Under the pieces are notes generated by a model. The model was not told the DNA's origin. It searched no databases and saw only the letters and a program-made list of their open reading frames with translations. This document shows positions 1 through 33,256 of a stretch of 33,256 nt of DNA, piece by piece (the first letter of the stretch is position 1; every line of letters starts with the position of its first letter). Source of the DNA: Pseudoselenomonas ruminantium. GTDB lineage: Bacteria > Bacillota > Negativicutes > Selenomonadales > Selenomonadaceae. The translations under genes and the position numbers were made by a program. The stretch covers positions 1 through 33,256 of the forward strand of contig NZ_FRBC01000029.1 of assembly GCF_900142515.1 (NCBI RefSeq). The letters are read 5' to 3'.

Positions 1-234
1 TAGCATCTGGTCATTCTTTTTCTTCAGGTCGTCCTCCTTCCTCTGAACGGCCTTACGCTCAGAGTCTGCTCCAAAGGCGAGATGGGCATTCTGTAGGAAC
101 TCCTGCTTCCATTTTCTGACCATGTTTGGATTCAGGCCGTTTTCAGAGCAGATTACATTGAATTCCTTGTCACCTTGAAGAATCGACAGGACGATCTTGG
201 TCTTGAATTCAGCAGTGTACTTTTTTCTTGGCAT
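1..234 (-). CDS. IS3-type transposase OrfA, N-terminal part (cut by window edge)
   Basis: The first 78 codons of a small basic protein are visible; the rest lies beyond position 1. The protein opens MPRKKYTAEFK and continues into a helix-turn-helix with the pattern I-x-x-S-E-N-G-L-N-P-N-M-V-R-K-W-K, typical of the HTH_Tnp_1 domain of IS3-family OrfA. A charged, coiled-coil-like stretch rich in Lys, Glu and Asp follows. In this family OrfA binds the IS ends and is joined to the OrfB integrase by a -1 frameshift. The ATG at 234 is preceded by a GGAGG ribosome binding site about 8 bases upstream. OrfB would lie outside the window, so it is not possible to say whether the element is intact. Confidence 0.8.
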   Translation of the reverse strand, partial: MPRKKYTAEFKTKIVLSILQGDKEFNVICSENGLNPNMVRKWKQEFLQNAHLAFGADSERKAVQRKEDDLKKKNDQML

Positions 235-321
235 GATGGCAACCTCCAATTTTCGTTACCTATACTATATCATGCACTCTTAAAATTTTCAGTACTGGTC
301 TGAATTCATGGGCCCATTATA
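1..321 (-). mobile_element. Right-hand end of an IS3-family insertion sequence (partial)
   Basis: The transposase reads away from about 320 toward position 1, so this is the upstream end of an IS. An IS3-like terminus starting with TG could begin at the TGGGCCCATG read on the minus strand around 310-319, next to an ATGGGCCCAT palindrome. The other end and any target-site duplication are outside the window, so the boundary is a guess. Confidence 0.4.
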
Positions 322-413
322 CATCGCTTAGTCGGCGATGGGCATCAGTGATGTCATAAATCTACTTCATATTTATAATATGCAATTAATTTTCGGCATA
401 TTCACGTGGCCTG

Positions 414-448
414 AAAAAAAGGCCGCACAGTTTTCTCTGTACGACCTT
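414..448 (-). terminator. Rho-independent terminator of the Rpn gene
   Basis: On the minus strand a 12-bp stem (AAGGTCGTACAG with CTGTGCGGCCTT, three G-T pairs) closes a six-base loop and is followed by seven T. It starts just after the Rpn stop codon. Confidence 0.85.
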
Positions 449-454
449 CTCAGT

Positions 455-1381
455 TTACCAGTTATTATTCACAAATTCCACTGCATCGTTCTGTGTCAAA
501 GAATACCTCTTTATCAGTTGCTGAACAGCTACATCCTTATCAAGATTAAGGTCTCTCACCGTAGCTATAACATTCTGCATTCCTTCCTGCGCAGCTTCAG
601 CACGTCCTTCAGCATGACCTTCAGCGCGGCCTTCAGCGCGACCTTCTGCGCGACCTTCTGCCAATCCTTCTTTACGACCTTCCTTACGTCCTTCTTCGCG
701 GCCTTCTTCCAGTCCTATATTACGCATTTCGCGCATTTTCATCTCGTAAGTCATATAGCTCCTCCTCTCCCGTTCGATAGTCTTTACGTCCTTTATTTCC
801 TGATCTAACTCCTGGACGAATTCATCATTGCTGATTATCCCATCCACATAGTCCAAGAAAGCTTTGACGTCCGGAGTAACATCGTCCATATCCCCCTTAG
901 TGCTCAGGAACACTTTTGTGGAACCATCCGGCATCAGGATATCTTTATCCTCAGTGCAGTAGTTACGGAACGTATAGATATGCCTATGCTCGTCCAAAAT
1001 CGCAAAGGGGCAGATGAATATAATGTAGGTGTCATTCAACTCATCATATTCAGCTCCGGTTGCCAACAGATCTACATCTATCATCGATTGGTAATAACGA
1101 GGACGTTTGAACAATGCAGCATCCGTCAGCTTACGCACCTGCATCTCCACATTATAGACTGTGTGCTTTTCATCTTCCACATATACGTCCAGACGGACAC
1201 CCTTACTCTGGTAAGTAGCCGTTATTGTCTTTTCTTCCTCCAGATATTTTATATCGTGAATTTTGATTTTGAGAATCTTCTCCAGCATCTTCTTGCAGAT
1301 GCGCTTACGGCTCATGACCAGCTTGAACATGTAATCGTCCTGTATGGTCAGTTCTTCCCATGGTTTGATTTTATACGCCAT
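455..1381 (-). CDS. Rpn family recombination-promoting nuclease / putative transposase (PF12784-like)
   Basis: This 308-residue protein has the organisation of Rpn-family PD-(D/E)XK nucleases. The N-terminus has the usual W-E-E-L-T-I-Q-D-D-Y-M-F-K-L-V block. The catalytic core is visible as R-L-D-V-Y-V followed by Y-N-V-E-M-Q (about residues 63-83). A degenerate repeat of Glu-Gly-Arg units (about 224-267) and a 41-residue C-terminal module ending in NNNW follow. Rpn proteins were first described as RecA-independent recombination-promoting nucleases and later implicated in phage defence; which applies here is unknown. The ATG at 1381 is preceded by an AAAGGG ribosome binding site. The gene has its own promoter and terminator and diverges from the HTH gene at 1530. 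A strong internal ribosome binding site at 761-766 could produce a separate 99-residue C-terminal protein. Confidence 0.85.
   Translation of the reverse strand: MAYKIKPWEELTIQDDYMFKLVMSRKRICKKMLEKILKIKIHDIKYLEEEKTITATYQSKGVRLDVYVEDEKHTVYNVEMQVRKLTDAALFKRPRYYQSMIDVDLLATGAEYDELNDTYIIFICPFAILDEHRHIYTFRNYCTEDKDILMPDGSTKVFLSTKGDMDDVTPDVKAFLDYVDGIISNDEFVQELDQEIKDVKTIERERRSYMTYEMKMREMRNIGLEEGREEGRKEGRKEGLAEGRAEGRAEGRAEGHAEGRAEAAQEGMQNVIATVRDLNLDKDVAVQQLIKRYSLTQNDAVEFVNNNW
595..714 (-). repeat. Ten tandem 12-bp units inside the Rpn gene
   Basis: Ten consecutive 12-base units, each starting CTTC on the plus strand (such as CTTCAGCGCGAC and CTTCTGCGCGAC), run without interruption. Read in frame on the minus strand they give four-residue units of the type E-G-R-A/K. 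Units 3-5 are nearly identical, so copy number probably changes by slippage in whole 12-base steps that keep the reading frame. Confidence 0.9.
752..766 (-). promoter_or_regulatory. Strong internal ribosome binding site and ATG within the Rpn gene
   Basis: On the minus strand AGGAGG (766-761) lies six bases before an in-frame ATG (754-752). This is a better start signal than that of the full-length gene. Initiation here would give a 99-residue protein ending at 455 that contains only the Glu-Gly repeat and the C-terminal module. Rpn genes of E. coli are reported to encode such an intragenic small form (RpnS) that inhibits the nuclease. That it is used here is an inference. Confidence 0.5.
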
Positions 1382-1405
1382 AAAACTCGCCCTTTCTTTA
1401 TCTTC

Positions 1406-1435
1406 ATTATACAGCAGACAAAGTTCTAGTGTCTA
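1406..1435 (-). promoter_or_regulatory. Sigma-70 type promoter for the Rpn gene
   Basis: On the minus strand a TAGACA -35 box (1435-1430) and a perfect TATAAT -10 box (1411-1406) are separated by 18 bases, about 25 bases before the Rpn start codon. Confidence 0.65.
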
Positions 1436-1529
1436 TAAGGTTTTCATCCCAGTAAGGGGCATTCTTAATCAAAGTAAAGCTTGCAGGAACTAACATAATA
1501 ATAATCAAGCACGAAAGGAGGTTCCCAAT

Positions 1530-1730
1530 ATGAAGGTCGAAAAGAATATACTGACGGTTGCTGAAGCAGCCTGCATACTGTCCTGCAGTCCCCACGTTAT
1601 CTATCGTCTGATTCACAGTAACGCCCTTGGAGCCTTTAAGGACGCAGAAGGCCGACCTTGGCGGATACCGGAATCCTGCATCAAAGATTATGTTGCCTCA
1701 CGTATGAGCAACGCTACTTCTTTGAAGTGA
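1530..1730 (+). CDS. Excisionase-like helix-turn-helix DNA-binding protein (66 aa)
   Basis: This 66-residue protein has the compact winged-helix layout of excisionase/HTH_17 proteins: L-T-V-A-E-A-A at the start of helix 1, Y-R-L-I-H in the recognition helix, and a W-R-I-P wing followed by an I-K-D-Y-V helix. The ATG at 1530 has an AGGAGG eight bases upstream. Members either direct phage or transposon excision or act as small transcription regulators. No integrase is visible nearby, so the role is open. A second protein of the same type is encoded 84 bases downstream on the same strand, and the two are probably co-transcribed. Function is inferred from fold only. Confidence 0.75.
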   Translation: MKVEKNILTVAEAACILSCSPHVIYRLIHSNALGAFKDAEGRPWRIPESCIKDYVASRMSNATSLK

Positions 1731-1814
1731 TGCAGGTTTCCCCAGTCATTTTATTGATTGTCGCTACTTCGATAATCATGGTCTTATCGTACAAAAATCA
1801 GGAGGCGGAAAATC

Positions 1815-2000
1815 GTGGAAAACACCAGCGAATCCCTAGTAACCGTAGAAGAGCTCTGCGAGGAGCTGATGATAGGTCGTAATGCTGCATACAGCTTGCT
1901 AGCCACAAATAAGATAAAAGGCTTTCGCATCGGCAGGATTTGGAAAATCCCCAAAGAAAGCGTAAAGCAGTATATCAAGGAACAAAGCTACATTAATTAA
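1815..2000 (+). CDS. Excisionase-like helix-turn-helix DNA-binding protein (61 aa)
   Basis: A second small HTH_17-type protein. It has the V-T-V-E-E-L-C-E-E-L helix, a recognition helix around G-R-N-A-A-Y-S-L-L, an F-R-I-G-R-I-W-K-I-P wing and a closing K-E-S-V-K-Q-Y-I helix, which is the classic excisionase-family signature. The start is a GTG at 1815, with AGGAGG nine bases upstream. Its resemblance to the product at 1530 is limited to the shared fold, so the two are an old paralogous pair or independent arrivals rather than a recent duplication. Both sit between two Rpn genes in what looks like an accessory patch. No target or partner can be named. Confidence 0.8.
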   Translation: MENTSESLVTVEELCEELMIGRNAAYSLLATNKIKGFRIGRIWKIPKESVKQYIKEQSYIN

Positions 2001-2050
2001 GAGTAATTATCCATACAACTTACCATTCTGACAATCACTTGTCCCACATT

Positions 2051-2088
2051 CCCAAAAAGGGAAGAGCCGATTTTTAGGCTCTTCCCTT
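2051..2088 (-). terminator. Terminator between the HTH gene and the Rpn pseudogene
   Basis: A perfect 12-bp stem (AAGGGAAGAGCC with GGCTCTTCCCTT, eight-base loop) lies at 2057-2088. On the minus strand it runs into TTTTTGGG, so it fits best as the terminator of the minus-strand Rpn pseudogene. On the plus strand the T-tract is short, but it may also end the HTH transcript. Confidence 0.75.
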
Positions 2089-2123
2089 AGATACATCCAA
2101 TATAAGTTATGATTTGCTATGAA

Positions 2124-2978
2124 TTACCAATTATGGTCTACGAATTCTAACGCTGCCTCCTGAGACAACGAGTATCTCTTGGCTAACTGCTGCATAGCTA
2201 CTTCTTTGCCAAGGTTAAGGTCTTTCACAGTAGCTATGACATTTCGCATACCTTCATGCGTTGCCTCATCACGTCCCTGACTCCGACCAACATCTATACC
2301 TTCATTACGAGCATCTGTTACCATATCATCTATTGCTTTGCACACGTCAATCCGCTCCTCTCCTACAGGAAAGTTGAAATCTTGTCCAGAACATACACTT
2401 ATCGTCTGTGCTGCTAAACGGTCTAATGATTTATATTCCTGATTATTGTTCACCAGATTGGTCAACTCTGTCTTGTCTTTGGAATGCTTGATGAACTTCA
2501 AAATGCTTTCGTCCAAACCTTCAGGATACATTTCCCTAAGCGTTACAGGCGCATCCCATTCATCAGCGCCCCAGTACACCACTAAGGTGATTACAGGCAA
2601 CACCTTATCGTCACGATGAAAACCTGACAAAAACTCTGCATTATCATTTCCATGATTATGCGCTGCCTTATGAGATTTAGCCGTAGCGGCAACCTGTTCA
2701 GTCAATGTCATCGCATCGTAAAGCATATTTCTAATAGGCATAGCCGTATGGACTTCTGTCTGGTTTTCTACGCCCAATATACAGTAAGCCGCTTTGCCAT
2801 CCGTTTTTTAGCGCCAGATTCAGTACATCTCTTGCTTTTGTTCAGGAAGGGATGCACCATCTGAGCCATAAGGCAGGACAATGCTGGTAGTATCCATATC
2901 CCGAAGTGCACCTATGTTCTTATCGGTCATATACGACATCAAGCCTTCTGACTCCTGCTGAAATCCAACCAATATCAT
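2124..2978 (-). pseudogene. Decayed Rpn family nuclease/putative transposase (PF04754-like)
   Basis: Residues matching the Rpn family (D-T-T-S-I-V-L-P-Y-G-S-D-G, then C-I-L-G-V-E-N-Q-T-E-V-H, then L-P-V-I-T-L-V-V-Y-W-G-A-D-E-W-D-A-P) are spread over more than one frame. Reading from the ATG at 2978, the frame stops at TGA 2822-2820. The natural reading needs one base restored near 2834/2835 and one A removed from the six-base run at 2804-2809, after which the original frame resumes. The two changes are about 30 bases apart and cancel, but a stop lies between them. The usual 30 or so N-terminal residues also seem to be missing. The open part (2124-2777) keeps the same 41-residue C-terminal module as the intact Rpn gene at 455 (29 of 41 identical). 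A sequencing error at the homopolymer cannot be excluded. Confidence 0.75.
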
Positions 2979-3096
2979 ATATTTCTCCCTTCTTTGTATA
3001 GCGGACTTTTCGTTCTTTTTGGTAGCTTAGCAGCAGGCTACATGAAAAATTTTTCCCAAAAAGAACTACGTCAGCGCGCAAGCAAATCCCATTCAT

Positions 3097-3130
3097 AAAA
3101 ACAAAAGCTCCGAGTTTCCTCAGAGCCTTT
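3097..3130 (-). terminator. Terminator of the YvyF-like gene
   Basis: On the minus strand AAAGGCTCTGAG pairs with CTCGGAGCTTTT across a GAAA loop, followed by a T-rich run. It lies 20 bases after the stop codon. Confidence 0.8.
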
Positions 3131-3149
3131 GGAATGGAATCTTTGTATC

Positions 3150-3599
3150 TTATTTGCCACGCAATATCTTGAGAATATTGAGACCGGATTCTTTTTGCTT
3201 CTGTTTGTCCTTCTTCAGATACTTACGTTCATTCTCACGCGCAACGCGGTGAGCATTGGAAGTAGCCTCCTGAACCTTCTGCTGGCAGGACGTGCAATAT
3301 ACCCCCGTAAGGATCAGCTTGCCGCAACGGCTGCACGGATAGGAGACACGGCCCTTCATGGCAAACTGACCATCCTGAATCATCTGGGAGGCCACCACCA
3401 AGGGGGCTCCTGTATGTTTGACGATATCACCAGCAGAGCAATTGGGATTGGCTTCTACGTATTTCTTAACCTCAACTTCATAATTGCGGTATGCATCATA
3501 ACACTTCTGGCAACAACCTGCACCTGTATCAGCAAACAGCTTACCGCATAACGGGCAATTCTTCAACACAGGACGTTTCCTGTTTTGATATGTCAGCAT
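3150..3599 (-). CDS. yvyF: YvyF-like flagellar region protein with two zinc-binding cysteine clusters
   Basis: The 149-residue protein has an N-terminal C-P-L-C-G ... C-C-Q-K-C-Y zinc-binding unit (residues 15-39), then a helical segment Y-V-E-A-N-P-N-C-S-A-G-D-I-V-K-H-T-G-A with the look of a small winged helix. A second C-S-R-C-G ... Y-C-T-S-C unit and a Lys-rich tail follow. This order matches the TIGR03826/YvyF family, usually encoded near flagellar regulatory genes in Firmicutes; its biochemical role is not settled. No other flagellar gene is in the window, so it stands alone. The ATG at 3599 is preferred because GGGAAGGG lies nine bases upstream. Upstream alternatives (3608, 3650) place that site inside or against the coding region. 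Confidence 0.65.
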   Translation of the reverse strand: MLTYQNRKRPVLKNCPLCGKLFADTGAGCCQKCYDAYRNYEVEVKKYVEANPNCSAGDIVKHTGAPLVVASQMIQDGQFAMKGRVSYPCSRCGKLILTGVYCTSCQQKVQEATSNAHRVARENERKYLKKDKQKQKESGLNILKILRGK

Positions 3600-3718
3600 A
3601 GTAATCATCCCTTCCCTATTTGTACCAAGGGGACAAAGCTTCCCTGCCAAAAACTACTATTTACATTATACCATAGCAGAATAAAATAGTATATAATTCA
3701 GAAAAATTTTCCTTTTGC

Positions 3719-3763
3719 AAAAAAGACCTGAAAGCTGTCGCATCTGCGAAACAGCCTTCAGGC
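3719..3763 (-). terminator. Terminator downstream of the secreted protein gene
   Basis: On the minus strand GCCTGAAGGCTG pairs with CAGCTTTCAGGT (one bulge), enclosing an inner TTCGCA/TGCGA stem, and is followed by TTTTTTG. It begins 14 bases after the stop at 3777. Confidence 0.85.
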
Positions 3764-3776
3764 TTCTCTGGTCATC

Positions 3777-4370
3777 TTACTTATGCTTTTTCTTGAGCGC
3801 TTCCAGTTTCTTCTTCACACTATCCGTTACATGTGCCTTCTTCACAGTTTCCGTGCGCTGCACCATTTCATCAACATGCGCATAGGCATATTTCAGGATG
3901 GCACGATAGAATACGCCATCCACATCCTTTTCAGACAGATCCGCTATCTTGATGGCCTTGTCCGCCGAAGTGGTTACACTCAGAACGCCCCACTCGTCGT
4001 CCAGGTCTTCATGTCGGATCACCGTCACGGTTTCTGCAGCTAAATCAAAACGCAGGTATTCTGCCGTCCCTACCAGATTTTCATACCCCTCCATGGGCAG
4101 CATTTTCCAGCGGCGCTTGGCCTGCACATCCTGAATCTGCACTAAATCATAAGTCTTCAAGGCTGGCACCAGCATGATGTTAGCATCCAGAACACCCTTG
4201 CTGTCTTGCCCGAAGTACATTTGCTGTTTATTGAAAAAATAGTTTTGCCGGGAAGTGGACTGCACCCACTGGTAGATATCCGGCGAGATCACCTCTTCTG
4301 CTGAGGTTTGGGGCTGTGCCATAAAGAGCATGGCTGCCGCTAATATACCCGCGCCCCATCGCTTGTTCAT
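3777..4370 (-). CDS. Secreted protein of unknown function (197 aa)
   Basis: A signal peptide (residues 1-24: a basic N-terminus, a hydrophobic AAAMLFMA core and a T-S-A cleavage site) is followed by a soluble domain. The mature part opens with I-Y-Q-W-V-Q-S-T-S-R-Q-N-Y-F-F-N and contains a W-K-M-L-P ... Y-L-R-F-D strand region. The last 30 residues are Lys-rich and probably helical. The opening W-x-x-x-S ... Y-F pattern resembles that of the secreted protein encoded at 5395, so the two may be distant paralogues of an envelope protein family. No catalytic motif is seen. The ATG at 4370 has a GGGGGA site in front. The gene has its own terminator and is separated from metA by 77 bases. Confidence 0.7.
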   Translation of the reverse strand: MNKRWGAGILAAAMLFMAQPQTSAEEVISPDIYQWVQSTSRQNYFFNKQQMYFGQDSKGVLDANIMLVPALKTYDLVQIQDVQAKRRWKMLPMEGYENLVGTAEYLRFDLAAETVTVIRHEDLDDEWGVLSVTTSADKAIKIADLSEKDVDGVFYRAILKYAYAHVDEMVQRTETVKKAHVTDSVKKKLEALKKKHK

Positions 4371-4447
4371 AAATAATCCCCCTAATTTTTTATTGCAACG
4401 TGTTTATTCTACACCTCTTTACTGAAAAAACACTGAAACAACCCGCA

Positions 4448-5383
4448 TTAGTCCTCTTGTTCTTTATAGAGTTCATCCAGTTCATAAGGCGTCTCCTGGT
4501 AGACATAATAATTCAGCCAGTTCGCAAAAAGCAGATGTGCTACGCTGCGCCACCGCACAATCGGCTGTCGCGCAGGATCATCATCGGGATAGTAGTTCTG
4601 AGGAATATTCGGGTTGAGCCCGGCCTTGAAATCACGGTCATATTCCTGCTTCAATGTCGTGGGATCGTACTCCGCATGACCAGTGATAAAGAACTGCCGC
4701 TTTTCCAGATTGGCAATGATATAAGGGCCGGCTTCCCCCTCTGCTTCAGCCAGGATCGTCAATTCCGGCACTTTCAAGATGTCTTCTTTGTGCTCCTCCG
4801 TATGGCGGGAATGGGGTACATAGAAAACGTCATCAAAACCTCGCAGCAGGCGTTCATGTTCTACACACAGATGATGCGGGAACACGCCGAAAATCTTTTC
4901 CGGCACCTGATATTTGGGAATGCCATAGTGATAATAGAGCCCCGCCTGCGCGCCCCAGCAAATATGGAAGGTGGAATAGACATGCGTCTTGCTCCATTCC
5001 ATGATTTCGGCAATTTCATCCCAATAGGCCACTTCCTCAAAGGGCATATTTTCCACGGGAGCTCCAGTGATAATCATGCCATCGTATTTCTTATGACGTA
5101 CTTCCTCAAAAGTACCATAGAACTGCGCCAGATAATCCATCGGCGTATGGCTGGGCGTATAGCTCTCCGTATAGATGAAATCCACTTCTACCTGCAACGG
5201 CGTATTGCCCAGCAAACGTAGGAGCTGAGTTTCCGTGATGTACTTGATGGGCATCAGATTCAATATCAGTATTTTCAACGGACGGATATCCTGACTGTAA
5301 GCCCGGTCAGCATCCATCACAAAGATATTTTCCCCTTCCAGTATATGGGTCGCCGGCAAGGCGTTGGGTATCTTAATCGGCAT
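4448..5383 (-). CDS. metA: Homoserine O-acetyltransferase, MetA type
   Basis: This enzyme activates the homoserine hydroxyl with an acyl-CoA in the first committed step of methionine synthesis. The 311-residue length is normal. The catalytic Cys is Cys142 in H-I-C-W-G-A-Q-A, with His236 and Glu238 in T-G-H-A-E-Y-D. Residue 111 is Glu, in T-G-A-P-V-E. In this family a Glu at 111 goes with acetyl-CoA use and a Gly with succinyl-CoA use, so acetylation is predicted even though such proteins are often labelled succinyltransferase. The ATG at 5383 follows an AGGGGAG site and lies 11 bases after the stop of the secreted-protein gene upstream; the two are probably co-transcribed. No SAM riboswitch or T-box is visible in front of the pair. 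Confidence 0.93.
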
Positions 5384-5394
5384 CGAATCTCCCC

Positions 5395-6330
5395 TTAATC
5401 CAAACTATAACGGTGAACCCAGGCACTATGATTCTCTACATAGTTCCTCAGTTCGATAATATAACGATATTCCTCGCTGGCCCTGCTCACCATTCGATAC
5501 TGCCCATCAATAGCTGCATCGAGGGACTTCCAGCCTTCCTTTGGTGTCCAGTATTTACCCGCAATGGCTTTTTCCGTAGCCTGTGGCAGGTTCACTGCCA
5601 TCTTCAGGAACTTGATCTCCATAACCTGGCCGTTGCTGTCCTTCACTTCCTGCCACTGCCAGAATACCAAATTATTCCCCTGCATCCGCATAGTGGAAGT
5701 ATCCACTTTCGTATGCGTGTAGATTCCATCCGGCGAAGTGGAGTCAAACACCGTCAACCAGCGGTTTTTCGCCTTGACTCGCTCCATTTCCTTATTCTGA
5801 TGGAAGGCCTGGTCAACAGCTGCGGCATAAAAGGCCTCATTGAACTGCTGGGAATTGATCTCCCGTTCCTTGGCCGCCGTATTGGCTTCCGACCAAATCA
5901 CTTCTCCGGCCGCATTATAAAAATGTTCAGCCACGCACTGCACCGTGCGGTACTGCGGCTTGATGACCAGCTGCGCCGTACTGAATGACAATTGGGCCGG
6001 GTCCGGGAACTTGTCGCTGAGACCATATGCTGCCAGGGTTTCCTGAGCACCGCCATAGCTATAGGATGTCTTCGTCCAGACCTGTACTTCCGTGGGGATC
6101 TTTCCCCGGGCCGTTTCCACTGTACGGGTTACCACCACAGATTCAGGATCAAAATATTTGCTATAGTTGTCATCCGAAGCCAGCCAGTACCACTGTTCCT
6201 TAGCAGGATTTTCCGTGGCCGTCTGCTGCGCAAAATCAATCTGCACCGCCTGCACAGGCTGGGGATTTGTCACGATGAAAGAGCCTGCCAACAGGCTCAG
6301 TCCGATCAATTGATACATTCGTTTATCCAT
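5395..6330 (-). CDS. Secreted protein of unknown function upstream of metA (311 aa)
   Basis: A clear signal peptide (about residues 1-28, ending P-V-Q-A) precedes a soluble protein built from two similar halves. The first has [17 protein letters not shown] followed by beta-strand-like [11 protein letters not shown]. The second has N-R-W-L-T-V-F-D and Y-R-M-V-S. A W-x-W-x-x-S-D ... Y-F-D domain like this is familiar from secreted proteins of Negativicutes, but no function is established. The ATG at 6330 (start MDKRMYQL) is chosen because GAGGTG lies eight bases before it; the longer frame from 6366 lacks a ribosome site. A good promoter sits at 6378-6406. The metA start follows 11 bases after the stop, which suggests one transcript. 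Confidence 0.75.
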
Positions 6331-6377
6331 AGTGTTCACCTCATGTTTAATCTCATGTATTTTCAAACTTACTTTCC

Positions 6378-6406
6378 ATTTTAACGTATTTTACCACATT
6401 GGGCAA
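6378..6406 (-). promoter_or_regulatory. Sigma-70 type promoter of the secreted protein-metA operon
   Basis: On the minus strand TTGCCC (6406-6401) and TAAAAT (6383-6378) are separated by 17 bases. The leader to the ATG at 6330 is about 40 bases, too short for a SAM riboswitch. Confidence 0.65.
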
Positions 6407-6417
6407 TGATAGACACC

Positions 6418-6465
6418 TATCCCTGGCATAAGACTACCCCGTTCAAGGCTCATATGGCAGGGATA
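6418..6465 (-). repeat. Inverted repeat over the end of hydF
   Basis: Thirteen-base arms (6418-6430 and 6453-6465, one mismatch) form a hairpin that includes the hydF stop codon. There is no T-tract on either strand, so it is a weak terminator or an RNA-stabilising 3' structure. Confidence 0.5.
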
Positions 6466-7648
6466 CCTTATCCAAAATCCCCAGCAGCGCCGCAATGGCC
6501 AGCCCGTAATTCGTCATGGGCACATGCTGTTCCTGACATTGCTGCACCCGGCTCAGCACATACTTGCGATTGAACATACAGGCCCCACAATGGATCACCA
6601 GATCGTAACCGGTTAAATCCGCCGGAAAGTCCTTGCCGGACACAATCTCAATCTTCAAATCATCGCCAGATTTCCTGCGCAGCAGCCGCGGCAATTTCAC
6701 CCGGCCAATATCTTCCTGCAGCGGCTTATGGGTGCAAGCCTCGGCAATCAAGATATGCGCAGATGCCGGTATTGCCAGCAAGGCCTCTGCTCCTTTCAGG
6801 AAATAACCGATATCTCCCTTGAAAGCAGCAAAGAGCACGGAAAAAGAAGTCAGCAGGGATGCTGCCGGTTTCAGCGGATAAACTTTCTGGAACGCCTGTG
6901 AATCCGTGATGATGAGTTTTGGCGGTTCCTTCAGCCGGTCCAAAGTCTCTGCCAGCTGGTCTGTCGTGCAGCAAAGTGCCTGACAGCCTTTGTCCAATAG
7001 TTCCCGCAAGGTCTGTACCTGTGGCAGGATCAGCCGTCCCTTCGGCGCCTGGATGTCCTGCGGCATCACCAGCAGAACAAGGTCTCCTGCCTGACACAGA
7101 TTCCCCGTAATGGAAGGCTGCTCGAAGTCTTCCGGCAAGGCCCGGATAAGTTCCTGCCGCACCTGTTCCAATCCCTTTTTATCGCCAGCACTGACCAGCA
7201 GCGGCTTCTCCCCCGCTGCCTGCTCGACTGCCGCCTGCAACGGCCGGCCTTCATCGGCCAGTTCATCCGCATGGCTGATCAGCAAGATCACCGGCGTCTT
7301 CTGCCGACGAAAAAAAGCCAGCCACTTCAAATCCTCTGCCATATCCAATCCACTGAACAACAGCAGGGCAATATCCGTTTCCCGGGCAGCCTGTTCCGTC
7401 TTCTCTACGCGGAGTTTCCCCAGCATGCCCTCATCATCAAAGCCGGCCGTGTCGATGAAAACCACGGGGCCGATACCATGAAGTTCCATAGCTTTATACA
7501 CAGGGTCCGTCGTAGTCCCCGGCACGGATGACACCGTAGCCACCGCTTGTCCGGTCAGGGCATTTATCAGTGATGATTTACCCGCATTACGCCGCCCAAA
7601 CAGGCCGATATGCAGGCGATTGCCCCGCGTCGTATCATTAAGACTCAA
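6443..7648 (-). CDS. hydF: [FeFe] hydrogenase maturation GTPase HydF
   Basis: HydF is the scaffold on which HydE and HydG build the diiron subcluster of [FeFe] hydrogenase before transfer to HydA. The N-terminal GTPase domain shows G-R-R-N-A-G-K-S (18-25), a P-G-T-T-T-D-P switch I and D-T-A-G-F-D-D. The C-terminal cluster-binding domain shows the required C-T-H and H-C-G-A-C, so all three cysteine ligands are present. A TTG start at 7648 (protein M-S-L-N-D-T-T, 401 residues) is chosen because GGGGGAG lies seven bases upstream and the family starts just before the GTPase domain; the open frame continues to 7765 without a better site. HydE, HydG and the hydrogenase are not in this window. A TATACT box with TG one base upstream (7692-7697) is a possible extended -10 promoter. 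Confidence 0.92.
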   Translation of the reverse strand: MSLNDTTRGNRLHIGLFGRRNAGKSSLINALTGQAVATVSSVPGTTTDPVYKAMELHGIGPVVFIDTAGFDDEGMLGKLRVEKTEQAARETDIALLLFSGLDMAEDLKWLAFFRRQKTPVILLISHADELADEGRPLQAAVEQAAGEKPLLVSAGDKKGLEQVRQELIRALPEDFEQPSITGNLCQAGDLVLLVMPQDIQAPKGRLILPQVQTLRELLDKGCQALCCTTDQLAETLDRLKEPPKLIITDSQAFQKVYPLKPAASLLTSFSVLFAAFKGDIGYFLKGAEALLAIPASAHILIAEACTHKPLQEDIGRVKLPRLLRRKSGDDLKIEIVSGKDFPADLTGYDLVIHCGACMFNRKYVLSRVQQCQEQHVPMTNYGLAIAALLGILDKVSLPYEP

Positions 7649-7757
7649 TTGCAAACTCCCCCTTCGAACCACATTGCACCTATATGTAATCAGTATAGCA
7701 CAATCCCCCCTAAATGTGATACACTGATAACCAGCAAATACAAAGGAGTAATCAGCT

Positions 7758-8333
7758 ATGAGCAATTACGCAAATTTCCAGGTGGGCGAAAGATTTCCTC
7801 TGCCGATAAAGAACCAGCAGGACGGCGGCCTGTTCCAGATTGATGCCAACGGCTGCATGTTTATCCTGCAGCTCTCCCGACACGACATCATCGCCGCGGA
7901 GGCTTTCCGCACGGGCAAGATGGAGCTGGCCCTTTATGAACAGGATGGGCTGCTTTTCTTCCTCTACCAGATTGATGGCATCTTCAAAGAAGGCTGGGGC
8001 GACGCTCCCTTCTCCCTTGCGGGCATAAAACCGGAACTCCTTCCTACAAAAAAAAGCCTGGCCGACCATACCCTGCATCTCTATCTCGTAGATACCACTT
8101 TGCAAATCCTGCTGGCCCAGCGCGATGTAGCCATTCCCGCTGATTTTATGGCCATATTGGGAAAACATGTGGCAGCACAAAAAACCGCTCCCATGGATAG
8201 CACCGCTTTTGCCCTGGCCGTCCAGACCATCTGGGCACAAAAAAGCCCCGCGCAGATGCGCGAGGCAGCCAGTGCCGTAATAGAGGTTCCTTTGGATATT
8301 CCTCTGCCCCCATCCAAACAAAAGCTCAATTGA
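7758..8333 (+). CDS. Conserved-looking protein of unknown function (191 aa)
   Basis: I do not recognise this family. The protein is soluble, with no signal peptide or membrane segment. The first half reads like a beta-rich fold (F-Q-V-G-E-R-F-P-L-P-I, F-Q-I-D-A-N-G-C-M-F-I-L-Q-L, M-E-L-A-L-Y). The second half is helical and ends in a Pro/Lys tail. The Y-x-x-D-G ... L-F-F-L-Y pattern suggests a compact beta sheet but no enzyme motif. The ATG at 7758 has AAGGAG nine bases upstream, and a terminator follows 17 bases after the stop, so it is a single-gene transcript that diverges from hydF. Codon use resembles its neighbours, so it looks like a native gene. Confidence 0.75.
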   Translation: MSNYANFQVGERFPLPIKNQQDGGLFQIDANGCMFILQLSRHDIIAAEAFRTGKMELALYEQDGLLFFLYQIDGIFKEGWGDAPFSLAGIKPELLPTKKSLADHTLHLYLVDTTLQILLAQRDVAIPADFMAILGKHVAAQKTAPMDSTAFALAVQTIWAQKSPAQMREAASAVIEVPLDIPLPPSKQKLN

Positions 8334-8350
8334 TTCCAGACAAAAATAAT

Positions 8351-8386
8351 GGGCACTTCCCGCCTTGGCAAGGAGTGCCCTTTTTC
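8351..8386 (+). terminator. Bidirectional terminator between the convergent genes at 7758 and 8397
   Basis: GGGCACTTCC pairs with GGAGTGCCC (one bulged T), followed by TTTTT on the plus strand. The minus-strand continuation ATTATTTTTG could serve the convergent small gene. Confidence 0.85.
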
Positions 8387-8396
8387 CATATTTCCA

Positions 8397-8627
8397 TCAT
8401 GCGACCCCAGCAGTCACACCATCAATTCCACGGCTATCGAGCCATTCAGCTACTACCTGGCGTTCAGCAGACTTGCGGCCCATCTGAACAAGGTCGACCA
8501 TGTCCTGTCCACCTGCATAAGCTTTGAAGTCGCTATGACCCATGAGCTTTGCGGCTTTGGTGAACTGTTTGACGCGGACAGGGATAAAAACTTCTTCCAT
8601 CCATTGCGAACAAATTTGTACTTTCAT
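8397..8627 (-). CDS. Small protein of unknown function (76 aa)
   Basis: I do not recognise this protein. It opens MKVQICSQWMEEVFIPVRVKQF and has a basic middle (K-A-A-K-L-M-G-H-S-D-F-K-A-Y), a G-G-Q-D-M-V-D-L-V-Q-M-G segment and an amphipathic helix around R-K-S-A-E-R-Q-V-V-A-E-W-L. There is no signal peptide or membrane segment. The ATG at 8627 follows AAGGAGAG at ideal spacing. The spacing, the terminator at 8351-8386 and the long structured upstream region argue for a real gene. It is transcribed alone, toward the gene at 7758. A small regulatory or binding protein is possible but nothing in the sequence proves it. Confidence 0.6.
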   Translation of the reverse strand: MKVQICSQWMEEVFIPVRVKQFTKAAKLMGHSDFKAYAGGQDMVDLVQMGRKSAERQVVAEWLDSRGIDGVTAGVA

Positions 8628-8655
8628 GATCTATCTCTCCTTGTATCAAAAACTC

Positions 8656-8741
8656 GTGACTTCTCACTGGCTTATGATGGATCAACCATCCACGGCATCC
8701 GTTACCAGCTGTCACTGCAAGTACACTCCCCTGTACTTTGC
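8656..8741 (-). promoter_or_regulatory. Candidate structured RNA leader of the 76-residue gene
   Basis: Read on the minus strand, nested complementary arms can fold into a branched structure. An outer stem GTGAC/GTCAC (8715-8711 with 8660-8656) encloses CTGG/CCAG (8708-8705 with 8670-8667). Inside lie two hairpins, ACGG-ATG-CCGT (8702-8692) and GATGG-TTGAT-CCATC (8690-8676). A GCAAAGTACA/TGTACTTGC hairpin (8741-8717) lies just 5'. The structure ends about 15 bases before the ribosome binding site. I could not match it to purine, TPP, cobalamin, SAM, glycine or c-di-GMP riboswitches. Confidence 0.35.
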
Positions 8742-8793
8742 TTCCAGAGGTTTTGCTTACAAGATATATCGATAGTTTTTGAAAATACTTAAG

Positions 8794-8870
8794 GGTGTTC
8801 TGATGAAAATATGGAAAAATTTTCAGATACTTTTCAGTTTCTGCGTCTAAGCTTCATCTGCTAATACACC
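8794..8870 (-). other. Second nested inverted-repeat segment upstream of the 76-residue gene
   Basis: GGTGT/ACACC (8870-8866 with 8798-8794) encloses GATGAA/TTCATC (8858-8853 with 8807-8802). Together with the leader at 8656-8741 this fills most of the gene-free stretch 8628-8939. No protein-coding gene was found there; the rest is AT-rich. Confidence 0.25.
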
Positions 8871-8939
8871 TTTATTCTACCCCTGCCGCCCATGTTTGTC
8901 AATATGTTTTTAAAATATTTTATTATCTGAAAGTTGTTG

Positions 8940-8963
8940 AAAAAAAAGAGCACAAGGCTCTTT
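8940..8963 (-). terminator. Terminator of the PHP/HAD phosphatase operon
   Basis: On the minus strand AAAGAGC pairs with GCTCTTT around a short loop and runs into eight T, seven bases after the stop at 8970. Confidence 0.85.
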
Positions 8964-8969
8964 CTTTCC

Positions 8970-9818
8970 TTACTCCAACGGCACGACTTCGCGCTGACGC
9001 TGGGTGAAGCGGATTGTGTTCTTGTAACCATAAGAACGGGCATAATTGACCGCTTCATCATGATAAGCACCACAATCCTCCGGCTTATGCGCATCCGATG
9101 TGATGATGACTGGCAGCCCCTCCTGAGATGCCACGCCCATGAATTTATAGTAAGGCGTGATTTCGGCAATCGGATAACGGTAGAACGTCCCCGTATTGAT
9201 ATCCACAACCATATTGGCTTTTTTGAGCGCCGCCACAGCCCGGATCAGATACGGCGTCGCATCGAATTCCGGGATATAGTGGAACAGACGGATGTTATAA
9301 GGATGGCCCAGCACATCATAAAGGCCCGAAGCGGCCAGCTTCTCAATCTCCTGGGTGTATTCCTCATACACATCATTGAGGTCTTCCTTGTCCCACTGCG
9401 CCATGATTTCCGCGGAATCATAAGCCCAGCCATCCAGGAAATGAACAGAGCCAATCACATAATCAAACTTGTAATCCTTCAGGATATCCCGCACAGCATC
9501 CTGATTCTGGAAATTGCAGACCTCAATGCCGGTTTTCACCTTATGTTTCTTCTTGAGCTTAGCCATGAAGGCGAAGTATTCATCCAAGGTGTATTTGAAC
9601 TTGTTGGTCTTGAGCCATTTTTTCTGGAACTGCCCGATAAAGGAATCGTCCAGGATCAAATCGTCATAATAAAGCGATTCAAATTCCGGGAACGTATGGG
9701 AGTGCTCGGAAATGCCAATCTCATCCAAGCCCAGCAGCGCTGCCTGATGGAAGAATCCTTCCACCCACTCCTCATCATAGGAGCCTTTCTCAAAATGCAT
9801 ATGATAATCTGCTCGCAT
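8970..9818 (-). CDS. PHP-domain phosphatase, histidinol-phosphatase (HisJ/HisK) family
   Basis: This 282-residue protein has the metal-binding motifs of the PHP phosphoesterase family in order: D-Y-H-M-H near the N-terminus, S-E-H-S-H, G-I-E-V, G-S-V-H-F-L-D, G-H-P-Y-N-I-R-L-F and a final S-D-A-H-K. They bind a trinuclear metal centre that hydrolyses a phosphate monoester, in characterised relatives L-histidinol phosphate. The G-S-V-H-F-L-D motif favours histidinol-phosphatase over DNA polymerase-associated PHP proteins. No other his gene is nearby, so the substrate is not certain. The ATG at 9818 (MRADYHMH) is chosen for its AAGGGGGAAG site; the frame open to 9854 adds residues absent from the family. 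It follows the HAD gene by 13 bases, and the two share a transcript. Confidence 0.85.
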   Translation of the reverse strand: MRADYHMHFEKGSYDEEWVEGFFHQAALLGLDEIGISEHSHTFPEFESLYYDDLILDDSFIGQFQKKWLKTNKFKYTLDEYFAFMAKLKKKHKVKTGIEVCNFQNQDAVRDILKDYKFDYVIGSVHFLDGWAYDSAEIMAQWDKEDLNDVYEEYTQEIEKLAASGLYDVLGHPYNIRLFHYIPEFDATPYLIRAVAALKKANMVVDINTGTFYRYPIAEITPYYKFMGVASQEGLPVIITSDAHKPEDCGAYHDEAVNYARSYGYKNTIRFTQRQREVVPLE

Positions 9819-9831
9819 AACTGCTTCCCCC

Positions 9832-10638
9832 TTAGCCGCACAGACCGTCGTCAATCAGTTTCTGAATGCCCTGCAGCACACCATGTTCTTTGTTGCTGGC
9901 TGTGGTGAACCGCGCCAGTTCCTTGATTTTCGGATGAGCGTTTTCCATGGCAAAACTATAGTAAACGGAACTCATCATCTCCGCATCATTCATATAATCG
10001 CCAAAGGCTGCACATTCCATTGGCGTGATATGGAGTTTTTTCTGCACCTGCTGAATGGCAATGCCTTTATTGATATCAAAACGCATCATGTCCACCCAAT
10101 AATCGCTGGAAGTCGCTACCTGGAATGGGCCACGGTACTTTTTCAGATAAGGATAAATCCGTTCACCAGCCCGGCCCTGTTCATCGAAGAAAGCGGCCTT
10201 GATCATATCATCCTCGATTTCCGCGAAACTATCCACAACCTGGGTATGGGTATAATACTTGCGCAGCTCTGCCGCAAAGGCCTCATTCATCTTGGGTCGC
10301 AGCACATAGGCATCATTCTTGCCGCAGAACACCTCATACACGCCCGGAATATCCTTTGTCGCCTGCAGTGCCTTTTCGCCCAAACTCCGCCGCATCACAC
10401 TGGAAAAAACCTCTTTGCCATGATAACGAACCATGGTGCCGTTTTCAGCCAGGAACAGAAACTCGTCCTCATACCCCTTGAAGGTTTCCAGCAAAGAATA
10501 ATACTGCCGCCCTGAGCACGGTGCGAAGAGCACGCCCCGTTCCCGAAGCTGACGGATCATATCATCGAAACCTGCCGGCAATTGCCCATTCTCATCCAAT
10601 AACGTGCCATCCATATCCGACATAATGAGTTTAATCAT
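9832..10638 (-). CDS. Cof-type HAD-IIB family hydrolase (sugar-phosphatase-like)
   Basis: The protein has the four HAD motifs: D-M-D-G-T-L-L (motif I, nucleophile Asp8), P-C-S-G-R (motif II), N-K-G-I-A (motif III Lys) and F-G-D-Y-M-N-D (motif IV). A large cap of type IIB lies between motifs II and III. Length (268 aa) fits Cof/YidA-like phosphatases that act on sugar phosphates, FMN or pyridoxal phosphate. The exact substrate cannot be read from sequence. The ATG at 10638 has AGAGGGG upstream. It is the first gene of a two-gene unit with the PHP phosphatase and diverges from the small gene at 10819. Two unrelated phosphatases on one message is a mild hint of a shared substrate route. Confidence 0.88.
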   Translation of the reverse strand: MIKLIMSDMDGTLLDENGQLPAGFDDMIRQLRERGVLFAPCSGRQYYSLLETFKGYEDEFLFLAENGTMVRYHGKEVFSSVMRRSLGEKALQATKDIPGVYEVFCGKNDAYVLRPKMNEAFAAELRKYYTHTQVVDSFAEIEDDMIKAAFFDEQGRAGERIYPYLKKYRGPFQVATSSDYWVDMMRFDINKGIAIQQVQKKLHITPMECAAFGDYMNDAEMMSSVYYSFAMENAHPKIKELARFTTASNKEHGVLQGIQKLIDDGLCG

Positions 10639-10746
10639 GCCAAGACCCCTCTCATAGGAATTATTTTCATCTTGACTCCTATTGTATCATGAAATCAGGT
10701 ACTAAAAAATACTTTGTTACAGATTAACGAAGCAAGAAAAAATTTA

Positions 10747-10775
10747 TTGACGTAGTTGCATTTCTCTGCTATTAT
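10747..10775 (+). promoter_or_regulatory. Near-consensus sigma-70 promoter for the 104-residue gene
   Basis: TTGACG (10747-10752), 17-base spacer, TATTAT (10770-10775), about 45 bases before the ATG at 10819. Confidence 0.75.
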
Positions 10776-10818
10776 CAAGATAGGGGTATTATACTTTCTT
10801 GAAAGGAGGAGGAACAGC

Positions 10819-11133
10819 ATGGATGTGAGAAGTATTGATTCGAAAAGTATGGAATCTTTGTTGCCACACCGCCACGAAGAGGTCTTAAAGAGCCAACAGA
10901 ACAGGCTGCTCGGCATCATCAATGCCGTCAAGACGGGAGATGAAGATGTCAACAAAGGCTTGCCTCCGCTGCACACCTTATTATCCAGACTGGATGCCCT
11001 TCAAGGGTCACAGGAATTGGAAAATTCCAGCTGGCACTCCTCCCCCGCTTTCGATGTGGATATCCGGCACGGGGAAGAACAGGATCCCTTTGCTCAGGAC
11101 GCATACGTCCTGGATTTACAGTATTATGCTTGA
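10819..11133 (+). CDS. Small protein of unknown function (104 aa)
   Basis: I do not recognise this protein. It is hydrophilic with no signal peptide or membrane segment. The N-terminal two-thirds is predicted helical (E-E-V-L-K-S-Q-Q-N-R-L-L-G-I-I-N-A-V-K, then L-H-T-L-L-S-R-L-D-A-L-Q) and the C-terminal third is acidic and probably disordered (W-H-S-S-P-A-F-D-V-D). The ATG at 10819 is placed by the AAAGGAGGAGG ribosome site; the frame open from 10756 starts upstream of that site and is not used. A near-consensus promoter and a tight terminator make it a well-expressed single-gene unit. The Leu-rich helices suggest a dimer or a binding partner, which is an inference. Confidence 0.7.
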   Translation: MDVRSIDSKSMESLLPHRHEEVLKSQQNRLLGIINAVKTGDEDVNKGLPPLHTLLSRLDALQGSQELENSSWHSSPAFDVDIRHGEEQDPFAQDAYVLDLQYYA

Positions 11134-11138
11134 TCATA

Positions 11139-11166
11139 ACCTCTCCCGTACTGGGAGGGGTTTTTT
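11139..11166 (+). terminator. Terminator of the 104-residue gene
   Basis: ACCTCTCCC pairs with GGGAGGGGT around a GTACT loop and is followed by TTTTTT, six bases after the stop. Confidence 0.9.
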
Positions 11167-11271
11167 ATGATAATTTTTCTCTCCCCCTATAGCAAAAGTT
11201 ATATATTTGCGTTATAATAGTTTACATATTTACATAGGTTTTCTACTCGACGTGCCAATAGGAGGAACGCT

Positions 11272-12528
11272 ATGAGCAAAAAATATTTCCCTTTGTCCAC
11301 TGAGAAATTACATGAAGTGATTCAAAAATTTCCTACCCCTTTCCATATATACGAAGAAAAAGCCATCCGTGAGAACATCCGTGCCCTGCAGGATGCCTTC
11401 TCCTGGGCCCCGGCTTTCCATGAGCAGTTCGCCGTAAAGGCCCTGCCTAACCCACGCATCGTGCAGATTCTTCACGAGGAAGGCGCTGGCACAGACTGCA
11501 GCAGCCTGGCCGAGCTTCTGATTTCCGAAGCCGCCGGTCTCAAGGGCGAAGAAATCCTGCTGACCTCCAACGATACCCCTGCGGACGAATTCCAAAAAGC
11601 CGTGGAACTTGGGGCTATCATCAACCTCGACGATATCACGCATCTGGACTATCTGGAAGAACATGCCGGCCTGCCGCAGGTGCTCTGCTTCCGCTACAAT
11701 CCCGGCGATGCCGTGGAGGGCAACGATATCATCGGCCAGCCCACGGAAGCCAAATACGGCCTGACGCACGAGCAGATGCTCGAAGGCTACCGCCGCGCCA
11801 AGGAAAAAGGCGTGAAACGCTTCGGCCTGCACACCATGGTGGCTTCCAACGAGCGCCGCACCGAAGCTTTCCTGCTCACCGCCCGCCTGATGTTCGAGCT
11901 GGCAGTGGAACTCAAGGAAAAACTGGATATCTCCGTGGAATTCGTGAACCTCGGCGGCGGCTTCGGCATCCCCTACCGCCCCGAAGAAGAGCCGCTGAAC
12001 CTCAAGGAAATCGGCGAAGGCATCCATCAGCTCTACAACGAGATGATGGTTCCCCATGGCCTCGATAACGTCGCCATCATGACCGAAAGCGGCCGCGCCA
12101 TGACGGGCCCCGCCGGCTGGCTGGTATCCACCGCCATCCACGAGAAGCACACCTACAAGGATTACATCGGCCTCGACTCCTGCATGGCCAACCTCATGCG
12201 CCCGGCGCTCTATGGTGCCTACCATCACATCACGGTGGCGGGCAAGGAGGATGCCCCCTGCGACCATACCTATGATGTGACCGGCTCGCTCTGCGAGAAC
12301 AACGACAAGTTCGCCATTGACCGCCAGCTGCCGGAAATCAACATCGGCGACATCGTGATCATCCATGACACCGGCGCCCACGGCAGCGCCATGGGCTTCA
12401 ACTACAACGGCAAACTCTGGTGCGCCGAGCTGCTGCTCAGAGAAGATGGCAGCATCGAACTCATCCGCCGTGCCCAGACCATCGACGATTACTTCGCCAC
12501 GCTGAAGTATCCTGGCTCCCTGCTTTGA
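11272..12528 (+). CDS. lysA: Diaminopimelate decarboxylase-like PLP enzyme (fold type III)
   Basis: This decarboxylase removes CO2 from meso-diaminopimelate to give L-lysine. The 418-residue protein has the alanine racemase-like barrel with the PLP Lys at about residue 56 (Q-F-A-V-K-A-L-P-N-P), G-T-D-C-S-S-L-A-E-L, the G-G-G-F-G-I-P phosphate-binding loop and E-S-G-R-A. The C-terminal barrel has G-S-L-C-E-N-N-D-K-F at the place of the substrate-binding C-E-S-x-D. The N-N-D variation and the H-D-T-G-A-H-G-S-A-M-G-F ending set it slightly apart from standard LysA, so a related decarboxylase role is a minor alternative. The ATG at 11272 has an AGGAGG site. A TATAAT at 11213-11218 could be its -10 box. 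Third codon positions are strikingly rich in C and G compared with flanking genes. Confidence 0.85.
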   Translation: MSKKYFPLSTEKLHEVIQKFPTPFHIYEEKAIRENIRALQDAFSWAPAFHEQFAVKALPNPRIVQILHEEGAGTDCSSLAELLISEAAGLKGEEILLTSNDTPADEFQKAVELGAIINLDDITHLDYLEEHAGLPQVLCFRYNPGDAVEGNDIIGQPTEAKYGLTHEQMLEGYRRAKEKGVKRFGLHTMVASNERRTEAFLLTARLMFELAVELKEKLDISVEFVNLGGGFGIPYRPEEEPLNLKEIGEGIHQLYNEMMVPHGLDNVAIMTESGRAMTGPAGWLVSTAIHEKHTYKDYIGLDSCMANLMRPALYGAYHHITVAGKEDAPCDHTYDVTGSLCENNDKFAIDRQLPEINIGDIVIIHDTGAHGSAMGFNYNGKLWCAELLLREDGSIELIRRAQTIDDYFATLKYPGSLL

Positions 12529-12557
12529 TTTCACAAACCAATAGATAAACCAAGTAC

Positions 12558-12594
12558 AAAGGGGTACATGCTTTAAAGCAATGTACCTCTTTTT
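12558..12594 (+). terminator. Terminator of lysA, probably bidirectional
   Basis: GGGGTACAT and ATGTACCTC form the stem around a TGCTTTAAAGCA palindrome, followed by TTTTT. The opposite strand reads into CCCCTTTG and may also end the convergent allE transcript. Confidence 0.85.
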
Positions 12595-12599
12595 GCATC

Positions 12600-13361
12600 T
12601 TAAAGGCTTACGTCGCGATTGCAATCCTTGGAATAGATATAGGCAAAGGGTTCCCGCCCTACGCCATAGGAGCCTTGCGGCACATAGGGGCCGAACCACA
12701 TGAAATCATCCTTGCGGATGGGCAGCCACTCATTTTCCATGATATACATGCCCTCGCCGGACAGAATATAAGCACCATGTTCCTGCACATGGGTTTCCAC
12801 AAAGGAATGGCAGCCGCCGGGTTCAAAGGAGAGGATGTGCATATTCATGTCAAAAGCAATATCCTTGGGCAGCAAATCCTTGATAAAGACGTTCTTCATG
12901 CCCTCGTATTCCATAAAGGGTATCTCATTGACATTGCCCTGCACCAGATACGGTTCTCTGTCTGGCAGTGGGATGTATTTCTGTTTATACAGCAACAAAC
13001 GTGCCGGCTGCTTACAGGCAAACTTTATGCCGCCTTGCCCGGCGGGTACATAGACATAGCCGCCCGCCGTCAGGGAATACGTTCTGCCGCCGGCTTCGCA
13101 TTCAGCCGCGCCCTCGATGCAGTAGAAAAAGCCGTCCACGCCTGTTTCCTGGCATAACGGTTCTCTGACCACTGCTCCGGCTTCAGCCTCAATCACATAC
13201 TGCACAAAGCTGGCTCCCAGCTTGGGCGAAGCCACAATGCTGACCTTGGCTTTCTCTACACCGGGCAATACATTATTGACCAGTCCGCCCCGCGGCAGGA
13301 TAGCATAAAGGCCGGTTTTTACGATAGCCCGGGTGGACAGAATATCTTTTGGGTAACTCAT
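12600..13361 (-). CDS. allE: (S)-ureidoglycine aminohydrolase
   Basis: AllE is a manganese bicupin that releases ammonia from (S)-ureidoglycine, giving (S)-ureidoglycolate in allantoin breakdown. The 253-residue protein has two cupin domains. The C-terminal one carries the metal and substrate residues in F-V-E-T-H-V-Q-E-H-G-A-Y and F-G-P-Y-V-P-Q, the signature of AllE/YlbA; the N-terminal cupin includes G-V-D-G-F-F-Y-C-I-E-G. The ATG at 13361 is chosen over the TTG just before it because GGAGG lies seven bases upstream. Its first base is also the last base of the upstream allC stop (TGATG), so translation is coupled. The gene itself looks intact, yet its pathway partner upstream is broken. 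Confidence 0.9.
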   Translation of the reverse strand: MSYPKDILSTRAIVKTGLYAILPRGGLVNNVLPGVEKAKVSIVASPKLGASFVQYVIEAEAGAVVREPLCQETGVDGFFYCIEGAAECEAGGRTYSLTAGGYVYVPAGQGGIKFACKQPARLLLYKQKYIPLPDREPYLVQGNVNEIPFMEYEGMKNVFIKDLLPKDIAFDMNMHILSFEPGGCHSFVETHVQEHGAYILSGEGMYIMENEWLPIRKDDFMWFGPYVPQGSYGVGREPFAYIYSKDCNRDVSL

Positions 13362-13935
13362 CAAGATTCCTCCTTATTGATTTTCATGATCGTATCAATC
13401 ATCACATCCACAGCAGCGGCCAGATGCCGGCAATCGCTCCATTCCTCGAGGCAATGACTGCGGCCCCCCTTGCTCGGCACAAAGAGCATCGCCGCAGGCA
13501 CCCTGGCGGATATGGGCAGGGCATCATGTCCTGCGCCGCTATGCATCCGCATAAATGCTGTCTGCTGTTCCAGCGCACTGGCCTGCAAATATCCCACCAG
13601 CTGCTTATCCATATAGCCAGGCTGGCTGTCCAGACTTAGCTTTATCGCATAGGAAACGCCGGCTTCTGCCGCTGTTTCCGCCAATGCCTGAAAAATCTGC
13701 TGTTCCATTTGTTCCAGTTCGCGAATCTCCATACTGCGCAAGTCCAGAGACAAAGTTACCTTGTCGGCTACAATATTGACCGCATTGGGCTGTACCTCCA
13801 ACCGTCCCACCGTAGCCACGGCACCAGGACAGGCCAGGGCTGCCTTTTGCGCGGCACGATTTCCTCTTCCGCCAGCAGGTTTCCCTGCACACAAGGGGCG
13901 ATATAGAGTTCGTCCACATACGACATTTCCCTCAT
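13361..13935 (-). pseudogene. allC: Truncated and frameshifted allantoate amidohydrolase
   Basis: The C-terminal part of an M20-family allantoate amidohydrolase is clear: A-T-V-G-R-L-E-V-Q-P-N-A-V-N, S-G-A-G-H-D-A, and S-H-C-L-E-E-W-S-D. Before it, reading from the ATG at 13935 (which overlaps the ABC ATPase stop as ATGA), the frame gives E-L-Y-I ... Q-G-N-L-L-A-E-E-E. That resembles the family's E-L-H-I-E-Q-G ... L-E segment, but one base is missing near 13857 before A-A-Q-K-A-A-L. Roughly the first 200 residues of a normal enzyme of about 410, with the H-S-D and D-G metal ligands, are absent, and some 50 residues between the two blocks also appear lost. The product cannot be active. The C-terminal frame is still open (to 13975), so automatic annotation would probably report it as a gene. 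Confidence 0.8.
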
Positions 13936-14696
13936 TCGGCACACACCGCCCTTTCTTCGTCTTCCGTTTCCGCAATCATCCGGGCAAAATCATCAACATA
14001 TTCCAGGAACGCCCTGTCCCGCATATTCCGCGGCCTTGACAGATTGATGGGCACATCAGCTTCTACCTGGCCATCCTTGAGGATAACCACCCGATTGGCC
14101 AGATAAACGGCCTCTGGCACGCTATGGGTAATAAAGAAGATGGTCTTGCCACTGAGCTGCCAGATTCGTGTCAGTTCCTGCCGCATGGCTTCACGCGTCA
14201 GCGCATCGAGGGCCCCTAACGGTTCATCCATCAGCAGCACCGCCGGATCTGGCGCTAATGCCCGGGCAATACCTACCCGCTGGGCCATGCCGCCGGACAA
14301 TTCCGCCGGATAAGCGTTTTCATAATCCTGCAGGCCAATCATCTCAATCAGCTTCGTGGCTGTTTCGCCCGCATCTTTGCGCTTCTGCAGCCGCAGGCCG
14401 AACTCGATATTTTCCCGTACCGTATACCACGGAAACAAGGCATGCTGCTGAAAAACCACGCCCCACTCTGCCGAAGGGCCATCTATCTCCTGCCCATTCA
14501 CCACGATGCGTCCCTTATCGGGTTTCAGATAACCCGCCAACAGGTTCAGCAATGTGGACTTGCCGCAGCCGCTCTTGCCCAGTATGCAGATAAATTCTCC
14601 ATCCTGCACCTGCAGATTGACATCCTCCAGCACGAATTTCGGCTCCCCGTCCACCAGATCAAAGGCTTTATGCAAATACTCAATCGCAACCCCCAT
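13932..14696 (-). CDS. ABC transporter ATP-binding protein, NitT/TauT (SsuB/TauB) family
   Basis: This 254-residue ATPase has Walker A G-K-S-G-C-G-K-S-T, the Q-loop V-V-F-Q-Q-H-A-L-F-P-W, signature L-S-G-G-M-A-Q-R-V and Walker B A-V-L-L-M-D-E-P. The L-F-P-W-Y-T-V segment is typical of the nitrate/taurine/sulfonate importer class. Such ATPases power uptake of small organic anions or nitrogen compounds; with allE next to it, a ureide or purine product is a fair guess. The permease and binding protein that must accompany it are not in the window. The start at 14696 (MGVAIEYL) follows GGGGGTG; the frame open to 14735 runs into a terminator hairpin. The stop overlaps the allC remnant by ATGA, so the operon order was ATPase-allC-allE. 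Confidence 0.88.
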   Translation of the reverse strand: MGVAIEYLHKAFDLVDGEPKFVLEDVNLQVQDGEFICILGKSGCGKSTLLNLLAGYLKPDKGRIVVNGQEIDGPSAEWGVVFQQHALFPWYTVRENIEFGLRLQKRKDAGETATKLIEMIGLQDYENAYPAELSGGMAQRVGIARALAPDPAVLLMDEPLGALDALTREAMRQELTRIWQLSGKTIFFITHSVPEAVYLANRVVILKDGQVEADVPINLSRPRNMRDRAFLEYVDDFARMIAETEDEERAVCAE

Positions 14697-14713
14697 AATT
14701 GCACCCCCAAAAG

Positions 14714-14750
14714 AAAAAGACGCCCAGCGAATCACTCGCTTTGCGTCTTT
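14714..14750 (-). terminator. Intrinsic terminator directly upstream of the ABC ATPase gene
   Basis: On the minus strand AAAGACGC pairs with GCGTCTTT and an inner AGCGA/TCGCT stem, followed by TTTTTC. It ends only 18 bases before the ATPase start codon. It may end the diguanylate cyclase transcript or attenuate the ureide genes. Confidence 0.85.
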
Positions 14751-14809
14751 GCAAATCCTTGTTGTCTTAAGATGTTCCCATTATAACCTGCATACCTCAT
14801 GATAACAAC

Positions 14810-14854
14810 GGGCATAGTGCCCTGTTTTCCCCAACGAAAATGTGCACTATGCCC
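14810..14854 (-). repeat. Perfect 11-bp inverted repeat after the diguanylate cyclase genes
   Basis: GGGCATAGTGC and GCACTATGCCC (14810-14820 and 14844-14854) flank a 23-base loop that can also pair TTTTC with GAAAA. There is no T-tract. It lies 10 bases after the stop of the last cyclase gene and may be an mRNA 3' stabilising hairpin or protein-binding site. The stretch 14736-14863 holds nothing else apparent. Confidence 0.6.
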
Positions 14855-14863
14855 ATCCTATGC

Positions 14864-16540
14864 CTATTCCCCAAAAATCACGCAGTTCCGGCCACTCTTC
14901 TTGGCCTGATACAAGGCATCATCGGCCCGCTTGAGCAGCGTGTCCGTGGTGTCGTTTTCCGTCTGCCATAATGTCGCACCGATGCTGCAAGTAATCTTAT
15001 GTCCAGCCAGAGGTACGGCAGATACCTGTTCGCGGATTTTTTCTGCCAGCGCCAACAGCTCGCTTTGCTCTTCGAAGGCAGTCAGGATCAGGAATTCTTC
15101 ACCGCCCCAGCGGATGCAGTCATGTTCCTGGGCCAGATGTTTTCTTACCAATGTGGCAAAGGCCCGCAATACGGCATCACCGGTATCATGGCCATAGGTA
15201 TCGTTGATTTTCTTGAAGAAATCAATATCCAGCATCAGCATGCCGAATGGCTGGCCGCTCTTCCGTGCCCCTGCGATAGCGCCAGCCAGCAGTTCCTTGA
15301 ACTTGCTGCGATTCCAGCACCCTGTCAGGGCATCGGTTTCGGATTTCTTCTGCATCAGTGCCGCCTTATGCTCCAGACCTGCTGTCTTGCGCAGAAGCTT
15401 TTCCTCATGCCGCACCTGTTCCCGCAGGATAGCCACCACAAAATGCAGGAATGCATAGATGCCCAGCGGCGTCAGATACACATGCCAGGGCAGCAGATAA
15501 AAGTGACCAGCCACCCCATCGATGATGCCCAACAGGGTGAAGACCACTATGGGCAGAAGCACCGACCGGCACAGGATATCGCCCTCTCTGGCCGCCCGCA
15601 CGCACCAATACACCACCGCGCCTTCCCCGACAGCCAGCATGGGATAATAAAGGCTCATCAAATTGTTCATCGTATGCAGCCCCATGATTTCCCCGGCCAT
15701 TGCCACCACAAAGAGCAGGCCATTGGCCCAGAGCACGAGATCCATGCGGGCATAGGGCTTATCCTTTAGCATCTCCCTGGGAATGAGATTTGCCGTCAGG
15801 GGCAGGATATACCCCAGAATGCTCAAGGAATACCACCAAACCCTGGGGTAATCCCAAAAGAGGCTTTTCACATTGGATATGCAAAAAAGCCACAAGCAAA
15901 AGACCACCATGAAAAGGATGATGTAGCCATAGAGCCGCCGCCACCCCTGCGGATTGAAACGATAATAAAGGACCATGATGAAGATGATAGCCAGACCCAC
16001 AGGAATGGCCAGCACCAGCGGGATATCCGAGTAGAAGAACCGCGCCATCTGCATCTGTTCCGTATCCACTGAGAACATGCCAAACCAGCCCAGATGGGTG
16101 GGCGAATTGGAATACATCTCCACGATCAGCTGCGTCTCGCCTTCAAACTTGGGCAACGCCACCATATAGGGCTGTGATCCTTCATCATAGCGCTGCGGAT
16201 AAAACTTGCCCCGGCTGAAGAACAGTTCATCCCCCAGCCACATTCGCACTGCCTGCTTGGTGGTCAGGAAGAGCAGCACATCTTTCTGGGGTTCCTGCGC
16301 GGACACCTTGACCGTCAGCAGGATATGCTGGTAATTACCACTAAGGGGCGGGCGTTTTTCCATATCATACAAGGGCCAGTCCGCCGAATTTTCCCGCACC
16401 AGTTCCGGCACATTCACGCCGCCATTTTCCGTTTCATTGGTCTCCCAATAATGCCAGGGCCCTTCCAATACGGCAGCCTCTGCGCAGCTGCCCAGCCCCA
16501 GGAAAAGGGCAAGCAGAACCACATATAAGAATTTTCGCAT
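14864..16540 (-). CDS. Membrane diguanylate cyclase, 7TMR-DISM sensor plus GGDEF (copy 1)
   Basis: The protein joins a signal peptide (M-R-K-F-L-Y-V-V-L-L ... A-E-A-A), an extracytoplasmic beta-sandwich of about 160 residues (L-E-G-P-W-H-Y-W at its start), seven predicted membrane helices and a GGDEF domain. GGEEF is at 479-483, with D-I-D-F-F-K-K-I-N-D-T-Y-G-H before it, so it should make c-di-GMP from GTP. The inhibitory RxxD site reads Q-E-H-D, so product feedback is probably weak or absent. The layout matches 7TMR-DISM receptors, thought to sense small ligands, often carbohydrates. The ATG at 16540 puts the signal peptide at the N-terminus; an alternative ATG at 16561 overlaps the upstream stop (ATGA) and adds seven residues. 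It is the last gene of a tandem trio. Confidence 0.85.
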   Translation of the reverse strand: MRKFLYVVLLALFLGLGSCAEAAVLEGPWHYWETNETENGGVNVPELVRENSADWPLYDMEKRPPLSGNYQHILLTVKVSAQEPQKDVLLFLTTKQAVRMWLGDELFFSRGKFYPQRYDEGSQPYMVALPKFEGETQLIVEMYSNSPTHLGWFGMFSVDTEQMQMARFFYSDIPLVLAIPVGLAIIFIMVLYYRFNPQGWRRLYGYIILFMVVFCLWLFCISNVKSLFWDYPRVWWYSLSILGYILPLTANLIPREMLKDKPYARMDLVLWANGLLFVVAMAGEIMGLHTMNNLMSLYYPMLAVGEGAVVYWCVRAAREGDILCRSVLLPIVVFTLLGIIDGVAGHFYLLPWHVYLTPLGIYAFLHFVVAILREQVRHEEKLLRKTAGLEHKAALMQKKSETDALTGCWNRSKFKELLAGAIAGARKSGQPFGMLMLDIDFFKKINDTYGHDTGDAVLRAFATLVRKHLAQEHDCIRWGGEEFLILTAFEEQSELLALAEKIREQVSAVPLAGHKITCSIGATLWQTENDTTDTLLKRADDALYQAKKSGRNCVIFGE

Positions 16541-16557
16541 CCTGCTCACCCACTTTC

Positions 16558-18180
16558 TCATTCCAGACTGATCTGATTGCGTCCATTGCACTTAGCATTG
16601 TAGAGCGCATCATCCATGCGGCGGAAGATCCCCACCTGGCTGTCACTGCCATAATGCCACTGTGCCACACCTGCACTCACCGTCACCGGATGCTTCACGG
16701 TGAACTTGCAGCCCGCCGTAAGCGTGCGTATCTTTTCGGCCAGATCACCCGCATTCACAATATTATAAGCAGGGCAATAGATGACAAACTCCTCGCCGCC
16801 CCAACGGAAGAATTCCTGCTTCTCCGTAAGCTGCTTCCGCACCAGTTCACTGAACTGTACGAGCACCCGGTCACCAGATTCGTGGCCATAGGTATCATTG
16901 ATTGCCTTGAAGTAATCGATATCCAGCATGATCAGGGAGAAATTTGCCCCCTCCTCAATCCTCTGCCGGATAAAATCCTCGAAGGCCCCCCGATTCCGGC
17001 AGCCGGTGAGTTCATCCATCTCTGCCCGTTTCATGGCCGCAGCGATCTCCGCCGTCAGATCCTCGGCATGGGCCTCCAATTCCTGCTCATGGAGAATCTG
17101 TTCCTTGATCATGCAGATGATAAAGGAAATGCAAGCATAGATGCCCAAGGGCAGCAGATAGATATGCCAGGACCAGAAGCGGGTATAGAGCAGTACCCCA
17201 TCCAAAAGCCCCAATGCCGCCAATACCACCATGGGAAACAACGCATATTTGGTATACTCATTGCCCCGCCGGATGGACTCCCACATACTGCGGAAGACAA
17301 TGGCCTGCATCACCAGCAAAGAGCCATAGAAAAGCTGCCTGCCCATTTCCAGACCATCATAGCCCATAAACTCCGCCGCCAGCGTTCCTACCGCCAACAG
17401 GGCATAAATCCAGACCGTACGCTGTACCGCAGGACGCAGATCCGGTTCCAGCATCTCTACCACCACAGCATTCGCGGATACCGGCAGCAGATAGCAGAGG
17501 AAATTTTCCAGGAACCGCCAGATCACCGGTGCATCCCAGACCAGCTGCTTCACATTGGAAAGGCTGATTGTCCATACCGTCAACAGCATCATAAAGAGAA
17601 GCAGCTTGCAATTGAGCCGCCGCCGTGACGACCGGTGCATCAGGTACATCATCGTAATCACGCCCAACAGCACCGCCACGGGCAAGGTCACCACATAGGC
17701 AAAATCCGTGGAAAAGATCCGCCTTGCCTGCTCCTCGTTGGTATCGATAGTAAAATTATTGAATACGCCCAGCTGATGGGGATAATCCGCATAAAAATGA
17801 AAGAGCAACATGGTGTCATGGGTAAGTGCCGGCAGCTCTACCAGATGCCATTTTCGGCCATGCCCCAAAAAGCGCGGCGCAAAATCCCCATCCGCATAGA
17901 TCTTGCTGCCTTCTACAAAGACCTCCACCGCCTGGCCACTGGTGGCAAACAGCAGCGTATTCTCCTGCGGATTCAACGGCGACAACGGCACCTCCAGCCA
18001 GATTTCATGCGCATTGCCCATGACCGGTGAGCGAAAACTGCGGATATCGAAATAGCGCCATTTCCCCTGGCTTTCTGCCGTCAGATACTGCCAGTCACTG
18101 CCAATCACTGCCGCTTCGCCCCGCAGGCAAAATCCCAGCAACACAAAAAGGCATAGAACTATTACGCTAAAACGCCTCAT
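16558..18180 (-). CDS. Membrane diguanylate cyclase, 7TMR-DISM sensor plus GGDEF (copy 2)
   Basis: Same architecture as its neighbours: signal peptide ending G-E-A-A, a sensor domain opening V-I-G-S-D-W-Q-Y-L, a block of seven hydrophobic helices (about residues 175-380), a short coiled linker and GGDEF. GGEEF is at 461-465 and the substrate loop D-I-D-Y-F-K-A-I-N-D-T-Y-G-H is intact. The I-site position reads E-K-Q-E instead of RxxD. The sensor domain has drifted well away from copies 1 and 3 while the cyclase domain stays close, suggesting a shared output with different ligands. The ATG at 18180 follows AAGGAGG with good spacing. The gene lies 85 bases after copy 3 and its stop touches the start region of copy 1, so all three are probably co-transcribed. 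Confidence 0.87.
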   Translation of the reverse strand: MRRFSVIVLCLFVLLGFCLRGEAAVIGSDWQYLTAESQGKWRYFDIRSFRSPVMGNAHEIWLEVPLSPLNPQENTLLFATSGQAVEVFVEGSKIYADGDFAPRFLGHGRKWHLVELPALTHDTMLLFHFYADYPHQLGVFNNFTIDTNEEQARRIFSTDFAYVVTLPVAVLLGVITMMYLMHRSSRRRLNCKLLLFMMLLTVWTISLSNVKQLVWDAPVIWRFLENFLCYLLPVSANAVVVEMLEPDLRPAVQRTVWIYALLAVGTLAAEFMGYDGLEMGRQLFYGSLLVMQAIVFRSMWESIRRGNEYTKYALFPMVVLAALGLLDGVLLYTRFWSWHIYLLPLGIYACISFIICMIKEQILHEQELEAHAEDLTAEIAAAMKRAEMDELTGCRNRGAFEDFIRQRIEEGANFSLIMLDIDYFKAINDTYGHESGDRVLVQFSELVRKQLTEKQEFFRWGGEEFVIYCPAYNIVNAGDLAEKIRTLTAGCKFTVKHPVTVSAGVAQWHYGSDSQVGIFRRMDDALYNAKCNGRNQISLE

Positions 18181-18265
18181 AGTCTATGCCTCCTTCTAAT
18201 AGCTATCCCAGCCCAAATCCCTTGGCTTACTTATTCGCTGCCAGAGTGCATAATACCTGCTAATT

Positions 18266-20002
18266 TTATTCTGTTTCTTCATCACCGTAAAGATTCTTGA
18301 ACCAGTGCATATTGCTCCGCGGTTCCCGGCAAACCCGGTTGCGTCCCGTCCGCTTCGCCATATAGAGGGCATCATCCACCCGCTTCAGCAGCTGGGTAGC
18401 CGAATCATCCCCACCATGCCAGGAAGCCACGCCAATGCTGCAGGTAATCGCAATCTTATCGAGAATCTGCGTTGTCTCCACCTTATTTCGCAGCCGCTCG
18501 GCAATATGCATGGTCTCTTCTCCCGTACAATGCTGGAAAAGGATCAGGAATTCCTCACCGCCCCAACGGACAAAAAGGTCCTTTTTCTTGATATTGTTCC
18601 GGATGACCTGAGCAAAACCGGATAATATTTCATCCCCGACCTCATGCCCATAAGTATCATTGACCTTTTTGAAATAGTCAATATCCAGCATGATCAGGGA
18701 AAAAGGTTCTTCCTCCTTCTGATGGCGGAAGATCTCCTCGGTCAGCACGGTTTCCAGTTTATTGCGGTTATAGCACTTGGTCAGATTGTCCATATTGGCC
18801 TTTTCAATCGCCTGACTGACTTCCTGCTGCAAGCCTGTATTCCGCGACATCAGATTCCGCTCACGCATGATCTGGTTGCGCACGATAAAGACCACGAAGA
18901 CGCAGAGCGAAAGCGTCGTATAGGGCAGCACGTAGCCTTCTGTCACGAACCAGTGACCATAGAGAGACAAGCCATCAATCGTGCCTGCCCCCGCCATGAA
19001 GACCAAGGGCACGGACACCGCCCGGGCATACAGGTTTCCCTGATGGGCAGAGCTCCAGATGGCGTAGAGCGCCAAGCCTTCCAAAAGCGGCAATATGGCA
19101 TAGAAGACTGCCTGTCCCCGGCTCATCCCGTTGAAACCAGCCAACTCTGCCAGGACCGCCCCCAACAGCAGCAGCACATAAATCATGACCGTGCCCCGCA
19201 CAATGCGCTTATAGCTCCGATCCACCACCTGAAAGATAACCAGATTAGCCAGCAGCGGCAACAGGTACTCTGCCATCTGCATGAGGAAGCGCCAGAACAC
19301 CGGAGCATCCAGCATATACTGCTTGGAATTGGTCGCGCAGATCATCCAGACCAAGAACACGGTCATAAAGGCAATGAAGGATTTATAGAGCCGCTTCGGC
19401 GCAGCCGGGCTGGTAGAATAGATCAGGATCATCACCAGCATGAAACCGGCCAGGGGAATGTTCATGAGATAGGGTACATCCTGACGGAAGATGCGCAAGA
19501 CCTGGTCCACGTCACTGTCCAGCCATATCTTGCCAAAGTATCCCAGGCTATGGGCCGTTGCCGAATAAGCATGGATCCGCAATTCCTTCCCGCCGGCAGT
19601 GGCAGGAATATTCACGATATGCCACCGCTGCCCATAGGACATAAAAGCAGGTTCCAACTCCCCATACCGATAAAGGCACTCATCGTCCAGCCATATCTCA
19701 AAAGACTGATCCCTGCCCTGAATGAGCAACGAGGCATCATGCGGCAGCTCATCCGGCAGCACCGTTTTCAGCCAGACCTTATCATCCGCACTATCCACTG
19801 GCGGCGTATGCGGAAAATCAAACACATGCCAATCCGCCCCGGCCTCAGCCTCTGTTTCCGTCTGCCAATACCAATGCCCCGCCAATTCTGCCGCCCATCC
19901 GGTCCGAACAAAGGGCAGGGCCATGATTCCCAGCAACAGGAAAAGGGAGGTCATCAGCGGCAAAACAATAGCCATCCAGCCTTTAGCTGACCTTGCTTGC
20001 AC
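18266..20002 (-). CDS. Membrane diguanylate cyclase, 7TMR-DISM sensor plus GGDEF (copy 3)
   Basis: This is the first gene of the trio in transcription order, 578 residues. A signal-anchor-like N-terminus with a G-W-A-A cleavage site leads into a sensor domain that starts E-L-A-G-H-W-Y-W-Q. Seven membrane helices (about 190-390), an M-R-E-R-N ... Q-E-V coiled linker and GGDEF follow. GGEEF is at 481-485 with D-I-D-Y-F-K-K-V-N-D-T-Y-G-H. The I-site position reads K-K-K-D, so the conserved Arg is replaced by Lys. A 20-residue C-terminal extension (H-W-F-K-N-L-Y-G-D) is absent from the other two copies. The GTG at 20002 is used because AAGGGAGGG precedes it at normal spacing. Only 56 bases without a terminator separate it from pfkA, so read-through from pfkA is likely. 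Confidence 0.87.
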   Translation of the reverse strand: MQARSAKGWMAIVLPLMTSLFLLLGIMALPFVRTGWAAELAGHWYWQTETEAEAGADWHVFDFPHTPPVDSADDKVWLKTVLPDELPHDASLLIQGRDQSFEIWLDDECLYRYGELEPAFMSYGQRWHIVNIPATAGGKELRIHAYSATAHSLGYFGKIWLDSDVDQVLRIFRQDVPYLMNIPLAGFMLVMILIYSTSPAAPKRLYKSFIAFMTVFLVWMICATNSKQYMLDAPVFWRFLMQMAEYLLPLLANLVIFQVVDRSYKRIVRGTVMIYVLLLLGAVLAELAGFNGMSRGQAVFYAILPLLEGLALYAIWSSAHQGNLYARAVSVPLVFMAGAGTIDGLSLYGHWFVTEGYVLPYTTLSLCVFVVFIVRNQIMRERNLMSRNTGLQQEVSQAIEKANMDNLTKCYNRNKLETVLTEEIFRHQKEEEPFSLIMLDIDYFKKVNDTYGHEVGDEILSGFAQVIRNNIKKKDLFVRWGGEEFLILFQHCTGEETMHIAERLRNKVETTQILDKIAITCSIGVASWHGGDDSATQLLKRVDDALYMAKRTGRNRVCREPRSNMHWFKNLYGDEETE

Positions 20003-20058
20003 AGCCTATCCCTCCCTTTTGGGTTACTTCTGTTTAATTATCCTACGCCAATAGATGC

Positions 20059-21024
20059 TTACGCCAGTACGCGGGCCAGTCTCACCAATTCCGGATTCAG
20101 CGTCTTCTGGTTATTGACAGCATCAAAGAGATTTACGCCCACAACCTTGCCTTCATTGAAACCAAAGACCAGATTCGTAGCGCCGGAGATGATAGCCAAT
20201 GCAGCTTTTTCACCCAGCATGGAAGCCTTGATACGGTCTTCGATCGTCGGGGAACCACCGCGCTGGATATGACCGAGAACGGATACGCGGGTATCAATGC
20301 CCGTCTTGTCCTCAACGACCTTGCCCAGACCAACGGCAGAACCAGCACCTTCAGCCACAACGATGATGCTGTAACGCTTGCCGGCATCATACATGGCCTT
20401 GAGTTCATGGCACATTTCATCTAAGTCATATTTCACTTCCGGTACGAGCACGTACTCAGCACCACCAGCGATACCAGCCATCATAGCCAGCCAGCCGGAG
20501 TTACGGCCCATAACCTCTACGAGCATGATGCGGCGATGTGCAGAAGCCGTGTCGCGGAGCTTGTTGATGGCATCGACAATCGTGTTGGCAGCCGTATCGC
20601 AGCCAATCGTGTAATCCATGCCCCATACGTCATTATCAATCGTGCCCGGCAGGCCAACGATTGGCATACCCGTTTCTTTGGACAGGAGAGAGCCACCGGT
20701 AAGCGATCCGTCACCGCCGATGATTACGAGGCCTTCAATGCCGCGCTTCACGAGGTTGTCGAAGCCCTTCTTGCGGCCTTCCGGAGTCTTGAACTCCATG
20801 CTGCGGGCCGTGCCCAGGAAGGTTCCACCGCGCTGGATCATATCGGACACGCTGCGGCTCGTGAGTTCCTCGATGCGGTCATCGATCATGCCAGCGTAAC
20901 CATCATAGATACCATAGACCTTCACCCCTTCATGCAGGGCAGTACGTACTACGGCGCGGGCTGCCGCATTCATTCCCGGGCTGTCGCCGCCAGAAGTCAT
21001 TACGGCAATTGCTTTTTTAATCAT
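20059..21024 (-). CDS. pfkA: ATP-dependent 6-phosphofructokinase
   Basis: PfkA phosphorylates fructose 6-phosphate to fructose 1,6-bisphosphate, the committed step of glycolysis. The 321-residue length is standard. Key segments are T-S-G-G-D-S-P-G-M-N, I-I-G-G-D-G-S (the Gly-Ser form marks ATP use rather than pyrophosphate), G-T-I-D-N-D-V with the catalytic Asp, D-Y-T-I-G-C-D-T-A, V-M-G-R-N-S-G and G-H-I-Q-R-G-G. The ATG at 21024 (MIKKAIAV) is chosen because AGGAGAG precedes it; the frame open to 21069 adds a non-homologous leader. It has its own promoter and is followed with no terminator by the three diguanylate cyclase genes. It sits beside a sugar PTS operon, which fits a role in using imported sugar. 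Confidence 0.95.
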   Translation of the reverse strand: MIKKAIAVMTSGGDSPGMNAAARAVVRTALHEGVKVYGIYDGYAGMIDDRIEELTSRSVSDMIQRGGTFLGTARSMEFKTPEGRKKGFDNLVKRGIEGLVIIGGDGSLTGGSLLSKETGMPIVGLPGTIDNDVWGMDYTIGCDTAANTIVDAINKLRDTASAHRRIMLVEVMGRNSGWLAMMAGIAGGAEYVLVPEVKYDLDEMCHELKAMYDAGKRYSIIVVAEGAGSAVGLGKVVEDKTGIDTRVSVLGHIQRGGSPTIEDRIKASMLGEKAALAIISGATNLVFGFNEGKVVGVNLFDAVNNQKTLNPELVRLARVLA

Positions 21025-21105
21025 GCAAACATCTCTCCTATATAGAAATCCATAACAATAATAAACCAAAGTAATATAGGCAGGTCTTGAAACATACCTA
21101 TTATC

Positions 21106-21134
21106 ATTTTACGCAACTACCTCACAAATGTAAA
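21106..21134 (-). promoter_or_regulatory. Sigma-70 type promoter of pfkA
   Basis: On the minus strand TTTACA (21134-21129) and TAAAAT (21111-21106) are separated by exactly 17 bases, about 80 bases before the pfkA ATG. Confidence 0.7.
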
Positions 21135-21168
21135 GTATTTCCGCGCAATTTGTTCGACAAATAATACG

Positions 21169-21200
21169 AAAAACCTTCCCCGCAGGGAAGGTTTTTTATA
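21169..21200 (-). terminator. Terminator of the PTS operon
   Basis: AAAAACCTTCCC pairs with GGGAAGGTTTTTT around a short CGCA loop. T-rich runs on both sides make it work in either direction; it lies eight bases after the IID stop. Confidence 0.9.
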
Positions 21201-21207
21201 AAATTTC

Positions 21208-22032
21208 TTACTTCACACTCATGATGCCCAGTGCATAGCAAACGATGCCCAGTGCAAAGAGACCGAAGATGATCCAGATAGCGTTGACCTTGCGGCGCAA
21301 GAGAGCCATGCAGGCAAAAGTCATGAGCAGAGGTACAAGGCCCGGCATAAGCTGGTCGAGGATGCCCTGTACCGTCGTTACCACATGCTCACCCTTGGCA
21401 TTGGTAATCTCAGATACCACCACGGGAATGTTGACCGAAGTCCATTTGTTAACGAGTGCACCCATGACGAACAGGCCGAGGATGGAAGCACCTTCCGTGA
21501 TCTTCTGGAGCTTGTTGCCAGCGATATCCTGTACGATGTCCGTACCTTTGGCATAGCCGTATTTGATACCGTACCAGCGAACGCCCAGACGGATCAGGTT
21601 GAACAGGACGAAGAACAGGATCGGGCCGATGATGCTGCCGGTCAGGGCAAAGGATGCACCAAGAGCAGCAGTGATCGGACGGAGCGTACCCCAGAAAATC
21701 GGGTCACCGACACCGGCCAGAGGGCCCATCATACCAACTTTGATACCGTTGATAACACCATCAGGAATGTCCGCACCATTAGCCTTCTTTTCCTCAAGAG
21801 CGGCCGTGATACCGATAATCGGAGCCGTTACGAAAGGCTGCGTGTTATAGAATTCCAAGTGACGCTTGATGGCCTGCTTGAGTTCCTCGCCTTCATAGAG
21901 ACGACGCAGGATAGGAACCATACCGAAGCAGTAACCCAGGCCCTGCATACGTTCCATGTTCCAGGAAGCCTGCAGGAAGTTAGAACGGACGAAAGTCCAG
22001 AAAAAGTCGCTAGAAGTAATCTTCTTTTCCAT
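21208..22032 (-). CDS. manZ: PTS mannose/fructose/sorbose family transporter subunit IID
   Basis: IID forms the membrane channel of mannose-class PTS together with IIC. The 274-residue protein shows the family's N-terminal S-D-F-F-W-T-F-V-R-S-N-F-L-Q-A-S-W-N and the long cytoplasmic helix. It also has K-V-G-M-M-G-P-L-A-G-V-G-D-P-I-F-W, the hallmark of IID, and three to four hydrophobic segments near the C-terminus. The ATG at 22032 follows GAGGAGG. It is the last gene of the IIA-IIB-IIC-IID operon, 26 bases after the IIC stop. Sugar specificity cannot be read from sequence; mannose, glucose or fructose are the usual substrates of this class. Confidence 0.93.
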   Translation of the reverse strand: MEKKITSSDFFWTFVRSNFLQASWNMERMQGLGYCFGMVPILRRLYEGEELKQAIKRHLEFYNTQPFVTAPIIGITAALEEKKANGADIPDGVINGIKVGMMGPLAGVGDPIFWGTLRPITAALGASFALTGSIIGPILFFVLFNLIRLGVRWYGIKYGYAKGTDIVQDIAGNKLQKITEGASILGLFVMGALVNKWTSVNIPVVVSEITNAKGEHVVTTVQGILDQLMPGLVPLLMTFACMALLRRKVNAIWIIFGLFALGIVCYALGIMSVK

Positions 22033-22058
22033 TATATTGTCCTCCTCGTTGTTACAGA

Positions 22059-22862
22059 TTAGTCGAGTTCATCATCAAGGTCGCTGGAAGAAGCAGCTAC
22101 GGCAGCACCAGCCGGAGCGGCAGCGACTTCCTGATATTTCGGGTTGAGCTGGATGTAAACCACAGCGCAAACGAGACCGATAACACCAAGAGCAACCAGG
22201 TTGAAGTCCGTGAATGCGGCAACAACGAAACCGAGGAAGAAGAACGGCATGAGGTACTGAGCGCCCATCATGTTAATAACCATTGCATAACCAACTACGA
22301 CGATGAAACCACCGGCAACCTGAAGACCACCAGAGATAACAGGCGGAATAGCGTTCAGCATGTCCTGAACAGCACCCGTACCAACCGTCATAGCAACGAG
22401 CAGTGCGGGGATACCAACGCGGAGCCCCTGCAGGATCAAAGCACCATAGTTGCAGAGGTCGATACCGAAGAGGTTACCCTGTTCAGCATAGTCATCAGCT
22501 TTGTGCTGGAATACCACGGAAATCGTCTTACAGATGATTGCCAGAACCTGACCAGCAGCAGCCAGCGGCATAGCGATAGCGATACCCGTTGCCACATCCT
22601 GATGACTGGCAACAACGAGGATCGTGGAAATAACGGAAGCCAGAGCTGCATCCGGTGCGATAGCAGCACCGATGTTCATCCAGCCCAAAGCCATCATTTC
22701 CAGAGTACCACCAATGATAATACCGGTTGTCATGTCGCCTAAGATAAGTCCAGTAACGGTGCACGCAATCAAAGGACGGTGCGTCTGCATTTCATCGAGG
22801 CAGGAACCCATACCTGCAATCGTGGCAAAAATAAAAATCAGCAAAACTTGCATAGTGCCCAT
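22059..22862 (-). CDS. manY: PTS mannose/fructose/sorbose family transporter subunit IIC
   Basis: IIC is the polytopic permease subunit. The sequence is strongly hydrophobic with about eight membrane stretches and the family's G-S-C-L-D-E-M-Q-T-H-R-P-L and G-G-T-L-E-M-M-A-L-G-W-M-N-I-G-A-A motifs. The last 25 or so residues form an unusual Ala/Pro/Ser-rich tail ending in an acidic D-L-D-D-E-L-D. I do not recall such a tail from better known members, and it resembles the acidic end of IIA here. The ATG at 22862 is preferred over the next one because GGAGG lies nine bases upstream. It is third in the operon, with an 82-base gap after IIB. Confidence 0.93.
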   Translation of the reverse strand: MGTMQVLLIFIFATIAGMGSCLDEMQTHRPLIACTVTGLILGDMTTGIIIGGTLEMMALGWMNIGAAIAPDAALASVISTILVVASHQDVATGIAIAMPLAAAGQVLAIICKTISVVFQHKADDYAEQGNLFGIDLCNYGALILQGLRVGIPALLVAMTVGTGAVQDMLNAIPPVISGGLQVAGGFIVVVGYAMVINMMGAQYLMPFFFLGFVVAAFTDFNLVALGVIGLVCAVVYIQLNPKYQEVAAAPAGAAVAASSSDLDDELD

Positions 22863-22944
22863 TATATATTCCCTCCATTATCTAATTCCCGCAGCGGCAG
22901 GCTGTCATACACCCCAACCTGCCGCCGCAAAAAAATACGGCCAA

Positions 22945-23421
22945 TTATTTGAGGACATCCATCAGCATGACTTTCTTATCCGTATCAACCTTGCGGATTT
23001 CCAGTTCGATGCCTTTTTCATTCAGTTTCTTGAAGGATTCGATATCCTTGTCATCCACGGAAACAGCACCCGTGATCTGATGCTTGCCTTCATGGAAGCT
23101 CATGCCGCCGATGTTGACGCTCTTGATATCCACACCATGTTCCACCATGTAGAGCACGCTGGTCGGATTCGTGAAGAGCAGCAGGCATTTCTCATTTTCA
23201 TATTTCGGGTTGTTGTAAACACGGACAGCCTTCTCAAGGTCAACCACATGGGACTTGATACCGGCCGGAGCAACCTGCTTCAGAAGCGTTGCGCGGATCG
23301 TGTCTTTTGCTACTTCGTCATCGCAGACGATAATACGGCTGCAGCCCGTAACCTTGGACCAAACGGTTGCTACCTGACCATGGATCAGACGGTCATCAAT
23401 TCTTGCAAGTACAATGTTCAT
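22945..23421 (-). CDS. PTS mannose/fructose/sorbose family transporter subunit IIB
   Basis: IIB takes the phosphate from IIA and passes it to the sugar. The phosphorylated residue is His14 in D-D-R-L-I-H-G-Q-V, the signature of mannose-class IIB. Other family features are I-I-V-C-D-D-E-V-A-K-D and the N-I-G-G-M-S-F segment. The length, 158 residues, is that of a stand-alone IIB; E. coli ManX fuses IIA and IIB, here they are separate. The ATG at 23421 shares its A with the last base of the IIA stop (TAATG), so the two are translationally coupled. An AGGAGG site also precedes it inside the IIA end. Confidence 0.93.
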   Translation of the reverse strand: MNIVLARIDDRLIHGQVATVWSKVTGCSRIIVCDDEVAKDTIRATLLKQVAPAGIKSHVVDLEKAVRVYNNPKYENEKCLLLFTNPTSVLYMVEHGVDIKSVNIGGMSFHEGKHQITGAVSVDDKDIESFKKLNEKGIELEIRKVDTDKKVMLMDVLK

Positions 23422-23852
23422 TATAAATCCTCCTCATCATCATCGGCGATCTGGCTGGCATGGAAAGTCTGCAGGCCGTTCTTGCCGGCTTCTACAGCGC
23501 GCTCCATAAGAGCCTTGATATCGGAACCATCATCAGCCAGCTGAGCGCTGCACATCTCGATGAGCATGGGCAGGTTCACGCCGGTCACAATACCATACTT
23601 CTCATTGCTGATTACCAGACGGCAGGCAGCGTTGTAGGGGCTGCCACCGAACAGGTCGTTCAGGAACAGCACGCCATCATCACAGTTCAGGTCTTTGATG
23701 GCAGCTTCATATTTTGCTACCACATCATCCGGACCTTCACCGGGCACCAGCGTAACTGCTGCTACATTCTTCTGCTCACCACAGATCATCTCGCAGGAAC
23801 GAACCAGTTCCTCGGCGAAGATGCCGTGCGTACCAACAATAATACCAAACAT
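23421..23852 (-). CDS. PTS mannose/fructose/sorbose family transporter subunit IIA
   Basis: IIA accepts phosphate from HPr on His9, in M-F-G-I-I-V-G-T-H-G-I-F-A. L-F-L-N-D-L-F-G-G-S-P-Y-N-A-A identifies the mannose-class IIA fold. The 143-residue protein ends in an acidic I-A-D-D-D-E-E-D-L tail. The ATG at 23852 is chosen because AGGAGG lies eight bases upstream; the ATG two codons earlier is only two bases from it. It is the first gene of the PTS operon, behind a sigma-54 promoter at 23941-23956. Besides transport, such IIA proteins can control the PTS-responsive domains of the adjacent LevR-type activator. Confidence 0.92.
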   Translation of the reverse strand: MFGIIVGTHGIFAEELVRSCEMICGEQKNVAAVTLVPGEGPDDVVAKYEAAIKDLNCDDGVLFLNDLFGGSPYNAACRLVISNEKYGIVTGVNLPMLIEMCSAQLADDGSDIKALMERAVEAGKNGLQTFHASQIADDDEEDL

Positions 23853-23940
23853 TCTCATTACCTCCTAAAATCTTTTCCCCTCATGATTTATGATTGAATC
23901 TGAACGTTTTTGGCTTATTTTGCCTTACGCCCCTATATAA

Positions 23941-23956
23941 TGCAAACAGCGTGCCA
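23941..23956 (-). promoter_or_regulatory. Sigma-54 (-24/-12) promoter of the PTS operon
   Basis: The minus strand reads TGGCACGCTGTTTGCA, a full match to the -24/-12 consensus TGGCACG-N4-TTGCA. It lies 90 bases before the IIA start. The adjacent gene encodes a sigma-54 activator, so the pairing is consistent. Confidence 0.93.
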
Positions 23957-23963
23957 ACTTTGT

Positions 23964-24089
23964 GTATCAAAAACGAAATTTTATCTTTTCGTTTGTTTTT
24001 CCCGCGTTTTTCACTTATTTTTCATAAAGAATTTTTGTTTATGATACTATTAATATTGTTTTGATACACTTTAATACACATTTCGATAC
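23964..24089 (-). promoter_or_regulatory. Upstream activator boxes (GATAC/GTATC) of the PTS promoter
   Basis: On the plus strand GATAC occurs at 24043-24047, 24063-24067 and 24085-24089, with AATAC at 24073-24077, spaced about 10 to 20 bases; GTATC at 23964-23968 lies just behind the -24 element. TTCGATACTCTT (24083-24094), GTATCAAAAA and TGTGTATCA recur at the activator gene's own promoter. They are the likely binding sites of the LevR-type protein. The gene-free stretch 23853-24168 holds only these sites, the promoter and a terminator. Confidence 0.65.
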
Positions 24090-24119
24090 TCTTTCGCGAA
24101 AAATTACGCCTATCACGGC

Positions 24120-24158
24120 AAAAAAAATACACTATGACAAATGTCATTGTCATAGTGT
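24120..24158 (-). terminator. Terminator of the LevR-type activator gene
   Basis: On the minus strand ACACTATGACA and TGTCATAGTGT pair over an eight-base loop, then run into TATTTTTTTT, ten bases after the stop. Confidence 0.9.
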
Positions 24159-24168
24159 TTCATCTGTA

Positions 24169-26973
24169 TCAGAGCATATTGGCCATAAAGTAATACTCAT
24201 CCTCATCAAAACGTAATTTCAACGTTTCGTCAAAGATGACCGCCGCTTTTTTCAGCGCGGCTAATTTCCGTTCATCTACCAGCGACTTGTCTTCCTTATA
24301 GACCAGCGGACTTCTGGTGACCACCCGCTCCAGTGCGCAGCCACAGTGCACCAACAGACGTACCCGCAAAGGATTGGAAAGTTTCAATTGCAGGTCATTT
24401 TCCAGGGAGCGGTCAAACTCCCAGAGCACGCTCATAATCTTGGCCGGATTCAGATAGGTAAGGAAACGCTGCAGAGATTCTTCGCAAAGACGCTGCACCA
24501 CCATATTGCCTTTGCCTTCGCTTTGCGGTATCTTCGCCTCAATGGCGGTTTCGCTGGCAAAGACCAGTTCCGTGAGCCGCCGCTCCCCTTCGCCGTCAAT
24601 CAACTGTTCCAGCGGAATAAAGGGAATGCTCATCTCCGGCTTTTTCATGCCGACCGCCGCTACCAGCTTGTATTCCTTGGCAATCTCCTCCAGACGCTCC
24701 TCTAGATGGATCACGCCTACAGGGATAACCTCGATGATCCGCCCCGCATGACGCAGCACATCCTCCACCAGCGCCTTTATCTTCATCGCCGCGCCATGGC
24801 CGGAGGAACAGATGGTCACAATGGCCTCCTGTGTATTAGCTGGAACTTCATGTGTATCAACAGCCTCATAGCCCTTGAAACTCAACAGGGATTCATAGAT
24901 GCTGTCCAGATCCATGCCCGCAATATCCACCTTGCGCATGGCCTCCAGAATAAGCGGCGTGGAGACCATATCCAAAGTGCGCACGGGAATCTTGAGCCGC
25001 TCGGAAAGCAGGGCACCAATATTGCAGAGGGACCCCATATCCGCAAGGATCAATACCCCCTTCTGACATTCCATGCCCTTGAGCATAGCCGCCGTCTGCT
25101 CCAGAATATCCTGCGGATTGACCTCCAGCGGCATATCGATGGCGATGATATTGGTATCCGTGGAACTGAACAGACGTTTGGCCACATCCACCATCGAACT
25201 TGCCGTAGCTTTGCCATGCGTGGCCACAAGGATGATGATCTTTTCCTCCAGTTCGTCATCATCTGCCGATTCCAGCAACAAGGCGATATATTCGATTTCT
25301 GCCTGCGGCACGCTCACATGGTAGTGTTTTTCAATCAGTGTGCCGATTTCCTCAGCCACCCGCATATAATCGGAATCCTTCGGGATAGCGCCTTCAATCT
25401 CTGTATATGGGATTGTCTCCTGCGCCTTGACGCGTTTCAGGAACGCCGACAGATGCAGGCTGAAGGCATAGAGGAAACGGTCGCGGTAACTGCGGTTCAG
25501 ACGCTTCTGCACATAGAGGGAAATCTGCTCGGAAAAGTCCACCAAAGCCTCATCCACAATCTTCAGCAAACGCTCCCGCGTGGTCATATTGACAGAATGC
25601 TTCTTATTATATAATTCCTTGACGTAGACATTCACATCCGTAGCCACGATCTGCTTGATGAGCTCATCGCTGATGCCCTCACCTTTGAGCAGGGCGACTT
25701 TATCCTCTACGACCTGATAAAGATTGAAGCCTTCCTTGCTGTTCTCATCATCCAGCTTGAACTTGCCCCCTGGCGGCGAAACCAGCAAAGGCTCGCTGAC
25801 ATACTGCGTAAGTTCCGCCAATGCCTGCCGGTTAGCTGAAAGCGTCAGCAGACCATCCCGCACGCTGGGCGGCAGCATCCGAAAATCCGCCTCGATGAAG
25901 CTGGGATTATCAATGCCATTCAGGAACGCCTGCGCACAGAGCAATTTGATATTGGACTTGAGCTGGCCCACATTGCCGCTGCCAATACTGCCAATCAGCG
26001 CCTTGACCGCTTCCACGCTGATGCGCACAGGTTTCTTGACGCGCTGGGCCTCTTCCATGAAGAGCAGTTTCAGGATATCCAGCTTCTCCTCCAAGGTACG
26101 CTCCGACAGCGGCTTGATGGTGATGATATTCGGTATGCGCCGCACAAAGGTTTTCGTCAGCGCTGAATTGGGGTCTTCCGTCGTTGCCCCGATAATCAAC
26201 ACCTTGGCCCTGCGGCTGCGAGTGGTTTCCCCCAACCGGTTGAAGGTCCCCGTATCCATGAAATAAAAAATCATTTCCTGGCCTTCCGGCGGCAGGCGAT
26301 GGATCTCATCGAGGAACAATACGCCACCATCAGCCTCTTCCACCAGGCCAGCCTTCGCTGAATCCGCCCCGGTGAAAGCCCCTTTGATATGGCCAAACAC
26401 ATGGGAAATCAACAGCTGCGGATTATTATAGTAATCGGCGCAGTTGAAGGTGATAAAAGGAGCCTCCTCCCCAAAACGCTTCATCGCCTTGCCATAGGCA
26501 AACATCATATGGGCAAAGAGAGTTTTGCCTACGCCGGTCTGGCCCACAATCAAGGTATGCAGGCCATCCGGCGGATAGAGGATGGCCGCCTTGCCCTGTT
26601 CCACCTGACGCTTGAGGCTCTTATCCGCTCCAATCAGCCGGGCAAAGGGATTGACTTCCTCCTCGGCCTCACTGCCAAAGAGCCGCTTGCACTCTTCTAC
26701 ATCCCGGAACTGCAACGGTCCCTGCCCCAGTTCACTGCCTAGAGCTTCTGCCAAGGTTTCCTTATCAAAATACCGCACAGGCCGCCCCGTAAACTTGATG
26801 ATCTTGTCCTGTCGATGCAGTTCGTTCAATTCCTTGGACACATTATTGCGCAAGATGTCCAACTCATCGGCGATTTCCTGAGCGTCAAAACCAATCTGCC
26901 CTGTCAGTACTTTGACCTCAAACTTCTCCGACTGTTCCTTGATATATTGATAAATGCGTTCGCTACGCTTCAA
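24169..26973 (-). CDS. levR: LevR/ManR-type sigma-54-dependent, PTS-controlled transcriptional activator
   Basis: The 934-residue protein has an N-terminal winged HTH (about 1-70). An AAA+ sigma-54-interaction domain follows (about 105-350) with Walker A G-Q-T-G-V-G-K-T (144-151), the sigma-54 contact loop G-A-F-T-G-A (198-203) and L-F-L-D-E-I-H. Then come a PRD (about 455-555), a mannose-type EIIA domain (I-I-L-V-A-T-H-G-K-A, from about 580), an EIIB-like domain and a second PRD. This is the LevR order. Phosphorylation of the PRDs by HPr or PTS enzymes tunes activity to sugar supply. The TTG start at 26973 follows GAAGGGGAG. It sits directly upstream of the PTS operon on the same strand, which has a perfect sigma-54 promoter, so that operon is the evident target. 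Its own sigma-70 promoter carries the same boxes, pointing to autoregulation. Confidence 0.93.
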   Translation of the reverse strand: MKRSERIYQYIKEQSEKFEVKVLTGQIGFDAQEIADELDILRNNVSKELNELHRQDKIIKFTGRPVRYFDKETLAEALGSELGQGPLQFRDVEECKRLFGSEAEEEVNPFARLIGADKSLKRQVEQGKAAILYPPDGLHTLIVGQTGVGKTLFAHMMFAYGKAMKRFGEEAPFITFNCADYYNNPQLLISHVFGHIKGAFTGADSAKAGLVEEADGGVLFLDEIHRLPPEGQEMIFYFMDTGTFNRLGETTRSRRAKVLIIGATTEDPNSALTKTFVRRIPNIITIKPLSERTLEEKLDILKLLFMEEAQRVKKPVRISVEAVKALIGSIGSGNVGQLKSNIKLLCAQAFLNGIDNPSFIEADFRMLPPSVRDGLLTLSANRQALAELTQYVSEPLLVSPPGGKFKLDDENSKEGFNLYQVVEDKVALLKGEGISDELIKQIVATDVNVYVKELYNKKHSVNMTTRERLLKIVDEALVDFSEQISLYVQKRLNRSYRDRFLYAFSLHLSAFLKRVKAQETIPYTEIEGAIPKDSDYMRVAEEIGTLIEKHYHVSVPQAEIEYIALLLESADDDELEEKIIILVATHGKATASSMVDVAKRLFSSTDTNIIAIDMPLEVNPQDILEQTAAMLKGMECQKGVLILADMGSLCNIGALLSERLKIPVRTLDMVSTPLILEAMRKVDIAGMDLDSIYESLLSFKGYEAVDTHEVPANTQEAIVTICSSGHGAAMKIKALVEDVLRHAGRIIEVIPVGVIHLEERLEEIAKEYKLVAAVGMKKPEMSIPFIPLEQLIDGEGERRLTELVFASETAIEAKIPQSEGKGNMVVQRLCEESLQRFLTYLNPAKIMSVLWEFDRSLENDLQLKLSNPLRVRLLVHCGCALERVVTRSPLVYKEDKSLVDERKLAALKKAAVIFDETLKLRFDEDEYYFMANML

Positions 26974-26976
26974 TGT

Positions 26977-27034
26977 GTATCACTCCCCTTCGATACTCTT
27001 CGTACATCATATAACAGAGTATCAAAAAAGGCAA
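26977..27034 (-). promoter_or_regulatory. Sigma-70 promoter of the activator gene with three GATAC/GTATC boxes
   Basis: On the minus strand TTGCCT (27034-27029) and TATGAT (27011-27006) are 17 bases apart. One box (GTATC, plus strand 27019-27023) lies between -35 and -10. A second (26992-26996) lies just past the expected start site, and a third (26977-26981) borders the ribosome site. The first two form a GATACTC-N18-GAGTATC dyad. Confidence 0.65.
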
Positions 27035-27104
27035 GATAAACAAGATTGCCACAAAATCCACCAGTCAGGCAAAAAAAATATAATTTTTCCGTACCATTTG
27101 TTCC

Positions 27105-27134
27105 TTGTAACCTATGGGTTACCTATGCTATAAT
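27105..27134 (+). promoter_or_regulatory. Promoter of the DUF1858 gene with internal palindrome
   Basis: TTGTAA (27105-27110) and TATAAT (27129-27134) are 18 bases apart. Between and over them lies the perfect dyad GTAACC-TATG-GGTTAC (27107-27122), placed where a repressor would block RNA polymerase. Confidence 0.7.
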
Positions 27135-27189
27135 GCGATTGGTTAGTTGAGTTAGTTTTATCGCGTATTACGCATAGGAGGATTTTATA

Positions 27190-27393
27190 ATGGCTATCAC
27201 TAAAGATATGAGCATTCTCGAAGTTGTGCAGAAGTACCCGGACACGGTTGATGTATTCGTCAACGCTGGCATGGGCTGCCTGGGCTGCGCTGCCGCTCAC
27301 TTCGAAAACATCGAACAGGGCGCTATGGCTCACGGCATCGACATCGATGCCCTGATCAGCAACCTCAACGAGGCTGTTGGCGCTGAAGCATAA
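27190..27393 (+). CDS. DUF1858 domain protein (hybrid-cluster-associated redox disulfide family)
   Basis: This 67-residue protein is a stand-alone DUF1858 domain: I-T-K-D-M-S-I-L-E-V-V-Q-K-Y-P, then V-D-V-F-V-N-A-G-M-G-C-L-G-C, and a helical end. The C-x-x-C pair (G-C-L-G-C) is the proposed redox-active disulfide. The TIGR03980 group is found beside or fused to hybrid cluster (prismane) proteins in anaerobes and may handle nitrosative or redox stress, but its biochemistry is not proven. No hybrid cluster protein is in this window. The ATG at 27190 has AGGAGG upstream. Codon use is strongly biased (GGC, GCT, AAC), which together with the strong promoter and terminator suggests high expression. 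Confidence 0.88.
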   Translation: MAITKDMSILEVVQKYPDTVDVFVNAGMGCLGCAAAHFENIEQGAMAHGIDIDALISNLNEAVGAEA

Positions 27394-27400
27394 GCTTACG

Positions 27401-27464
27401 GAATAGCAAAAAAGACTGATGAAAGTACCTATGTGCTTTCATCAGTCTTTTTTATTGCTATTCG
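27401..27464 (+). terminator. Large bidirectional terminator between the DUF1858 gene and recD2
   Basis: AAAAAAGACTGATGAAAG and CTTTCATCAGTCTTTTTT pair over an 18-bp stem with a ten-base loop. Outer GAATAGCAA/TTGCTATTC arms extend it further with a small bulge, reaching into the last codons of recD2. A-runs on one side and T-runs on the other let it work in both directions. Confidence 0.93.
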
Positions 27465-29683
27465 TTCAAGGCTCCTGCCAGTCTTTCCGCCAGCAGGGTA
27501 TAGCGCTTGCGGGTACGGTCGTTCGTGACGGCCGTATTCAGCGCCGCTTTGTTTCCCAACAGGATCACCTGTTGGCTGGCTCTTGTTACGGCCGTATAAA
27601 GAAGATTCCGTTGCAGCATGATATAGTGACCGGAAGTCAGGGGCAGAATGATGACCGGGTATTCGCTGCCCTGACTCTTATGCACGCTCATGGCATAGGC
27701 CAGCTGCAATTCCACCAGTTCATTTTTCTCATAGTCCACTTCTAAATCTTCACTGAACTTCACCGTGAGATGATTCGCCTCCACCGCGGTGATGAAGCCG
27801 ATATCACCGTTGAAGACCATCTTCGTATAGTTGTTCTTCGTCTGCATCACCTTATCTCCCAGCCGGAAGGTACGGACGCTGTTCTTATATTCGGCCTTGT
27901 ATTCGGTAGGGGGATTCAGAGCCGCCTGCAGGAGCTTGTTGAGATTTTCCACGCCGCATTCCTGCCGATGCATCGGTGAAAGCACCTGCACATCCGTCAG
28001 CGGATTCCACCCTTGCCGGGGCAGGACTTCCACACAGAGTCTCACGATATTCTGTGCCACTTCCACAGGATCGGCGATCTCCCAGAACTGGAAATCTCCC
28101 TCCGGTTTGCACAAGGGAAGCCGCCCTGCATTGATGGCATGTGCATTGAGTACAATGGTGCTCTCCTCGTTCTGACGGTAGACTTCCGTGAGGCGCACAG
28201 CCGGAATCACCTTGGATCGCAGGATATCCTTGAGCACCGATCCCGGCCCTACAGCAGGCAGCTGGTCAACGTCACCGACGAGGATCACATGACAGCCATC
28301 GGGCACCGCATCCAGGAAATGCTGCATGAGCACGATATCCATCATAGAAACCTCATCGAGGATGATTGCATCAGCCTCCAACTGCTCATCGGCATCCTTG
28401 GCAAACATGGAGGCACCATCCTCCTGCCTGCCGCCCTGAGCTTCGAGCATCCGGTGCACCGTCATGGTCTTGCGGCCTGTAGCTTCCGCCAGACGTTTAG
28501 CAGCGCGTCCTGTCGGCGCCCCTAAGAGGATTTCCAGTCCCGCCATTTCCAGCAGGTCGATCATCCCCCGCACCACCGTGGTCTTGCCTGTACCGGGCCC
28601 ACCGGTCAGCACCAGGATGCCATGCGTCAAGGCTGCGGCCAGCGCTTCTTTCTGGGCCTTTGCCAAATCAAGACCGGTCAGTTCCTCCCAATGCGCAATC
28701 ATGCCCTCAGGATTCTCCACATCGAGCACATCCGCATAACGCTGCAAGTACAACAGCTTGCGGGCAACTTTTTTCTCCGCCCGATAAAGATATGGCGAAT
28801 AGATCAGCGTGCTCCCGCCTACAGCTTCCGTGGCCAGCCGTTGCATCTTCAACTGCTTTTTGAGCACTTCACCTACTCTCAACGGATCAACCCGCAAGAG
28901 TTTCGCGGTCCGTTCAATCAGCGGTTCTTCTGGGATACAACAATGACCGCTCAGGGAAATCTGCTGCAAGGCATAATCAATGCCTGCGGCCACGCGATTT
29001 TCATCATCCCCGGCCATGCCGAGACTGGCGGCAATGGCATCGGCAGTGGCAAAGCCAATGCCTTCCACTTCCTGCGCCAGCTTATAGGGATGATTTTCCA
29101 AGACCTCCAGCGCAAAAGAACTGTACTTCTTGAAGATCCGGGCTGCCAATGCTCCGGATACGTTATGGCTCTCCAGCCATAGCATGATTTCCCGCAGTTC
29201 CGACTGCGAAGTATACGAAGCGACGATTTTCTGCGCCGTCTTTTTGCCAATGCCTTCCACCGTTTCCAATAGTTTCGGCCTCTGTTCGATAATATCCAGC
29301 GTATCTGCACCGAACTTGGCCACCAGGCGCTTGGCCATAGCCGGCCCCACACCATCAATCACACCGGAAGCCAGAAAGCGTTCAATGCCCTCCACACTGG
29401 TGGGTGCTTCCAGACGGAGGCTCGTGGCTTTGAACTGCTGGCCGAAACGAGGATGCGTAACCCATGAACCCGTCAAATGTACCTGTTGGCCGACCAGAGG
29501 CGGTTCACACCCTACGGTCACCGTAATGCGGCTGTTCTGTCCGGAAGGCTGCAAGCGGAACACAGCGAATTTTCCGTCCTCACTGGCAAAGATAATGCTG
29601 TCAACCAGTCCCTCAAGCTCTTCCTGTCCGGCATTGGATGCAAAGCCCAATGCCATCTGTTCGTTTTCCTTATTATATGCCAT
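27458..29683 (-). CDS. recD2: ATP-dependent RecD2-like DNA helicase
   Basis: RecD2 is a stand-alone 5'-3' superfamily 1B helicase of bacteria, involved in replication-fork and DNA-damage handling. The 741-residue protein has the family's N-terminal region with OB-like and helix-hairpin-helix units (V-E-G-I-E-R-F-L-A-S-G, V-E-G-I-G-K-K-T-A, V-E-G-I-G-F-A-T-A-D-A-I). The helicase core follows, with Walker A G-G-P-G-T-G-K-T-T, I-L-D-E-V-S-M-M-D, V-G-D-V-D-Q-L-P-A-V-G-P-G-S and the C-terminal A-M-S-V-H-K-S-Q-G-S-E and Y-T-A-V-T-R-A. The ATG at 29683 follows AGAAGGGAG. It lies 30 bases after the ABC-F gene and probably shares its message. The last codons form part of a terminator stem. Confidence 0.94.
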   Translation of the reverse strand: MAYNKENEQMALGFASNAGQEELEGLVDSIIFASEDGKFAVFRLQPSGQNSRITVTVGCEPPLVGQQVHLTGSWVTHPRFGQQFKATSLRLEAPTSVEGIERFLASGVIDGVGPAMAKRLVAKFGADTLDIIEQRPKLLETVEGIGKKTAQKIVASYTSQSELREIMLWLESHNVSGALAARIFKKYSSFALEVLENHPYKLAQEVEGIGFATADAIAASLGMAGDDENRVAAGIDYALQQISLSGHCCIPEEPLIERTAKLLRVDPLRVGEVLKKQLKMQRLATEAVGGSTLIYSPYLYRAEKKVARKLLYLQRYADVLDVENPEGMIAHWEELTGLDLAKAQKEALAAALTHGILVLTGGPGTGKTTVVRGMIDLLEMAGLEILLGAPTGRAAKRLAEATGRKTMTVHRMLEAQGGRQEDGASMFAKDADEQLEADAIILDEVSMMDIVLMQHFLDAVPDGCHVILVGDVDQLPAVGPGSVLKDILRSKVIPAVRLTEVYRQNEESTIVLNAHAINAGRLPLCKPEGDFQFWEIADPVEVAQNIVRLCVEVLPRQGWNPLTDVQVLSPMHRQECGVENLNKLLQAALNPPTEYKAEYKNSVRTFRLGDKVMQTKNNYTKMVFNGDIGFITAVEANHLTVKFSEDLEVDYEKNELVELQLAYAMSVHKSQGSEYPVIILPLTSGHYIMLQRNLLYTAVTRASQQVILLGNKAALNTAVTNDRTRKRYTLLAERLAGALNE

Positions 29684-29713
29684 TATCTTTGCTCCCTTCT
29701 GCCATTGCCAACC

Positions 29714-31663
29714 TCATTCACTGGCCACTAACCGTTCCCATTTGGCATAACGTTCTTCAATCTCGGCCTCTTTTGCCACATATTCCTCCGCTATCCGCTG
29801 GCTTTCCGCAGGGTCAGCCTGTATCGCCGGCTGATTCATCTGGAACTCCAGCCCCTTGAGTTCTGCTTCTGCCATGGCGATTTCCGCCTCTGCCCGCTGA
29901 ATCATCTCCGTGCGCTTGGCATCGCTCATGCTCTGGATTTTCCCGGCTTCTGCCCGTTCTTTGGCCGCTGCCTTTTCCTCCGCAGCTTTCTGCACAGCTT
30001 CTGGCTTGGCCGCTGTTTTCTCCGCCTGCTTGCGCTCTGCCGCTTCAGCCTCCATGCGGGCTTCTTCCTCTGCTTCCCGCTCGGCCTCTTTCTTCATCAG
30101 ATAATAACTGTAGTTGCCACTGTATTCAGTCAGCTGGCCCTCAGCAAGTTCCAATGTGCAGTTGGCCACCTTATCGAGGAAATAGCGGTCATGGGATACC
30201 GCCAAAAATGTACCAGGATACGCCATCAAAGCTTCTTCTACCGCTTCCCGGGCCGGGATATCCAGATGGTTGGTCGGTTCGTCCAAAATCAGGAAATTGG
30301 CACCGGTCAGCATCAATTTCAGGAAGGCCACCCTTGACTGTTCACCGCCGGACAAATCGCCTATCTTGCGCAACACCTCGTCCCCGTGGAACAGGAATGC
30401 GCCGAGATAGCGCCGGGCCTGTTCCTCATCCACGCCATAGGTATAGATGATTTCATCAAGCACCGTCATATCCATATGCAGGGTTTCATGCTGCTGGGAG
30501 AAATAACCGATTTTCACGCGGCTGCCAATCTTCACACGGCCTTTGGCAGCCTCAAGCTCACCTACCAGCACCTTGAGCAGCGTCGTCTTGCCGGCACCAT
30601 TTGGCCCGACCAGAGCTACACCGTCCCCATTGCGGATCAGCAGGGACAAGTCCTTGAAGACCGGCTCACTGCCATAGCCAAACGAAACCTCTTCCAGTTC
30701 CGCTACCCGCTGTGCACATTCAGGCGGTTTATGGAAGGCAAAATAATTGAAGGATGCCGCCTCTGGTGGCAGCACGATGCGTTCCAGGCGGTTGAGTTGG
30801 CTCTGGCGACCTCTGGCCTGCTTGGACTTGATGCCAGCTTTATATTTACGGATATATTCTTCTGTTTTCCTGATATGTTCCTGCTGCTTCTCGTAGGCAG
30901 ATTTCAAGGCTTCCCGGCGGGCCGTCTTGACCCGCATGAAATAAGTATAGTTGCCCTCATAACTCGTAACCGTGCCAGCTTCAAGCTCCACAATCCGCGT
31001 AGCTACCTTGTCGAGGAAGTAACGGTCATGGGAGATGATCAGCACGCCACCACGATAGGTGCGCAGGAAGCCTTCGAGCCATTCAATCATCTGAATATCG
31101 AGATGGTTGGTCGGCTCATCCAGGAACAGGAAATCCGGCTCTCTCAACAGTGCCTTGGCCAGGCAGATACGGGTTTTCTGCCCACCGGAAAAATGCTGCA
31201 CATCCTTGCGGAAATCGTCATCGGAAAAGCCCAGGCCATAGGCCACTTTTTTGATACGGCTCTCAAACTCATAGCCTTCCAGCTGTTCGAAGCGCTCCAC
31301 GACCTTGCCGTAAATATCGAGAAGTTCCTCTTCTCCTGCAGCAATCTGCTTTTCCAAAGAACGCTTACGCTCACCGAGTTCAATGATATCGTCAAAGGCA
31401 CGGCGGAATTCATCATAAAGGGTTCCCTCGCCAAAATTGGCCTGCTGTTCCACATAACCGATGGTTTCTGCAGCATCAAGCTGCACGGAACCACCATCGG
31501 ACTCTTCCTGACCCATCAGCATCTTCATCAGGGTAGTCTTGCCCGCGCCATTGGCTCCGACAAGGCCGACCTTGTCCCCGCCGCGGACTTCAAAATTCAC
31601 ATCATGAAAAAGTTCATCTATGCCAAAGGCTTTCTTTAGATTATTGACCTTCAAAATACCCAA
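29714..31663 (-). CDS. ABC-F family ATP-binding cassette protein
   Basis: This is a soluble protein of 649 residues with two ABC domains and no membrane part. Domain 1 has G-A-N-G-A-G-K-T-T, F-S-G-G-Q-K-T-R and L-D-E-P-T-N-H-L-D. A basic linker follows (Y-I-R-K-Y-K-A-G-I-K-S-K-Q-A-R-G-R). Domain 2 has G-P-N-G-A-G-K-T-T, L-S-G-G-E-Q-S-R and a second L-D-E-P-T-N-H-L-D. About 110 C-terminal residues, rich in Ala, Glu and Lys, form a coiled coil like that of Uup/YdiF types. ABC-F proteins act on the ribosome or in translation quality control, and some protect from antibiotics; the linker here is short, which argues for a housekeeping member. The TTG at 31663 follows GGAG by nine bases. A terminator lies 22 bases upstream. 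Confidence 0.92.
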   Translation of the reverse strand: MGILKVNNLKKAFGIDELFHDVNFEVRGGDKVGLVGANGAGKTTLMKMLMGQEESDGGSVQLDAAETIGYVEQQANFGEGTLYDEFRRAFDDIIELGERKRSLEKQIAAGEEELLDIYGKVVERFEQLEGYEFESRIKKVAYGLGFSDDDFRKDVQHFSGGQKTRICLAKALLREPDFLFLDEPTNHLDIQMIEWLEGFLRTYRGGVLIISHDRYFLDKVATRIVELEAGTVTSYEGNYTYFMRVKTARREALKSAYEKQQEHIRKTEEYIRKYKAGIKSKQARGRQSQLNRLERIVLPPEAASFNYFAFHKPPECAQRVAELEEVSFGYGSEPVFKDLSLLIRNGDGVALVGPNGAGKTTLLKVLVGELEAAKGRVKIGSRVKIGYFSQQHETLHMDMTVLDEIIYTYGVDEEQARRYLGAFLFHGDEVLRKIGDLSGGEQSRVAFLKLMLTGANFLILDEPTNHLDIPAREAVEEALMAYPGTFLAVSHDRYFLDKVANCTLELAEGQLTEYSGNYSYYLMKKEAEREAEEEARMEAEAAERKQAEKTAAKPEAVQKAAEEKAAAKERAEAGKIQSMSDAKRTEMIQRAEAEIAMAEAELKGLEFQMNQPAIQADPAESQRIAEEYVAKEAEIEERYAKWERLVASE

Positions 31664-31685
31664 ACTTACATTCTCCTTTTCTATG

Positions 31686-31717
31686 AAAAAAGCCTCCCCC
31701 GAGGGGGCAGGCTTTAT
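31686..31717 (-). terminator. Terminator of the LCP gene, overlapping its stop codon
   Basis: On the minus strand AAAGCCTGCCCCC pairs with GGGGGAGGCTTT around a tight TC loop (one bulge), followed by TTTTTTC. The first stem bases are the last bases of the LCP coding region. Confidence 0.88.
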
Positions 31718-33039
31718 TTCCTATAATCCAGGCCAATATGCACTACGGCCTGATTAGAACTGCCGCCATCCATGATCACGCAAGTGAACGGCATACCATA
31801 AAACACATCAGTATTACGCGTGGAAGTGATGATTGTTGTCTGCGTGCGGGAACTGGTCTTGCCGGTTTCCACCCCGGAAATGATGAACCCTTTCCGTTGC
31901 AGGATCTGCGCCACTTCGGCAGCGGCTCCATTGATGCCGCTATCGTTGATGACCATGACCGAAATCTCCTCCGGTTTCATGGGTTTTGTCTCTTCCTCCG
32001 GCTTTTTCGCCGCTTCCTCCGGCAATTTGCCCGAACTCTTGGACTGAGCCAAGAGCTGCATGCCATCAGGCAGGGTCTTCATATACGCATCTTCATCTGC
32101 CTGTGCCCGTTCTTTGGCCGCATCGCTGAGTTCCAAGCCCAATTGCTCCGCCATAAGTTCCCGCAGATCCGTGATATCCGGAATCCAATAGCTTACATCT
32201 TTGATATAAGCTGGCTGACCAGGAACCATTTGTGCCGAAAGGCCATTATCATGTACGTGCTTCAGTTTCCCGGCAAATTCAATCAACTCAGCCAAGCTCA
32301 TATCTGTCTCGATGGCGGATTTCACTTCTTCGACCAGTTTTGGCAAACGCGGCAGCATCGAAGGCGAAATCATCTTAGCCAACACAGCTTTCATAAACTT
32401 CTGCTGACGCCCGATCCGGCCAATGTCGCCCTCACCATCGCGATAACGCACATACTGGATAGCCCGCTTGCCATCCATATGCTGCTCACCAGGATAAAGA
32501 TCGATGACCAATCCACCATCATCATCCCAGGGATCTTCATAATACATGCGCTTTTCTACATTGATATCTACACCATCCAGTGCATCAATGATCCGTTCAA
32601 ACGCCTTGGTGTCTATGATGATGTAATGATCTATGGTCGTTCCCAGCAATTTCTCGACCGCTTCCTGACTCAGCTTATGACCACCATAGGCATAGGCATG
32701 GTTGATTTTCTCGTAATCATTGGCCTCAATCTGCACCCGGGTATCACGCGGTACGGACAGCAACGCCGCCTTGTCCTTACCTTCATCCAAAGCGGCCACC
32801 ATCATGGTATCACTACGACCCACATCGCCATCCCGGCGATCGACCCCCAGCAGCAATACATGGGTGATCTTATCATTCTGTGCCTGCTCTCCAAAAATTC
32901 CCGCTGATTCGCCGCTGTTATCCGTAGAATGACGGCTGGCTGCCATCACGCCAAAATATGCCAGTACCAACACCAGCATAATCGCCAATATCCATTTCAC
33001 ACGCTTCAAACTGCGCCTTCCCCTGCGCCTCTGCCGCAT
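31714..33039 (-). CDS. LytR-CpsA-Psr (LCP) family cell-wall polymer ligase
   Basis: LCP proteins transfer anionic polymers or capsule from a lipid carrier to the cell wall. This 441-residue protein has a basic cytoplasmic N-terminus (R-Q-R-R-R-G-R-R), one membrane helix (about 16-34) and a short linker. The LCP domain follows with H-V-L-L-L-G-V-D-R-R-D-G-D, G-R-S-D-T-M-M-V, L-S-V-P-R-D-T-R-V, I-N-H-A-Y-A-Y-G-G and Y-V-R-Y-R-D-G-E-G-D-I-G-R-I-G-R-Q-Q; these supply the lipid- and metal-binding Asp and Arg residues. A Lys/Glu/Pro-rich spacer leads to a C-terminal LytR_C domain (about 350-441). The ATG at 33039 follows GAGGAG. The gene has its own promoter and lies downstream of an rRNA operon on the same strand. 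Confidence 0.93.
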   Translation of the reverse strand: MRQRRRGRRSLKRVKWILAIMLVLVLAYFGVMAASRHSTDNSGESAGIFGEQAQNDKITHVLLLGVDRRDGDVGRSDTMMVAALDEGKDKAALLSVPRDTRVQIEANDYEKINHAYAYGGHKLSQEAVEKLLGTTIDHYIIIDTKAFERIIDALDGVDINVEKRMYYEDPWDDDGGLVIDLYPGEQHMDGKRAIQYVRYRDGEGDIGRIGRQQKFMKAVLAKMISPSMLPRLPKLVEEVKSAIETDMSLAELIEFAGKLKHVHDNGLSAQMVPGQPAYIKDVSYWIPDITDLRELMAEQLGLELSDAAKERAQADEDAYMKTLPDGMQLLAQSKSSGKLPEEAAKKPEEETKPMKPEEISVMVINDSGINGAAAEVAQILQRKGFIISGVETGKTSSRTQTTIITSTRNTDVFYGMPFTCVIMDGGSSNQAVVHIGLDYRK

Positions 33040-33082
33040 AATCTATATCTCCTCAAAAATAAAACAAAAGTTCAACTCAATA

Positions 33083-33111
33083 AGTATAGCAAAATAAGTA
33101 GCTAATGTAAA
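33083..33111 (-). promoter_or_regulatory. Sigma-70 type promoter of the LCP gene
   Basis: On the minus strand TTTACA (33111-33106) and TATACT (33088-33083) are 17 bases apart, about 40 bases before the ATG. Confidence 0.75.
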
Positions 33112-33127
33112 CCTATCCAGGAGCACG

Positions 33128-33152
33128 AAAAAAGCACCCTCACGGGTGCTTC
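33128..33152 (-). terminator. Terminator of the rRNA operon
   Basis: On the minus strand GAAGCACCC pairs with GGGTGCTTTTTT around a GTGA loop, directly after the 5S rRNA end. Confidence 0.9.
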
Positions 33153-33156
33153 GCTT

Positions 33157-33256
33157 AACTGGCAACGCCCTATCCTCCCAGTCCGTCTCCAGACAAGTAC
33201 TTTCGGCGTATGAGTGCTTAACTACTGTGTTCGGTATGGGAACAGGTGGAACCACT
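33157..33256 (-). rRNA. rrf: 5S ribosomal RNA, 3' part (5' end beyond window)
   Basis: The minus strand carries the conserved 5S core: CCACCTGTTCCCATACCGAA, then CACAGTAGTTAAGC, the GCCGAAAGTACT segment and a closing GTTGCCAG that pairs with the missing 5' end. About 20 bases at the 5' side lie past the window edge, and the 3' end is placed to within a few bases. The 23S and 16S genes would be further right. Confidence 0.93.

Follow-up and report, generated by a model that had tools for sequence, protein, structure and literature searches.

Results

The window, a stretch of 33,256 bases in a 3.1-Mb draft genome, carries on its minus strand an rpn gene at 455–1381 (start ATG at 1381, stop codon at 457–455), the full-length, RpnL-like form of which is a PD-(D/E)XK nuclease of the TIGR01784/PF12784 kind with 308 residues. 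That the gene is an Rpn, as stated earlier in a sequence-only reading of the same DNA, is borne out by the family models: the 308-residue protein scores 122.7 bits against TIGR01784 (cut-off 52.1) and 51.5 bits against PF12784 (cut-off 27.4), over the cut-off in both cases. Asp65 (1187–1189) and the triplet Glu79-Met80-Gln81 (1139–1147) make up a putative D...E-x-Q nuclease site; D65, E79 and Q81 are invariant in 8/8 aligned proteins and again in 44/44 of a larger alignment, leaving the PD-(D/E)XK-type residues intact, and by analogy with PD-(D/E)XK enzymes their role is putatively catalytic. An AlphaFold2 model of the full protein has a mean pLDDT of 89.4 and places a long helix at residues 203 to 277. 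Over the first 235 codons, 65 synonymous changes separate the gene from its close orthologue L004 and 57 from L005, against 4 and 3 amino-acid changes, respectively; this imbalance shows that purifying selection acts on the nuclease, which has not decayed. Matches of the full-protein model to EcoT38I, EndoMS and Cap4 in a fold search were weak (E 0.01 or worse), and neither this model nor that of the 99-residue part described below gave a match at E 0.001 or better; a sequence search for a solved relative of the protein returned a single irrelevant match (E 0.44), and a PADLOC search at E 0.1 left the gene unmatched. Further rpn pieces occur in the same genome at C24:338-595 (L054, with two stops inside) and C32:62495-62752 (L001/L055, an 86-codon frame), and the gene in the window may be the sole intact rpn of its kind in its own genome.

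Inside this gene, the minus strand reads ...GGGAGAGGAGGAGCTATATGACT..., in which AGGAGG (766–761) is followed by a six-base spacer (760–755) and by an ATG (754–752) in frame with the 308-residue protein, just as the sequence-only reading had described. AGGAGG, which its sequence and the conservation of codon -4 mark as an internal Shine-Dalgarno (SD) element, makes up codons -4 and -3 of the internal start, and the ATG, recognized by the conservation of its column, is residue 210 of the full protein. The predicted small product (455–754, minus strand) is RpnS-like and has 99 residues: 13 that begin the long helix, ten four-residue Gly-x-x-Glu repeats in that helix (596–715; the first repeat at residue 14), and a C-terminal module of 46 residues (458–595). 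This product, in which the sequence-only reading had placed the Glu-Gly repeat and the C-terminal module, has the RpnS layout. The number of repeats varies between orthologues: in L004 and L005, both 98% identical over the aligned stretch, the product would have 79 and 111 residues, through fewer and more repeats, respectively. Among 129 close homologues, the repeat motif was found in 90 genes, and in 87 of these it begins at product residue 13, 14, 17 or 18. The AlphaFold model of the 99-residue part predicts helices at 3–68, 73–84 and 88–98, with block pLDDT of 95–96 in the last 40 residues. Structure searches with it (Foldseek and VIA-align) gave no significant match and listed no chain of Escherichia coli RpnAS (VIA-align Z 5.5 or less). 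In sequence, RpnAS resembles the C-terminal modules of some homologues (128 modules compared, best E 8.7e-6) and is absent from the best 30 matches of the window's own module. Matches of the repeat part to Pfam Yae1_N and NCBIfam FliH lay below the cut-offs and were judged to be low-complexity.

Pairing with a generic anti-SD is far stronger at the internal start of the window gene than at its full-length start (-12.0 versus -4.7 kcal/mol); the host 16S 3′ end was not found in the draft genome with two exact patterns, and the pairing energies use the generic sequence. The earlier statement that the internal signal is the better one thus holds for this gene but not as a rule of the family, where it is the stronger in 55 of 123 genes (the full-length start being taken as the best-scoring candidate, a choice that favors it) and on average is no stronger (-9.47 internal versus -9.66 full-length). 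As a bare pattern, the site at 754 is modest and only mildly unusual: AGGAGGN6ATG has three matches in the window versus 0.46 expected, with 3 of 100 shuffles reaching three, and AGGAGGN5-8ATG has 366 matches genome-wide versus 79 for a reversed control. It is because of conservation, not pattern rarity, that the case for a start at 754 is strong. A promoter consensus scan gave no promoter-like site close upstream of 754; the only such site inside the gene on its strand lies at 1275–1246. The scan's total of four finds is below the shuffle mean of 6.0, and a consensus scan of this kind has low power to decide.

Homologues came from four sources: 100 genomes including that of the window, 40 of which had a match, in some merely a fragment or tail; a scan of genome contigs, from which 80 loci were used of at least 395 confirmed; viral contigs (8 loci); and 199 genomes of the phylum, 46 of them with a TIGR01784 match at E 1e-10, which yielded at least 30 loci. 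Frames shorter than 230 codons, frames with ambiguous residues and identical tails were left out. The 154 proteins aligned comprise 129 close homologues of the window's kind (from Selenomonas, Veillonella, Lachnospiraceae and others), 3 intermediate and 22 distant ones. Because some genomes enter via two collections, 75 representatives under 80% identity were used as a second set; a first set had 65 of 70 genes aligned (five rows dropped), with 39 representatives.

An ATG occupies the internal-start column in 121 of the 129 close homologues and the next codon in 6 more (127 in total), and the start is lost only in two homologues from viral contigs, L200 and L201; the start codon is thus tracked, the next codon being ATG in six of the eight genes in which the column is not. 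Codon -4 encodes Arg in 105/129 genes, by AGG in 103 and by AGA and CGG in one each, and Lys in 14, by AAG in 12; codon -3 encodes Val in 56/129, by GTG in 55. Background use in these genes is 14.5% of Arg codons for AGG and 28.6% of Val codons for GTG. Among the 75 representatives, 57 of the 58 with Arg at -4 encode it by AGG, whereas all six Arg codons appear in five other Arg-rich columns (42 to 75 Arg apiece). When columns were ranked by synonymous constraint, -4 and -3 were the first two of 272 testable columns in the first set (65 genes) and the first two of 268 in its 39 representatives; in third place comes a column of mostly Ser, encoded by AGC, whose rank may be due to the split of Ser codons into two separate blocks. 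Among 18 Clostridia loci, where AGG makes up 25% of Arg codons, 14 have AGG at -4; among 7 Veillonella loci, 5 have AGG there and 2 have AAG. The sequence-only reading had asked whether AGGAGG and ATG are conserved beyond what codon use requires. The start, AGG at -4 and GTG at -3 are indeed locked, but AGGAGG stands in the window's register in only 3/129 genes (the window gene and its two closest orthologues) and anywhere in -20 to -4 in 11/129, so the hexamer itself was rejected as the conserved element and AGG is what is kept. AGG or GAGG is found at about the SD place in 124/129 genes, the commonest form being AGGGTG (43/129); AGGGTGA occurs in 32/129, and by sequence logic its GGTGA can also pair with an extended anti-SD.

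The mean SD pairing of 121 genes was -9.34 kcal/mol versus -4.52 for a synonymous-shuffle null (z -21), beyond all of 300 shuffle means (lowest -5.16), and in 70 representatives it was -9.44 versus -4.60 (z -16.5). Control internal Met codons showed no effect (-2.26 versus -2.32, n = 626; -2.45 versus -2.37, n = 372). Gene by gene the effect is moderate, with 69% of genes within the best 10% and 49% within the best 5% of their own synonymous null, because the residues themselves favor purines; the case is a statistical one. In 91% of the 70 representatives, mRNA structure around the start is lower than in upstream stretches of the same gene. When three close orthologues are compared, the start falls inside the longest stretch free of nucleotide differences (27 codons, 83 nt; permutation P 0.0014). 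Codon use and chance were rejected as explanations by the synonymous-constraint, pairing and shuffle tests, and judged from these alignments the ATG at 754 is very probably a real, selected translation start.

Two other Rpn kinds carry internal starts at places of their own. None of the 22 distant proteins has Met at the window's column (L063 has Val there, as GTG). A different in-frame ATG, located in the second half and pairing at -9 or better, is present in 20 of the 22, where 40 synonymous shuffles gave 7.05 (max 12). Such strong second-half ATG codons occur in 47/75 representatives of the window's kind (10.8 shuffled, max 18), in 11/22 genes of the PF04754 kind when ATG only is counted (4.7, max 9), and in 9/60 non-rpn long frames of the same loci, some of which may not be genes (6.5, max 11). 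PF04754 is named for YhgA, which we take to be RpnA; the window gene belongs instead to PF12784/TIGR01784. At the corresponding place, 22 relatives of the PF04754 kind (three short frames dropped) have ATG in 13, GTG in 8 and CTT in 1; Val at this internal start is GTG in 8/8, where GTG makes up 36% of Val codons, and GGAGAGGAG precedes the start in 12/22. Rpn genes of this kind (the window's neighbor, L053, L204 and others) thus resemble the window gene in having an internal SD and ATG or GTG before a C-terminal module, but have another nuclease domain and another start context (GEERID-V/M-CKA versus ERxxYMT). The Rpn kinds differ in sequence around the site and have SD, spacing and start codon in common, and recurrence of an internal start in differing protein contexts accords with the start itself being the element retained. 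In distant TIGR01784 loci among L085–L109, a strong in-frame SD-ATG precedes the window's column by about 15–30 residues; in L089, for instance, it stands before MAGEILEKLSQDEKAR. Comparison of the sequences suggests that the internal start has shifted between Rpn lineages.

The neighboring rpn, of the PF04754 (YhgA-like) kind, is decayed. Its open part spans 2124–2777 on the minus strand, and up to 2906 it has, by comparison with its intact relative L053, two stop codons and 28 residues missing in the nuclease part. It keeps its internal SD, GGAGAGGAG (2355–2363), its GTG start at 2345 and its 73-codon module intact, with a predicted C-terminal product of 73 residues (2124–2345), and the remnant is possibly an orphan antitoxin, possibly decay in progress. 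Two small helix-turn-helix (HTH_17) genes of opposite orientation (1530–1730 and 1815–2000, plus strand) lie between this remnant and the intact rpn, and a frame at 1–249 (minus strand), cut by the contig end and adjoining the rpn genes, resembles by eye the start of a transposase OrfA.

The two rpn genes of the window share their C-terminal module (69% identical in protein, 108/150 bases). With module sharing defined as tails (the last 45 residues) of at least 60% identity, 24 pairs, which include near-duplicates and represent about four module types, link the window's kind with the PF04754 kind, and 2 further pairs link the window's kind with the intermediate one. L012 holds adjacent rpn genes of different kinds (frames 426–1290 and 1473–2376) with tails 98% identical in protein and 169/190 in DNA, which look as if copied from one rpn to the other. 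In L059, a PF04754-type rpn is followed, directly after its stop, by a stand-alone 74-codon frame of the same module type (about 1416–1640). The short gap before this frame shows no obvious SD, and the frame is perhaps translationally coupled. Within the window's kind, no clear module exchange was found (module 60% or more, core under 55%), two rows involving the tail-truncated L075.

Discussion

Translation from 754 is very likely because the start is conserved at the nucleotide level, and we consider it probable that the window gene is an Rpn L/S toxin-antitoxin unit, from internal start to antitoxin action. Ribosomes starting at 1381 would make the 308-residue PD-(D/E)XK nuclease, and those starting at 754, guided by AGGAGG, would make its 99-residue C-terminal part. 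Through the long helix that carries its repeats, the small protein would then associate with the counterpart helix in the full-length form and keep the nuclease inactive, which is how RpnS acts in E. coli, and the number of repeats would set which long and short forms fit one another. The antitoxin function is taken over by analogy from E. coli RpnS, and we likewise infer that the 99-residue protein would be produced, would bind and inhibit, and might have a role against phages.

The systems that serve as models are described in the preprint text of Zhong et al. 2023 (PMC10327210). E. coli has Rpn L/S systems RpnA-E and RpnP2, in which repeats begin 8–20 residues after the internal Met of RpnS and vary in number between strains; RpnAS is folded as three helices, the first one long, and blocks RpnAL cleavage in vitro; RpnAS and RpnBS lower SOS induction by their own long forms; removal of the internal start harms growth; and RpnC blocks only with matching repeat numbers. 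The same text describes internal transcription starts in E. coli rpn, rpnS present also as separate genes, and an RpnS from a Clostridium difficile rpn that was seen in E. coli and lost upon mutation of its ribosome-binding site and start (PMC10327210). Like E. coli Rpn, the window gene encodes a PD-(D/E)XK nuclease whose helical C-terminal part is preceded by an internal SD and start in the same frame, and it agrees with rpnA even in codon register (AAGGAG, six bases and ATGACT in rpnA, KESLMT; AGGAGG, six bases and ATGACT in the window, RRSYMT). Its repeats, too, begin 8–20 residues after the internal Met and vary in number between close orthologues, and the stand-alone frame in L059 recalls the separate rpnS genes. 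For its small product the model predicts a long helix and two short ones, which may correspond to the three helices of RpnAS. In contrast to E. coli Rpn, its C-terminal module differs from that of RpnAS, and no internal promoter was seen near 754.

The sequence-only reading had held that this arrangement would extend the toxin/internal-antitoxin design. A selected start does occur in this lineage, but the extension is less new than was claimed because the C. difficile rpn, likewise with an internal RpnS start outside E. coli, already appears in the original paper (PMC10327210); its likeness to the window gene is by description, not by sequence. No publication dealing with internal starts in the rpn genes of Selenomonas or of Negativicutes came up in our literature search, and the preprint text of PMC10327210 does not mention Selenomonas, Veillonella or Negativicutes; prior mention is possible, for example in its journal version or supplement. 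The L/S design is thus known, and what is new is this lineage, the evidence from locked codons and the sharing of modules between kinds.

Alternatively, one could envision the 99-residue protein as made, but as a partner or scaffold of the nuclease and not as its inhibitor, in the manner of Cas11d for Cas10d; we regard this, the main alternative, as unlikely. Internal starts with such complementary roles exist (PMC10327210), and the modelled long C-terminal helix would suit assembly in either role, but E. coli RpnAS and RpnBS curb their own long forms, loss of the start harms growth (PMC10327210), and RpnAS-like modules occur in the window gene's own family. It is considerably less probable that AGG-GTG acts as a translational pause that lets the nuclease domain fold before the helix, with no new start. 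The motif does stand at the start of the modelled long helix (from residue 203), after the nuclease domain, yet it holds its distance to the ATG, including by the next codon in six of the eight genes without ATG at the column; the Val of the PF04754-kind start is invariably GTG (8/8); and control Met codons in the same genes lack the signal. Rather more improbable still is the idea that something else holds the nucleotides, such as a recombination site for exchange of C-terminal modules. Modules are common to different nuclease kinds, and recent exchange could likewise yield the 83-nt invariant run, but the Rpn kinds differ around the site and still share SD, spacing and start codon, and among the tails listed what is shared is confined to the repeats and the part that follows them. 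Chance resemblance of a purine-rich Arg-Arg stretch to an SD can practically be dismissed: the 366 genomic matches to AGGAGGN5-8ATG (reversed control, 79) show how readily the pattern arises, but the observed mean pairing lies beyond all 300 synonymous shuffle means, and no excess appears among the 60 non-rpn frames from these loci (9 versus 6.5, max 11).

Returning to the toxin-antitoxin reading, we raise tentatively, as a possibility that we do not at present favor, that start and module form a self-contained antitoxin cassette that has moved among nuclease kinds unrelated to one another (PF12784-type, canonical TIGR01784-type and PF04754-type), with decayed rpn genes such as that at 2124–2777 perhaps being kept as orphan antitoxins whose product would still bind and tune the intact neighbor.

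A single suggestive site has become evidence, at the level of nucleotides, for selection on internal starts in several Rpn lineages, including those of rumen and gut Negativicutes and Clostridia. This suggests that gene-within-gene antitoxins are perhaps common in the widespread Rpn nuclease family, and the codon signature offers a simple means to find such internal starts. If modules and start are exchanged as cassettes, rpn islands would offer a setting in which to follow toxins exchanging one antitoxin for another.
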